Positions 1 through 64,000 of a stretch of DNA of 64,000 nt are shown piece by piece. Position 1 is the first letter of the stretch. Every line of letters begins with the position of its first letter. This stretch comes from Sutcliffiella horikoshii (GTDB taxonomy: Bacteria > Bacillota > Bacilli > Bacillales > Bacillaceae_I). A program made the position numbers and the translations under genes. The stretch covers positions 104,001 to 168,000 of the forward strand of contig NZ_CP082918.1 of the NCBI RefSeq assembly GCF_019931755.1. Reading direction: 5' to 3'. The notes beneath the pieces are model-generated. The model searched no databases, was not told the DNA's origin, and saw only the letters and a list, made by a program, of their open reading frames with translations.

Positions 1-1650
<1,650 letters not shown>

Positions 1651-1738
1651 CAAATAAGTATCGAAATAAGTGAACGATATGAATATCTTGATAAGAACAC
1701 ATTATCTAGTTTTGAAGGATCAACCTTCAACTGAATAT

Positions 1739-1855
1739 GTCTGGTAATGATGGCGAAGAGGCCACACCCGTTCCCATACCGAACACGGAAGTTAAGCTCT
1801 TCAGCGCCGATGGTAGTTGGGGGATCTCCCCCTGTGAGAGTAGGACGTTGCCAGG
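1739..1855 (+). rRNA. rrf: 5S ribosomal RNA
   Basis: The gene is about 117 nt and carries the hallmark stretches CCATACCGAACACGGAAGTT and GTGAGAGTAGGACG. A 10-bp helix I pairs 1739-1748 with 1846-1855 (with some G-U pairs), which fixes the ends. It lies about 90 nt after the 23S 3' end with no tRNA between them, as in many Bacillus rRNA operons. No tRNA cluster follows; the operon ends at the terminator just downstream. Confidence 0.98.
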
Positions 1856-1867
1856 CAAATTTATAGA

Positions 1868-1903
1868 AACCAGTGCTTATATGTTTAGGCGCTGGTTTTT
1901 TTG
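1868..1903 (+). terminator. rRNA operon intrinsic terminator
   Basis: A 9-bp stem AACCAGTGC / GCGCTGGTT pairs 1868-1876 with 1889-1897 around an AT-rich loop. It is followed by a T-run broken once by G. It lies directly after the 5S gene. Confidence 0.88.
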
Positions 1904-2315
1904 TGTTTTCTTTTAGAGATTGTGGGCGGAAAAATGACAGAATCCTTGGAAAAGAAGAGGTTTTGTCATCGTAGAGCGAGAACGGTGCCAAAACAGAGGA
2001 AACGAAGCTAACTTTGTCACCATTTCACGTGCAGACCCGATAGCAGACCCGATGAGTGTAGGGGGACCCCACCATCCCCACCTTCAAAAAACACCTACCT
2101 CAAACACCATCCACCCCACCCCACACCCGCCCCTATAAAACCTCTTTTGAACAATTTTGACCAATTGACGTTTAAACAACTCCCAAAAGTGGAATTCTGT
2201 TTGAGAGAGACCCGTTCACAAAGAAACTCCCTACATCCTAACACCGACACTACATAAATGGACGCACCTAAACCCAAAACGTACAGAATGACAGTTTTTA
2301 GCGAATGGTTATCTA
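1904..2315. other. Intergenic region between rRNA operon and ctsR
   Basis: I see no credible gene here: open frames lack ribosome binding sites and family resemblance. It holds an imperfect inverted repeat (about 1934-1967, ATGACAGAA... / ...TTTTGTCAT), a 12-bp direct duplication of GCAGACCCGAT at 2031-2041 and 2043-2053, and an unusually C-rich top strand at 2063-2134. That composition differs sharply from the AT-rich surroundings. Confidence 0.6.
2114..2133 (-). other. Predicted G-quadruplex motif
   Basis: On the minus strand there are four G-runs of 4, 3, 4 and 4 separated by loops of 1, 3 and 1 nt. On the top strand the C-runs are at 2114-2117, 2119-2122, 2126-2128 and 2130-2133. This satisfies the usual G3+ N1-7 pattern and is unexpected in a genome of this composition. 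No function is implied by sequence alone. Confidence 0.6.
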
Positions 2316-2344
2316 TTGAATTTTTTCAGAAGGTCTTATATATT
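2316..2344 (+). promoter_or_regulatory. SigA promoter of the ctsR operon
   Basis: The -35 is TTGAAT (2316-2321) and the -10 is TATATT (2339-2344), with a 17-bp spacer. The predicted start near 2351 falls just before the CtsR operator, so repressor binding would block initiation. Confidence 0.8.
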
Positions 2345-2352
2345 TTACTTAT

Positions 2353-2369
2353 AGTCAAAGATAGTCAAG
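2353..2369 (+). promoter_or_regulatory. CtsR operator
   Basis: AGTCAAA-GAT-AGTCAAG matches the known CtsR heptad direct repeat (RGTCAAA-N3-RGTCAAA) with one mismatch in the last position. It overlaps the predicted +1 and early leader, upstream of the AGGAGG site at 2377-2382. This supports autoregulation of the ctsR-mcsA-mcsB-clpC operon by the repressor it encodes. Confidence 0.88.
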
Positions 2370-2387
2370 GTCAGATAGGAGGATAGC

Positions 2388-2849
2388 ATGAGAAACATAT
2401 CTGATGTCATTGAGCAATATTTGAAACAGGTGTTGGAGGGGAGCAGGGAGAATTCTGCTGAGATCAAACGCAGTGAGATTGCAGATAAGTTTGAATGTGT
2501 GCCCTCTCAGATTAATTATGTGATAAATACTAGATTTACGATTGAACGAGGATATTTGGTGGAGAGCAAGCGTGGAGGCGGCGGTTATATAAGAATTATT
2601 AAAATTAAGCCGCATGACCATTTGCAATTGATCGACCAGCTTATAGATTTAATAGATATGAGAGTTTCCCAGGCGAGTGCGGAGGATGTTATCTTTCGGT
2701 TGGTGGAAGAGAAGGTGATTTCCGCCAGGGAGGCGAAGATAATGGTTAGTGTCATGGACCGCTCTGTCTTATATTTGGGCTTGCCTGAAAGAGATGAACT
2801 ACGGGCTAGGATGTTAACGGCCATGCTGACTACACTGAAGTATCGGTAG
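2388..2849 (+). CDS. ctsR: CtsR, class III heat-shock gene repressor
   Basis: This 153-aa protein is the transcriptional repressor of clp genes in Firmicutes. It binds heptad repeats as a dimer and is inactivated by heat and by the McsB arginine kinase. The N-terminal half is a winged helix-turn-helix (about residues 10-70), with the glycine-rich wing RGGGGYIRI near 62-70 that acts as thermosensor in the family. The C-terminal half is the dimerisation / McsB-interaction domain. The start ATG follows AGGAGG by 5 nt. It is the first gene of a four-gene operon and has its own operator at 2353-2369. Confidence 0.97.
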   Translation: MRNISDVIEQYLKQVLEGSRENSAEIKRSEIADKFECVPSQINYVINTRFTIERGYLVESKRGGGGYIRIIKIKPHDHLQLIDQLIDLIDMRVSQASAEDVIFRLVEEKVISAREAKIMVSVMDRSVLYLGLPERDELRARMLTAMLTTLKYR

Positions 2850-2860
2850 GGGGGATAAAA

Positions 2861-3409
2861 ATGGTATGCCAAGAATGTAATGAGCGTCCAGCTGCTTTGC
2901 ATTTTACAAAAATTATTAATGGTGAAAAATCCGAGATTCATATATGTGAGCAATGTGCTCAAGAAAAAGGCAGTATGTCGATGTTTACTGGTGGATCAGG
3001 TTTTTCCATCAATAACCTGATTGCCGGGTTGTTGAATACGGAACAGGCAATTCCCAATCCTCAACACGAAGACCTTGAGCAGCGCAAGATTTTGCAGTGT
3101 GAGCGCTGTAAGATGACGTTTCCGCAGTTTACGAAAATTGGGCGGTTTGGTTGTTCGGAATGTTATCATACTTTTTCCGACAAGATGCAGCCAATTTTAA
3201 AAAGGCTGCACAGTGGAAACACGGTACATGCCGGGAAGATTCCGAAAAGAATCGGCGGGAGCATGCATGTGAGGAAAGAAATTGATGCGCTGAGAGAAGA
3301 ATTACAAGAACTTATTTTACAGGAAGAATTCGAGAGTGCGGCGAATACTAGAGATAGAATCAGAGAATTGGAAAGACAATTAAGTGAAAAAAGAGAGGGG
3401 GAGCAGTAA
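2861..3409 (+). CDS. mcsA: McsA, zinc-binding activator of McsB
   Basis: A 182-aa adaptor that stimulates the protein-arginine kinase McsB and modulates CtsR/ClpC. Four CXXC pairs are visible: C3/C6, C29/C32, C80/C83 and C98/C101, consistent with zinc binding. A UVR-like coiled segment lies near residues 140-175 (ELILQEEFESAANTRDRIRE), the ClpC-interacting type of motif. It begins 11 nt after the ctsR stop and its stop abuts the mcsB start, so translational coupling is likely. Confidence 0.95.
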   Translation: MVCQECNERPAALHFTKIINGEKSEIHICEQCAQEKGSMSMFTGGSGFSINNLIAGLLNTEQAIPNPQHEDLEQRKILQCERCKMTFPQFTKIGRFGCSECYHTFSDKMQPILKRLHSGNTVHAGKIPKRIGGSMHVRKEIDALREELQELILQEEFESAANTRDRIRELERQLSEKREGEQ

Positions 3410-4474
3410 ATGTCTCTTGAACACTTTTTGAATAATGCGGTCAGTTCCTGGATGAAGCAGGAGGGCCCGGATTCAGATATCGTCCTTAGCAGCAGGGTAA
3501 GGCTAGCTAGAAATTTAGAAAAGATGCAGTTTCCGACAGTGTCGAGCAACGAGGAAGCGCAGCAGATTGTGGATATCATGAAACAGCATTTTGGAGAAAT
3601 GAAGTTTCAGGATCTCGGGGAGCTGGAGTTTCTTCTTATGGAGGAATTGAATGCTTTAGAGAAGCGGGTGTTGGTAGAAAAGCACTTGATCAGTCCACAA
3701 CTGGCGGAGGATTCGGCATTTGGAGCATGTTTGTTATCACCGAATGAAGAAGTGAGCATTATGATAAATGAGGAGGATCATATCAGGATTCAATGCTTGT
3801 TTCCCGGCCTGCAGTTGAATGAAGCGTTGCAGGTAGCCAATTCATTGGATGATTGGATAGAAGAAAAGATTGATTATGCGTTTGATGAAAAACGAGGATA
3901 CTTAACGAGCTGCCCGACAAATGTGGGAACGGGGCTCCGCGCTTCGGTCATGATGCACTTGCCCGCACTGGTGCTGACGCAGCAGATGAACAGAATTGTT
4001 CCGGCAATTAATCAATTGGGATTAGTTGTTAGAGGAATTTATGGGGAAGGTAGCGAAGCTTTAGGAAACATCTTTCAAATTTCCAACCAAATGACACTCG
4101 GCAAGTCAGAAGAGGATATTGTACAGGACCTTATGGGTGTTGTGCAGCAACTTATTTCACAAGAGCGTTCTGCCAGGGAAGCATTAGTCAAAACTTCGAA
4201 CATACAATTAGAAGATAGGGTATTTCGCTCATATGGATTATTGGCACACAGTCGTATCATGGAAACGAAAGAGGCGGCAAAATGTTTGTCGAATGTCCGG
4301 CTAGGTATAGATTTAGGCTATATCACCGACATTTCCAGATCAATTTTGAATGAATTAATGATATTAACTCAACCGGGCTTCTTGCAGCAATATGCTGGAG
4401 GGCCATTAAAGCCTAATGAAAGAGATGTTCGCAGGGCCAGCTTGATTCGGGAAAGAATGCGATTAAATAGATAA
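3410..4474 (+). CDS. mcsB: McsB, protein-arginine kinase
   Basis: A 354-aa member of the phosphagen (guanido) kinase fold that phosphorylates arginines on CtsR and on misfolded proteins, marking them for ClpCP. The nucleotide-binding arginine segment [11 protein letters not shown] is near residues 26-36 and the [13 protein letters not shown] block near 167-179 carries the catalytic-type cysteine and arginine. The C-terminal [13 protein letters not shown] resembles the phosphoarginine-sensing end of the family. The ATG immediately follows the mcsA stop; the ribosome binding site AGAGGGGGAG lies inside mcsA. Confidence 0.97.
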
Positions 4475-4496
4475 ATTATTCGGGAGGCGAATGGAT

Positions 4497-6935
4497 ATGA
4501 TGTTTGGTCGATTTACAGAAAGAGCTCAAAAAGTATTGGCATTGGCACAGGAAGAGGCATTGCGCCTAAGCCATAATAATATTGGAACAGAGCATATCCT
4601 GCTTGGACTGGTCAGAGAAGGGGAAGGGATTGCTGCAAAAGCATTGATCGCCCTTGGCTTAGGACCGGAAAAAATACAAAAAGAAGTAGAAAACCTCATT
4701 GGCAGAGGACAGGACAGTGGTCAGTCGATTCCTCACTACACGCCAAGAGCGAAGAAGGTAATCGAGCTATCCATGGATGAAGCGCGTAAACTTGGTCATT
4801 CCTATGTAGGAACAGAGCATGTATTGCTTGGCCTGATCCGTGAGGGAGAAGGGGTTGCGGCACGCGTATTGAACAACTTGGGAGTGAGCTTGAACAAGGC
4901 GCGCCAGCAGGTGTTACAACTGCTTGGAAGCAACGAGTCTTCCGGAGGACATCAGGGTGGTGCTTCTGCTAATGTGAACACGCCTACCCTTGATAGCCTG
5001 GCAAGGGACCTGACTGCGGTAGCACGGGAAGGCAGCTTGGATCCAGTTATCGGACGAAGCAAAGAAATTCAGCGTGTGATAGAAGTACTTAGCCGCAGAA
5101 CGAAAAACAACCCTGTATTGATCGGGGAGCCTGGTGTAGGTAAAACGGCCATTGCTGAAGGACTTGCACAGCAAATCGTGAGCAATGAAGTTCCGGAAAT
5201 CCTTCGAGATAAACGCGTGATGACACTCGACATGGGTACGGTTGTTGCTGGTACAAAATATCGTGGAGAGTTTGAGGACCGCTTGAAGAAGGTGATGGAT
5301 GAGATCCGTCAAGCTGGTAACATCATTCTTTTCATTGACGAACTTCATACATTGATCGGTGCCGGTGGAGCGGAGGGTGCCATTGACGCATCCAACATCT
5401 TAAAACCATCCTTAGCGCGTGGAGAGTTGCAATGTATCGGTGCAACAACGCTTGATGAGTACCGTAAATATATCGAAAAAGATGCAGCACTTGAGCGCAG
5501 ATTCCAGCCGATCACAGTAGATGAGCCGACAGCAGCTGAGTCCATTCAAATTCTGACAGGACTGCGCGACCGTTATGAAGCGCATCATCGTGTATCCATC
5601 ACAGATGAAGCGATTGAGCAGGCGGTTAAACTTTCCGACCGTTACATTTCTGACCGCTTCCTGCCGGATAAAGCGATCGACTTGATTGATGAGGCAGGCT
5701 CAAAAGTACGTCTTCGTTCCTTCACCACTCCTCCTAACTTGAAGGAGTTAGAAGTGAAGCTGGAATCTGTTCGAAACGAAAAGGATGCTGCCGTGCAGAG
5801 CCAGGAGTTTGAAAAAGCTGCCTCTTTAAGAGATACAGAGCAGCGTCTTCGTGAACAACTAGAAGAAACGAAGAAAACGTGGAAAGAAAAGCAGGGACAA
5901 GAGAATTCTGAGGTGACAGTGGAAGATATTGCGATGGTTGTATCCAGCTGGACGGGAATTCCAGTATCAAAACTTGCACAAACAGAAACAGATAAACTGT
6001 TAAACATGGAATCTTTATTGCACTCCCGTGTTATCGGGCAGGATGAAGCGGTTAAAGCTGTATCGAAAGCCGTTCGCCGTGCACGTGCCGGCTTGAAAGA
6101 TCCAAAGCGTCCGATTGGTTCCTTCATATTCCTTGGACCAACTGGGGTAGGTAAAACGGAGCTTGCAAGAGCACTGGCGGAATCTATCTTCGGTGATGAG
6201 GATGCAATGATCCGTATTGATATGTCCGAATACATGGAGAAGCATTCGACTTCCCGTCTTGTTGGTTCCCCTCCAGGATATGTCGGGTATGATGAGGGCG
6301 GCCAGTTGACGGAGAAAGTTCGCCGCAAACCGTATTCTGTTATTCTTTTAGACGAAATTGAAAAAGCACATCCTGATGTGTTTAATATTCTTTTACAAGT
6401 GTTAGAGGATGGCCGTCTGACAGATTCGAAAGGTCGTACAGTGGACTTCCGCAACACGCTTGTCATTATGACATCAAATGTTGGGGCAGACGCATTGAAG
6501 CGCAACAAATATGTCGGCTTTAATGTTCAGGATGAGAACCAGAACTATAAAGACATGAAAGGGAAAGTGATGGAAGAGCTGAAAAAGGCGTTCCGTCCGG
6601 AGTTCCTGAACCGTGTCGATGAAATGATTGTGTTCCACTCTTTAGAGAAAACACACTTAAAAGAAATCGTGACTCTGCTTTCCGAGCAGTTAACGAAACG
6701 TCTGAAAGAGCAGGATATCGATCTGGAGCTGACAGAAGCTGCGAAAGAGAAGATTTCAGAAGAAGGCTACGATCCGGAATACGGTGCAAGACCGTTACGC
6801 CGTGCCATCCAAAAGCATGTGGAGGATAAGCTTTCAGAAGAGCTGTTAAAAGGTAATATCGAGAAAGGCAAGAAAATCTCCTTGGATGTTGTAGACGGGG
6901 AATTTGTTGTCCGTGATGTGGAAATAGTAAAATAA
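4497..6935 (+). CDS. clpC: ClpC, AAA+ unfoldase of the ClpCP protease
   Basis: This Hsp100 ATPase unfolds arginine-phosphorylated and adaptor-delivered proteins for ClpP. It has an N-domain with two Clp repeats (about 1-145), a first AAA+ module with Walker A GEPGVGKT at 210-217, a middle UVR coiled coil (about 410-460), and a second AAA+ module with Walker A GPTGVGKT at 547-554. The FGF-type ClpP loop appears here as VGFNV. I choose ATG 4497 (MMFGRFTER, 812 aa) over ATG 4491 because GGGAGG at 4482-4487 is 9 nt from 4497 but only 3 nt from 4491. Last gene of the CtsR operon. Confidence 0.97.
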
Positions 6936-6968
6936 GGTTGCTGGTCGTTTGCATGGCTGTATAGAAGT

Positions 6969-7005
6969 GGAGGTAAGCCCGTGATACAAGGGCTTTCCTC
7001 CTTTC
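6969..7005 (+). terminator. Terminator after clpC
   Basis: A 12-bp stem GGAGGTAAGCCC (6969-6980) / GGGCTTTCCTCC (6990-7001), with one T-T mismatch, is followed by TTTCTT. It separates the ctsR operon from radA. Confidence 0.85.
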
Positions 7006-7133
7006 TTGTATTTTCCAATAGTTTAGATTAGCGTAATTTATGTGAAATAAGGTATCATAAAAGAAGGAAAACAATGGTATTTTTATAACACTCTTTTCAT
7101 AAAGATTATTGTTCATATAGAGAGGATTTTTGG

Positions 7134-8510
7134 ATGGCAAAGCGTAAGACAAAGTTTATGTGTAAGGAATGCGGGTATGAGTCACCTAAGTGGATGGGGA
7201 AGTGTCCCGGGTGCAACGCGTGGAATACAATGGTGGAGGAACTAGAAGAGTCCAGAACGCCGAGGCGCGGTGGTTTTACGACCACTTCCTCAACATTGGC
7301 AAGAAAAGCAGAATCCATCACGAAAGTGGAGAATATTAAACAGTCAAGGATTTATACAGATATGGAAGAGTGCAATAGAGTGCTTGGAGGCGGATTAGTC
7401 CAAGGGTCGCTTGTACTGATCGGGGGAGACCCTGGCATCGGAAAGTCGACTTTATTGCTGCAGGTATGCTGTCAATTGGCATTAAAAAAACATCGTGTCC
7501 TATACATATCCGGGGAAGAATCTGTTCAACAGACAAAGCTGCGGGCAGATCGTTTAGGAGTACAGGCAGAAGAGTTGTTTGTTTTGTCAGAAACGGACTT
7601 TGAGCTTGTTGCAAAAGCGGTGGACGATGTACAGCCGACCTTGCTTGTTGTCGATTCCATTCAAACGGTTTACCACCCTGCTGTTACCTCCGCTCCAGGG
7701 AGTGTGTCGCAGGTCAGGGAGTGTACGGCTGAACTGATGAGGATTGCAAAGACAAAGAATATTGCCGTCTTCATCGTAGGGCATGTCACTAAAGAAGGAT
7801 CTATCGCAGGACCGCGTCTTCTCGAACATATGGTAGACACGGTGTTATATTTTGAAGGAGAAAGACACCATACTTATCGTATTTTGCGTTCGGTGAAAAA
7901 TAGATTCGGTTCGACGAATGAGATTGGTATTTTTGAAATGAAAGAAGAGGGTTTGACGGAAGTAAAGAACCCCTCAGAAATCTTTTTAGAAGAACGGTCA
8001 AAAGGAGCTGCAGGTTCCACAGTTGTAGCATCCATGGAAGGTACAAGGCCCGTATTGGTGGAAATCCAGGCATTGATCTCTCCAACAGGTTATGGAAATC
8101 CAAGAAGAATGGCGACAGGAATCGATCACAACAGGGTATCGCTTATTATGGCGGTACTTGAAAAAAGAGTCGGGCTGTTGCTTCAAAACCAGGATGCCTA
8201 CTTGAAAGTGGCAGGAGGGGTAAAACTCGATGAACCGGCCATCGACCTCGCAGTAGCGGTCAGCATTGCTTCCAGCTTCCGCAATCAAACTTCTGAACCT
8301 ACAGATGTGGTGATTGGCGAAGTAGGACTGACAGGTGAAATCAGACGGGTATCACGTATTGAACAACGCGTTCAAGAAGCGGCAAAGCTTGGATTCAAAC
8401 GAGTGATCATACCGGCGAAAAACCTGGGAGGTTGGACCATACCGAAAGAGGTTAATGTCATTGGCGTTAACACCATCGAGCAGGCTCTTCAATATACTCT
8501 AGGGGGATAG
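7134..8510 (+). CDS. radA: RadA/Sms, DNA repair ATPase / branch-migration helicase
   Basis: This 458-aa RecA-like protein processes recombination intermediates. It shows an N-terminal C4 zinc finger (CKEC...CPGC, residues 10-30), a Walker [11 protein letters not shown] near 97-106, the RadA-specific [11 protein letters not shown] motif near 255-265, and a C-terminal Lon-protease-like domain ([27 protein letters not shown]). The length is typical. The ATG follows GAGAGGATTTTTGG. The stop is only 2 nt before disA, so the two genes are co-transcribed; RadA and DisA are known functional partners in DNA integrity checkpoints. Confidence 0.97.
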
Positions 8511-8512
8511 AG

Positions 8513-9586
8513 ATGGAAGAACAACGGCAGAAAGAAAAAATAATGGCAGATACGTTACAGTTTATTGCTCCCGGAACACCTATTCGGGAAGGGATCAACA
8601 ATATTCTTCGTTCCCAAACCGGCGGACTTGTGGTCGTGGGATTCAATGATAAAGTGAAAGATATGGTAGATGGCGGTTTTTCGATCAATTGTCCATTCAG
8701 CCCTGCCTACGTATATGAATTGGCCAAAATGGATGGTGCCATCATCTTGAATGAAAAAGGGACGAAAATACTCTATGCCAATGCGCAATTAACACCCAAT
8801 CCCACGATCATTTCCACTGAAACAGGAATGAGGCACCGAACAGCAGAACGTGTGGCGAAGCAGACGGGCTGTCTTGTTGTCGCCATATCTCAGCGCCGTA
8901 ATGTCATTACCTTGTATAAAGGCGACTTCCGTTATGCGTTGCGTGATATCGGGGTTATTTTTACAAAAGCAAATCAGGCGATTCAAACATTGGAAAAATA
9001 TAAAACCGTACTAGATCAAGGGATTACCAATCTTGGTGCTTTAGAATTTGAAGAACAGGTATCATTATCGGAACTTTTACAGGTGATACACCGTATAGAA
9101 ATGGTACTACGAATTAAAAATGAAATACTAAGCTATATCAATGAACTTGGAACGGAAGGCAGACTAATTCGACTGCAAATGACGGAACTCCTTGCCCACA
9201 TTGAAGAAGAGGCCATTCTCCTCATCAAAGATTATTGCATTGATAAAGAGATGGATGCGTTCATGATTCTAAGACGATTGCAGGAGTTGGCAAATACCGA
9301 CCTATTAGATGATGCAGTTATTTTAAAGATGCTTGGGTATTCAGGGTTTATGAATCCGGACGAAATCGTCCTGCCAAGAGGTTATAGAGTATTGCATAAG
9401 ATTCCGAGACTTCCACCGCTTGTCATCGAAAACCTTATCTGCAGGTTCTGGAATTTAAAGCAGATTCTGAACGCTACAGTGGAGGAACTAGATGATGTGG
9501 ATGGGATTGGTGAGGTACGAGCCCGTAAAATCAAAGAGGGATTGAAACGAATACAAGATCAACTACAAATAGACCGACAAATGTAA
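8513..9586 (+). CDS. disA: DisA, DNA-integrity scanning diadenylate cyclase
   Basis: A 357-aa protein that makes c-di-AMP from two ATP and scans DNA; branched DNA inhibits the cyclase. The N-terminal DAC domain shows the signature MDGAIIL (near 73-79) and [16 protein letters not shown] (near 105-120). A helical linker is followed by a C-terminal helix-hairpin-helix DNA-binding domain ([19 protein letters not shown], near 328-346). The start lies 2 nt after radA, with its ribosome binding site (CTAGGGGGATAG) inside the radA end. Confidence 0.97.
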
Positions 9587-9667
9587 GCCGTAAAATCAGG
9601 AATGTGACAAAATCCTTACAAAAGTAAATTAAAAGTTTTTTCGACGTTTTATTTAAAGGAAACTGTT

Positions 9668-9673
9668 TATAAT
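9668..9673 (+). promoter_or_regulatory. Possible -10 element for yacL
   Basis: TATAAT at 9668-9673 in an AT-rich 107-bp gap after disA. No good -35 is present at 17-18 bp; the best TTCGAC (9640-9645) is 22 bp away. It could be an activator-dependent or non-functional element. Confidence 0.35.
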
Positions 9674-9693
9674 GAATAAAGGGAGGTGAGGCA

Positions 9694-10785
9694 ATGTTAA
9701 GGCGTACGGTTCAACTGTTCTTTTTAATTCTTGGCGGAACATTGGGGATCTTTTTTATTCCCGAGCTGTTTTCACTCTTGAATCTAGGGGATATCCCTTT
9801 TCTTACTAAGCCTTATACTGTTGCTATTTTAGGAGCAATTATATTTTTTATCCTTACTTTTTGGTTAGTGGATTATGTTGTAGGATTCATTAAATGGATT
9901 GAGGAATCTTTAGTGAAAGCGCCTGTTACCGATGTGTTATTTGGTAGTTTAGGACTGATTTTTGGACTTATTGTCGCTTATCTGGCAGTTATTCCTTTAG
10001 AGAGAATCCCATTTGTCAGCGCCATATTCCCTATTTTCATTACCATTCTATTAGGATATCTTGGTTTTCAAGTAGGCTTTAAAAAACGAGACGAATTGGT
10101 GAATTTATTTTCGATCTCCTCAAAATTCGGTAAGAAAAAATCAGTAGAAGATGACGAGTTGGATTTATCTTCAAAGAAGCTGAAAATCTTGGATACGAGC
10201 GTTATTATTGACGGCAGGGTTGCAGATATTTGCCAAACCGGCTTTCTGGAAGGGACCATCGTCATTCCGCGATTTGTTCTGGAAGAGCTTCAGCATATCG
10301 CCGATTCTTCTGATGTATTAAAACGAAATCGTGGTCGACGTGGGTTGGATATCCTAAACAGGATCCAAAAAGAATTAGCGATAAAAGTAGAGATATATGA
10401 AGGCAATTTTGAAGATATCCAGGAAGTGGATTCAAAGCTTGTGAAGCTGGCAAAATTGACCTCTGGTGTAGTCGTTACCAATGACTTTAACTTAAATAAA
10501 GTATGTGAGCTTCAAAGTGTGGAAGTGCTGAATATAAACGATCTTGCCAATGCAGTAAAGCCGGTCGTCCTTCCTGGTGAAGAGCTTACGGTACAAGTCA
10601 TCAAAGACGGTAAAGAACATAATCAAGGTGTCGCGTACCTTGATGACGGTACCATGATTGTCGTGGAAGAAGGCCGTGATTATATCGGCAAGCACATTCA
10701 GGTATTAGTCACAAGTGTGCTTCAGACATCTGCCGGACGAATGATCTTTGCCAAGCCCAAACAACTAGAACGGGCAGCGTTATAA
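9694..10785 (+). CDS. yacL: YacL, membrane-anchored PIN/TRAM-domain protein
   Basis: A 363-aa protein with about four hydrophobic segments in residues 1-130, then a PIN nuclease-like domain starting at [16 protein letters not shown] (near 165-180; aspartates typical of PIN metal sites) and continuing through [15 protein letters not shown]-terminal TRAM domain follows ([22 protein letters not shown]). The family is widespread in Firmicutes as PilT/PIN-TRAM; a ribonuclease or RNA-binding role is inferred from the domains, not proven here. Strong ribosome binding site GGGAGGTGA. Confidence 0.93.
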
Positions 10786-10802
10786 GTAAATAAGAGTAAC
10801 CC

Positions 10803-10845
10803 TTACCCTCTTAAGCTCTGCTTAGAGGGTATAAGTTATTTTGTG
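10803..10845 (+). terminator. Possible terminator after yacL
   Basis: Inverted repeat TACCCTCTTAAG / CTTAGAGGGTA with loop CTCTG, followed by a weak T-rich stretch (AAGTTATTTTGTG). It would give partial termination before ispD. Confidence 0.5.
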
Positions 10846-10876
10846 CTAAAATTCAACACCCACGGGAGAGTATATA

Positions 10877-11554
10877 ATGAACTATCAAGTAATCGTACTA
10901 GCAGCAGGACAGGGGAAACGGATGAAGGCAGGAAAAAACAAGCAGTTCATCGAGCTTGAGGGGAAACCTGTCATCATACATACCCTCTCCGTCTTTGAAG
11001 CGGATCCTTGGTGCAGTGAAATCAAACTAGTCATCAATGAAAAAGAAAAAGATATATTCAAAGAACTTTTACACCAATATCCAGTACAAAAAATAAAAGA
11101 AATGGTCATTGGTGGAGAAGAGCGGCAAGATAGCGTGTATAATGGGCTTACATCGTTTCAATCAGCAGAAATTGTACTGGTTCATGATGGAGCAAGGCCT
11201 TTTATTTCACAGGAAGTCATTCACCATCTAGTGGAAAAAGCGTCCAAAGAAGGGGCAGCTATTGTAGGGGTGCCTGTTAAAGATACAATTAAACGCGTCA
11301 GCAAGGCGGGAGTGGTGGAAGAAACGGTGGAACGGTCCAGCTTATGGTCCATTCAAACACCACAAGCTTTTCGTTATCCGGTCCTTAAAGAAGCCCATGA
11401 AAAAGCAAAAACAGAGAACTACTTAGGAACCGACGAAGCAAGTCTCGTAGAACGAATTCAAGTGCCGGTACACATCGTAGAAGGCGAATACGAAAACTTC
11501 AAACTAACCACACCCGAAGACCTAATCCTTGCAAAAGCTTTTTTACAAAAATAA
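10877..11554 (+). CDS. ispD: IspD, 2-C-methyl-D-erythritol 4-phosphate cytidylyltransferase
   Basis: A 225-aa cytidylyltransferase of the MEP isoprenoid pathway (MEP + CTP to CDP-ME). The nucleotide-binding signature LAAGQGKRMKAGKNKQFIEL is at residues 8-27. The VHDGARPFI motif is near 101-109 and TPQAFRYPVLKEAH follows. Cytosolic. It precedes ispF, the enzyme two steps later in the pathway, but a repeat element (11590-11725) now separates genes that are usually adjacent. Confidence 0.96.
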   Translation: MNYQVIVLAAGQGKRMKAGKNKQFIELEGKPVIIHTLSVFEADPWCSEIKLVINEKEKDIFKELLHQYPVQKIKEMVIGGEERQDSVYNGLTSFQSAEIVLVHDGARPFISQEVIHHLVEKASKEGAAIVGVPVKDTIKRVSKAGVVEETVERSSLWSIQTPQAFRYPVLKEAHEKAKTENYLGTDEASLVERIQVPVHIVEGEYENFKLTTPEDLILAKAFLQK

Positions 11555-11589
11555 TTCTATGGAAATGTAACAGATTATATTAAGCCGTA

Positions 11590-11725
11590 AACCCCTGTAG
11601 ATTGGAGTGCAAGGTGTGAAACTCCGGAGGGAGGTAGCGGTAGGTTGAGACCCCGCAACGAAGTGAGGAGGCTCAAGCACCGCCCCTCGGAAAGCGAACA
11701 CCTGGAACGGAAATTTACAGGAGTT
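11590..11725 (+). repeat. Long-hairpin intergenic repeat, subtype A, copy 1
   Basis: A 136-bp element whose ends are inverted repeats: AACCCCTGTA (11590-11599) against TACAGGAGTT (11716-11725), one mismatch. Nested inside are AAGGTGT/ACACCT, CGGT..TTGAG/CTCAAG.ACCG, and the central GAGACCCCGCAACGAAGTG. The whole element could fold into one long imperfect hairpin. A close relative is at 51701-51840; the same core in a second subtype is at 12261-12388 and, inverted, at 51489-51619. Confidence 0.88.
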
Positions 11726-11763
11726 AATCAGACTATAAATACATATAAATGGAGAGGTGCACT

Positions 11764-12240
11764 ATGTTTCGAATTGGACAAGGTTTTGACGTACATCAGT
11801 TTGCAGAAGGCAGACCACTAATAATCGGAGGCATCACCATCCCTTACGAAAAAGGACTACTCGGACACTCTGATGCCGACGTACTTTTACATACAATCTC
11901 TGACGCTTGCTTAGGCGCAATTGGAGAAGGGGATATCGGGAAACACTTCCCGGACACAGACCCAGCATTTAAAAATGCAGATTCCGCTGTTTTAATGGAA
12001 CAAGTATGGGCAATAGTAAAAGAAAAAGGCTATACACTGGGGAACGTGGACTGTACCATCATTGCACAAAAACCAAAAATGGCTCCCCATATCGAACCGA
12101 TGCGTAAAAGAATTGCCGAATTGCTAGAAGCGGACGTGGAACAGGTCAATGTAAAAGCCACCACCACCGAAAAACTCGGCTTCACCGGCAGAGAAGAAGG
12201 AATAGCCGCCCAAGCAGCCGTCCTATTACTAAAGAAATAG
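11764..12240 (+). CDS. ispF: IspF, 2-C-methyl-D-erythritol 2,4-cyclodiphosphate synthase
   Basis: A 158-aa trimeric enzyme of the MEP pathway that cyclises CDP-ME 2-phosphate to MEcPP with release of CMP. The zinc ligands D8 and H10 sit in GFDVHQ and H42 lies near LLHT. The [12 protein letters not shown] motif is at about 33-44 and [18 protein letters not shown] near the C terminus. I choose ATG 11764 (MFRIGQGFD) rather than the in-frame ATG 11749, because GGAGAGGTG at 11751-11759 sits between them with proper spacing to 11764 and homologues begin MFRIGQGFD. Confidence 0.97.
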
Positions 12241-12260
12241 CTTTTGCCAACGGGATCTTT

Positions 12261-12388
12261 AGCTGGTGATTGGAGCAAATGGCGTAGACTCCAGCGGGAA
12301 AGTAGCGACAATGTTGAGACCCCGCAACGAAGTGAGGAGGCTCAAGGTCGCCCGCGGAAAGCGAAGCCATTTGCGGAAATCAACAGCG
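12261..12388 (+). repeat. Long-hairpin intergenic repeat, subtype B, copy 1
   Basis: About 128 bp with inverted ends GCTGGTGATT / AAATCAACAGC and GCAAATGGC / GCCATTTGC. It shares the core TTGAGACCCCGCAACGAAGT with subtype A but has different arms. Same orientation as the copy at 11590. It fills the gap between ispF and gltX. Confidence 0.88.
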
Positions 12389-12466
12389 GCGTTATAAGAA
12401 AGCTATAGAAAGAAATAGATACGAATCCAACATTTTTATGTTAAAATAATGCTTAGTTTTAAAAAC

Positions 12467-12490
12467 CGTCAGCGCCCGAAAGCCGACGGA
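12467..12490 (+). other. Small hairpin before the gltX ribosome binding site
   Basis: CCGTCAGC / GCCGACGG forms an 8-bp stem with one mismatch around CGCCCGAAA-type loop sequence. It ends just before ATGGAGGT. There is no T-run, so it is not a terminator; it may stabilise the mRNA 5' end. Confidence 0.4.
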
Positions 12491-12508
12491 AAATGGAGGT
12501 AACAAAAC

Positions 12509-13960
12509 ATGACAGTTCGTGTACGATATGCCCCAAGTCCAACAGGGCACTTACATATAGGAAATGCCAGAACCGCACTATTCAACTACCTGTTTGCACG
12601 CAGCCAAAACGGGAAATTCATTATCCGCATCGAAGATACAGACAAAAAGCGCAATATCGCAGGCGGAGAAGAAAGCCAGCTGAAATATTTGAAGTGGCTT
12701 GGCATGGACTGGGATGAAAGCGTCGATGTAGGTGGCGAATATGGTCCATACCGCCAATCAGATCGTAATGATATCTACACAAAATACTATAATGAGCTTT
12801 TGGAAAAAGGGCTTGCCTATAAATGTTATTGCACGGAAGAGGAACTGGAAGCGGAGCGCGAGGAACAGATTGCCCGTGGAGAGAACCCTAATTACTCCGG
12901 CAAGCACAGCAACTTAACCGAAGAAGAACAAAAAGCCTTTAAAGCAGAAGGAAGAGAACCAAGCATTCGCTTCCGCGTACCGAAAGGAAAAGAAATTAAG
13001 TTTCATGACATGGTAAAAGGAGACGTATCCTTTGAATCCGACGGCATTGGTGACTTTGTTATCGTGAAAAAGGACGGAACACCTACTTACAATTTCGCAG
13101 TGGCAGTTGATGATTACCTTATGCAGATTTCCCACGTCCTTCGTGGAGATGATCATATTTCGAACACGCCAAAACAAATCATGATCTTTGAAGCATTAGG
13201 CTGGGATGTTCCTGTGTTCGGTCACATGACATTGATTGTAAACGAAAGCCGCAAGAAATTAAGTAAACGTGATGAGTCCATCATCCAGTTTATTGAGCAA
13301 TATGAGGAGCTTGGCTATCTGCCTGAAGCTTTGTTCAACTTTATTGCCTTACTTGGCTGGTCTCCAGTCGGCGAAGAAGAAGTCTTCTCCAAGGAGCAAT
13401 TTATTGAAATCTTTGATACAGCACGTTTATCCAAATCACCAGCTGTATTTGATACAAACAAATTAACATGGATGAACAACCAATACATCAAAACAATGGA
13501 CCTGGATCGACTTGTTGACATCTCCTTGCCGCACCTAGTAAAAGCAGGTCGTCTGGAAGAGTCGATGACAGAAGATCAGAAGGCTTGGGCAAAAGAACTT
13601 ATCGGGCTTTACCAAGAGCAGATGAGCTTCGGAGCGGAAATTGTGGAGCTGACAGAAATGTTCTTCCAAACGCATATTGAATACGATGAAGAAGCAAAAG
13701 CTGTCCTGGCTGAAGAACAAGTACCGGAAGTAATGGTTGCCTTCCATAAGGAATTGGAAGAGATGGAGGACTTCTCTGTAGACAACATCAAAGCTGCAAC
13801 GAAAGCTGTTCAAAAAGCAACTGGTCATAAAGGGAAAAAGCTGTTCATGCCAATCCGCGTGGCAACAACTGGCCAAACACACGGTCGTGACCTGCCGCAA
13901 ACGATTCACCTATTAGGAAAAAAAACAGTTTTAGCGAGGTTGTCGAAGCTAATCGGTTAA
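12509..13960 (+). CDS. gltX: Glutamyl-tRNA synthetase
   Basis: A 483-aa class I aminoacyl-tRNA synthetase. The HIGH-type motif HIGN is at residues 16-19 in [14 protein letters not shown], and the KMSKS-type motif is KLSKR at 250-254. In Bacillus the enzyme is non-discriminating and also charges tRNA-Gln, later corrected by GatCAB; that is inferred from lineage. The C-terminal anticodon-binding region follows residue 320. Ribosome binding site GGAGGT 12494-12499. The promoter of the downstream T-box overlaps its stop codon. Confidence 0.98.
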
Positions 13961-13985
13961 CATTTTCCGTAAAACATAATATGAT
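13957..13985 (+). promoter_or_regulatory. SigA promoter of the cysE-cysS T-box transcript
   Basis: The -35 is TTAACA (13957-13962), overlapping the gltX stop codon, and the -10 is TATGAT (13980-13985), with a spacer of exactly 17 bp. Predicted start near 13992, which sits right where the T-box leader begins. Confidence 0.8.
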
Positions 13986-13991
13986 AGAACT

Positions 13992-14286
13992 AACATATTT
14001 TTAAACGAGAAAACCATGATTGAATGTTGAAGAGGAGAGTAGAAAAGGTACATCCTTTCCAGAGAGAATCGCCATGGCTGCAAGCGATTCATGTGATGAC
14101 TTTTTTGAAATGCACCTCCGAGTCTGTTGCTAAAAGGCCTTAAAGCCGAGTAAGTTACAGCGGCCACCTCCCGTTACGAGGCTTAAGTGGGGATAAGGGT
14201 CCTTATATAAGCACACCCATATCCAAACAGAGTGGAACCGCGCCATAAGCGTCTCTGTGTCAATGACACGGAGGCGTTTTTATTTT
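13992..14286 (+). ncRNA. T-box leader, cysteine-specific (UGC specifier)
   Basis: Stem I carries the AGAGA segment (14062-14066) and the terminal loop CCATGGCTGCAAG. The specifier loop GAAATGCACC places codon UGC at 14111-14113, pointing to tRNA-Cys. The conserved T-box sequence AGAGTGGAACCGCG is at 14229-14242. The terminator stem pairs 14250-14261 with 14265-14276 and is followed by a T-run. Uncharged tRNA-Cys should stabilise the antiterminator and switch on cysE-cysS, matching the two gene products. Confidence 0.93.
14250..14286 (+). terminator. T-box regulated terminator
   Basis: A stem of about 12 bp (CGTCTCTGTGTC / GACACGGAGGCG) is followed by TTTTTATTTTT. It competes with the antiterminator that contains the T-box sequence. 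Confidence 0.88.
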
Positions 14287-14327
14287 TGAAGAAATATTCA
14301 TTGGAAAAAAGAAAGGAGGTTCACTCC

Positions 14328-14993
14328 ATGTTTCGCAAACTAAAGGAAGACATTGAAGTGGTATTTGAACAAGATCCCGCTGCAAGAAATTATTTCGAAG
14401 TAATCCTAACCTACTCGGGTCTCCATGCCGTATGGGCCCACCGGATTGCGCACGCTTTTTTTAAACGGAAAATGTTCTTCATCGCAAGAGTCATCTCCCA
14501 AGTGAGCCGGTTTTTCACCGGAATAGAAATCCACCCAGGTGCCAAAATCGGCCGCAGATTTTTTATTGACCACGGAATGGGAGTTGTCATAGGAGAAACA
14601 TGTGAAATTGGGAATAATGTTACTGTCTTCCAAGGAGTAACCCTCGGCGGTACCGGAAAAGAAAAAGGAAAACGCCACCCAACCATTCAAGACAACGCAT
14701 TGATTGCAACGGGCGCCAAAGTATTGGGTTCCATCACAATCGGTGAAAACTCTAAAGTTGGAGCGGGATCTGTAGTCTTAAAAGATGTACCTGCCAACTC
14801 CACTGTTGTCGGCATTCCGGGGAAGATCGTCATTCAGGATGGAGTGAAGGTGAAAAGGGATTTAAATCATCACGAAATGCCAGATCCGACAGGTGACAGG
14901 TTTGTGGAATTGGAAAAACAAATTGCCCGCCTGCAAAATGAACTGCTACTTTTAAAAGAGAGGAAGAAAATAGATGACCATTCATCTTTTTAA
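14328..14993 (+). CDS. cysE: CysE, serine O-acetyltransferase
   Basis: A 221-aa enzyme for the first step of cysteine synthesis (serine + acetyl-CoA to O-acetylserine). A helical N-terminal part is followed by a left-handed beta-helix of hexapeptide repeats (about residues 65-180), with the catalytic stretch [18 protein letters not shown] choose ATG 14328 behind AAAGGAGG (14312-14319). An upstream in-frame ATG at 14232 lies inside the T-box antiterminator and cannot be a real start. The gene overlaps cysS by 20 nt in another frame. Confidence 0.97.
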
Positions 14994-16374
14994 TACACTA
15001 ACACGTCAAAAGGAAAAGTTCGTCCCGCTTGAAGAGGGCAAGGTCAAGATGTATGTGTGCGGACCGACCGTATATAACTACATCCATATCGGGAATGCAA
15101 GGCCGCCAATCGTGTTTGATACGGTTAGAAGATACTTAGAATACCGCGGCTACGAAGTGAACTATGTTTCTAACTTTACAGATGTGGACGACAAGCTGAT
15201 CAAGGCTGCCAAGGAATTAGGAGAAGATGTACCGACCATTGCAGAACGGTTTATAGCGGCGTACCACGAAGACGTCTCTGCACTGGGTTGCAAACAAGCA
15301 ACTGTTCACCCAAGAGTGACAGAAAGCATGGACATTATCATTGAATTTATTGAAGCATTGATTGAAAAAGGTTATGCCTATGAGTCCGGTGGAGATGTAT
15401 ATTACAGAACTCGCGAGTTTAAAGAGTATGGAAAGCTTTCACATCAACCGATTGAGGACCTTCAGCTTGGAACGCGTATTGAAGTGGGAGATAAGAAACA
15501 AGATGCGCTCGATTTTGTGCTTTGGAAAGCGGCAAAAGAGGGAGAAATCCATTGGGAAAGCCCATGGGGTAAAGGCAGACCTGGGTGGCATATCGAGTGC
15601 TCGGCAATGGCACGCAAATACCTAGGGGACACGATTGATATCCACGCAGGCGGCCAGGACTTGTCCTTCCCGCATCATGAAAATGAAATCGCCCAATCCG
15701 AGGCGCTGACAGGCAAGACATTTGCTAAGTATTGGCTGCATAATGGGTATATTAATATCGATAACGAAAAGATGTCCAAATCACTCGGTAACTTTGTGTT
15801 GGTTCATGACATTATCAAAAAGCATGATCCGCAATTGTTGCGTTTCTTTATGCTTTCCGTCCATTACCGTCATCCAATCAACTATAACGAGGAGCTGCTT
15901 CAAAGCACGAAAAACGGCCTTGAACGTATCCGAACCGCTTACGAAAACTTAAAGCACCGTTTGGACAATACAGCAGACCTTGCGACAGATGATGCCGAAT
16001 GGCTACAAAAGGTAGAAGCGTTTAAAAATGAATTCATCAAAGTGATGGATGATGATTTTAATACAGCCAATGCTATTTCCGTACTGTTTGATATGGCGAA
16101 ACAAGCCAACACTTACTTGAACGGGAAAAACACTTCTGAAAAAGTGCTACAGGCATTTACTTCTCAATTTGAAGAACTATTTTCCGTTATCGGTGTGTCC
16201 CTGACCGCAGAGGAAGAACTATTGGATGAGGAAATCGAAAGCTTGATCCAGCAGCGCATTGATGCAAGGAAAAACCGTGACTTTGCAAGAGCGGATGAGA
16301 TTCGTGAAGAATTGAAAGCGAAAAATATCATCCTCGAAGATACTGCACAAGGCACACGATGGAAAAGAGGATAA
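14974..16374 (+). CDS. cysS: Cysteinyl-tRNA synthetase
   Basis: A 466-aa class I synthetase. Zinc ligand C29 precedes the HIGH-type motif HIGN at 38-41, and KMSKS is at 266-270. The remaining zinc site ECSAMA and the [11 protein letters not shown] segment are present. Co-regulated with cysE by the UGC T-box, so cysteine supply and use are switched together. Its 5' end lies inside the 3' end of cysE, where its ribosome binding site GAGAGGAAG is found. Confidence 0.98.
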
Positions 16375-16382
16375 TAGCTGCA

Positions 16383-16793
16383 ATGAGCAATACACAAGTA
16401 GATGCAAAGCAATTAAACAGTCTGGCGCTTGCCTATATGGGGGACGCGGTGTATGAAGGATACATCCGCCACCACCTTTTAAAATCCGGGAAGATTCGTC
16501 CAAATCAGTTGCATCGGGCCGCAACAAACTATGTGTCTGCGAAATCGCAGGCACATCTGCTTCATCAGCTGATGGATCGTGAATTTTTTTCCGAAGAAGA
16601 ACAAGGTGTCATCAGACGGGGACGAAATGCGAAGTCCGGTTCGGTACCGAAAAATACGGATGTGCAGACATACCGTTACTCTACCGCATTTGAAGCGCTG
16701 ATCGGCTATCATTATTTAAGTGAAGACATAGACCGCATGGAAGAAATCGTGTTTACCTGCATAGAACTGGTAGACAGCAAGAGAGGTGAATAG
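16383..16793 (+). CDS. mrnC: MrnC, Mini-ribonuclease III
   Basis: A 136-aa dimeric RNase III-fold enzyme lacking a dsRNA-binding domain. It matures the ends of 23S rRNA in Bacillus. The catalytic-type segment [12 protein letters not shown] is near residues 13-24 and the conserved [28 protein letters not shown] block follows. ATG 16383 ([12 protein letters not shown]) is preferred over ATG 16359 because GAGG at 16368-16371 serves it and the family N-terminus is short; the earlier ATG overlaps cysS. Followed 2 nt later by rlmB. Confidence 0.93.
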
Positions 16794-16795
16794 AG

Positions 16796-17539
16796 ATGAC
16801 AAAAGAATTCATTATGGGAAGAAACCCGGTGCTAGAGGCGCTTAAATCAAATAGAGAAATTAACAAGTTATGGATAGCAGAAGGTGGTCAAAAAGGCTCT
16901 ATCCAACAGGTAATCGCTATGGCGAAGGAAGCGAATGTCCTCGTACAATTCGTGCCCCGCAAAAAGATTGACCAGATGGTCGAAGGAAATCATCAAGGAG
17001 TCGTCGCTTCTGTCGCTGCCTATGACTATGCAGAGCTTGATGATCTGTATAAAGCTGCAGAACAGCGAAACGAAGATCCATTCTTTCTCATTTTAGATGA
17101 AATAGAAGATCCGCATAACTTAGGTTCGATCATGCGTACAGCAGATGCAGTAGGGGCACATGGCATCATCATTCCTAAGCGCAGAGCGGTAGGCTTGACT
17201 GCAACGGTAGCAAAATCCTCCACAGGTGCCATTGAGCATATCCCGGTCGTGCGAGTGACCAATCTTGCCAGAACGGTGGACGAGCTGAAAGAGCGAGGAC
17301 TTTGGATCTTCGGAACAGACGCAAAAGGAACCGTTGATTATACGAAAATGGATGGCTCCTTGCCGCTCGGGCTTATTATCGGCAGTGAAGGAAAAGGAAT
17401 GGCCAGACTTTTAAAAGAAAAATGTGATTTCCTTGTCTCTTTACCGATGGTGGGAAAAGTTACGTCACTAAATGCATCTGTAGCAGCAAGTCTATTAATG
17501 TATGAGGTTTTCCGCAAAAGATTGTCGGCAGGAGAGTAA
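16796..17539 (+). CDS. rlmB: RlmB, 23S rRNA 2'-O-ribose methyltransferase (TrmH/SPOUT family)
   Basis: A 247-aa methyltransferase expected to modify G2251 (E. coli numbering) in the P loop of 23S rRNA. The N-terminal L30e-like substrate domain covers about residues 1-75. The SPOUT knot domain carries the motifs LDEIEDPHNLGSIMRTADA, IIGSEGKGM and LPMVGKVTSLNASVAASL. It lies between two other RNA-processing genes (mrnC and rae1) with gaps of only 2 and 6 nt. Confidence 0.95.
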   Translation: MTKEFIMGRNPVLEALKSNREINKLWIAEGGQKGSIQQVIAMAKEANVLVQFVPRKKIDQMVEGNHQGVVASVAAYDYAELDDLYKAAEQRNEDPFFLILDEIEDPHNLGSIMRTADAVGAHGIIIPKRRAVGLTATVAKSSTGAIEHIPVVRVTNLARTVDELKERGLWIFGTDAKGTVDYTKMDGSLPLGLIIGSEGKGMARLLKEKCDFLVSLPMVGKVTSLNASVAASLLMYEVFRKRLSAGE

Positions 17540-17545
17540 AGGAGA

Positions 17546-18055
17546 ATGGATATTCTACTGGTAGATGGATATAACATTATCGGTGCGTGGCCGGAGCTGA
17601 GGGTCCTGAAAGATCAGGATCTGGCAATGGCCCGTGATATCCTTATTTCTAGAATGGCAGAGTACCAGGCGTATACAGGTTACAAGGTGATTATTGTCTT
17701 TGACGCGCATATGTCACAGGGAATAGAGACAAAGTACAAAAATCATCGCGTGGAAGTCATCTATACTCGTGAAAACGAAACAGCCGATGAACGAATCGAG
17801 AAACTTGCCATCAGCTTAAGTGACATTCGCACACAAATCCATGTGGCCACTTCTGACTTTACAGAACAATGGGCCATTTTCGGTCAAGGTGCATTGCGGA
17901 AATCAGCCCGTGAACTTCTGAACGAGTCAGACGCTATTGAAGCAAGAATAAAAAAACGCGTAACAAAATTTACCAACGAAAAGCCGTCAAAACGCATTGA
18001 ACTCGACAATGAAATTTCAGCAATTTTCGAAAAATGGCGCCGAGGACAGCGATGA
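17546..18055 (+). CDS. rae1: Rae1 (YacP), NYN-domain ribosome-associated endoribonuclease
   Basis: A 169-aa PIN-like NYN-domain protein; the B. subtilis counterpart cleaves mRNAs in the ribosomal A site. Visible acidic motifs include LLVDGYNIIGAWPEL (residues 4-18) and VIIVFDAHMSQG (near 49-60), plus TRENETADERIEKLA and VATSDFTEQ. The ribosome binding site AAAGGAGA lies at the end of rlmB. Last gene before the sigH promoter. Confidence 0.93.
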   Translation: MDILLVDGYNIIGAWPELRVLKDQDLAMARDILISRMAEYQAYTGYKVIIVFDAHMSQGIETKYKNHRVEVIYTRENETADERIEKLAISLSDIRTQIHVATSDFTEQWAIFGQGALRKSARELLNESDAIEARIKKRVTKFTNEKPSKRIELDNEISAIFEKWRRGQR

Positions 18056-18059
18056 GTGG

Positions 18060-18089
18060 TTGACGGTCAATTTATGACTACTGTATAAT
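18060..18089 (+). promoter_or_regulatory. SigA promoter of sigH
   Basis: -35 TTGACG (18060-18065), 18-bp spacer, -10 TATAAT (18084-18089). In B. subtilis this promoter type is repressed by AbrB during growth. The AT-rich flanks are compatible, but AbrB sites cannot be called by eye. Confidence 0.83.
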
Positions 18090-18123
18090 ATTTCTATCTA
18101 CTGATTCAGTCGGAGGGATAGGT

Positions 18124-18774
18124 GTGATTGTGAGCGATCCAAGAAATGCTAACAGGATATTAGAGCTTATGGAAGACGAACAGATGGTAGAACTTGTGCA
18201 TTTAGGTGATAGTGAAGCGCTGGATTATTTAATCAACAAGTATAAAAACTTCGTTCGCGCGAAGGCTAGATCCTATTTTCTAATTGGTGCAGATCGCGAA
18301 GATATCGTGCAAGAAGGGATGATAGGTCTATACAAGGCAATCCGTGACTTTAAAGAGGACAAGTTGACTTCTTTCAAGGCATTTGCCGAACTTTGTATCA
18401 CAAGACAGATCATTACTGCGATTAAAACTGCCACTAGACAGAAGCATATTCCATTGAATTCGTACGTTTCCTTGGACAAGCCTATCTATGATGAGGAATC
18501 AGATCGTACATTAATGGATGTCATTTCAGGGGCAAAGGTAATGGACCCTGAAGAATTAATTATAAATCAAGAGGAATTTGATGATATAGAGGTTAAGATG
18601 GGGGAGTTGCTTAGCGACCTTGAGAGAAAGGTTCTTGCTCTTTACCTGGACGGACGTTCCTATCAAGAAATTTCAGAAGATTTAAACCGGCATGTGAAAT
18701 CCATCGATAACGCATTGCAAAGGGTAAAACGCAAGTTAGAAAGATACTTGGAGCTGAGGGAGATTACCTTATAA
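18124..18774 (+). CDS. sigH: Sigma-H (Spo0H), sporulation and stationary-phase sigma factor
   Basis: A 216-aa RNA polymerase sigma factor for early sporulation and competence genes. Region 2 (ADREDIVQEGMIGLYKAIRD, about 60-80) and the downstream FKAFAELCITRQIITAIKTA match the family. The region 4 helix-turn-helix RSYQEISEDLNRHVKSIDNA is near 178-197. The GTG start at 18124 lies 6 nt after GGAGGG; a second in-frame GTG at 18130 is too far from it for good spacing. Confidence 0.97.
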   Translation: MIVSDPRNANRILELMEDEQMVELVHLGDSEALDYLINKYKNFVRAKARSYFLIGADREDIVQEGMIGLYKAIRDFKEDKLTSFKAFAELCITRQIITAIKTATRQKHIPLNSYVSLDKPIYDEESDRTLMDVISGAKVMDPEELIINQEEFDDIEVKMGELLSDLERKVLALYLDGRSYQEISEDLNRHVKSIDNALQRVKRKLERYLELREITL

Positions 18775-18886
18775 GCAGTTCATTCTCTTATGTTTAGGTA
18801 AGATGGTTGCGCCTTCAAATCACATTGACTAATTATTACGCCTATGTTACATTTTTAGGGACATCTATGTTTTGGTGGTGTAACAC

Positions 18887-19036
18887 ATGCAAAGTAAGGT
18901 AGCACTTGCTTGCGCGACGTGTTCTTCCCGTAACTATTCAACAGTTAAAGGAAAGTCACAGAGTGCAGAGCGATTAGAGATAAAGAAGTTTTGTAAGGTT
19001 TGTAATGCTCACACCGTTCATCGGGAGACAAAATAG
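18887..19036 (+). CDS. rpmG: Ribosomal protein L33 (zinc-ribbon form)
   Basis: A 49-aa large-subunit protein, starting at ATG 18887. Two CXXC pairs, C9/C12 and C36/C39, make it the zinc-binding form. The C-terminal [14 protein letters not shown] is typical of L33. It precedes secE by 29 nt, the conserved Bacillus order sigH-rpmG-secE-nusG. The ribosome binding site is a weaker GGTGGTG. Confidence 0.95.
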
Positions 19037-19065
19037 ATCACTATCTGGGGTTGGAGGTTACATGG

Positions 19066-19248
19066 ATGGGACGTTTGACTAATTTTTTTCGTGATGTAGC
19101 TCGCGAAATGAAAAAAGTAAGCTGGCCAAAACGCCAGGAACTTACTCGCTATACAATTACAGTAGTAACAACAGTATTGTTTGTAGCAGTGTTTTTCTGG
19201 GTTATTGACTTAGGTATTTCCGAGTTAATCCGTGCTTTGATTAACTAA
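19066..19248 (+). CDS. secE: SecE, preprotein translocase subunit
   Basis: A 60-aa single-pass membrane subunit that clamps SecY. The amphipathic cytosolic helix FFRDVAREMKKVSWPKRQEL is followed by one membrane segment (about residues 32-52). I choose ATG 19066 (MGRLTNFF) because GGAGGT at 19053-19058 sits 7 nt upstream. The ATG at 19062 is out of frame and the in-frame TTG at 19051 lies upstream of the ribosome binding site. Confidence 0.95.
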   Translation: MGRLTNFFRDVAREMKKVSWPKRQELTRYTITVVTTVLFVAVFFWVIDLGISELIRALIN

Positions 19249-19292
19249 TAACTTAAGAGCAGACAATAATTTTTTCCTTATTCCTTTTGCTC

Positions 19293-19323
19293 TTGAATAA
19301 GTAATGTTATATCATGGTATAAT
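19293..19323 (+). promoter_or_regulatory. Candidate nusG promoter
   Basis: -35 TTGAAT (19293-19298) and -10 TATAAT (19318-19323), but the spacer is 19 bp, longer than optimal. A terminator-like hairpin lies about 15-35 nt after the predicted start (19345-19367). Confidence 0.5.
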
Positions 19324-19344
19324 GTAAATAATACTTTCTGACAA

Positions 19345-19367
19345 AAAGCCCGTTCAACGGGTTTTTT
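19345..19367 (+). terminator. Terminator/attenuator in front of nusG
   Basis: AGCCCGTT-CAACGGGTTTTTT gives a compact stem (AACCCGTT/AGCCCGTT type) followed by six T. It may end transcripts from rpmG-secE, or attenuate transcripts starting at the promoter just upstream. A second AT hairpin (AAAACACC / GGTGTTTT, 19378-19395) follows. Confidence 0.75.
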
Positions 19368-19453
19368 CATTTGGGAAAAAACACCACGGTGTTTTAATAG
19401 TTTTACTGATTATAAAGTTACAAAAAGGGAGGGACGGACACAAGTCCTAAACA

Positions 19454-19987
19454 ATGGAGAAAAACTGGTACGTTGTTCATACTTATTCCGGATACGAGAA
19501 TAAAGTAAAAGCGAACTTAGAAAAACGAGTAGAATCAATGGGGATGCAAGACAAGATCTTCCGTGTCGTAGTTCCTGAAGAAGAAGAAACAGACATCAAA
19601 AACGGCAAAAAGAAAGTAACAAAGAAAAAAGTATTCCCAGGATACGTCCTAGTAGAAATCGTCATGACAGACGACTCCTGGTACGTTGTGCGTAACACAC
19701 CTGGAGTAACAGGTTTCGTAGGATCAAGCGGCTCCGGCTCCAAACCAACCCCTCTATTGGATGATGAAATTGCATTTATCCTGAAGAGAATGGGCATGAT
19801 GGAGAAGCAAGTAGAAGTAGACTTCGATCTGAAAGAATCCGTAAAAGTAACAGAAGGACCTTTTGCAAACTTCACTGGACACATCGTAGAGATGGACAAA
19901 GACAAGCATAAAGTGAAAGTTCTTGTAAATATGTTCGGCCGTGAAACCCCTGTGGAGCTTGACTTTACGCAGATTGAAAAATTATAA
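19454..19987 (+). CDS. nusG: NusG, transcription elongation factor
   Basis: A 177-aa protein with an NGN domain (about 1-110: WYVVHTYSGYENKVKANLE, VFPGYVLVEIVM, VRNTPGVTGFVG) and a C-terminal KOW domain (about 125-177: VTEGPFANFTGHIVEMD). In Bacillus NusG promotes sequence-specific pausing. The start MEKNWYVVHTY is the family start. The only Shine-Dalgarno-like run, GGGAGGGA (19427-19434), is about 20 nt upstream; a 4-bp hairpin GGAC-ACAA-GTCC (19436-19447) lies in that spacer. Confidence 0.97.
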   Translation: MEKNWYVVHTYSGYENKVKANLEKRVESMGMQDKIFRVVVPEEEETDIKNGKKKVTKKKVFPGYVLVEIVMTDDSWYVVRNTPGVTGFVGSSGSGSKPTPLLDDEIAFILKRMGMMEKQVEVDFDLKESVKVTEGPFANFTGHIVEMDKDKHKVKVLVNMFGRETPVELDFTQIEKL

Positions 19988-19998
19988 TGTAAAAAAAC

Positions 19999-20027
19999 TT
20001 GAAATAGTTTCGTAAAAATGATATTAT
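19999..20027 (+). promoter_or_regulatory. SigA promoter of rplK
   Basis: -35 TTGAAA (19999-20004), 17-bp spacer, -10 TATTAT (20022-20027), just after nusG. It produces a leader of about 130 nt before rplK. Confidence 0.75.
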
Positions 20028-20106
20028 TTCAAAGGTCAGTATGTCTCTGAAATAGAGGCTATTAATAAAAAAATATTCTTTATTAAATATATAAAGAATG
20101 AGTTGA

Positions 20107-20133
20107 GTGGGAGGGAGAAATCCCAGATACCAC
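20107..20133 (+). promoter_or_regulatory. L1-binding mRNA leader motif (rRNA mimic)
   Basis: GTGGGAGG (20107-20114) pairs across to GATACCAC (20126-20133), leaving an asymmetric internal loop. The same strands occur in the L1 stalk of 23S rRNA (GTGGGAG...ATACCAC in E. coli; related GGTAGGAG...GATACTACC in this window's 23S near 874-945). In bacteria L1 represses the L11-L1 operon through such a site. It ends about 13 nt before the rplK Shine-Dalgarno. Confidence 0.8.
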
Positions 20134-20159
20134 ATCACGGACTTAAGGAGGTGTGTCTC

Positions 20160-20585
20160 GTGGCTAAAAAAGTAATTAAAATGGTAAAGCTACAAATTCC
20201 GGCAGCGAAAGCTAACCCAGCACCACCAGTTGGACCAGCACTAGGTCAAGCAGGTGTTAACATCATGGGTTTCTGTAAAGAGTTTAACGCTCGTACAGCA
20301 GATCAAGCTGGATTGATTATCCCTGTTGAAATCACGGTTTTTGAAGACCGTTCATTTACATTTATTACGAAAACTCCACCTGCTGCAGTTTTACTTAAAA
20401 AAGCAGCTGGTATTGAGTCTGGTTCTGGTGAACCAAACCGTAATAAAGTTGCAACAGTTAAGCGTGATAAAGTACGCGAAATTGCGGAGACGAAAATGCC
20501 AGATCTAAACGCTGCAAGCGTAGAAGCTGCAATGCGCATGGTTGAAGGTACTGCTCGTAGCATGGGTATCGTCATCGAAGACTAA
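20160..20585 (+). CDS. rplK: Ribosomal protein L11
   Basis: A 141-aa protein of the GTPase-associated centre; it binds 23S helices 43/44 and is the thiostrepton/RelA-stimulus site. The proline-rich [20 protein letters not shown] is near residues 16-35. I choose GTG 20160 ([14 protein letters not shown]), preceded by AAGGAGGTG; a frame extension upstream overlaps the L1 leader and is not plausible. The predicted L1 site in the leader suggests feedback control. Confidence 0.98.
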
Positions 20586-20615
20586 TCCATTGCTTTTGAT
20601 TTAACTGCTGTTCAG

Positions 20616-20656
20616 GGTTGCGGATTTTGGTTTACGGCCAATCCGCAACCTTTATT
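20616..20656 (+). terminator. Hairpin between rplK and rplA
   Basis: A perfect 11-bp stem GGTTGCGGATT (20616-20626) / AATCCGCAACC (20640-20650) is followed by TTTATT. The T-run is short, so it may be a partial terminator or an RNase/processing stop that tunes the L11:L1 ratio. Confidence 0.6.
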
Positions 20657-20701
20657 CGTGGGAGGTTATTCCGCTAAAACCACATAAGGAGGACGTTTAA
20701 A

Positions 20702-21406
20702 ATGGCTAAAAGAGGTAAAAAGTACATCGAAGCTGCGAAACTTGTAGACCGTCAAACGGCTTACTCTGTTAACGAAGCTATCGAGTTAGTAAAGAAAACA
20801 AACACTGCGAAGTTCGACGCTACTGTGGAAGTTGCATTCCGTCTTGGAGTTGACCCTCGTAAAAATGACCAACAGATCCGTGGAGCAGTAGTGCTTCCTC
20901 ATGGAACTGGTAAAACTCAAAAAGTCCTAGTTTTCGCTAAAGGCGAAAAAGCGAAAGAAGCAGAAGCTGCTGGAGCTGACTATGTTGGGGATGCTGACAT
21001 GATCGCGAAAATCAACCAAGGTTGGTTCGATTTCGACGTAATCGTTGCTACACCAGACATGATGGGTGAAGTTGGTAAACTAGGACGCGTATTAGGACCT
21101 AAAGGCCTAATGCCAAACCCTAAAACTGGTACAGTTACATTTGATGTAACGAAAGCTGTTAACGAGATCAAAGCTGGTAAAGTTGAATACCGCCTTGATA
21201 AATCCGGAAACATCCACGTACCAGTAGGTAAAATCTCTTTCGAAGATGCGAAGCTTGTTGAAAACTTCACAACTATCTATGAGACTTTACTAAAAGCTAA
21301 ACCGGCTGCTGCAAAAGGTACATTCATGAAGAACGTTGCCGTTACTTCTACAATGGGCCCTGGAGTAAAAGTTGACACTTCTACTTTCGTAGCTACCAAA
21401 AACTAA
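20702..21406 (+). CDS. rplA: Ribosomal protein L1
   Basis: A 234-aa protein of the L1 stalk that helps deacylated tRNA leave the E site and, in the family, represses its own operon. Conserved blocks visible: [34 protein letters not shown] and [14 protein letters not shown]. Normal length. Start after AAGGAGGACG. Ends just before the strong rplJ promoter. Confidence 0.98.
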
Positions 21407-21410
21407 CATA

Positions 21411-21439
21411 TTGACACAAGATAACTAGACGGTTATAAT
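21411..21439 (+). promoter_or_regulatory. Consensus SigA promoter of rplJL
   Basis: TTGACA (21411-21416), 17-bp spacer, TATAAT (21434-21439): both hexamers match consensus exactly. It drives the L10 leader and rplJ-rplL. Confidence 0.9.
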
Positions 21440-21464
21440 AATCGTTGTGTTTATAAAATGATAT

Positions 21465-21600
21465 TGTTTGTACCGTAGACAGTAGGTGCCGCAAGGCTTA
21501 ATTTCCTACCGAGGTGTGAATTTTTACGATTTAAAGCCTTGTGCTTTTAACGATAAAACTTCTGCCTCCACCTGCGTGGAGGCATTCTTTATGTACACCG
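21465..21600 (+). ncRNA. L10 leader (ribosomal protein autoregulatory RNA)
   Basis: The leader carries the GTAGACAGTAGGTGCCGCAA...CCTACCGAGGTG arrangement typical of the Bacillus L10 leader, with the AGTAGG/CCTACC pairing (21481-21510). It ends in a terminator-like hairpin TGCCTCCA (21563-21570) / TGGAGGCA (21577-21584) followed by TTCTTT. L10(L12)4 binding is known to repress rplJ in this family of leaders. Confidence 0.85.
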
Positions 21601-21640
21601 GTCGGTATAAGTGGTAACCAACTTTTTAGGAGGTGTAACG

Positions 21641-22141
21641 ATGAGCAAAGCAGTTGAAGTAAAAAAACAAGCTGTTGGAGAAATCGCTGACAAGTTTAAA
21701 GGTTCTGTATCTACTATCGTAGTTGACTACCGTGGACTTAACGTTTCGGAAGTAACAGAACTTCGTAAACAACTTCGTGAAGCAGGTGTTGAGTTCAAGG
21801 TTTACAAAAACTCTTTAACTCGCCGTGCGGCTGAAGCAGCAGACATCAACGGACTTAATGACGCATTAACAGGACCTAACGCTATCGCATTCTCTACTGA
21901 AGATGTAGTAGCTCCTGCTAAGATCCTTAATGACTTCGCGAAAAAACACGAAGCATTAGAAATCAAAGCTGGTGTAATCGAAGGAAATGTTGCAACGGTT
22001 GAAGAAGTGAAAGCTCTTGCTGAACTTCCATCCCGCGAAGGTCTTCTTTCCATGTTGCTTAGCGTCCTTCAAGCTCCAATCCGCAACTTGGCTCTTGTTA
22101 CGAAAGCAGTTGCAGATCAAAAAGAAGAGCAAGGCGCTTAA
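21641..22141 (+). CDS. rplJ: Ribosomal protein L10
   Basis: A 166-aa stalk-base protein that carries L7/L12 dimers on its C-terminal helix. Conserved [19 protein letters not shown] and [14 protein letters not shown] are seen. ATG 21641 ([10 protein letters not shown]) follows AGGAGGTG; an in-frame GTG at 21611 lies before that ribosome binding site and is rejected. Under the L10 leader upstream. Confidence 0.98.
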
Positions 22142-22206
22142 TTTCAATCTAGCAAGTTAAGTAAGAAAAACAAAAAAACTTATAATATCTAAGGAGGAAA
22201 TTAACA

Positions 22207-22566
22207 ATGACACACGAACAAATCATTGAAGCGGTTAAAAATATGACTGTTTTAGAATTAAACGACCTAGTAAAAGCAATCGAAGAAGAATTTGGTGTAA
22301 CTGCTGCTGCTCCTGTAGCTGCTGCTGGTGTAGCTACTGAAGCTGCTGCTGAGCAAACTGAATTCGACGTAATCCTAGCTAACGCTGGCGGACAAAAAAT
22401 CAAGGTTATCAAAGTAGTACGTGAAATCACTGGCCTTGGTCTTAAAGAAGCTAAAGAAGTTGTAGACAACGCTCCTAAAGCTCTTAAAGAAGGTATTGCT
22501 AAAGAAGAAGCTGAAGAAATCAAAGCTAAACTTGAAGAAGTTGGAGCTTCTGTAGAAGTTAAGTAA
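22207..22566 (+). CDS. rplL: Ribosomal protein L7/L12
   Basis: A 119-aa multicopy stalk protein that recruits translation GTPases. It has an N-terminal dimerisation helix region (1-35), an alanine-rich hinge (about 36-53) and a globular C-terminal domain ([22 protein letters not shown]). Strong AAGGAGG site. Followed by the operon terminator. Confidence 0.98.
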
Positions 22567-22587
22567 TTACAGGCTCTTAAAAAGGAA

Positions 22588-22617
22588 AGCTCGCTACGTG
22601 TTAGCGGGCTTTTTTTA
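22588..22617 (+). terminator. Terminator after rplL
   Basis: A 9-bp stem AGCTCGCTA / TTAGCGGGCT (22588-22596 with 22602-22610, including one G-T pair) is followed by seven T. Confidence 0.9.
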
Positions 22618-22734
22618 AACGGTGCCACAACTTGATGTAAGGATCGTTTGGTTACTGTCTTTTTCAAGGGTGCTAATATATGAAGTTGATTTGTTGAAAA
22701 GCTAGTGTTAGCTTTTCAGATAAGGAGACTAAAT

Positions 22735-23337
22735 ATGACGAATCATTATTATACAAACAAGCCATCTGTGGAAAGCAACCGTCAACAATGGAAATTTGAT
22801 TTAAAAGGTAACAACTTTTCTTTCATAACGGATAGCGGTGTTTTTTCAAAAAAAGAAGTGGACTTTGGATCAAGAGTGCTGATAGAGGCTTTTGAAGAAC
22901 CGGAAGTGGAAGGTCGCATTCTGGATGTTGGCTGTGGATATGGTCCGATTGGATTGTCTCTTGCTAAATTTTATCCACATCGTCACGTGGACATGATTGA
23001 TGTCAATGAAAGAGCTGTTGAGCTTGCCAAAGAAAACGGTTCTATTAACAAAGTGGAGAATATCACTGTTTTCACCAGTGATATCTATGAAAATGTCACT
23101 TCCACCGATTATGCGGCAATACTTTCTAATCCGCCGATACGCGCTGGCAAAAAAGTTGTTCATGAAATTTTAGAAAAGGCATGGACGCATTTGGCGCCAA
23201 AAGGTGAACTGTGGATTGTGATCCAAAAGAAACAGGGAGCTCCTTCTGCAATGGAGAAATTGGAATCATTGTTTGAGGAAGTGGAAGTTGTGACAAAGAA
23301 AAAAGGCTACTCCATCATCAAATCAAAAAAGGGTTGA
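22735..23337 (+). CDS. ybxB: YbxB, class I SAM-dependent methyltransferase (RsmC-like)
   Basis: A 200-aa methyltransferase related to the catalytic half of 16S rRNA guanine-N2 methyltransferase RsmC. The SAM-binding motif I ILDVGCGYGPIGL is near residues 63-75, the acidic VDMIDVNERAVELA follows, and the catalytic-type motif is SNPPI. It lacks the N-terminal half of enterobacterial RsmC, as usual in Bacillus. ATG 22735 follows AAGGAG; an upstream in-frame GTG (22705) has no ribosome binding site. Its substrate is inferred. Confidence 0.92.
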   Translation: MTNHYYTNKPSVESNRQQWKFDLKGNNFSFITDSGVFSKKEVDFGSRVLIEAFEEPEVEGRILDVGCGYGPIGLSLAKFYPHRHVDMIDVNERAVELAKENGSINKVENITVFTSDIYENVTSTDYAAILSNPPIRAGKKVVHEILEKAWTHLAPKGELWIVIQKKQGAPSAMEKLESLFEEVEVVTKKKGYSIIKSKKG

Positions 23338-23362
23338 CTTGGTTTTTTTGTTATGGTAGCAT
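23334..23362 (+). promoter_or_regulatory. Candidate rpoBC promoter
   Basis: -35 TTGACT (23334-23339) overlaps the ybxB stop; 17-bp spacer; -10 TAGCAT (23357-23362). It would give a leader of about 255 nt before rpoB. Confidence 0.55.
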
Positions 23363-23474
23363 TGTTTAATGCCAATATGTATTTTTCTGAGCGCTAATAT
23401 TTTTATGTATTTTGCATGTATAAAATTAGTATGCTTGGAAAAGATAGTAAAATCAATAGAGCGATTGTAAAAAC

Positions 23475-23506
23475 GTGGTTTTCTGTATTGAAACCATTTT
23501 TTATTT
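23475..23506 (+). terminator. Attenuator-like hairpin in the rpoB leader
   Basis: GTGGTTTT (23475-23482) pairs with GAAACCAT (23490-23497), and the stem runs into TTTTTTATTTTT. No gene ends here, so it is a leader element rather than an operon end. Confidence 0.5.
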
Positions 23507-23625
23507 TTAACTTGGATTCATTTTTCAGTATTGTTTCCATGTTGAATGTTTTTTTATGTTTGGCTTTGAGTGGTTTATATTTTTTAAACTACTATTAATA
23601 ACGCTTGATACGAGGGGTGAATCAG

Positions 23626-26600
23626 TTGACAGGTCAACTAGTTCAATACGGACGACACCGCCAACGCAGAAGTTATGCTCGCATTAGTGAAGTATTAGAT
23701 TTACCAAATCTAATAGAGATTCAAACATCTTCTTATCAATGGTTCCTTGATGAAGGATTAAGAGAAATGTTTCATGACATTTCCCCAATTGAAGACTTCA
23801 CAGGAAATCTATCTTTAGAATTCATCGATTATAGCTTAGGGGAACCTAAATATTCTGTTGAAGAATCAAAGGAAAGAGATGTTACATACTCAGCTCCTTT
23901 ACGTGTGAAGGTTCGTCTCATTAACAAAGAAACTGGTGAAGTAAAAGACCAGGATGTATTTATGGGTGATTTCCCGTTGATGACGGATACTGGTACGTTC
24001 GTTATTAATGGTGCAGAACGTGTTATTGTATCTCAGTTAGTGCGTTCTCCAAGTGTGTATTACAGCGGAAAAGTAGATAAAAATGGTAAAAAAGGCTTTT
24101 CGGCTACTGTTATTCCAAACCGTGGTGCATGGTTAGAATACGAGACTGACGCTAAAGATGTTGTATATGTTCGTATAGATCGTACTCGTAAACTACCAGT
24201 AACGGTTCTTTTGCGTGCTCTTGGATTCGGTTCCGACCAGGAAATCATTGATCTTCTTGGCGAAAACGAGTACCTTCGCAATACTTTAGATAAGGATAAC
24301 ACAGAAAGCACAGAAAAGGCATTACTAGAAATATATGAGCGTCTACGCCCTGGTGAACCACCAACGGTTGAAAACGCGAAAAGTTTATTAGAGTCTAGAT
24401 TTTTCGATCCTAAACGCTATGATTTAGCAAGTGTTGGAAGATACAAGATTAATAAAAAGCTTCATATCAAGAACAGACTTTTCAATCAACGTATCGCTGA
24501 AACACTTGTAGACCCTGAAACTGGGGAAATCATTGTAGAAAAAGGTACACTGTTAGATCGTAGAACTTTAGACCGCATTCTACCTAACATTGAAGACGGC
24601 ATCGGCCTGACTTCTTTCCATCCGCATGGCGGGGTAGTGGAAGATGAAGTGCCAATGCAATCTATTAAGATATATGCACCGAATGATGCAGAAGGTGAAA
24701 AAGAAATCGTCGTTTTAGGCAACGGTTTTATAGAAGAAAAAGTAAAGCATATCGCTCCGGCGGACATCATTGCTTCTATCAGTTACTTCTTTGACCTTCT
24801 ACACGGTGTAGGCGATACAGATGATATCGATCACCTTGGTAACCGTCGTTTACGTTCTGTTGGAGAACTTCTTCAAAACCAGTTCCGTATCGGTCTATCC
24901 AGAATGGAGCGTGTGGTTCGTGAAAGAATGTCCATCCAGGACACTAACACAATCACTCCTCAACAATTGATCAATATCAGACCTGTTATTGCATCTATTA
25001 AAGAGTTCTTCGGAAGCTCTCAGTTATCTCAGTTCATGGATCAAACGAATCCATTAGCTGAATTAACACATAAACGTAGATTGTCTGCGCTTGGACCTGG
25101 TGGTTTGACGCGTGAGCGTGCCGGCTTTGAAGTACGTGACGTTCACTACTCTCACTATGGCCGTATGTGTCCGATCGAGACTCCTGAGGGACCAAACATC
25201 GGTTTGATTAACTCCCTTTCTTCTTTTGCGAAAGTGAATAAATTTGGTTTCATCGAAACTCCTTACAGAAGAGTTGACCCTGAAACGGGCCGTGTGACAA
25301 ACCAAATTGATTACTTGACTGCAGATGAAGAAGATAACTATGTAGTAGCCCAAGCGAACGCACGCCTTGGTGAAGATGGAACTTTCCTTGATGAGAATGT
25401 TGTTTCCCGTTTCCGCGGCGAGAACACGGTTGTTGTAAGTGAGAGAATCGACTACATGGACGTTTCTCCTAAGCAGGTTGTATCTGCTGCGACAGCTTGT
25501 ATTCCTTTCTTGGAAAACGATGACTCCAACCGTGCCCTAATGGGAGCAAACATGCAACGTCAAGCTGTACCTTTATTGCAACCGGAATCCCCGATTGTTG
25601 GTACTGGGATGGAGCACGTTTCTGCTAAAGACTCCGGAGCTGCCGTAATCTGTAAACACCCTGGTGTTGTAGAACGTGTAGAAGCCCGCGAAGTTTGGGT
25701 GCGTCGTATGGAAGAAGTAGACGGACAACAGGTAAAAGGCAACCTTGATAAGTACAGAATGCTTAAATTCATTCGTTCTAACCAAGGAACTTGCTATAAC
25801 CAACGTCCAATCGTTTCTGTTGGTGACGTTGTAACAAAAGGAGAAATCCTTGCAGACGGTCCATCCATGGAAAAAGGTGAATTGGCACTTGGCCGTAACG
25901 TAATGGTCGGTTTCATGACATGGGACGGTTATAACTATGAGGATGCTATCATCATGAGTGAGCGTCTGGTAAAAGATGATGTGTACACTTCCATTCATAT
26001 TGAAGAATATGAGTCAGAAGCACGTGACACAAAACTTGGACCAGAAGAAATCACACGTGATATCCCGAACGTTGGGGAAGAGGCACTTAAAAACCTTGAC
26101 GATCGCGGAATCATCCGAGTAGGTGCGGAAGTAAAAGACGGAGACCTGCTAGTAGGAAAAGTAACACCTAAAGGGGTTACGGAACTTACTGCAGAAGAGC
26201 GTCTATTACACGCAATCTTCGGTGAGAAAGCAAGAGAAGTACGTGATACATCACTAAGAGTTCCACATGGTGGTGGCGGTATCGTACTTGATGTAAAAGT
26301 GTTCAACCGTGAAGATGGTGACGAATTGCCACCAGGTGTTAACCAATTGGTTCGTGCATACATCGTTCAGAAGCGTAAAATTTCTGAAGGTGACAAAATG
26401 GCCGGACGACATGGTAACAAAGGGGTAATCTCTCGTATCTTACCGGAAGAAGATATGCCTTACTTGCCAGATGGAACACCAATTGACATCATGTTAAACC
26501 CACTAGGGGTACCTTCTCGTATGAACATCGGGCAGGTATTGGAGCTTCACCTGGGAATGGCAGCAAGAACATTGGGTATCCACGTTGCTTCCGCCGTATT

Positions 26601-27183
26601 TGATGGCGCGCGTGAAGAAGACGTTTGGAGCACGCTTGAAGAGGCTGGCATGGCAAGAGATGCAAAAACAGTATTGTATGACGGAAGAACAGGTGAGCCG
26701 TTCGACAGCCGTGTATCTGTAGGGATCATGTATATGATCAAACTTGCGCACATGGTTGATGATAAGCTTCACGCACGTTCCACTGGGCCATACTCACTTG
26801 TTACGCAACAACCACTGGGCGGTAAAGCTCAATTTGGTGGACAACGTTTCGGTGAGATGGAGGTTTGGGCACTTGAGGCTTATGGTGCCGCTTATACACT
26901 ACAAGAAATCCTTACAGTTAAATCTGATGACGTAGTAGGACGTGTGAAAACGTACGAGGCGATCGTTAAAGGTGAAAATGTACCTGAACCAGGTGTACCT
27001 GAATCCTTCAAAGTATTGATCAAAGAACTTCAAAGTTTAGGTATGGACGTAAAAATCCTATCAGGCGATGAAGAAGAGATAGAAATGAGAGATCTAGAGG
27101 AAGATGAAGAACAAGCTTCCGAAGGTATTTCCCTTGATTCAAATCAAGTAGAAGAAGTAAAAGAAACTGTCGCTAAAGACTGA
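23626..27183 (+). CDS. rpoB: RNA polymerase beta subunit
   Basis: This 1185-aa subunit forms half of the catalytic cleft. The rifampicin pocket [18 protein letters not shown] followed by [13 protein letters not shown] has the wild-type family sequence, so no rifampicin-resistance change is seen in it. The C-terminal [18 protein letters not shown] block and an acidic tail are present. I use TTG 23626 ([13 protein letters not shown]), 5 nt after GAGGGGTGA, as in B. subtilis; an in-frame TTG at 23605 precedes the ribosome binding site. rpoC follows after 66 nt. Confidence 0.98.
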
Positions 27184-27249
27184 TGGCCAACAGTACTTTA
27201 AAGATAAGCATTTGGGTAGAACCTGTAGATTATAAGGGAGGTAGGCCCC

Positions 27250-30200
27250 TTGCTAGATGTTAATAATTTTGAATATATGAAAATAGGCCTTGCTTCACCC
27301 GACAAGATCAGATCCTGGTCTTTCGGGGAAGTCAAGAAGCCTGAGACAATTAACTATCGTACATTAAAGCCAGAAAAAGATGGGTTATTCTGCGAAAGAA
27401 TTTTCGGTCCTACAAAGGACTGGGAATGTCACTGTGGTAAATACAAGCGCGTCCGTTATAAAGGCGTTGTCTGTGACCGCTGTGGTGTAGAAGTAACAAG
27501 AGCGAAAGTACGTCGTGAACGCATGGGTCACATCGAGCTTGCTGCTCCTGTATCCCACATCTGGTACTTCAAAGGAATCCCAAGCCGCATGGGTCTTGTT
27601 CTTGACATGTCCCCACGTGCGCTAGAGGAAGTAATTTACTTTGCATCTTACGTGGTAACAGAAACAGGCGACACTCCTTTGGAGAAGAAGCAACTGCTTT
27701 CTGAAAAGGAATTCCGTGCATACCGTGAAAAGTATGGTCAAACATTCCAAGCAGCCATGGGTGCAGAAGCAATCAAGAAACTTCTTTTTGATATCGACTT
27801 GGAAAAAGAAGTTGATACGCTAAAAGAAGAGCTTAAAACTGCTCAAGGTCAACGCCGTACAAGAGCAATTAAGCGTCTGGAAGTATTGGAATCCTTCAGA
27901 GGATCCGGCAATGAACCATCTTGGATGATCCTTGATGTGCTACCGGTTATCCCTCCTGAATTACGTCCAATGGTTCAATTGGATGGTGGTCGTTTTGCGA
28001 CTTCCGACTTGAATGACTTGTATCGCCGTGTAATCAACCGTAACAACCGTTTAAAACGTCTTCTTGACCTTGGTGCTCCAAGCATCATCGTACAGAACGA
28101 AAAACGTATGTTACAAGAAGCTGTTGACGCACTTATCGACAATGGTCGCCGTGGCCGTCCGGTAACAGGACCTGGTAACCGTCCATTGAAATCTCTTTCT
28201 CATATGTTGAAAGGGAAGCAAGGTCGTTTCCGTCAGAACTTACTAGGAAAACGTGTTGACTACTCTGGTCGTTCCGTTATCGTAGTAGGACCTAACCTGA
28301 AAATGTACCAATGTGGATTACCGAAAGAAATGGCCCTTGAGCTATTCAAGCCTTTCGTAATGAAAGAACTTGTAGAACGCGGGCTTGCACATAACATTAA
28401 GAGTGCGAAGCGTAAGATCGAACGCGTACAACCAGAGGTTTGGGACGTATTGGAATCCGTTATCAGGGAACATCCAGTATTACTAAACCGCGCACCAACT
28501 CTACACAGACTAGGTATTCAAGCATTTGAACCTACACTTGTAGAAGGCCGTGCTATCCGCCTTCATCCACTTGTATGTACTGCATACAACGCGGACTTTG
28601 ACGGAGACCAAATGGCTGTTCACGTACCTCTTTCTGCTGAAGCACAAGCTGAAGCACGCATCTTGATGCTTGCTGCACAGAACATCCTGAACCCTAAGGA
28701 TGGAAAGCCAGTAGTAACACCTTCCCAGGATATGGTACTTGGTAACTACTACTTAACACTAGAGCGAGAAAACGCTGTAGGTGAAGGAATGGTATTCAAG
28801 GATACGAATGAAGCGCTTATCGCTTATTCAAACGGCTATGTACATCTGCACACTCGTGTAGCGGTATATGCAGGTTCCTTAAATAACGAAACATTCACCG
28901 AAGAGCAAAAACAACAGCTTCTAATTACGACAGTAGGAAAGTTGATCTTCAACGAAATCCTGCCGCCGTCATTCCCTTACATTAACGAACCGACAAAGTT
29001 CAACTTAGAAGTAAATACTCCTGAGAAGTACTTTGTGGAAAAAGGTGCGAATGTAAAAGAAGCGATACAAGCACAAGAATTAATCGATCCATTTAAGAAG
29101 AAAATCCTTGGTAACATCATTGCGGAAGTGTTCAAACGCTTCAAGATTACGCAAACATCCGAAATGCTTGACCGCATGAAGAACCTTGGATTCCGTTACT
29201 CTACTAAAGCTGGTATCACAGTTGGTGTAGCAGATATCGTAGTTCTTAAAGAGAAAGATGAAATCTTGGTGGAAGCACAAACAAAAGTTGATACAGTTCT
29301 TAAGCAGTTCCGCCGTGGTTTAATCACAGAGGAAGAACGTTATGACCGCGTTATCTCCATCTGGAGTGCTGCGAAGGATAAGATCCAAGGATTGCTAATG
29401 GAGTCCTTACCACGCTTGAACCACATCTTCATGATGAGTGATTCCGGTGCCCGTGGTAACGCATCTAACTTTACACAGTTAGCTGGTATGCGTGGACTAA
29501 TGGCCAATCCATCTGGACGTATCATTGAATTACCGATCAAATCCAGTTTCCGTGAAGGTCTTACGGTATTGGAATACTTTATCTCTACTCACGGTGCGCG
29601 TAAAGGTCTTGCCGATACAGCACTGAAAACTGCCGATTCTGGTTACTTGACTCGTCGTCTTGTAGACGTGGCGCAGGATGTTATCGTTCGTGAGATTGAT
29701 TGTGGAACAGACCGCGGTCTGCACATATCCTCTCTGAAGGACGGTACGGAAGTAGTAGAAAAATTAGAAGAGCGTTTAGTCGGCCGTTATGCAAGAAAAG
29801 CTGTGAAGCATCCTGAAACCGGGGAAGTTCTTGTTGCGGGTAACGATTTAATCACTGAAGACCTTGCTACAACCATTGTAGAAGCAGGCGTGGAAGATGT
29901 TTGGATCCGCTCTGTATTTACATGTGACACTCGTCACGGTGTATGTAAAAAATGTTACGGCCGCAACCTTGCGACTGGCTTAGAAGTAGAAGTGGGAGAA
30001 GCAGTAGGTATTATCGCTGCCCAATCTATCGGTGAGCCGGGAACTCAGTTGACGATGCGTACATTCCATACAGGTGGGGTTGCAGGAGACGATATCACAC
30101 AAGGTTTACCGCGTATCCAAGAGATCTTCGAAGCGCGTAATCCTAAAGGTCAAGCGGTCATCTCTGAAATTGATGGTGTTGTTACATCCATCAACGAAGG

Positions 30201-30846
30201 TCGCGACCGTCAGCAAGAAATCACTGTCCAAGGTGAAGTGGAAACGAGAAACTACACAGTACCATATACTGGCCGCCTTAAAGTCGGCGTAAATTCAGAA
30301 GTATTACGTGGCCAGGAACTAACAGAAGGTTCCATCGATCCGAAAGAACTACTGAAAGTGAAAGATATGGTATCTGTACAGGAGTATCTATTGCTTGAAG
30401 TTCAAAAAGTATACCGTATGCAAGGGGTAGAAATCGGTGACAAGCACGTAGAGGTTATGGTTCGCCAGATGCTACGTAAAGTACGTGTTATTGATGCTGG
30501 TGATACAGATGTACTACCAGGAACACTGCTTGATGTTCACCAATTCACTGATGCAAACGAACGTGTACTTCTTGAAGGCAGAACACCTGCAACCGGACGT
30601 CCGGTATTACTAGGTATCACGAAAGCTTCTCTTGAAACGGATTCCTTCCTATCTGCAGCTTCCTTCCAGGAAACGACAAGAGTCCTGACAGACGCTGCGA
30701 TTAAAGGAAAACGCGACGAGTTACTAGGTCTTAAAGAGAATGTTATCATCGGTAAACTAGTTCCAGCTGGTACAGGTATGAACCGCTACCGCAAATTCGA
30801 TCTAACGAAAGAAGTCGGCAAAGAAGAGCCTGTAACGGTAGAATAA
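27250..30846 (+). CDS. rpoC: RNA polymerase beta' subunit
   Basis: A 1198-aa catalytic subunit. The zinc-binding cysteines are C60, C62, C75 and C78. The magnesium-binding NADFDGD motif is at 447-453 with D449, D451 and D453. The trigger-loop region [18 protein letters not shown] is present, and the enterobacterial insert is missing, as normal for Firmicutes. The start is TTG 27250 behind GGGAGGTAG. Followed by a strong hairpin terminator. Confidence 0.98.
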
Positions 30847-30849
30847 AAG

Positions 30850-30886
30850 AAAGATTGTCGGGTATCCCCCGACAATCTTTTCAATG
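30850..30886 (+). terminator. Terminator after rpoC
   Basis: A nearly perfect stem AAAGATTGTCGGG / CCCGACAATCTTT (30850-30862 with about 30868-30880) has a 5-nt loop and a short T-run. It separates rpoBC from the str operon. Confidence 0.85.
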
Positions 30887-30901
30887 TTATTCGATAAAGT
30901 G

Positions 30902-30930
30902 TTGACATTCAAAAATAGAGATGGTAATAT
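30902..30930 (+). promoter_or_regulatory. SigA promoter of the ybxF-rpsL-rpsG-fusA operon
   Basis: TTGACA (30902-30907), 17-bp spacer, TAATAT (30925-30930). Confidence 0.85.
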
Positions 30931-30973
30931 AGCAAAGGTGCTTATATAACCTGTTGCTTTGGAGGATATGTTA

Positions 30974-31222
30974 ATGTCTTATGAAAAAGTGATGCAGGCA
31001 AACACCTTCATTGTTGGTACAAAACAAACGGTGAAGGCGCTGAAATCCGGAACAGTAAAAGAGGTTGTCATTGCAGAAGATGCTGATGTGATTGTTACAC
31101 AGAAAGTTGTCCAAACTGCCAATGAGCACAACATACCAGTCTTAAAAGTAGATTCGATGAAAAAACTCGGAAAAGCTTGCGGGATTGAAGTGGGTGCCTC
31201 CGCTGTTGCGATCATTCATTAA
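30974..31222 (+). CDS. ybxF: YbxF, L7Ae-family K-turn-binding protein
   Basis: An 82-aa protein of the L7Ae/L30e/S12e family; the B. subtilis homologue binds kink-turn RNA. The family core [24 protein letters not shown] and the C-terminal [19 protein letters not shown] are visible. ATG 30974 (MSYEKVMQA) follows GGAGGA; the in-frame TTG at 30959 is before it. First gene of the str operon. Its RNA partner in the cell is not known from sequence. Confidence 0.94.
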
Positions 31223-31300
31223 AAACTGTTTTTGTGAGTGCAGATTCGCAAAGACTTTGTTTTTTACCTAAAAATGAACCACCTGGATATGTGGTCTTAA

Positions 31301-31747
<447 letters not shown>

Positions 31748-31796
31748 TAAACTTCAAACTGCTTAACATTAAGTTACCCGAAAGGAGGAAAATAAT

Positions 31797-32267
31797 ATGC
31801 CACGTAAAGGCCCTGTTGCAAAAAGAGACGTATTACCAGATCCGTTATACAACTCTAAATTAGTAACTCGTCTTGTAAATAAATTAATGATCGATGGTAA
31901 GAGAGGAAAATCTCAAGCTATCATCTATAACGCATTCAAACTAGTTGGTGAGCGTTCCGGACAAGAACCTATGGAAGTGTTCGAACAAGCTATGAAAAAC
32001 ATCATGCCTGTTCTTGAAGTTAGAGCACGCCGTGTAGGTGGAGCAAACTACCAAGTACCTGTAGAGGTGCGCCCAGATCGTCGTACAACTCTTGGACTTC
32101 GCTATTTAGTTAACTACTCTCGTCTTCGTGGAGAGAAAACGATGGAAGAGCGTTTAGCTAACGAAATCCTTGATGCTGCTAACAACACTGGAGCTTCAGT
32201 TAAGAAGCGTGAAGATATGCACAAAATGGCAGAAGCAAACAAAGCGTTTGCTCACTACCGCTGGTAA
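31797..32267 (+). CDS. rpsG: Ribosomal protein S7
   Basis: A 156-aa primary assembly protein of the 30S head, contacting the E-site tRNA. Conserved [20 protein letters not shown] and the C-terminal [11 protein letters not shown]. Start after AAAGGAGG. Between rpsL (49 nt) and fusA (89 nt). The fusA-side gap holds a small inverted repeat (AGCTGTTAAG..CTTAACAGCT, near 32285-32311). Confidence 0.98.
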
Positions 32268-32356
32268 GATCACATACTATCTGGAGCTGTTAAGACAAGT
32301 ACTTAACAGCTTTAGGTATAAATTAAATCTAGTTACTTAGGAAGGAGAAATACACT

Positions 32357-34435
32357 ATGGCAAGAGAGTTCTCCTTAGATAAAACACGTAATATCGGTAT
32401 CATGGCTCACATCGATGCTGGTAAAACAACGACAACTGAGCGTGTTTTGTTCTACACAGGACGTATTCACAAAATTGGTGAAACTCACGAAGGTGCTTCT
32501 CAAATGGACTGGATGGAGCAGGAGCAAGAGCGTGGAATCACGATCACATCTGCTGCGACAACAGCTCAATGGAAAGGCCACCGCGTAAACATTATCGATA
32601 CACCTGGTCACGTAGACTTCACTGTTGAAGTTGAACGTTCCCTACGTGTACTTGATGGTGCGGTAGCAGTTCTTGATGCACAGTCTGGAGTTGAGCCTCA
32701 AACTGAAACAGTTTGGCGCCAAGCTACAACTTATGGTGTTCCACGTATCGTGTTCGTTAACAAAATGGACAAGATCGGTGCAGACTTCTTATACTCTGTA
32801 GGAACTATCCATGACCGCCTTCAAGCTAATGCTCATCCAATTCAACTTCCTATCGGAAGTGAAGATGAGTTTGAAGGTATCATCGACCTAGTAGAAATGC
32901 AAGCTTACTTCTACGAGGACGACCTAGGTACTCGTTCTGAAGCGAAAGAAATTCCAGCTGAGTACAAAGACCAAGCTGACGAATATCGTCAACGCTTAGT
33001 TGAAGCAGTAGCAGAATTAGATGAAGAATTAATGATGAAATACCTAGAAGGAGAAGAGCTAACTACTGAAGAGTTGAAAGCTACTATCCGTAAAGGTACT
33101 TGTGATGTTAACTTCTACCCAGTAATCTGTGGCTCTGCTTTCAAAAACAAAGGTGTTCAGTTAATGCTTGACGCTGTTATCGATTATCTTCCAGCGCCAA
33201 CAGATGTACCTTCAATCAAAGGTACGATTCCTGACACTGAAGAAGAAGTAACTCGTGAACCTGGAGACGACAACCCGTTTGCTGCTCTAGCGTTTAAAGT
33301 TATGACAGACCCTTATGTAGGGAAATTAACGTTCTTCCGTGTGTACTCTGGTACATTAAACTCCGGTTCTTACGTTATCAACTCTACAAAAGGTAAGCGT
33401 GAGCGTGTAGGACGTATCCTGCAAATGCACGCAAACAGCCGTGAAGAGATTCCTGTTGTATATTCTGGAGATATCGCTGCTGCAGTTGGTCTTAAAGACA
33501 CAACTACTGGTGACACTCTATGTGACGACAAAAACCAAGTTATCTTGGAGTCCATGGAATTCCCAGAGCCGGTTATCCAATTATCTGTTGAGCCTAAATC
33601 TAAGGCCGACCAAGATAAAATGACAACTGCTCTTCAAAAATTGCAAGAAGAAGATCCTACTTTCCGTGCACATACAGATCAGGAAACTGGTCAAACAATC
33701 ATCGCAGGTATGGGTGAGCTTCACCTTGATATCCTAGTTGACCGTATGAAGCGTGAATTCAAAGTAGAAGCAAACGTTGGTGCACCTCAGGTTGCTTACC
33801 GTGAAACGTTCCGCGGATCTGCTAAGGTTGAAGGTAAATTTGCTCGTCAATCTGGTGGACGTGGTCAATTCGGACACGTTTGGATCGAATTCGAACCAAA
33901 CGAAGAAGGAAAAGGCTTCGAATTTGAAAACAAAATCGTAGGTGGAGTAGTACCTCGTGAATACGTACCTGCTGTTCAAGCTGGTCTGGAAGATTCCATG
34001 AAGAACGGTGTACTTGCTGGTTACCAATTAATTGATGTTAAAGCTGCATTGGTTGATGGTTCTTACCATGACGTTGACTCCTCTGAGATGGCGTTTAAAG
34101 TAGCTGCATCTTTAGCTCTTAAAAATGCAGTGTCCAAATGTAATCCTGTAATCCTTGAGCCTGTCATGAAAGTTGAAGTAGTGACACCTGAAGAATACAT
34201 GGGAGACATCATGGGTGGTATCACTTCCCGTCGTGGTCGTGTAGAAGGTATGGAAGCTCGCGGTAACGCTCAAGTTGTTCGCGCTATGGTTCCACTTTCT
34301 GAAATGTTTGGTTATGCAACATCCCTACGTTCTAACACACAAGGACGCGGAGTGTTCACAATGCATTTCGATCACTATGAAGAAGTACCAAAATCGATTT
34401 CTGAAGAAATCATCAAAAAAAATAAAGGTGAATAA
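32357..34435 (+). CDS. fusA: Elongation factor G
   Basis: A 692-aa translocation GTPase. P-loop AHIDAGKT at residues 17-24, switch [11 protein letters not shown], and the NKMD specificity motif [13 protein letters not shown]. Domains II-V follow, with the conserved GMGELHLDI and [16 protein letters not shown] single typical fusA copy with no insertions. Ribosome binding site GAAGGAGA. Confidence 0.98.
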
Positions 34436-34546
34436 TTGATTTTCACCTAATCTTGTTTTATAAATAGTATGTAGGTTAATAAGTGGAAATCACTTGTTAA
34501 TAACATATAAAATAAAATCTAATGAAATTCCAAGGAGGATATAACA

Positions 34547-35737
34547 ATGGGTAAAGAGAAATTCGATAGATCCAAGACTCATGCTAATATCGGTACAATC
34601 GGTCACGTTGACCACGGTAAAACAACTTTAACAGCTGCAATCACAACTGTTCTTGCTAAAAAGAGCGGTAAAGGTGCTGCAATGGCATACGACATGATCG
34701 ATGCTGCTCCAGAAGAAAGAGAGCGTGGAATCACAATTTCTACAGCTCACGTTGAGTACGAAACTGAAACTCGTCACTATGCACACGTTGACTGCCCAGG
34801 ACATGCTGACTATGTTAAAAACATGATCACTGGTGCTGCTCAAATGGACGGCGGAATCCTAGTAGTATCTGCTGCTGACGGCCCAATGCCACAAACTCGT
34901 GAGCACATCCTTCTTTCTCGTCAAGTAGGTGTACCTTACCTAGTAGTATTCTTAAACAAATGCGACATGGTAGACGACGAAGAATTATTAGAACTAGTTG
35001 AAATGGAAGTTCGTGATCTTCTTTCTGAGTACGATTTCCCTGGAGACGATGTTCCTGTAATCAAAGGTTCTGCTCTTAAAGCTCTTGAAGGAGACGCTGA
35101 GTGGGAAGAAAGAATCGTTGAGCTTATGGCTGCAGTTGATGACTACATCCCAACACCAACTCGTGACACTGAAAAGCCATTCATGATGCCAGTTGAGGAC
35201 GTATTCTCTATCACTGGTCGTGGAACAGTTGCTACTGGACGTGTTGAGCGTGGACAAGTTAAAGTTGGTGACACTATCGAAATCATCGGTTTAACTGAAG
35301 AGCCTAAATCTACTACTGTAACTGGAGTAGAAATGTTCCGTAAGCTTCTTGACTATGCTGAAGCTGGAGACAACATCGGTGCACTTCTTCGTGGGGTTGC
35401 TCGTGACGACATCCAACGTGGACAAGTATTAGCTAAGCCTGGTACAATCACTCCACACACAAAGTTCAAAGCTGAAGTTTACGTATTATCTAAAGAAGAG
35501 GGTGGACGTCACACTCCATTCTTCACAAACTACCGTCCTCAGTTCTACTTCCGTACAACTGACGTAACTGGTATTTGTAACCTACCTGAAGGCATCGAAA
35601 TGGTTATGCCTGGCGACAACGTTGAGATGACTGTTGAACTTATCTCTCCAATCGCTATCGAAGAAGGAACTAAGTTCTCTATTCGTGAAGGTGGACGTAC
35701 TGTAGGCGCTGGCGTAGTAGCGACTATCCAAGAGTAA
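34547..35737 (+). CDS. tuf: Elongation factor Tu
   Basis: A 396-aa GTPase delivering aminoacyl-tRNA. P-loop GHVDHGKT at 19-26, switch [14 protein letters not shown], and the LNKCDMVDD specificity motif. Codon choice is strongly biased to the favoured set, like the ribosomal genes around it. Separated from fusA by 111 nt of AT-rich sequence in which no convincing promoter is seen. Ends in a strong terminator. Confidence 0.99.
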
Positions 35738-35765
35738 TCTTTAGATCTGAATAGATCTTCTATAG

Positions 35766-35803
35766 AAACCGGCATCCCGATTGAGGGGTGCCGGTTTTTT
35801 TGT
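35766..35803 (+). terminator. Terminator after tuf
   Basis: A 12-bp stem AACCGGCATCCC (35767-35778) / GGGGTGCCGGTT (35785-35796), with one G-T pair, is followed by a T7 run. Confidence 0.93.
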
Positions 35804-35807
35804 TTCC

Positions 35808-36003
35808 GAGATTGATATCATAAGGACGATGAAGACAATTCTGAGAGATAAAGCGGGCCGAGATTGTCATCATAAGGTGGATGAAGACAATTCCGAGAAA
35901 GAAAGCAGGCTGAGATTGTCATCATAGGGTCAATGAAGACAATTCCGAGAGAGAAAGCTGCATGAGATTGTCATCATAACTGTATTGAGGAAAATTCAGC
36001 AGG
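35808..36003 (+). repeat. 52-bp tandem array A (3 units plus partial fourth)
   Basis: Units begin GAGATTGTCATCATAAGG at 35808 (variant GAGATTGATATCATAAGG), 35860, 35912 and 35964, exactly 52 bp apart. The last unit is degenerate after about 36003. Each full unit holds a palindrome ATTGTCATCAT-N7-ATGAAGACAAT with one mismatch. A related array with the same period and palindrome core is at 56281-56470. There are no open frames and no unique spacers, so it is not a CRISPR. Confidence 0.92.
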
Positions 36004-36140
36004 CAATCCACACAAGAGAGTCCCCCCAAAAACACTTAAATCCAAGCAACCTCCACCATCATAAAACGTCTTTCTTCTATATAAATATCCACCAAATCCT
36101 ACTGGAAAAAACTGAAACGAATAAATTCCCTGCCCACCGG
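36004..36140. other. Gene-free spacer before the S10 promoters
   Basis: I see nothing definite here: AT-rich on average with C-rich patches on the top strand (around 36021-36055), no repeat unit, and no coding signal. Confidence 0.5.
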
Positions 36141-36169
36141 TTGCAATAAACCTCACTTCTCGTTATAAT
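36141..36169 (+). promoter_or_regulatory. S10 operon promoter P1
   Basis: TTGCAA (36141-36146), 17-bp spacer, TATAAT (36164-36169). About 200 bp upstream of rpsJ. Confidence 0.83.
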
Positions 36170-36203
36170 ATGAAAAGTGCTCAGAGATATTTTTGAAATA
36201 TAG

Positions 36204-36232
36204 TTGCATTGTCTATTAACACCATGTATAAT
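36204..36232 (+). promoter_or_regulatory. S10 operon promoter P2
   Basis: TTGCAT (36204-36209), 17-bp spacer, TATAAT (36227-36232). 63 bp downstream of P1, with nearly identical hexamers. Confidence 0.83.
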
Positions 36233-36261
36233 AGGTAATGTTGGTCTTTGACTGCGATGAT

Positions 36262-36323
36262 GTGAAAGGTTGCTGGCACACCCGGCCGCTTTGCCATGGC
36301 GAGTGTGACAGGTTAATTTTCAC
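36262..36323 (+). promoter_or_regulatory. Structured S10 leader RNA
   Basis: Nested pairing: GTGAAA (36262-36267) with TTTCAC (36318-36323), and CTGGCACAC (36273-36281) with GTGTGACAG (36303-36311), one mismatch. The inner loop is GC-rich (CCGGCCGCTTTGCCATGGCGA). There is no T-run, so it is not an intrinsic terminator. It may bind a ribosomal protein or stabilise the long mRNA. Confidence 0.6.
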
Positions 36324-36342
36324 GGAGAATGTCTATCAATAA

Positions 36343-36678
<336 letters not shown>

Positions 36679-36714
36679 TCAATAAATACTTAAATAATCT
36701 AGGAGGTGTGACTG

Positions 36715-37335
36715 ATGACCAAAGGAATCTTAGGAAGAAAAGTTGGTATGACTCAAGTTTTTGCTGAAAACGGCGATCTTATCCCTGTAACAGTAATTGA
36801 AGCTACACCAAACGTAGTACTTCAAGTTAAAACTGTTGAAACAGACGGATATGAAGCGGTTCAGATTGGTTTTGCTGACAAACGCGATAAATTAGCGAAC
36901 AAGCCTTTAAAAGGACACGTTGCTAAAGCGAACACAGCACCTAAGCGCTTCATTCGAGAAATCAGTGGAGCTAACTTAGAAGTTGGTCAAGAAGTCAAAG
37001 TTGATATTTTCGCAGAAGGCGATGTAGTAGATGTAACAGGAATTTCAAAGGGTAAAGGTTTCCAAGGCTCAATTAAACGCCATAACCAATCTCGTGGCCC
37101 AATGACTCACGGTTCCCGTTATCACCGTCGTCCTGGTTCTATGGGACCTGTTGCTCCAAACCGTGTATTCAAAGGTAAACTATTACCTGGACGTATGGGT
37201 GGAGAGCGCATTACTATCCAGAACCTTGAGATCGTGAAAGTAGACGCAGAACGTAACCTATTACTTGTTAAAGGTAACGTACCTGGTCCAAAAAAATCTT
37301 TAATCACAATTAAAAGTGCTATAAAAGCAAACTAA
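36715..37335 (+). CDS. rplC: Ribosomal protein L3
   Basis: A 206-aa protein reaching to the peptidyl-transferase centre. Conserved [17 protein letters not shown] at the start and the loop [20 protein letters not shown], with [13 protein letters not shown] before it. Start after AGGAGGTG. Confidence 0.98.
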
Positions 37336-37360
37336 TTGTTTAGGAAAGGAGGAACTACAA

Positions 37361-37984
37361 ATGCCTAAAGTAGCATTATACAACCAAGCTGGCGCAAACG
37401 TTGGTGAAGTTGAATTAGCAGATGCTGTATTCGGTATTGAGCCAAATAACAGCGTATTGTTCGATGCGATCGTTATGCAAAGAGCATCTCAACGTCAAGG
37501 TACTGCAAAAGTAAAAGGACGTTCTGAAGTAGCAGGTGGTGGACGTAAACCATGGCGTCAAAAGGGTACTGGTCGTGCTCGTCAAGGGTCTATCCGCTCT
37601 CCACAATGGCGTGGTGGTGGTATCGTATTCGGTCCTACACCAAGAAGCTACAGCTACAAACTTCCTAAGAAAGTTCGTCGCTTAGCTATCAAATCTGCGT
37701 TATCATCTAAGGTATTAGAAAACGAACTATTAGTATTAGAAGGATTAGCTTTTGATGCACCAAAAACAAAAGAAATGACTTCTGTATTAAAGGGTTTAGA
37801 AATCAATCGTAAAGCGTTGATCGTAACAGCTGACGCTGACGAAAACGTTGCTTTATCTGCTCGTAACATTCCTGGAGTAACAGTTGTTACAGTAACTGGT
37901 GTGAACGTATTAGACGTTGTAAACCACGATAAAGTAATCTTTACGAAAGACGCTGTTCAAAAATTAGAGGAGGTGCTTGCATAA
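37361..37984 (+). CDS. rplD: Ribosomal protein L4
   Basis: A 207-aa exit-tunnel protein. The extended tunnel loop around [19 protein letters not shown] (about residues 63-82), the macrolide-resistance hot spot in other species, is intact. Stop overlaps the rplW start by one base (TAATG), so the two are translationally coupled. Confidence 0.98.
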
Positions 37985-38271
37985 TGAGAGATCATCGTGA
38001 TGTTCTTAAGCGCCCCGTGATTACTGAGCGTTCTACAGATTTAATGACTGAAAAGAAATACACTTTTGAAGTAGATGTTAGAGCTAATAAAACTGAAGTT
38101 AAAGATGCTGTTGAAGCGATCTTTGGCGTAGACGTTGAAAAAGTAAACATCATGAACTACAAAGGTAAATTCCGTCGTGTAGGTCGTCATAGCGGATTAA
38201 CTAACCGTCGTAGAAAAGCTATCGTAACTTTAAAAGCTGATAGCAAAGAAATCGAATTCTTCGAGGTTTAA
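37984..38271 (+). CDS. rplW: Ribosomal protein L23
   Basis: A 95-aa protein at the tunnel exit and docking site for trigger factor and SRP. Conserved [12 protein letters not shown] and [13 protein letters not shown]. The start is coupled to the rplD stop; its ribosome binding site GAGGAGGTG lies within the end of rplD. Confidence 0.98.
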
Positions 38272-38283
38272 TACAAAAAATAA

Positions 38284-39141
<858 letters not shown>

Positions 39142-39198
39142 CGGGGTTGTACTACGGTTCAACGGAGCCGTAGAGCAATCACGAAGGGAGGTTTCCAC

Positions 39199-39477
39199 AT
39201 GGGTCGCAGCTTGAAAAAAGGGCCTTTTGTAGATGATCATTTAATGGCTAAGGTTGAAAAGTTAAATGAAACTGATGGTAAGCAAGTTGTTAAAACTTGG
39301 TCTCGTCGTTCTACTATTTTCCCACAATTTATCGGACATACAATCGCTGTATATGATGGCCGTAAACACGTACCTGTATATGTGACAGAAGACATGGTAG
39401 GTCACAAGCTTGGAGAATTTGCTCCATCTCGTGCTTACAAAGGTCACGGAAATGATGATAAGAAAACAAAACGCTAA
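39199..39477 (+). CDS. rpsS: Ribosomal protein S19
   Basis: A 92-aa 30S head protein contacting S13 and the A-site finger. The N-terminal [15 protein letters not shown] and [20 protein letters not shown] are diagnostic. Strong AGGGAGGT site. Confidence 0.98.
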
Positions 39478-39481
39478 TTAG

Positions 39482-39838
<357 letters not shown>

Positions 39839-39841
39839 CCA

Positions 39842-41125
<1,284 letters not shown>

Positions 41126-41145
41126 TCAAGAGGAGGTTCGCGAAA

Positions 41146-41409
41146 ATGAGTGAACGTAACCAACGTAAAGTTTACACTGGACGTGTTGTGTCTGATAAAA
41201 TGGACAAAACAATCACAGTCCTTGTAGAAACTTATAAAACTCACGCACTCTACGGCAAACGTGTTAAGTACTCTAAAAAGTACAAAGCGCATGATGAGAA
41301 TAGCATGGCTAAAACTGGCGACATCGTAAAAATCATGGAGACTCGTCCATTATCTTCTACGAAGCGTTTCCGTTTGCTAGAGGTTGTAGAGAAAGCTGTA
41401 ATTATCTAA
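41146..41409 (+). CDS. rpsQ: Ribosomal protein S17
   Basis: An 87-aa OB-fold protein binding 16S rRNA. Diagnostic [20 protein letters not shown] and [16 protein letters not shown]. Start after AGAGGAGG. Confidence 0.98.
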
Positions 41410-41451
41410 TATATAAGTTCGGATATCTAATTCCGAAGGGAGGTACCATGC

Positions 41452-41820
41452 ATGATTCAACAAGAATCTCGTTTGAAAGTTGCTGATAACTCAGGTGCTC
41501 GTGAAGTGCTTGCTATTAAAGTACTAGGTGGATCTGGTCGTCGCTACGCTAACATTGGTGATGTAATCGTTTGTACAGTGAAACAAGCAACACCAGGAGG
41601 CGTTGTTAAAAAAGGTGACGTAGTGAAGGCTGTTGTTGTACGTACAAAGCGCGGAGTTCGTCGTAATGACGGTTCATACATCCGTTTCGATGAGAACGCA
41701 TGCGTAATCATCAAGGATGATAAGAGCCCTCGTGGAACTCGTATCTTCGGACCAGTTGCACGTGAACTACGTGATAACAACTACATGAAGATTGTATCTT
41801 TAGCTCCAGAAGTTCTGTAA
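41452..41820 (+). CDS. rplN: Ribosomal protein L14
   Basis: A 122-aa inter-subunit bridge protein. [18 protein letters not shown] start, then [18 protein letters not shown]. Start after GGGAGGTACC. Typical length. Confidence 0.98.
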
Positions 41821-41857
41821 TAAATCGAAAAGATGTTTGTCAAGGAGGTGCGAAAGG

Positions 41858-42169
41858 ATGCATGTCAAAAAAGGTGATAAAGTTGTAGTTATCTCTGGTA
41901 AGGATAAAGGTAAACAAGGAGTAATTCTTGAATCTTATCCTAAGAAAGACCGTGTTCTTGTAGAAGGTATCAACGTGATCAAAAAGCACGCTAAACCATC
42001 TCAAGAAAATCCTCAAGGTGGAATCATTAACCGTGAGGCACCTATTCATGTATCAAACGTTATGCCTTTAGATCCTAAGTCCGGTGAACCGACTCGTGTA
42101 GGATACAAGGTAGTAGACGGTAAAAAAGTACGTGTTGCAACAAAATCAGGTGAACAATTAGATAAATAG
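41858..42169 (+). CDS. rplX: Ribosomal protein L24
   Basis: A 103-aa KOW-domain assembly initiator of the 50[21 protein letters not shown] is the KOW signature. ATG 41858 lies after AAGGAGGTG; the frame extension to 41837 precedes that ribosome binding site and is rejected. Confidence 0.97.
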
Positions 42170-42195
42170 AACGTTGAAGAAAGGAGGTACTTTTG

Positions 42196-42735
42196 ATGAA
42201 CCGCCTAAAAGAAAAGTATCAAAGCGAAATTATTCCTGCTCTAATGGGCAAGTTTAACTATAAATCTGTGATGCAAGCTCCAAAGCTTGAGAAAATCGTT
42301 ATCAACATGGGTGTTGGTGATGCTGTAGCAAACTCCAAGGCTTTAGACACAGCTGTTGAAGAATTATCTTCAATCACTGGTCAAAAACCTGTTGTAACAA
42401 GAGCGAAAAAATCTATCGCTGGTTTCCGTCTTCGTGAAGGAATGCCTATCGGTGCGAAAGTTACATTACGCGGCGAGCGTATGTACGAATTCCTAGATAA
42501 GTTAGTATCTGTTTCTCTACCACGTGTACGTGACTTCCGTGGAATCTCCAAGAAGTCTTTCGACGGTCGTGGAAACTACACTCTTGGAGTGAAAGAGCAA
42601 CTTATCTTCCCTGAAATTGATTACGATAAAGTTAGCAAGGTTCGTGGTATGGATATCGTTATCGTTACTACTGCTAACACTGATGAAGAAGCTCGTGAGC
42701 TTTTAACATCATTCGGAATGCCATTCCAAAAATAA
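42196..42735 (+). CDS. rplE: Ribosomal protein L5
   Basis: A 179-aa central-protuberance protein binding 5S rRNA and contacting P-site t[15 protein letters not shown] start, [11 protein letters not shown] and [23 protein letters not shown] 42196 is preferred to the TTG one codon earlier. AAGGAGGT site at 42181. Confidence 0.98.
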
Positions 42736-42951
<216 letters not shown>

Positions 42952-42981
42952 AACCCGATAATTGGGAAGGAGGTAAATTAA

Positions 42982-43380
<399 letters not shown>

Positions 43381-43411
43381 TAAATTTCTTTAAATGAACG
43401 GAGGTGTAACT

Positions 43412-43948
43412 ATGTCACGTGTAGGTAAAAAACCTATTGAAATCCCAACTGGGGTTACAATTACAAACGACAACAACACAGTTACCGTAAAAGGTCCTAA
43501 AGGTGAATTAACTCGTACATTCAGCCAAGAAATGGCTATTACAGTAGAAGAAAACGTTCTAACAGTAGTACGTCCTTCTGATAGCAAAGAACACCGTACA
43601 ATCCACGGAACAACTCGTGCACTTTTAAACAACATGGTTCAAGGTGTTACAGCTGGTTTCGAAAGAGGATTGGAACTTATCGGGGTAGGTTACCGTGCAT
43701 CTAAGCAAGGTAACAAGCTAGTTCTTAACGTTGGTTACTCTCATCCAGTTGAAATCACTCCTGAACAGGGGATTGAAGTGGAAGTACCGGCAAACACAAA
43801 GATCGTTATTAAAGGTATTGATAAAGAGCGCGTAGGTGCTTTAGCAGCTAACATTCGTGACGTTCGCCCACCAGAGCCTTACAAAGGTAAAGGTATTCGT
43901 TATGAAGGTGAACAAGTACGTCGTAAAGAAGGTAAAACTGCTAAGTAA
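43412..43948 (+). CDS. rplF: Ribosomal protein L6
   Basis: A 178-aa protein near the sarcin-ricin loop. [15 protein letters not shown] start and the C-terminal [23 protein letters not shown] 43412 follows GGAGGTG; an in-frame ATG at 43394 precedes that ribosome binding site. Confidence 0.98.
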
Positions 43949-43983
43949 TACGGCATAAGCAGATAGAAAGGAGTGACTGCACG

Positions 43984-44343
43984 ATGATTACAAAACCTGA
44001 TAAGAATTCTACTCGTAAGAAAAGACACACTCGTGTTCGTGCTAAGTTATCAGGAACTGCAACTCGTCCACGTTTAAATGTGTTCCGTTCCAACCAACAC
44101 ATTTACGCTCAAGTGATCGACGATACTAACGCTGTAACAATCGCAAGTGCTTCTACACTTGACAAAGATGTAACAGTAAACGGTAGCAACGTTGAGTCCG
44201 CTAAAGCAGTTGGAGAACTTGTTGCAAAGCGCGCAATTGAACAAGGAATCAAATCAGTAGTATTCGACCGCGGTGGATACTTATATCACGGCCGTGTGAA
44301 AGCATTAGCAGATGCTGCACGTGAGGCTGGTCTAGAATTTTAA
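43984..44343 (+). CDS. rplR: Ribosomal protein L18
   Basis: A 119-aa 5S rRNA-binding protein. [18 protein letters not shown] and [19 protein letters not shown] are diagnostic. Ribosome binding site AAAGGAGTG. Confidence 0.98.
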
Positions 44344-44363
44344 TCGGAAAAGGAGGGACACTG

Positions 44364-44867
44364 ATGCGTCGTAATATTGACCCAAACAAATTAGAACTTG
44401 AAGAACGCGTTGTTACGGTTAACCGCGTTGCGAAAGTAGTAAAAGGTGGACGTCGTTTCCGCTTTGCTGCTCTAGTAGTAGTAGGAGATAAAAACGGTAA
44501 TGTTGGTTTTGGTACTGGTAAAGCTCAAGAAGTACCTGAAGCAATCCGTAAAGCAATTGAAGATGCGAAAAAGAACTTAGTTGCTGTGCCAATCGTTGGT
44601 ACAACAATTCCTCACCAAGTACTTGGAGAGTTCGGTTCTGGAGAAATCCTATTGAAACCTGCTTCTGAAGGTACTGGGGTTATCGCTGGAGGACCAGTTC
44701 GTGCGGTACTTGAGTTAGCGGGTGTTCAAGACATCCTTTCTAAATCTTTAGGATCTAACACACCAATCAACATGATCCGTGCAACAATTAACGGATTAAA
44801 GCAATTGAAACGTGCAGAGGACGTTGCTAAATTGCGTGGTAAAACGGTAGAAGAACTGTTAGGATAA
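44364..44867 (+). CDS. rpsE: Ribosomal protein S5
   Basis: A 167-aa mRNA-entry protein with a dsRNA-binding-like N-domain. [20 protein letters not shown] contains the spectinomycin-contact loop (VKGGRR), unaltered. [20 protein letters not shown] follows. rpmD begins 13 nt after. Confidence 0.98.
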
Positions 44868-44880
44868 GGAGGGAAACAAA

Positions 44881-45063
44881 ATGGCGAACAAATTAGCAAT
44901 CACCCTCACTCGCAGTGTAATCGGTCGTCCACAAGATCAACGTGCGACTGTTCAAACTCTTGGTTTGAAAAAGATGCACCAAACAGTTGTCCATGAGGAT
45001 AACGCAGCTATCCGTGGAATGATTAACAAGGTATCTCACCTTGTTACTGTGAACGAGCAATAA
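44881..45063 (+). CDS. rpmD: Ribosomal protein L30
   Basis: A 60-aa 50S protein. [20 protein letters not shown] and [20 protein letters not shown] are diagnostic of bacterial L30. Start after AAGGAGGG. Confidence 0.97.
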
Positions 45064-45098
45064 ATAGAAACGGTTTTTTTAAATAAGGAGGTGCCACA

Positions 45099-45539
45099 AT
45101 GAAACTTCATGAGTTAAAACCTAACGAAGGATCTCGTAAAGAGCGCAACCGTGTAGGTCGCGGAACTGGTTCTGGTAACGGAAAAACTTCTGGTAAAGGT
45201 CATAAAGGTCAAAATGCACGCTCAGGCGGTGGCGTTCGTCCTGGATTCGAAGGTGGTCAAACACCTCTATTCCAACGCTTACCTAAGCGCGGATTCACGA
45301 ACATCAATCGCAAAGAGTACGCAATCATCAACCTTGATACTTTAAACCGCTTTGACGAGGGAACTGAAGTTACTCCTGAATTACTTCTTGAAACAGGTTT
45401 AGTTAGCAAATTAAACGCTGGTCTTAAAGTATTGGGTAACGGTTCTATCGAGAAAAAGCTTACAGTACGTGCTCATAAATTCTCCTCAGCAGCTAAGGAA
45501 GCTATCGAAGCAGCTGGCGGTTCAGTTGAGGTGATTTAA
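45099..45539 (+). CDS. rplO: Ribosomal protein L15
   Basis: A 146-aa late-assembly 50S protein with a long basic glycine-rich N-terminal extension ([20 protein letters not shown]). Stop shares a base with the secY ATG, so the two are translationally coupled. Confidence 0.98.
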
Positions 45540-46834
45540 TGTTCCAGACATTCTCCAATTTTATGCGCGTGGGTGATATAAGAAAGAAAATTGTCTTCAC
45601 CCTATTAATGTTAGTCATTTTCCGTATCGGTACGTTTATCCCAGTACCAGGGGTGAACGCTGACATTTTGAAATTCCAGGATGAACTTAGTGTTTTTGGT
45701 ATCCTGAATACTTTTGGTGGTGGAGCTCTTCAGAACTTCTCTATTCTAGCCATGGGTGTAATGCCATACATCACAGCGTCCATCATTGTGCAGTTACTGC
45801 AAATGGATGTTGTTCCGAAGTTTACGGAGTGGTCAAAACAAGGAGAAGCTGGACGTCGCAAACTAGCTCAATTCACTAGGTATTTTACCATTGTACTTGG
45901 TTTCATCCAGGCAATTGGTATGTCAATCGGGTTCAACACAATGGCCAATGGTCAATTGATTACGAATCCGACTTTCACTACTTATCTGCTAATAGCATTA
46001 GTGTTAACAGCAGGAACTGCATTCTTGATGTGGCTAGGTGAGCAAATCACGGCACATGGCGTAGGAAACGGAATCTCTATTCTGATCTTCGCTGGTATCG
46101 TATCTGCAATCCCAACCGGCGCAAATCAGATTTACGCATCTTTGATCCAGGATGCTGGTGATCAGTTGTTCTTAAATCTTGTGATTGTTGCACTCATCGT
46201 TCTTGCAATCTTAGCTGTTATCGTAGGTGTAATCTTCATTCAGCAAGCGTTACGTAAAATTCCGATTCAGTATGCGAAGAAGATGGCGGGGCGCGCTCCT
46301 ACTGGTGGAGGACACACTACACACTTACCTTTAAAGGTTAATGCAGCAGGGGTAATTCCGGTTATCTTTGCAGTATCCTTTATCATTACACCACCGACGA
46401 TCGCTTCATTCTTTAGCGAGAATGCAGTGACAAGATGGATCATTAGTACTTTTGACTATACGAATCCAATCGGTATGGTTGTATATGTAGCTCTTATAAT
46501 TGCCTTCACTTACTTCTATACATTTGTTCAGTCTAATCCTGAACAGATGGCAGAAAACTTAAAGAAACAAGGCGGATATATTCCAGGAATTCGTCCTGGT
46601 TTAAATACACAGGAATACTTGACAAAGATTATTTACCGACTAACATTTGTTGGTGCGTTATTCTTAGCAGCTATTTCTATCCTTCCTATTATCTTTATGA
46701 GCTTTGCCGGTCTTCCTGCAGCAGTGCAGATTGGCGGTACTAGTCTACTGATCGTCGTAGGTGTTGCACTTGAGACGATGAAGCAGCTAGAAAGCCAGTT
46801 AGTGAAGCGTCATTATAAAGGTTTTATCAAGTAA
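45539..46834 (+). CDS. secY: SecY, protein-conducting channel
   Basis: A 431-aa integral membrane protein with ten hydrophobic segments, the pore of the Sec translocon working with SecE (19066) and SecG. The plug/TM2 segment, the cytosolic loop with KKMAGRAPTGGGHTTHLPLK and the C-terminal loop IPGIRPGLNTQEYL are seen. Start overlaps the rplO stop (TAATG). Confidence 0.98.
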   Translation: MFQTFSNFMRVGDIRKKIVFTLLMLVIFRIGTFIPVPGVNADILKFQDELSVFGILNTFGGGALQNFSILAMGVMPYITASIIVQLLQMDVVPKFTEWSKQGEAGRRKLAQFTRYFTIVLGFIQAIGMSIGFNTMANGQLITNPTFTTYLLIALVLTAGTAFLMWLGEQITAHGVGNGISILIFAGIVSAIPTGANQIYASLIQDAGDQLFLNLVIVALIVLAILAVIVGVIFIQQALRKIPIQYAKKMAGRAPTGGGHTTHLPLKVNAAGVIPVIFAVSFIITPPTIASFFSENAVTRWIISTFDYTNPIGMVVYVALIIAFTYFYTFVQSNPEQMAENLKKQGGYIPGIRPGLNTQEYLTKIIYRLTFVGALFLAAISILPIIFMSFAGLPAAVQIGGTSLLIVVGVALETMKQLESQLVKRHYKGFIK

Positions 46835-46882
46835 TGAAGTAATTGGGATAAATTTATCCCAATATACTTCACAAGATACTGA

Positions 46883-47544
<662 letters not shown>

Positions 47545-47545
<1 letters not shown>

Positions 47546-48291
47546 TGATTATCTGTAAAACTCCTCGTGAACTTGAGATCATGAGAGAAGCAGGTAGAAT
47601 TGTCGCTCTTACACACCAAGAATTAAAAAAGCATATTGTACCTGGTGTAACAACGAAGCAATTGGATGATATTGCTGAGAAATTCATCCGCAAACATGAT
47701 GCAATTCCTTCGTTTAAGGGGTATAATGGTTTTCGCGGAAGCATCTGCGCTTCTGTCAATGAAGAACTTGTTCATGGTATTCCCGGCGATCGTGTACTGA
47801 AAGACGGAGATATCATTAGCATAGATATTGGTGCTAAGTATAATGGTTACCACGGTGACTCCGCTTGGACGTATGCTGTTGGTAACATATCCGATGAAAC
47901 AAAGCGATTACTTGAAGTCACGGAACAATCATTGTATGAAGGCATCAAGGAAGTAAAACCGGGCGCTCGTCTCTCTGATGTTTCCCATGCGATTCAAACG
48001 TATGCGGAAGCTCACGATTTTTCAATTGTGAGAGAGTATGTAGGGCATGGAATTGGTCAAGACTTACATGAAGACCCACAAATTCCTCATTATGGACCTC
48101 CTAACAAAGGTCCACGGTTAAAACCTGGTATGGTTCTTGCAATTGAACCAATGGTCAATGCAGGCACCCGCTACGTAAAAACGCTAGCAGATGACTGGAC
48201 TGTTGTTACTGTTGACGGTAAAATGTGTGCTCATTTTGAACATACGGTCGCTATTACAGAAACAGGCTACGAGATCTTAACAAAAGCCTAA
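47545..48291 (+). CDS. map: Methionine aminopeptidase, type I
   Basis: A 248-aa metalloenzyme removing the initiator methionine. The pita-bread fold shows the metal-ligand motifs [44 protein letters not shown] and the C-terminal [10 protein letters not shown]. No N-terminal zinc-finger extension. Coupled to adk by the TAATG overlap. Confidence 0.98.
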
Positions 48292-48304
48292 GAGGTGATA
48301 TTGC

Positions 48305-48619
48305 TTGATCGAATCTGATTCGACTTTGCAAGTAGGCCAAATTGTTTCGATTACTCAAGGCAGAGATGCCGGACAGTATGCCGTAATTATTAAAATTCTT
48401 GATGAGCGTTTTGTCGTCCTAGCGGATGGAGACAAGCGGAAGTTTGACCGCCCAAAGAAAAAGAACATTCATCATCTTGAATTTTTTGATTACGTGTCTC
48501 CAGAAGTTCAGAACAGTATGAAGGAAACAGGCCGTGTGACAAATGGAAAGCTGCGTTTCGCACTTGCCAAGTTTGTTAACGAGCTTGTTACTGATTTGAA
48601 GAAGGGAGAACTTAATTAA
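48305..48619 (+). CDS. ybzG: KOW-domain RNA-binding protein
   Basis: A 104-aa protein with a KOW motif ([20 protein letters not shown], about 8-27), resembling the L14e-like proteins found between map and infA in Bacillus. TTG start 48305 after AGAGGTGA. Its last base is the first base of the infA ATG. Ribosome or RNA association is inferred from the domain and operon; the exact role is not known. Confidence 0.88.
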
Positions 48620-48837
48620 TGGCGAAAGACGATGTAATTGAAGTAGAAGGTACGGTCATTGAGACTTTACCAAATGCTATGTTTAAAGTAGAATTGGAAA
48701 ATGGTCATACTGTGTTGGCTCATGTATCTGGGAAAATACGTATGCACTTTATTCGAATCCTACCAGGAGATAAAGTAACGGTGGAGCTTTCTCCATACGA
48801 TTTAACACGCGGTAGAATTACGTATCGTTTTAAATAA
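48619..48837 (+). CDS. infA: Translation initiation factor IF-1
   Basis: A 72-aa OB-fold factor that blocks the A site during initiation. [20 protein letters not shown] and [20 protein letters not shown] are diagnostic. Start overlaps the ybzG stop. Confidence 0.98.
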
Positions 48838-48872
48838 ACCTATTTTAGCACTCCGTACTATCAGGGAGGTAA

Positions 48873-48992
<120 letters not shown>

Positions 48993-49012
48993 CTTGAGGG
49001 AGGTGCGCATAT

Positions 49013-49378
49013 ATGGCACGTATTGCTGGTGTTGATGTTCCTCGCGACAAGCGCGTTGTAATTTCATTAACATATGTTTTCGGTATCGGTCGTTCTACAG
49101 CTGAGAAAGTATTAGCTGAAGCAGGTGTTTCTGAAGACACTCGCGTTCGCGACTTAACGGAAGAAGAATTAGGAAAAATTCGTGATGTTGTAGATAAAAT
49201 TAAAGTTGAGGGTGATCTTCGTCGTGAAGTATCTCTTAACATTAAACGTCTAATCGAGATCGGTTGCTACCGTGGTCTTCGTCACCGTCGTGGTTTACCG
49301 GTTCGCGGTCAAAACACTAAAAACAATGCTCGTACACGTAAAGGACCTCGTCGTACTGTAGCAAACAAAAAGAAATAA
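49013..49378 (+). CDS. rpsM: Ribosomal protein S13
   Basis: A 121-aa 30S head protein forming subunit bridges and touching P-site t[22 protein letters not shown], the HhH-like segment and the basic tail [20 protein letters not shown] are diagnostic. Start after GGGAGGTG. Confidence 0.98.
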
Positions 49379-49392
49379 TTTTAAGTAAGTAA

Positions 49393-49797
<405 letters not shown>

Positions 49798-49914
49798 TTT
49801 GTCTGTATAGATTTTGTATACATGTCAATAATGGCTGATGATACAGTTTAAAAATATACAGAGATAATTAAATGTTGTTGTTGTGCACAATCGGGACATA
49901 CCTATGGGGAATTT

Positions 49915-49939
49915 CGGTAAGACATTCTATGTCTTTCCG
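49915..49939 (+). promoter_or_regulatory. Hairpin in the rpsK-rpoA intergenic leader
   Basis: CGGTAAGACAT (49915-49925) / ATGTCTTTCCG (49929-49939) makes an 11-bp stem with one T-T mismatch and a 3-nt loop. No T-run follows. It lies about 20 nt before the rpoA ribosome binding site, in an otherwise unusually long gap for this operon. Confidence 0.6.
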
Positions 49940-49969
49940 GGGTTTCGACGTTTTGAAGGAGGGTTATGA

Positions 49970-50914
49970 ATGTTAGAAATCGAAAAACCAAAAATCGAAA
50001 CGGTTGAAATCAGCGATGACGCCAACTATGGTAAATTCGTCGTCGAGCCACTTGAGCGTGGATATGGAACAACTTTGGGTAACTCCTTACGTCGTATTCT
50101 TTTATCCTCACTTCCTGGTGCCGCTGTAACATCTATCCAAATAGATGGTGTACTGCATGAGTTCTCAACAATTGAAGGCGTCGTTGAAGATGTTACAACA
50201 GTTATTTTGAACGTTAAGAAGCTAGCATTAAAAATCTATTCAGATGATGAGAAGACGTTAGAGATTGATGTACAAGGTGAAGGTGCTGTAACAGCTGCTG
50301 ACATTACCCATGACAGCGATGTTGAAATCCTTAACCCTGATCTTCATATCGCTACGTTGGCGAAGGACGCTCACCTGCGTATCCGTTTCACTGCTAAGCG
50401 CGGTCGTGGATATGTACCAGCGGACAAAAACAAACGTGAAGACCAACCAATCGGTGTTATTCCGATTGATTCCATTTTCACTCCAGTTTCTCGCGTTTCT
50501 TATTATGTTGAAAATACACGTGTAGGCCAAGTCTCTAACTACGACAAGCTTACATTAGATGTATGGACAGATGGTAGTAACGGTCCACAAGAAGCAGTAG
50601 CACTTGGGGCAAAGATTTTAACTGAACACTTAAATATATTTGTAGGTCTGACAGATGAAGCGCAAAACGCTGAAATCATGGTAGAAAAAGAAGAAGATCA
50701 GAAAGAAAAAGTTCTTGAGATGACTATCGAAGAATTAGATCTATCTGTTCGTTCTTACAACTGCCTGAAGCGTGCTGGCATCAACACTGTTCAGGAACTT
50801 GCAAATAAGACAGAAGAAGATATGATGAAAGTTCGTAACTTAGGCCGTAAATCTTTAGAAGAAGTCAAGCACAAATTAGAAGAGCTTGGACTTGGCCTGC
50901 GTAAAGATGACTAG
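49970..50914 (+). CDS. rpoA: RNA polymerase alpha subunit
   Basis: A 314-aa assembly scaffold. The N-terminal dimerisation domain ([20 protein letters not shown]) is followed by a flexible linker (about 230-245) and the C-terminal domain with the 265-type determinant [20 protein letters not shown] and [15 protein letters not shown]. Start after GAAGGAGGG. Confidence 0.98.
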
Positions 50915-50989
50915 TTTTTAATTGGAAAACTAGGCATCTTTATGTGTTTGAACGTTTCATGACTTTCTACAGAAGGAGGGAACATCAAC

Positions 50990-51352
50990 ATGGGATACAG
51001 AAAATTAGGTCGTACTAGCGCACAGCGTAAAGCAATGTTACGTGACTTGACTACTGACTTGATCATCAGTGAGCGCATTGAAACTACAGAAGCACGTGCG
51101 AAAGAATTACGTTCTTTAGTAGAAAAAATGATTACTCTTGGTAAGCGTGGTGACTTACACGCTCGTCGTCAAGCAGCTTCTTACGTTCGTCATGAAGTAG
51201 CGAATGCAGAAACTGGTCAAGACGCAGTTCAAAAGTTATTCGCTGACATCGCTCCACGTTATGAAGAGCGTCAAGGTGGATACACTCGTATCATGAAACT
51301 TGGACCTCGTCGTGGAGACGGAGCTCCAATGGTTATCATTGAACTTGTATAA
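50990..51352 (+). CDS. rplQ: Ribosomal protein L17
   Basis: A 120-aa 50S exit-side protein. [20 protein letters not shown] is diagnostic and [19 protein letters not shown] ends it. Last gene of the S10-spc-alpha superoperon before the terminator at 51425. Confidence 0.98.
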
Positions 51353-51424
51353 TATATATATTAGATGATAGTGGGTTAAAGAGGAGGAAACGAATCTTTT
51401 AACTTACTATAGTCAGTCATAAAT

Positions 51425-51471
51425 AAGGGCGGACAGTTGTAATGACTGATCTAAGCCCTTTATTTTTTTGT
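51425..51471 (+). terminator. Terminator of the S10-spc-alpha superoperon
   Basis: Outer stem AAGGGC (51425-51430) / GCCCTT (51455-51460) with an inner CAGT/ACTG pairing, followed by TATTTTTTT. Confidence 0.85.
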
Positions 51472-51488
51472 CCTTTTATTATTACACC

Positions 51489-51619
51489 GCTGGTGATTTC
51501 CGCAAAAGGCTTCGCTTTCCGCGGGGCGACCTTGAGCCTCCTCGGGCTGCGCCCTGCGGGGTCTCAACATTGTCGCTACTCCCCTGCAGGAGTCTACGCC
51601 TTTTGCACCAATCACCAGC
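51489..51619 (-). repeat. Long-hairpin intergenic repeat, subtype B, copy 2 (inverted)
   Basis: The reverse complement closely matches the element at 12261-12388: ends GCTGGTGATT / AATCACCAGC, GGCGTAGACTCC, TTGAGACCCCG and CGGAAAGCGAAGCC. The core here reads GCAGGGCGCAGCCCGAGG in place of GCAACGAAGTGAGG, so the hairpin apex has diverged. It lies 18 bp after the superoperon terminator. Confidence 0.88.
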
Positions 51620-51700
51620 TACAGATTTCATTGAATATAGGTTTAGAGATTCCTAAGAATGGGAGTTTATTGCATCAACTGTCTATGTATTAAAACCAGT

Positions 51701-51840
51701 AACCCCCTGTTGCTTGAAGTGCAAGGTGTGAGACTCCTGCGGGGGATAACGGTTGGTTGAGACCCCGCAACGAAGTGAGGAGGCTCAAGCATCGTCCCGC
51801 GGAAAGCGAACACCTGGAACGCAAAGCAACAAGGGCGGTT
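51701..51840 (+). repeat. Long-hairpin intergenic repeat, subtype A, copy 2
   Basis: Matches the element at 11590-11725 (GTGCAAGGTGTGA.ACTCC, TTGAGACCCCGCAACGAAGT, GGAAAGCGAACACCTGGAAC). The ends AACCCCCTGTTGCTT / AAGCAACAAGGGCGGTT are complementary. About 80 bp from the inverted subtype B copy. The gap 51841-51941 to ecfA1 is AT-rich; no convincing promoter is seen in it. Confidence 0.88.
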
Positions 51841-51958
51841 AACCAAACCATTGCTTTTGTACTGTAGAAGCAGGGACTGTACTTATTTTCTTTTTTTGAA
51901 GGTTAAGTCTATAGTAGAGAGAGTTAGTTAAGCGGAGAAGAGAGGAGTTGTGTTTTCG

Positions 51959-52792
51959 ATGGCCATCTTAGAAGTGAAGGACTTGTCCTTCCGCTACGCA
52001 AACCAAGAAGAAGATACGTTAAAGAATATTAGTCTAAAAGTGGAACAAGGAGAATGGACAGCGATTGTTGGCCATAACGGCTCCGGCAAGTCCACATTGG
52101 CTAGAATCTTGAACGGCTTGCAGCTCCCGACAGATGGATCTGTAACAGTTCAAGGAACAGAGTTAACAGAGGAGACTATATGGGATATTAGAAGGCAAGT
52201 AGGAATGGTCTTTCAAAACCCTGATAATCAATTTGTAGGTTCGACGGTAGAGGACGATGTTGCGTTTGGTTTAGAAAATATTGGCGTCCCCCGTGAAGAG
52301 ATGATATCCCGCGTGGCAGAGGGGATTGAAAAAGTTGGGATGGAATCTTTTTTAACCCAAGAGCCACATCAGCTTTCTGGAGGCCAGAAACAGCGTGTGG
52401 CCATTGCTGGCTTAATTGCGCTTCGACCATCCATCATCATCTTGGATGAAGCTACAAGTATGCTCGATCCTATTGGACGGAAGGAAGTAATTGACACCAT
52501 AGAAGAGCTTAGACAACAGGTGGGAGTAACGGTAATATCCATTACGCATGACCTGGAAGAGGCAGCGAGAGCAGATCGGATTATTGTGTTGAACGGCGGA
52601 AAAGTATATGGCGAAGGAACCCCTGAGGAAGTTTTCCGAATGGGAGATAAGCTTGTGGAGATAGGTCTTGATTTGCCTTTTCCTATCATCTTGGCGAATA
52701 AACTGCAACAGTTGGGTGTGGAGTTTGAGGCAGATCCGACCAATAGGGAAAGGCTGATGGAAGAGTTATGCAAATTACAATCAAAGATTTAG
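51959..52792 (+). CDS. ecfA1: EcfA1, energy-coupling factor transporter ATPase
   Basis: A 277-aa ABC ATPase of group II ECF transporters for vitamin and cobalt/nickel-type substrates; it powers many S components. Walker A GHNGSGKST at 38-46, Q-loop FQNPDNQ, signature LSGGQKQR, Walker B IIILDEATSMLD. ATG 51959 (MAILEVKDLSF) lies 11 nt after GAGGAG; GTG 51950 is only 2 nt from it. Overlaps ecfA2 by 25 nt. Confidence 0.96.
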   Translation: MAILEVKDLSFRYANQEEDTLKNISLKVEQGEWTAIVGHNGSGKSTLARILNGLQLPTDGSVTVQGTELTEETIWDIRRQVGMVFQNPDNQFVGSTVEDDVAFGLENIGVPREEMISRVAEGIEKVGMESFLTQEPHQLSGGQKQRVAIAGLIALRPSIIILDEATSMLDPIGRKEVIDTIEELRQQVGVTVISITHDLEEAARADRIIVLNGGKVYGEGTPEEVFRMGDKLVEIGLDLPFPIILANKLQQLGVEFEADPTNRERLMEELCKLQSKI

Positions 52793-53637
52793 AGCATCGC
52801 TATCAGCTGAATACTCCTTTTGAAAGGGTTGCCCTTTTTGATGTGGACATGATGATTCCTGAGAACTCCTACACCGCCATTATCGGTCATACAGGATCCG
52901 GCAAGTCTACATTGCTGCAACATCTTAATGGACTGTTACGACCTACAAACGGCACCATTCAAGTTGGAGATATCACTTTGCATGCTAATAAGAAGGAAAA
53001 GAACATCAAGGCCCTTCGCAAAAAAGTAGGGATTGTCTTTCAATTTCCTGAGCATCAGTTGTTTGACGAAACCGTGGAGAAGGATGTTTGTTTTGGACCG
53101 CTTAATTTCGGTGTTCCGGAAGAGGAAGCAAAAAGGCGGGCAAGAGAGGCACTTAAGCTTGTTGGTCTGCCTGATAGATATCTGGAGTCTTCCCCGTTTG
53201 ATTTAAGTGGGGGCCAGATGCGCCGGGTGGCGATAGCTGGGGTGCTTGCGATGCAGCCGGAGGTCCTTGTATTGGACGAACCGACAGCAGGGCTAGATCC
53301 ACGAGGTCGTAAAGAAATCATGGATCTCTTTTATAAACTGCATAAAGAGCAGAACCTTACCACCATCCTAGTCACCCACAGTATGGAGGATGCGGCGAAG
53401 TATGCGGATTCCATTATGGTAATGAACAAAGGGACAGTTGGGTTAAAAGGGACACCTAGAGAAATTTTCAGCCAGGCAGAGGAAATTAAGAAGCTTGGAT
53501 TGGACGTTCCGGAGACGGTTCTGTTTATGAAAGAGCTGGGGGCCCGATTGGATTTAGAGTTCAATGAAGTGTGTCTGACTGTTGAAGAAGTGGCAGAAGC
53601 GATTGCCTCCCGCTTGAAAAGGGGCGGTGAGGGATGA
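52768..53637 (+). CDS. ecfA2: EcfA2, energy-coupling factor transporter ATPase
   Basis: A 289-aa partner ATPase forming a heterodimer with EcfA1. Walker A GHTGSGKST at 40-48, Q-loop FQFPEHQLF, signature LSGGQMRR, Walker B VLVLDEPTAGLD. The start lies inside ecfA1 and the stop overlaps the ecfT start by 4 nt, so the three subunits should be made in balance. Confidence 0.96.
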   Translation: MQITIKDLEHRYQLNTPFERVALFDVDMMIPENSYTAIIGHTGSGKSTLLQHLNGLLRPTNGTIQVGDITLHANKKEKNIKALRKKVGIVFQFPEHQLFDETVEKDVCFGPLNFGVPEEEAKRRAREALKLVGLPDRYLESSPFDLSGGQMRRVAIAGVLAMQPEVLVLDEPTAGLDPRGRKEIMDLFYKLHKEQNLTTILVTHSMEDAAKYADSIMVMNKGTVGLKGTPREIFSQAEEIKKLGLDVPETVLFMKELGARLDLEFNEVCLTVEEVAEAIASRLKRGGEG

Positions 53638-54431
53638 TGAATAATTTAATAATCGGTCGGTATGTGCCGGGAACCTCTCTTATTCACCGGATGGACCCGA
53701 GGGCAAAACTGCTGCTTGTATTTATTTTCGTCCTGGTTGTGTTTCTTGCCAATAATATTTGGGGATACGCGATGCTTGGTGCCTTTACGTTGACGGTCGT
53801 GTTGCTTACCAGAATTCCGGTACCCTTTATATTAAAAGGGCTCAAACCGATTATCTGGATCATTATTTTTACCATGCTTTTTCATGTTTTTTTGACGAAA
53901 GAAGGAACGCTGCTTTTTGAAGTAGGCTTTATTCAGGTGTACGAAGAAGGCATCATACAAGCTATTTTTATATCCTTACGCTTTTTATTCTTGATCACGA
54001 TTACCACCATCCTTACCTTGACCACTACACCAATTGAGGTGACAGATGGGATGGAGACGTTATTTGGTCCGTTTAAAAAGGTCGGCGTTCCTGTCCACGA
54101 ACTTGCGCTAATGATGTCAATTTCCTTGCGATTCATCCCGACATTGATGCAGGAAACAGACAAGATTATGAAGGCGCAGAGTGCACGGGGAGCAGACTTT
54201 ACTGTAGGGCCTCTGAAGGAGCGTGTAAAGGCTTTGATCCCTTTGCTTGTCCCATTGTTTATCAGTGCGTTTAAACGCGCAGAGGAGCTTGCTACGGCGA
54301 TGGAGGCACGAGGGTATAAAGGCGGCGAAGGGAGAACGAAATTTCGTCTGCTAGAATGGCAGTTGAAAGATACCTTATTGATGGTGACCCTGGCTGTCCT
54401 TACGTTTATCTTAGTTCTTATCCGAACATAA
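53634..54431 (+). CDS. ecfT: EcfT, energy-coupling factor transmembrane subunit
   Basis: A 265-aa membrane scaffold linking the ATPases to S components. About five hydrophobic segments lie in residues 25-250. The two coupling motifs with Ala-Arg-Gly are visible as QSARGADF (about 182-189) and MEARGYKGG (about 223-231). No S-component gene is adjacent, as normal for a shared group II module. Confidence 0.95.
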   Translation: MMNNLIIGRYVPGTSLIHRMDPRAKLLLVFIFVLVVFLANNIWGYAMLGAFTLTVVLLTRIPVPFILKGLKPIIWIIIFTMLFHVFLTKEGTLLFEVGFIQVYEEGIIQAIFISLRFLFLITITTILTLTTTPIEVTDGMETLFGPFKKVGVPVHELALMMSISLRFIPTLMQETDKIMKAQSARGADFTVGPLKERVKALIPLLVPLFISAFKRAEELATAMEARGYKGGEGRTKFRLLEWQLKDTLLMVTLAVLTFILVLIRT

Positions 54432-54442
54432 TGGAGTTAGAT

Positions 54443-55192
54443 ATGATGAATAGATTAAAATGTATCCTAACCTATGACGGCGCCCAGTTTGAAGGCTATC
54501 AGATTCAGAAGGAGAAGCGTACGGTACAACTGGAGGTCCAGAAGGCCTTGTCCCGAATTCATAAGGGGACGGAGATAAAGGTTTCTGCTTCTGGCCGCAC
54601 GGATGCAGGTGTTCATGCCGTTGGTCAAGTACTACACTTTGATTCTCCTTTAACTATTCCTGATGCTGCCTGGCAGAAGGCGCTGAATGCCCATTTGCCC
54701 AAAGATATTTGGGTGAAGAGGGTGGAGTCTGTCTCAGGGGACTTCCATGCTCGTTTTGATGTGGTGAAAAAGGAATACCGTTACAAGGTGAGCCTGGCAA
54801 AGGACTTTAATGTATTTGATCGGGATCAGGTGTTTCACTACCCTTACCCGCTGGATTTAGAAGCTGTTAAGGAGGCGTGTGGGCATTTTATTGGCGAACA
54901 CGACTTCACGAGTTTCTGTTCTGCAAAAACAGAAGTGGAGGACAAGGTGAGGACCATCTACTCACTTGATGTGGAGTTGCAAGGCGAGGACCTTGAGTTC
55001 CGTATTGTCGGCAACGGCTTTTTATACAATATGGTCCGTATCATTGTTGGTACTTTACTAGAAATTGGACAGGGTAAAAAATTACCAAGAGATATTTTTT
55101 CGATCTTGGGAGCAAGAGATCGGGGGGCGGCAGGAAAAACGGCACCAGCACACGGTTTATACTTATGGAACGTGGTTTATGATGACAACTAA
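54443..55192 (+). CDS. truA: TruA, tRNA pseudouridine(38-40) synthase
   Basis: A 249-aa enzyme modifying the anticodon arm. Catalytic Asp54 is in SGRTDAGVHA, with KKEYRYKV and NGFLYNMVRIIVGTL downstream. I choose ATG 54443 because GGAG at 54433-54436 is 6 nt upstream; ATG 54431 overlaps the ecfT stop and precedes it, and an earlier frame lies within ecfT. Confidence 0.95.
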   Translation: MMNRLKCILTYDGAQFEGYQIQKEKRTVQLEVQKALSRIHKGTEIKVSASGRTDAGVHAVGQVLHFDSPLTIPDAAWQKALNAHLPKDIWVKRVESVSGDFHARFDVVKKEYRYKVSLAKDFNVFDRDQVFHYPYPLDLEAVKEACGHFIGEHDFTSFCSAKTEVEDKVRTIYSLDVELQGEDLEFRIVGNGFLYNMVRIIVGTLLEIGQGKKLPRDIFSILGARDRGAAGKTAPAHGLYLWNVVYDDN

Positions 55193-55210
55193 TCCTGGTG
55201 TAACATCTTC

Positions 55211-55239
55211 TTGACAATCTCGCAAAAAAGAGATAAGAT
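55211..55239 (+). promoter_or_regulatory. SigA promoter of rplM-rpsI
   Basis: TTGACA (55211-55216), 17-bp spacer, TAAGAT (55234-55239). Gives a leader of about 110 nt. Confidence 0.83.
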
Positions 55240-55245
55240 ATCACA

Positions 55246-55300
55246 TGGTATGTATTTTAACCCCACGATCAAGCCCCGGAAGAGTTTCATCGTGATGAAT
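55246..55300 (+). ncRNA. L13 leader (ribosomal protein autoregulatory RNA)
   Basis: The segment TATTTTAACCCCACGATCAA followed by GCCCCGGAAGAG fits my memory of the Bacillus L13 leader. CACGAT (55264-55269) pairs with ATCGTG (55289-55294). Lies between the promoter and rplM; presumed target of L13 feedback. Confidence 0.75.
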
Positions 55301-55356
55301 AAAATATATTAAGAAATGAAAAATAAAAGCTTTATTTTTTTTAGGAGGGAAATTTA

Positions 55357-55794
55357 ATGCGTACAACGTTTATGGCGAAAGCTAGCGAAATTAATCGTAA
55401 ATGGTACGTGGTTGACGCTGAAGGTCAAACTTTAGGTCGTCTTGCAAGTGAAGTTGCATCCATTTTACGTGGTAAACATAAACCAACTTTTACTCCAAAC
55501 GTAGACACTGGAGATCATGTTATCATTATCAATGCAGAAAAAATCCACTTAACAGGTAACAAGTTGAACGGTAAGATCTACTACCGTCACACAATGCACC
55601 CAGGTGGACTTAAACAAAGAACGGCTTTGGAAATGCGTACTAACTATCCTACAAAGATGTTAGAACTAGCAATCAAAGGCATGCTTCCAAAAGGAAGTCT
55701 TGGCCGTCAGCAAGCTAAAAAATTGAATGTGTATGCTGGAAGCGAGCATCCACACCAAGCACAACAACCTGAAGTTTACGAACTTCGCGGTTAA
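55357..55794 (+). CDS. rplM: Ribosomal protein L13
   Basis: A 145-aa early-assembly 50S protein. [20 protein letters not shown] and [18 protein letters not shown] are diagnostic. Start after AGGAGGG. Followed 20 nt later by rpsI. Confidence 0.98.
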
Positions 55795-55814
55795 TTAATA
55801 AGGAGGGTATAACT

Positions 55815-56207
55815 TTGGCACAAGTACAATACTACGGCACAGGTCGTCGTAAAAGCTCCGTTGCACGTGTACGTCTAGTTCCTGGTAACGGACAAATCGT
55901 GATCAACGATCGTGATATCGAAAACTACATCCCATTCGAAGCTCTACGTAACGTTGTTAAACAACCATTGGCAGTTACTGAAACAGAAGGTAACTACGAT
56001 GTATTAGTAAACGTTGACGGTGGAGGATACACTGGTCAAGCTGGTGCGATCCGTCACGGAATCGCTCGTGCATTATTGCAAGCTGATCCTGAGTTCCGTG
56101 CTACTTTAAAGCGTGCAGGGTTCCTAACTCGTGACGCGCGTATGAAAGAGCGTAAAAAATACGGACTTAAGGGCGCTCGTCGTGCACCTCAGTTCTCAAA
56201 ACGTTAA
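55815..56207 (+). CDS. rpsI: Ribosomal protein S9
   Basis: A 130-aa 30S head protein whose C-terminal tail contacts P-site t[23 protein letters not shown] start and the tail [14 protein letters not shown] with the terminal Lys-Arg. TTG start 55815 behind AAGGAGGG. Confidence 0.98.
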
Positions 56208-56223
56208 TCTTCGGATTCCAATA

Positions 56224-56262
56224 TGGAAAACCCCCGACCCTTTGTGGTTGGGGGTTTTTTGG
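56224..56262 (+). terminator. Terminator after rpsI
   Basis: A 13-bp stem AAAACCCCCGACC / GGTTGGGGGTTTT with loop CTTTGT is followed by T-run. Confidence 0.93.
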
Positions 56263-56280
56263 TGTTTTGGCGGAGTGTGT

Positions 56281-56470
56281 GTGGGTTGAATTTTATGCAA
56301 GAGAGGTCCTCATACGAGTGATGAAGACGTGAGTGGGTTGAATTTTGTGCAAGAGAGGTCCTCATGAGGCCGATGAAGACGTGTCTGGGTTAAATTTTGT
56401 GCAAGAGAGGTCTTCATGCGGCCGATGAAGACGTGTCTAAGGTATTTTCCGTGCAAGAGAGGTCTTTATA
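56281..56470 (+). repeat. 52-bp tandem array B (3 units plus partial fourth)
   Basis: Units start at 56281, 56333, 56385 and 56437, exactly 52 bp apart (GTGGGTTGAATTTTATGCAA and variants). Each of the first three holds GTCYTCAT-N7-ATGAAGAC; in unit 3 the 8-bp palindrome is perfect. The period and core match array A at 35808, while the remaining half of the unit differs. The fourth unit decays after GAGAGGTCTTTAT. Confidence 0.92.
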
Positions 56471-56685
56471 ATTCTCGTGCGCGGTGGATAAATTGTCCGA
56501 GAGGTTTATAGAGCGGGAATTCCATGCTGAAGCGGTCTGGGAAACTAAGCCTCACCAGAACCTTAGAGCCCCTCCATTCTACCTAAGCAGTATTTCACAC
56601 GCACTCCTGGAAATTAAGTAAAAATTAGGTAATTACAACCAAATACGACTGTTCTATATAGTGAATAAAATAGGCACTATGCAAC
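56471..56685. other. Gene-free spacer before the exported coiled-coil operon
   Basis: I see no coding signal, no further repeat unit and no clear structural RNA. GC content falls towards the promoter at 56686. Confidence 0.5.
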
Positions 56686-56714
56686 TTAACAAATTTTAGA
56701 ACTTGCTATATCAT
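56686..56714 (+). promoter_or_regulatory. SigA-type promoter of the exported coiled-coil operon
   Basis: TTAACA (56686-56691), 17-bp spacer, TATCAT (56709-56714). Predicted start near 56721, only about 15 nt before AGGAGG at 56736-56741, so the first gene must begin right there. Confidence 0.7.
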
Positions 56715-56750
56715 TAGTTCTTAATAAAGAAAAAAAGGAGGTAACTTGTC

Positions 56751-57167
56751 ATAAGAAATAAGTTAACGGTTCCAATTCTGATTCTGACCTGTTTTTTCTT
56801 CGCAGGCACTCACGTACAAGCAACTAGCTGGACTAACCTCAAAGACTGGATGGCAGATAATCTTAATGGGTATCTACATCATGAAAACTCCAACAACACC
56901 TTTTCAGAACAACTCCAAGAAATAGACAACTCCCAATACTCCTTAGAAATAGAAGAGTTCTTCAAGTCCACCACCACCTCAACAAAGAGCAAAATTAAAA
57001 ACCACCAAGCAGATTACATACAACAGCTCACACAAGCGCAATCACAATTAAAACAGAATACACTGGATAGTTATTACGATGAACGCCAATCGAAGCTGGA
57101 CGAAGAATTGACCCAGGAACTTGAGCAATATCTCGCAGAATTATTGGATGAAACTAATAAACCTTAA
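56751..57167 (+). CDS. Predicted exported coiled-coil protein 1 (unknown function; non-canonical start)
   Basis: I do not recognise this family. Reading back from ATG 56850, the frame stays open to an AGGAGG site (56736-56741) and encodes a classic signal peptide: RNKLTVPILILTCFFFAG, then VQA as a likely cleavage site. The codon at ideal spacing (9 nt) is ATA at 56751, where ATG would be expected. No in-frame ATG, GTG or TTG exists before 56850; two CTG codons (56778 and 56784) are weak alternatives. With ATA the product is 138 aa. The mature part begins TSWTNLKDWM, then is Gln/Glu/Ser/Thr-rich and helical with heptad-like spacing. If translation instead starts at ATG 56850, the protein is 105 aa and loses the export signal. 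First of three related genes. Confidence 0.65.
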   Translation: MRNKLTVPILILTCFFFAGTHVQATSWTNLKDWMADNLNGYLHHENSNNTFSEQLQEIDNSQYSLEIEEFFKSTTTSTKSKIKNHQADYIQQLTQAQSQLKQNTLDSYYDERQSKLDEELTQELEQYLAELLDETNKP

Positions 57168-57182
57168 GAGGAGAGATATAGG

Positions 57183-57953
57183 ATGACTTGGAAAAAGAAA
57201 TTAGTAGCAGGTACAGTAGCGGTAGGTTTAGTGTCTGGTGTTGGTATGACGTTTGCAAGTGCAAGTGAAGGATCGCCTTTGAGACAGTGGTACGACGGAT
57301 TATTTGGCAATACACAACAGTCTGTTTTGGCAGATAACGAAGCGGCGGCAAGTGAGGCATTTGCAAACTGGGCAGCAACTACCGAACAGCTTAAAGTTGG
57401 TGCAGGCATGCAAATCAATGAAAAAATGGAAGCAGAACTTACAAGGGCAGGCACGGAAATTTTGAGTGCAAAGGATGAGCATATATCTTCACTGGACGAA
57501 GAGAAAGCGGCATTGCTTGCAAACATGAACTACCAAGTGTATCAAAACATTTTCTTAGAAGGATTCATGGCAATCCAAAACCAAGGAAATGCAGCGATGG
57601 GTACGGTCGAGGAAAGCTTCCGGGATTACACCAGTGAAACAGGACAAGCTGCTGTAAATGAAATGACGCAAGAGTTGACCTTTGCAAAAGATTCCGCGGT
57701 TACTGAATTGGAAGAGGCGATTGCACAAGCCAAAGCGGAACTGTCCGCACAGCTTGCGATGGAAGAGCAGGTAAGCAGACATAATCTGGAGCGACAGATC
57801 ACATACAAGTTGAGCGACTTGCGCGATGCATTGACATCTATCATCAATGAACTGGTGAGTGAACAGCAGAGTATCATCACAGCGAAGGCTTTGGAACTGG
57901 AAGAAGAGGCCAAAGCAAGTCTTGATGAAGTAATGGAAAGCATTAATGACTGA
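57183..57953 (+). CDS. Predicted exported coiled-coil protein 2 (unknown function)
   Basis: A 256-aa protein I do not recognise. N-terminal signal peptide TWKKKLVAGTVAVGLVSGVG with likely cleavage after FASA (about residue 27). The mature start SEGSPLRQWYDGLFG is followed by long Ala/Glu/Lys-rich helices (for example QELTFAKDSAVTELEEAIAQ and ELEEEAKASLDEVMES), with no cysteine and no membrane anchor after the signal. Strong GAGGAGAGA site 5-8 nt before ATG 57183. Overlaps the third gene by 8 nt. Function unknown; a cell-envelope, spore-compartment or secreted fibre-like role would all fit a signal plus coiled coil. Confidence 0.85.
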   Translation: MTWKKKLVAGTVAVGLVSGVGMTFASASEGSPLRQWYDGLFGNTQQSVLADNEAAASEAFANWAATTEQLKVGAGMQINEKMEAELTRAGTEILSAKDEHISSLDEEKAALLANMNYQVYQNIFLEGFMAIQNQGNAAMGTVEESFRDYTSETGQAAVNEMTQELTFAKDSAVTELEEAIAQAKAELSAQLAMEEQVSRHNLERQITYKLSDLRDALTSIINELVSEQQSIITAKALELEEEAKASLDEVMESIND

Positions 57954-58389
57954 CAAGCGACAGCAAAGACTGTTCATTGTGGTGATGATGGTCTTGGCAC
58001 TTCTTTTTACAGCAGAATGGAAAACGGCATATGCCAGCTCCAATATAAAATCTTTGCTCACAAGTTGGTTTGAAGGGAAGCAACAGGAATCCATTCAATC
58101 TTTGGAAAATGAAATTATGTCAGAAAAAGAAGCCCAGATGACTATTTTAAAACAAGAAATAGCTGTTTCATTAGATCAGGTCAATAAAGAGCTTGCCAAT
58201 TTTACTATTATAGAGGCGGAAAAAAGCAAGGCGGAGCTCAAAAGCTATACAGAGGAACTTATCCAATCCATCGAATTTGATGAGGAAGGTAAGCAGGAGC
58301 AGTTTATAAGTGAACTCGAGAAAATTATGGAGGAAGCGTATTTGAAAATGGAACAAGCCCGTGAAGATGCGCTTCATCCATCAGAATAG
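57946..58389 (+). CDS. Predicted exported coiled-coil protein 3 (unknown function)
   Basis: A 147-aa protein I do not recognise. The basic start TDKRQQR is followed by a hydrophobic stretch LFIVVMMVLALLFTAEW and likely cleavage at AYA-S (about residue 30). The mature start SSNIKSLLTSWFEGKQQES resembles the starts of the two upstream products (hydrophobic-x-x-Trp). The rest is Glu/Lys-rich helix. It could also remain as an N-terminally anchored membrane protein. Translationally coupled to the preceding gene (8-nt overlap); a terminator follows 7 nt after its stop. Confidence 0.83.
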   Translation: MTDKRQQRLFIVVMMVLALLFTAEWKTAYASSNIKSLLTSWFEGKQQESIQSLENEIMSEKEAQMTILKQEIAVSLDQVNKELANFTIIEAEKSKAELKSYTEELIQSIEFDEEGKQEQFISELEKIMEEAYLKMEQAREDALHPSE

Positions 58390-58396
58390 TCCATTT

Positions 58397-58424
58397 GCCT
58401 GTGCCAGGTTGCGCAGGCTTTTTT
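58397..58424 (+). terminator. Terminator of the exported coiled-coil operon
   Basis: An 8-bp stem GCCTGTGC (58397-58404) / GCGCAGGC (58411-58418), one G-T pair, is followed by T6. Confidence 0.9.
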
Positions 58425-58514
58425 CAATTCCAACTTTGGAAAAACGTACTCATTCTTTGCACGCATGAAAGCCTTCGCCCATTAGGAAACTAATCGGGAA
58501 AGGGTGTGAAAGAG

Positions 58515-58955
58515 ATGACTGTAGTAACAACCTTCAAGGAAAAGCGCAGGGAAAAGCAGATGAAATATGAGCGAAAAATGCTGCGTGAAATATCATTAGA
58601 GGTTTTACGGACAAAGGTGAAGGATTTTTTCTCGCCATACTTAAAGAACAAAAAACAGGTAACTGCCATAGAAGAGGGCTGTCTTGATGTAGCGATTGAA
58701 GCTTATCTTCTGGGTGCTTCATATAGCAAGTTTGGGTATTATGGTGAAAATGCAGAGCAGGTGAAAACGCGCTGCCATGTGGAAGAGAAGTATTTGATTG
58801 ATACCTTGTATGATTATTTCTTGTACTGGGGTTCCATCGGTGACAATGATATGGTTCATGAATCGTTTTATATGACGTGTGATGCCTTTGTTGATTATTG
58901 GTGGCGCGAAGGTTTTCATAAAGGAGAAAAAAGATACCGCATGAGGTTGCACTAA
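58515..58955 (+). CDS. ybaK: YbaK-family protein (DUF2521), unknown function
   Basis: A 146-aa protein matching the B. subtilis YbaK just upstream of cwlD. Conserved features are the basic start TFKEKRREKQMKYE, an EEGCLDVAIEAYLLGASYSK segment and the end FVDYWWREGFHKGEKRYRMR. ATG 58515 aligns with the homologue start; GTG 58506 is also possible. A GAAA-loop hairpin (CCCATTAG-GAAA-CTAATCGGG, about 58480-58500) lies just before it. No function is known. Confidence 0.85.
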   Translation: MTVVTTFKEKRREKQMKYERKMLREISLEVLRTKVKDFFSPYLKNKKQVTAIEEGCLDVAIEAYLLGASYSKFGYYGENAEQVKTRCHVEEKYLIDTLYDYFLYWGSIGDNDMVHESFYMTCDAFVDYWWREGFHKGEKRYRMRLH

Positions 58956-58958
58956 TTA

Positions 58959-58987
58959 TCATAAACTTCCCCCTTGTCCCATATAGT
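58959..58987 (+). promoter_or_regulatory. Candidate SigE promoter of cwlD
   Basis: TCATAAA (58959-58965) and CATATAGT (58980-58987), 14 bp apart, resemble the mother-cell SigE consensus (-35 ATA-type, -10 CATACAMT). cwlD is SigE-dependent in B. subtilis. Confidence 0.5.
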
Positions 58988-59017
58988 GTAAAGAGTGGAC
59001 ATGCGGGAGGGGTACAT

Positions 59018-59740
59018 ATGCAGAGGTGGAAATTCTGGGCTTTTCTAACGGTAATCTTAACGGTGACCGCCGTTTTTCAATATCAATTGTTTTCAAAAGA
59101 TACTTGGGAACAGTGGAGTTTGCCATTGAGCGGGAAGATTATCATCCTTGACCCTGGCCACGGTGGGCCTGATGGAGGAGCGGTCGGTGGAGATATTTTA
59201 GAAAAAGATGTGGCTCTTGAAGTGTCCCGTTATGTGAAGGATTACCTTCAGGAGCAAGGGGCATTGGTGCTGATGACGAGAGAAGAGGACGTAGACCTTG
59301 CTGATCCAGCCACAAAAGGCTATAGCCGCAGGAAAGTAGAAGATTTGCGGAAGCGTATCGAGATGATCAATGAATCGGATGGGGACCTTTTTCTCAGCAT
59401 TCACCTGAACGCCATTCCGTCACCAAGATGGAGAGGGGCACAAACCTTCTACCATGGGACGAAACATAAGGAAAATGAACGCTTGGCAAAATTCATCCAA
59501 GAAGAGTTCAGGGTCAACCTTGAAAATACAGACCGTTATGCAAAATCGATGAATACGCTTTTCATCTTAAAAAACGCTGAAATACCTGGTGCTTTAGTGG
59601 AAGTTGGATTCTTGTCCAATCCTGCCGAACGGGCCTTGCTCGATACAGAAGAATATCAGAAATCCTTAGCGGCTTCCATCTATAATGGAGTGATGCGTCA
59701 TTATACAAATGAAGAAGAACTTCCCGATCCCCCTCAATAA
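59018..59740 (+). CDS. cwlD: CwlD, N-acetylmuramoyl-L-alanine amidase for spore cortex
   Basis: A 240-aa amidase needed for muramic-delta-lactam formation in spore cortex and hence for germination. N-terminal hydrophobic segment (about 6-24) as signal or anchor. The Amidase_3 domain has zinc residues H48 (DPGHGG), E62 (LEKD) and the later histidine in FLSIHLNA, with catalytic Glu in PGALVEVGFLSN. Works with PdaA-type deacetylase in the pathway. Ribosome binding site GGGAGGGG. Confidence 0.95.
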   Translation: MQRWKFWAFLTVILTVTAVFQYQLFSKDTWEQWSLPLSGKIIILDPGHGGPDGGAVGGDILEKDVALEVSRYVKDYLQEQGALVLMTREEDVDLADPATKGYSRRKVEDLRKRIEMINESDGDLFLSIHLNAIPSPRWRGAQTFYHGTKHKENERLAKFIQEEFRVNLENTDRYAKSMNTLFILKNAEIPGALVEVGFLSNPAERALLDTEEYQKSLAASIYNGVMRHYTNEEELPDPPQ

Positions 59741-59761
59741 CGAAAAAGGGGGATTTTTTAT
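59727..59761 (+). terminator. Terminator overlapping the cwlD stop
   Basis: ATCCCCCT (59727-59734) / AGGGGGAT (59747-59754) is followed by T6. The 5' arm lies in the last codons of cwlD. Confidence 0.85.
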
Positions 59762-59793
59762 AGGCACATTACAGTAAAATAAAGCAGTCTATA

Positions 59794-59802
59794 TGTTATA
59801 CT
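59794..59802 (+). promoter_or_regulatory. Possible extended -10 promoter of salA
   Basis: TG-T-TATACT (TG at 59794-59795, hexamer 59797-59802), extended -10 form, without a good -35. Confidence 0.4.
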
Positions 59803-59862
59803 GAAATTGTAAACGAATTCAATTCTGAAAATAGACTATTATCACATAAGGGTGGGGTCACA

Positions 59863-60909
59863 TTGTTAACAGAAGCTAAAGTTGTACAGTTACTAAAAGA
59901 TCTACATGATCCGTTTTTACATAGAACATTCGAAGAAACAAACGCAATTCAGGAAATCTCCCTTAAGGAAGAAAAGAGTCATGTCAGTGTGAAGGTGGCA
60001 CTTGCCAAAACGGGTACAGCGGAGCAGATGCAATTGCAAAGTACCATCGTCAATCTTTTAAAAGAAGCAGGAGCGGCAACGGTAGGCCTGCGTTTCATGG
60101 AACTACCACAAGAAGTAGTTGCGCGTTTTGGCGTGGAGGCTCCTAAAGAAGAAGAGACACTTCTATCAAGCAACAAAACAACCTTCCTCGCCATTGCTTC
60201 CGGAAAAGGCGGCGTTGGAAAATCAACTGTATCTGTCAACTTGGCGGTTTCGTTAGCGCGTCTAGGGAAAAAAGTCGGCTTGATTGATGCAGACATTTAC
60301 GGCTTTAGCGTGCCTGATATGATGGGCATTACGAAACGTCCGGTCGTGCGCGGCGAAAAAATCATCCCGGTGGAACGATTCGGTGTGCAAGTCATCTCCA
60401 TGGGCTTTTTTGTAGAAGACAACTCGCCGGTTATTTGGAGAGGTCCAATGCTTGGCAAGATGTTGAACAGCTTCTTTAACGAAGTGGAGTGGGGAGACTT
60501 AGACTACCTACTGCTAGACTTGCCTCCTGGAACAGGGGACGTGGCGCTTGATGTGCATTCCATGCTTCCATCCTGTAAAGAATTAATCGTAACAACTCCT
60601 CATCCGACAGCAGCATTCGTTGCAGCTAGAGCGGGGGCAATGGCGATTAAAACGGACCATGAAGTAATTGGTGTCATTGAAAACATGGCCTACTTTGAAA
60701 GCAAGAAGACAGGTGAAAAAGAGTATGTATTTGGAAAAGGTGGAGGAGACAAACTTGCAGAAGAATTGCAGGCACCGCTTCTTGGACAACTTCCATTACA
60801 ACAACCTGATTGGAATGACGAGGACTTTGCTCCGTCTATCTACCAAGAAGATCATGATCTTGGAAAAATATATTTAAGCATCGCATCAAAAGTGGTGGAA
60901 TTAACGTAA
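59863..60909 (+). CDS. salA: SalA, Mrp/NBP35-type ATP-binding regulator
   Basis: A 348-aa Mrp-family P-loop protein. The B. subtilis counterpart represses scoC and so raises extracellular protease production; other Mrp proteins carry Fe-S clusters. N-terminal MIP18-like domain (about 1-85). The deviant Walker A GKGGVGKST is at 114-122, with DADIYGFSVPDM and LDLPPGTGDVALD later. The CXXC cluster motif of some Mrp proteins is absent. TTG start 59863 behind GGGTGGGG. Confidence 0.92.
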   Translation: MLTEAKVVQLLKDLHDPFLHRTFEETNAIQEISLKEEKSHVSVKVALAKTGTAEQMQLQSTIVNLLKEAGAATVGLRFMELPQEVVARFGVEAPKEEETLLSSNKTTFLAIASGKGGVGKSTVSVNLAVSLARLGKKVGLIDADIYGFSVPDMMGITKRPVVRGEKIIPVERFGVQVISMGFFVEDNSPVIWRGPMLGKMLNSFFNEVEWGDLDYLLLDLPPGTGDVALDVHSMLPSCKELIVTTPHPTAAFVAARAGAMAIKTDHEVIGVIENMAYFESKKTGEKEYVFGKGGGDKLAEELQAPLLGQLPLQQPDWNDEDFAPSIYQEDHDLGKIYLSIASKVVELT

Positions 60910-60914
60910 ATCAA

Positions 60915-60957
60915 AACAAGCAGACCCCTGTAATTTGTGGGTCTGCTTGTTTTTTTA
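60915..60957. terminator. Bidirectional terminator between salA and gerD
   Basis: A 13-bp stem AACAAGCAGACCC (60915-60927) / GGGTCTGCTTGTT (60939-60951) has a T7 run on the top strand and an A-rich 5' flank that gives a T-run on the minus strand. The minus-strand arm begins at the gerD stop. Confidence 0.88.
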
Positions 60958-61590
60958 TCCGCCTTCTGAACCGCCGCCGGATTCCTGTCCACCTTCCGAG
61001 CCGCCACCTTCTCCGCCTTGCCCGCCGTCACCGCCACCTTGTCCTTCGCCGCCTTGCATTTCAGAAGCGGCTTTTAACAATAGGTCTTGTAGCTTGGCTT
61101 TAAACAACGGACTCTCAAACGTCTCGGTGATTACTTTTTGCAGGTGTTTTTTATACTCCTGCCCGCTCATGACGGTAATCATTTGTTTTTCCATTTCGGG
61201 GTCCTGCAAGATCTGAACCATCATCGCTTGATACTCAGGATCCTTCATTAAATCTTTAATAAGCTTCTCATGTTCTGTCTGCATGCTCTTTGCAAAAGTC
61301 TCCGCAAACTTCGGATCTTCAAACGCCTTTTTCCAAAATTCCGCGCCTTTTTCGCTGTCCAAGGTCTGCTCGATCGATTTTGTTACGACTTCCTGATCCA
61401 GGACAAAGTTAGCCTTCATCTTATCGTCAGCCATGATTTCTTCAATCGCTTTTTTTCCATCGTCTGTCTTTAATATATCAACAACCATTTTTTTGGTTTC
61501 GTCGTAATCCATTTGGCCGCCTTTTTCACTCTCTGCACATCCAGTAAGAAGGAGGGAAAGAAGGAGCGGCGGCAAAAGGTAGCTTTTCAT
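60955..61590 (-). CDS. gerD: GerD, spore germination lipoprotein
   Basis: A 211-aa lipoprotein of the spore inner membrane that clusters nutrient germinant receptors. Signal peptide with lipobox LLTGC, lipidated Cys18. The conserved MDYDETKKMVVDILKTDDGK and helical core (EFWKKAFEDPKFAETFAKSM) follow. The last roughly 32 residues are an unusual Gly/Glu/Ser/Gln tail. I choose ATG at 61590 (MKSYLLPP) behind GAAGGAG; the longer frame to 61638 has no ribosome binding site and would bury the signal peptide. Preceded by a SigG-type promoter. Confidence 0.95.
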   Translation of the reverse strand: MKSYLLPPLLLSLLLTGCAESEKGGQMDYDETKKMVVDILKTDDGKKAIEEIMADDKMKANFVLDQEVVTKSIEQTLDSEKGAEFWKKAFEDPKFAETFAKSMQTEHEKLIKDLMKDPEYQAMMVQILQDPEMEKQMITVMSGQEYKKHLQKVITETFESPLFKAKLQDLLLKAASEMQGGEGQGGGDGGQGGEGGGSEGGQESGGGSEGG

Positions 61591-61625
61591 CAAGAAAACT
61601 CCTTCCAACATGTATTTCATACGAT

Positions 61626-61655
61626 TAATATGTGACAAATTTAATCAAATATACA
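61626..61655 (-). promoter_or_regulatory. SigG/SigF-type promoter of gerD
   Basis: Read on the minus strand: TGTATA (61655-61650), 17-bp spacer, CATATTA (61632-61626). This matches the forespore consensus (TGNATA, CATWHTA), in line with the known forespore expression of gerD. Confidence 0.7.
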
Positions 61656-61747
61656 AATTTGCAAGGTAGGGATTATGGATTTTTACTGGTTACATTGGTA
61701 AAATGGGAACTAGTGTCTTTAATCTGTGTTAAATGGAGGAAAAGAAA

Positions 61748-62350
61748 GTGAACAGTCGTAATTGGGTTCGATTATTTCTTTCCACGCTACTAGTCGGAGC
61801 GGTAACAACCGTTATTGTTGCGTTCATAGTCCGTTGGGATCAACATACAGCACAATTTGCAAATGGAGAATACCTTCAATTCCTATCCATCATTGCCTGG
61901 TACATAGGAGTAGGTTTGATATTCAGCATCATCAGCCAAATGGGATTCTTCGCCTACTTGACGATTCACCGATTCGGCTTGGGTATATTCAAATCTCTTT
62001 GGAGTGCCGTACAATTGGTGCTGATTGTTTTCGTTTTATTTGATCTTGTGTATTTCCGTTATATATCTTTTGCAAATGAAGGAGATTCCTTACTTCCTTA
62101 TTTCGCATTTCCGATTTTTCTTTTGGTATACGGCTTGCTCGTTGCCTATGTGAAAAAGGCCCAGACCAACAAACACGCATTTATTCCTGCATTGTTCTTT
62201 ATGGTGGTGGTAACAACGATCGAGTGGTTCCCGGCACTTAGGGAAAATGAACCGGGTTGGTTGTTATTCATGCTGTTCCCTTTATTAGCATGTAATTCCT
62301 ATCAGCTGCTTTTGTTGCACCGGTTGAATAAAACCTCTCCAGCAAAATAA
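61748..62350 (+). CDS. kbaA: KbaA, KinB-signalling pathway activator
   Basis: A 200-aa membrane protein with about six hydrophobic segments. In B. subtilis it is needed for KinB kinase to feed the sporulation phosphorelay. GTG 61748 (NSRNWVRLFLSTLLVG) lies 7 nt after GGAGGA; ATG 61733 contains that site. An extended -10 (TGG-TAAAAT, 61696-61704) lies upstream. Divergent from gerD. The mechanism is not known. Confidence 0.88.
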   Translation: MNSRNWVRLFLSTLLVGAVTTVIVAFIVRWDQHTAQFANGEYLQFLSIIAWYIGVGLIFSIISQMGFFAYLTIHRFGLGIFKSLWSAVQLVLIVFVLFDLVYFRYISFANEGDSLLPYFAFPIFLLVYGLLVAYVKKAQTNKHAFIPALFFMVVVTTIEWFPALRENEPGWLLFMLFPLLACNSYQLLLLHRLNKTSPAK

Positions 62351-62389
62351 AAAACGGCGCTTCCCCGATTTGGAGAGGCGCCGTTTTTT
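62349..62389. terminator. Bidirectional terminator between kbaA and pdaB
   Basis: AAAAACGGCGC / GCGCCGTTTTT with an inner TTCC/GGA pairing. T-runs on both strands suit the convergent genes kbaA and pdaB. Confidence 0.9.
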
Positions 62390-62395
62390 GATAAG

Positions 62396-63160
62396 TTATT
62401 GTACTTCCTTACTTTTTGCTTTCGTGTTGTTGATCAGTTCGGTTACGCTGCTGATTTCATACCCTTTGTTCTTGATATATTGAATGATCTCCGGTAATGC
62501 TTCTTCCGTTTGTTTAGCAGAATCGGATGCATGAAGAAGAACGATATCCCCATTACTTAAATTTTTTGTCACGTTATCCACGATAATTTCCTTCCCAGGG
62601 TTGATCAGGTCATGAGAATCCACACTCCAATGCACGACAGTAAAACCGAGTGAATTGGCAATCTCAAGCACTCGCTTATCAAAAGCACCTTTAGGCGGGC
62701 GAAGCAAATTGACCTTCTTGACCTCCAGCTTCTCGAATACATCCAAAGCTTTTAAGATATCCCTCTTCACCTTCAAGTCTTCAAGGTCCCGGTAATTTTC
62801 ATATGCATACCCCATGCTGCCGATTTCATGGCCGTCTTCCACAATTCGTTTCACGATATCTGGATGCCTTTCCGCCCATGATGCTGATAAGAAGAATGTA
62901 ACCCCAGTTACATTATTTTGTTTTAGCAAATCCAAGATGGGAAGTGCTTTCTCATCCCCCCAGCTAATATCAAAGGACAAAGCAACTTCCTTGTTACTGC
63001 CTTCCCCTTTATAAATTGCCCGAGGTCCATCTTTGGTTGAAAACACCGGCTGATTTGAAAAGTTCTCTATATATAAAATCCCTGCAGTGAAGAATGCCGC
63101 CAAAATGATGATGGATAATTGCTTAAGCTTTCTTCCGTTAATAACATAGAAATTAGTCAT
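62396..63160 (-). CDS. pdaB: PdaB, polysaccharide deacetylase family sporulation protein
   Basis: A 254-aa protein; its B. subtilis namesake is needed to keep spores intact late in development. One N-terminal membrane segment (about 12-32), then a NodB fold: [54 protein letters not shown] and [10 protein letters not shown]. The second metal-site motif reads HEIGSMG rather than the classic HxxxH, so catalytic activity is uncertain, as known for PdaB. ATG 63160 behind AAGGGGG. Confidence 0.93.
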
Positions 63161-63301
63161 GCTTAGCCCCCTTGTCCACAGTATCTACTCTCATAAATAT
63201 TCAATAGGACAAATCTTATGCAAAAAAATTTAGGAAAATGTTTCATAAAAACCTGTTTGGTGGAAAAAATACACTATAAAGTATTTTTTAGAGGTGAAGA
63301 A

Positions 63302-63538
63302 ATGTTAGGGATGCTGTTAAACAATAAAGAAGTGAAAGAAATGGAATACTTGTTAAAAAGAGAACTAGAAGAACTCTTACACGATTTTGATGATCATCGC
63401 ATCGATAGAGTAGTAAAGCATGCCATGGAAGAACGCTATCAAATTCTCTACAAAATGTTCACCCGTATCGCTCCGCCGACAGAGTGTATGAAATATATAC
63501 GATCCAAAGCCGTTTTTAGGGAAAGAGAATCCTATTAA
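63302..63538 (+). CDS. Small acidic/basic helical protein, unknown function
   Basis: A 78-aa protein starting at ATG 63302 behind AGAGGTGA. Predicted all-helical and highly charged (EMEYLLKRELEELLHDFDDH, then VVKHAMEERYQILYKMFTR). It resembles small conserved Bacillaceae proteins found at this place, but I cannot give it a name or role. An upstream frame extension to 63218 lacks a ribosome binding site. Followed by its own terminator. Confidence 0.78.
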   Translation: MLGMLLNNKEVKEMEYLLKRELEELLHDFDDHRIDRVVKHAMEERYQILYKMFTRIAPPTECMKYIRSKAVFRERESY

Positions 63539-63552
63539 ACCCTATTCAATCA

Positions 63553-63576
63553 GCCGCAGAAATTGCGGCCTTTTAT
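63553..63576 (+). terminator. Terminator after the small helical gene
   Basis: GCCGCA (63553-63558) / TGCGGC (63564-63569) with loop GAAAT, followed by CTTTTATTT. Separates this gene from the rRNA operon promoters. Confidence 0.8.
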
Positions 63577-63649
63577 TTGCTCATCTATCACTTGTATATA
63601 AGAAGAAAGTACGTCAGAAAAACAAATTGAAAAAACTTTTTAAAAGTAG

Positions 63650-63679
63650 TTGACGGTAAAAGAAAATCCGTGGTATATT
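63650..63679 (+). promoter_or_regulatory. rRNA operon promoter P1
   Basis: TTGACG (63650-63655), 18-bp spacer, TATATT (63674-63679). Confidence 0.8.
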
Positions 63680-63734
63680 ATTATTCGTCGCTGCGAGATA
63701 CATAACGCTTGCAAGACGAAAAATAAAAAACATG

Positions 63735-63763
63735 TTGACATCAACTAAGCCAATGTGTTACAT
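63735..63763 (+). promoter_or_regulatory. rRNA operon promoter P2
   Basis: TTGACA (63735-63740), 17-bp spacer, TTACAT (63758-63763). Tandem with P1, 85 bp apart, the usual Bacillus rrn arrangement. The leader 63770-63910 has the TTTGAAAACTAAACAAAAC stretch common before Bacillus 16S genes. Confidence 0.83.
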
Positions 63764-63910
63764 TAGTAAAGTCGCTTCTGAGCGACAAACGATTGAAATG
63801 ATCTTTGAAAACTAAACAAAACAACAGCGTCATAACGTCGGTTCTACGGAACACGACAAAATGATTTTAAGTAACACAAGCTAGCAAATTTTGAGCAAAA
63901 GCTCAGACTC

Positions 63911-64000
63911 TTTATTGGAGAGTTTGATCCTGGCTCAGGACGAACGCTGGCGGCGTGCCTAATACATGCAAGTCGAGCGGACCTTTTAAAAGCTTGCTTT
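63911..64000 (+). rRNA. rrs: 16S ribosomal RNA, 5' end (continues beyond window)
   Basis: TTTATTGGAGAGTTTGATCC then TGGCTCAGGACGAACGCTGG is the conserved 16S start, followed by the V1 region. The mature 5' end is placed near 63911 by analogy. Only 90 nt are in the window. Confidence 0.98.

Follow-up and report, generated by a model that had tools for sequence, protein, structure and literature searches.

To our knowledge, very few families of protein scaffolds have been described in Gram-positive biofilms. Among the characterized systems, the closest to the locus analysed here is the tapA-sipW-tasA operon of Bacillus subtilis. According to the available portion of one source, TasA assembles by an N-terminal donor strand, and TapA may nucleate this assembly (PMC9674648). 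The published operator duplex of the repressor SinR, TTTGTTCTCTAAAGAGAACTTA, contains two inverted GTTCTYT elements, as given in the available parts of the reports (PMC3163267; also PMC5733473). In Bacillus cereus, the available part of a further report describes TasA, CalY and CapP as a three-component extracellular filament system (PMC13082335).

The window (the whole stretch of 64,000 nucleotides of Sutcliffiella horikoshii DNA that was analysed) contains an operon of three genes, designated here the X operon, with the products X1, X2 and X3. Based on sequence comparisons, we consider it probable that SinR represses this operon and that its three products are alpha-helical paralogues exported to the extracellular matrix or the cell surface. 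Its best reading is that of an undescribed SinR-repressed extracellular-matrix operon, which would work like tapA-sipW-tasA while being unrelated to it. The likeness lies in putative exported structural proteins with a conserved mature N terminus, a clustered signal peptidase (for X, in relatives only) and SinR operators, and in one relative (locus L063) the X operon adjoins a tasA locus. In contrast, the X proteins are helical, without a match to TasA, to TapA or to the model of SipW-type signal peptides, the peptidase of the X clusters is of the bacterial type I and not of the SipW type, and the X operon is found together with TasA more often than not. Three defining features of the TasA system were tested: X1–X3 had no match to the TasA/camelysin family (PF12389) and none to the SipW-dependent signal peptide model (TIGR04088), which is matched by the tasA product of L063, and no SipW-type signal peptidase is encoded in the operon of the window. 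Thus, the X operon lies outside the TasA system but looks like a locus of the same kind, i.e., repressor-controlled genes for exported matrix or surface proteins of an unrecognised family. With the B. cereus TasA/CalY/CapP system, as far as the available part of the report describes it (PMC13082335), the X operon shares the idea of three extracellular filament components; it differs in consisting of three paralogues with no Pfam or NCBIfam match above the cut-offs. A search of titles and abstracts of open-licence papers yielded nothing pointing to the X family, which has no name to search by.

Operon layout, encoded proteins and distribution

The initial annotation had described one SigA-type promoter, three tightly linked genes and one terminator at positions 56686–58424, and this layout was confirmed: the range holds a promoter-like site and a terminator, with three genes in the same direction between them (Table 1), with a gap of 15 nt between the end of gene 1 (57167) and gene 2, and an overlap of 8 nt between genes 2 and 3. 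The operon anatomy fits inside that range, but the upstream operator half (56651–56666) had been missed. The promoter-like sequence is present and its −10 box is kept in the genus, but the −35 box is not, and the promoter scan detected 4 sites versus a mean of 5.6 in shuffled sequences, so TTAACA-17-TATCAT alone is no better than chance. Terminator-like sites numbered 4 in the scan versus 3.3 expected. Comparison of the window with eight relatives (G014 excluded) gave dN/dS values of 0.16–0.48 for gene 1 (8/8 pairs), 0.07–0.11 for gene 2 (7/8 pairs computable) and 0.13–0.27 for gene 3 (5/8 pairs computable); by this comparison, the three genes are real. In one relative (G001, locus L005), gene 1 is close to that of the window (dN 0.079, dS 0.33), while gene 2 is distant (dS 1.9), so the operon looks mosaic, as if recombined.

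Table 1. Features of the X operon and its upstream region in the window.
Feature	Position	Strand	Remarks
Upstream palindrome GTTCTATATAGTGAAT	56651..56666	.	4 mismatches to GTTCTTTATAAAGAAC; aligns in 9/10 Sutcliffiella sequences
Promoter-like site TTAACA-17-TATCAT	56686..56714	+	−10 kept across the genus, −35 not kept
Palindrome GTTCTTAATAAAGAAA	56717..56732	.	Directly past the −10 box; 12/14 matches to GTTCTYTNNARAGAAC, shuffle p ~0.01
Shine-Dalgarno AAAGGAGGT of gene 1	56734..56742	+	Relatives with ATA/ATT keep AGGAGG or GGGGG
Gene 1 (X1)	56751..57167	+	138 codons; ATA start proposed; signal peptide followed by helical chain
Gene 2 (X2)	57183..57953	+	256 aa; signal peptide; L..WY at mature start; long helices (low-confidence model)
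Gene 3 (X3)	57946..58389	+	147 aa; signal peptide; LLTSWF motif; helical chain
Intrinsic terminator	58397..58418	+	Followed by T6

The three products have a common plan, in which a signal peptide (cleavage sites set by eye) precedes an L..W[YF] motif, located just past the cleavage, and then a long chain that is acidic and helical. The mature proteins have no cysteine, a pI of 4.2–4.4 and 25–33% charged residues, in agreement with the initial annotation, which had called them cysteine-free, charged, helix-rich and exported. The claim that they are unrecognised also withstood the database searches: Pfam and NCBIfam scans of X1–X3 and their distant relatives gave only chance coiled-coil matches, all below the cut-offs, and PDB profile searches with X2 and X3 returned amphipathic-helix matches only, e.g., apolipoproteins. 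An AlphaFold model of X2 built from 12 sequences (pLDDT, 50.8) has two long helices and no fold. A longer X2-like protein (~400 aa) with an extra C-terminal part is encoded at L029:9177–10376 and at other loci of the same genus; by eye, this part looks beta-rich and is possibly a carbohydrate-binding jelly roll, and a Pfam scan of one such protein gave no match above the cut-off.

What the earlier account of the proteins, correct as to helicity and export, had missed is their common ancestry and the non-standard start of gene 1. Profiles built from 16 X1, 30 X2 and 21 X3 proteins matched one another at full length with probabilities of 97.5–98.8%. After removal of the signal peptides, the values were 97.1% (X1–X2), 94.1% (X1–X3) and 80.8% (X3–X2), and after removal of both signal peptides and W motif they fell to 84%, 52% and 13%, respectively. 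As the X3–X2 match drops to 13% without the W motif, the kinship of X3 is carried mostly by the N-terminal part; the X3 profile also detects the X2 copies of the same operons in the genus containing Gottfriedia, a genus identified from its protein records. Exported helical controls reached only 0.1% and 1.9% (GerD) and 1.8% (another secreted coiled-coil protein), although these controls are weak, since their profiles are shallow. Since the profiles match mutually and the controls do not, X1, X2 and X3 are, at the level of sequence profiles, a paralogous set. The suggestion that the three products form a joint assembly appears plausible.

X2 was detected in 34 of the 397 genomes of the order, belonging to 16 of 135 genera (the match in G090 is weak), in 15 of 120 relatives with the own genome counted, and in 2 of 398 genomes of a phylum-wide draw, one being the own genome and the other a weak match with an internal stop. 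X2 is single-copy in the own genome. Of the 16 Sutcliffiella genomes, 10 possess it, in all ten between rpsI and ybaK, while the X operons examined in other genera have different neighbourhoods. In the genomes of the family that lack X2 (six of Sutcliffiella and two others), the rpsI-ybaK site holds other genes or is empty. Across relatives (L007 and L124–L131), the cargo of this gap differs, by eye being a chemotaxis receptor, coat-like genes, an MFS gene with TetR, a glycosyltransferase, or absent altogether. The operon had been interpreted as a lineage-specific insertion; the site does hold variable cargo, but this interpretation is too simple, as the family is present in those 16 genera, and a close relative without X2 (G011; YbaK 99% identical) retains a scar of gene 1 at the site. 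Because of this deletion scar, loss is considered to play a part in the distribution of the operon. Between rpsI and the operon (56260–56480), tandem repeats with a period of 52 bp and a hairpin core GAGAGGTCYTCAT N6 GATGAAGAC were observed. This core has 172 matches genome-wide with ≤2 mismatches (95 forward, 77 reverse; 0 for the reversed control), and among the matches listed the hairpins are mostly on the plus strand before ~2.3 Mb and mostly on the minus strand after ~3.3 Mb, as if their orientation were replication-linked.

SinR-operator-like palindromes and the exopolysaccharide and tasA loci

The palindrome at 56717 corresponds to an inverted GTTCTYT pair at the promoter, as in the SinR regulon. 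It and the upstream palindrome are 66 bp apart in the window, L003 and L007 (the loci scored at both sites), and both are kept in the genus, except for the upstream one in G014. Operators were scored with the published motif GTTCTYTNNARAGAAC in the 300 bp upstream of the operons (shuffle p ≤ 0.05), using 8 of the 10 Sutcliffiella sequences (L026 included); in the two left out, G013 and G015, the same sites are visible in the alignment. A significant operator was found in 22 of 31 operon upstreams versus 9 of 192 control upstreams of the same loci; among these nine are the upstreams of tasA, of two LCP genes and of a kinase gene of a two-component system. Counted by genus, 7 of 15 were positive (p 2e-5 versus controls). 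No significant operator was found in the operon upstreams of L028, L063 and L067.

The own genome contains 18 sites with ≤2 mismatches to GTTCTTTATAAAGAAC, the window palindrome among them and several of them inside genes; at ≤3 mismatches there is no excess, with 71 palindromes versus 77 for the reversed control. Half of the 18 best sites (nine) fall within 35 kb at an exopolysaccharide (eps-like) locus (binomial p 4e-15), which includes genes for chain length and tyrosine kinase and a gene for a secreted coiled-coil protein; one SinR-like gene is part of it and another lies 6 kb away. This locus corresponds to G000:C1:3682001–3732000 (L098–L100), with nine strong SinR-like palindromes and two SinR-like genes. 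The secreted coiled-coil protein encoded there (333 aa; 3726022–3727023) has two palindromes at its start and is a candidate matrix protein; the secreted coiled-coil protein encoded next to the slrR-like gene was rejected as a member of the X family (profile match, 1.8%). Two SinR-like palindromes also precede the gene of a small DUF5658 protein (L102; own genome 2773305–2773695).

In L063, tasA-tapA-sipW and the X operon converge, with a DUF5658 homologue (L063:4350–4646) located between them; upstream of tasA there are three sites with 0–1 mismatch, one of them perfect. For the own-genome tasA, which has a sipW-like neighbour, no operator within 3 mismatches was found in the 8 kb examined.

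The own genome encodes two SinR homologues, one of which contains HTH_3 and scores 31.1 bits for SinI (cut-off, 31.4); against the SlrR model, the two give sub-threshold matches. A SinR homologue (E ≤ 1e-15) occurs in 34/34 genomes with X2 versus 266/363 without it, and the TasA family (PF12389) in 26/34 versus 149/363; both statistics ignore phylogeny, the 34 positives including 10 genomes of one genus and 9 of another. Based on the latter counts, X as a replacement of TasA was rejected.

Gene neighbourhoods and alternative functions

The 26 loci compared all have their X genes in tandem arrays of three or four (in L067, clustering gave two, and the first gene was added by eye). A type I signal peptidase gene is located inside the cluster in 20 of the 26 neighbourhoods; two of these peptidases were Pfam-scanned, and the Ser and Lys motifs were found in 20/20. 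That of L027 scores above the cut-offs for TIGR02227 and PF10502 and far below that for the SipW model. The clustered peptidase is missing from the three Sutcliffiella loci, L028, L059 and L067. Since relatives carry this peptidase and there appears to be a tie between the operon and the SinR regulon of biofilm genes, the initial description of the operon as self-contained is not supported. A search of the own genome for a dedicated peptidase gave four S26 matches, none of them in the operon of the window. The three that were extracted group together in a tree, apart from the clustered peptidases, though the tree is weak because the long sipW branch lands among the clustered peptidases. A dedicated signal peptidase was therefore not found in Sutcliffiella.

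Regulatory genes are also found nearby: 11 of the 26 loci, 9 of which belong to one genus, have a SinR-type gene, and 6 loci have a NarL-type two-component system. In L027, L031, L071, L073 and L075, the two-component genes beside the X operon come with a gene for a membrane protein, and the one member scanned (L075) has an HD_5 domain. None of the six two-component-linked loci has a significant operator, versus 22/25 of the others (by genus, 0/5 versus 7/10, p 0.026), which suggests two control modes for X operons, i.e., a SinR operator or a two-component system.

The surroundings of the operon in the genus containing Gottfriedia bear on another reading, in which the X proteins coat the cell wall or join the surface layer, bound to wall polymers, and SinR control serves surface remodelling. 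Eight loci of this genus have an accessory-Sec S-layer assembly gene near the operon, five of them together with secA2 (one member of each was scanned for these assignments), an LCP gene is likewise nearby in eight loci of the genus, and the automatic name of one relative (P0016) mentions an SbsC C-terminal domain. However, no SLAP or SLH domain was reported for X1–X3 by the Pfam and NCBIfam scans, which sets them apart from SecA2/SLAP surface-layer export, and this export system is a neighbour of X in just eight of the 26 loci, which all belong to a single genus; blastp clusters show no relative of the S-layer export genes in the loci of other genera. We regard this reading as unlikely, though the best of the alternatives.

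Less probable still is that the X proteins do not polymerise at all and act as exported helical chaperones or apolipoprotein-like amphipathic surfactants, keeping exopolysaccharide, TasA or lipids in solution or scaffolding them. The acidic pI, the co-occurrence with the TasA family given above and weak amphipathic-helix matches of X3 to apolipoprotein A-I chains (E ~0.005) would agree with it, but such matches are of the sort that any amphipathic helix yields, and the conservation of the L..W motif and the fixed number of three paralogues point to specific contacts. The reading as a SinR-repressed operon of matrix or surface proteins is preferred to both in what follows.

Start codon of gene 1 and proposed working of the operon

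Genes 2 and 3 have normal start codons and signal peptides, as initially annotated. For gene 1, the annotated signal peptide exists only if translation starts at ATA 56751: by ATG/GTG/TTG rules, the first start is at 56850 and the signal peptide is lost, while the full-length frame is open upstream to this ATA, with GGAGG 9 nt before it. In the ten Sutcliffiella sequences, the codon at this position is ATA in seven, ATT in one and ATG in two, one of the latter being G014, where the alignment is poor. An in-frame ATG (G015) or GTG (G007) is found two codons earlier, and several relatives have ATG or TTG a few codons after the ATA/ATT; the window and G001 have no alternative on either side. Over the signal-peptide codons of the ATA/ATT set, pN is 0.217 and pS 0.604 (pN/pS, 0.36); gene 1 is under purifying selection, the signal-peptide codons included. 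A conserved codon, a strong Shine-Dalgarno sequence and a selected frame, as in genes with non-AUG starts, are thus combined in 8/10 genomes.

According to the available part of a ribosome-profiling study of Staphylococcus aureus, infC and ccpN have a conserved AUA start with a strong Shine-Dalgarno sequence, and non-canonical starts yield ~10% of what AUG gives, with ccpN reaching up to 30% in rich medium (PMC13009471). In view of this precedent, the use of an AUA start for the translation of gene 1 is credible by analogy. X1 resembles infC, ccpN and cvfC1, as covered in the available part of that source, in its conserved AUA or AUU and strong Shine-Dalgarno sequence, and differs in that its start was found by comparison only and its product would be an exported structural protein (PMC13009471). 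That gene 1 is instead a decaying gene without a start codon, in an operon on its way out of Sutcliffiella, is improbable: its signal-peptide form has no ATG, GTG or TTG in the window, and 6 of 16 Sutcliffiella genomes have no gene-2 match (one of the six being just 80% complete, and one bearing the gene-1 scar), but ATA or ATT stands in 8/10 genomes in a frame free of stops, and the dN/dS and pN/pS values given above and the retained Shine-Dalgarno sequence argue against decay.

In the working proposed here, a SinR-like repressor bound to the palindrome pair, one member of which lies just past the −10 box, would block transcription in planktonic cells. Antagonism of the repressor in biofilm growth would open the X operon alongside the exopolysaccharide genes. 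The X proteins would be exported via Sec and cut by a type I signal peptidase, clustered with the operon in most relatives, whereas Sutcliffiella would presumably use a general enzyme. At the mature N terminus, the conserved L..W[YF] is likely to be a contact or processing element, through which assembly would take place outside the cell. X2, the longest and best conserved protein, may be the main subunit, with X1 and X3 as minor partners; the AUA/AUU start would keep X1 low, in keeping with a role as nucleator or cap. That the proteins assemble into fibres is an inference, and by analogy the X proteins could be a helical counterpart of TasA. A more far-reaching version is put forward tentatively, as possible rather than probable: an undescribed all-helical extracellular polymer system of three paralogues, running in parallel to TasA and served by a type I signal peptidase of its own, would be a second biofilm protein scaffold across patchy lineages of bacilli, controlled either by a SinR operator or by a NarL-type two-component system next to the operon, and with one subunit rationed in Sutcliffiella by a conserved AUA/AUU start.

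If the proposal is true, a second, helical family would stand under the same repressor, in many cases in genomes that possess TasA as well, and the protein matrix of bacilli would be more composite than thought. SinR operators beside orphan signal peptidases would offer a route for finding further scaffolds of this type, and the AUA/AUU start of X1 would provide a clean test case for the rationing of a structural subunit by its start codon.
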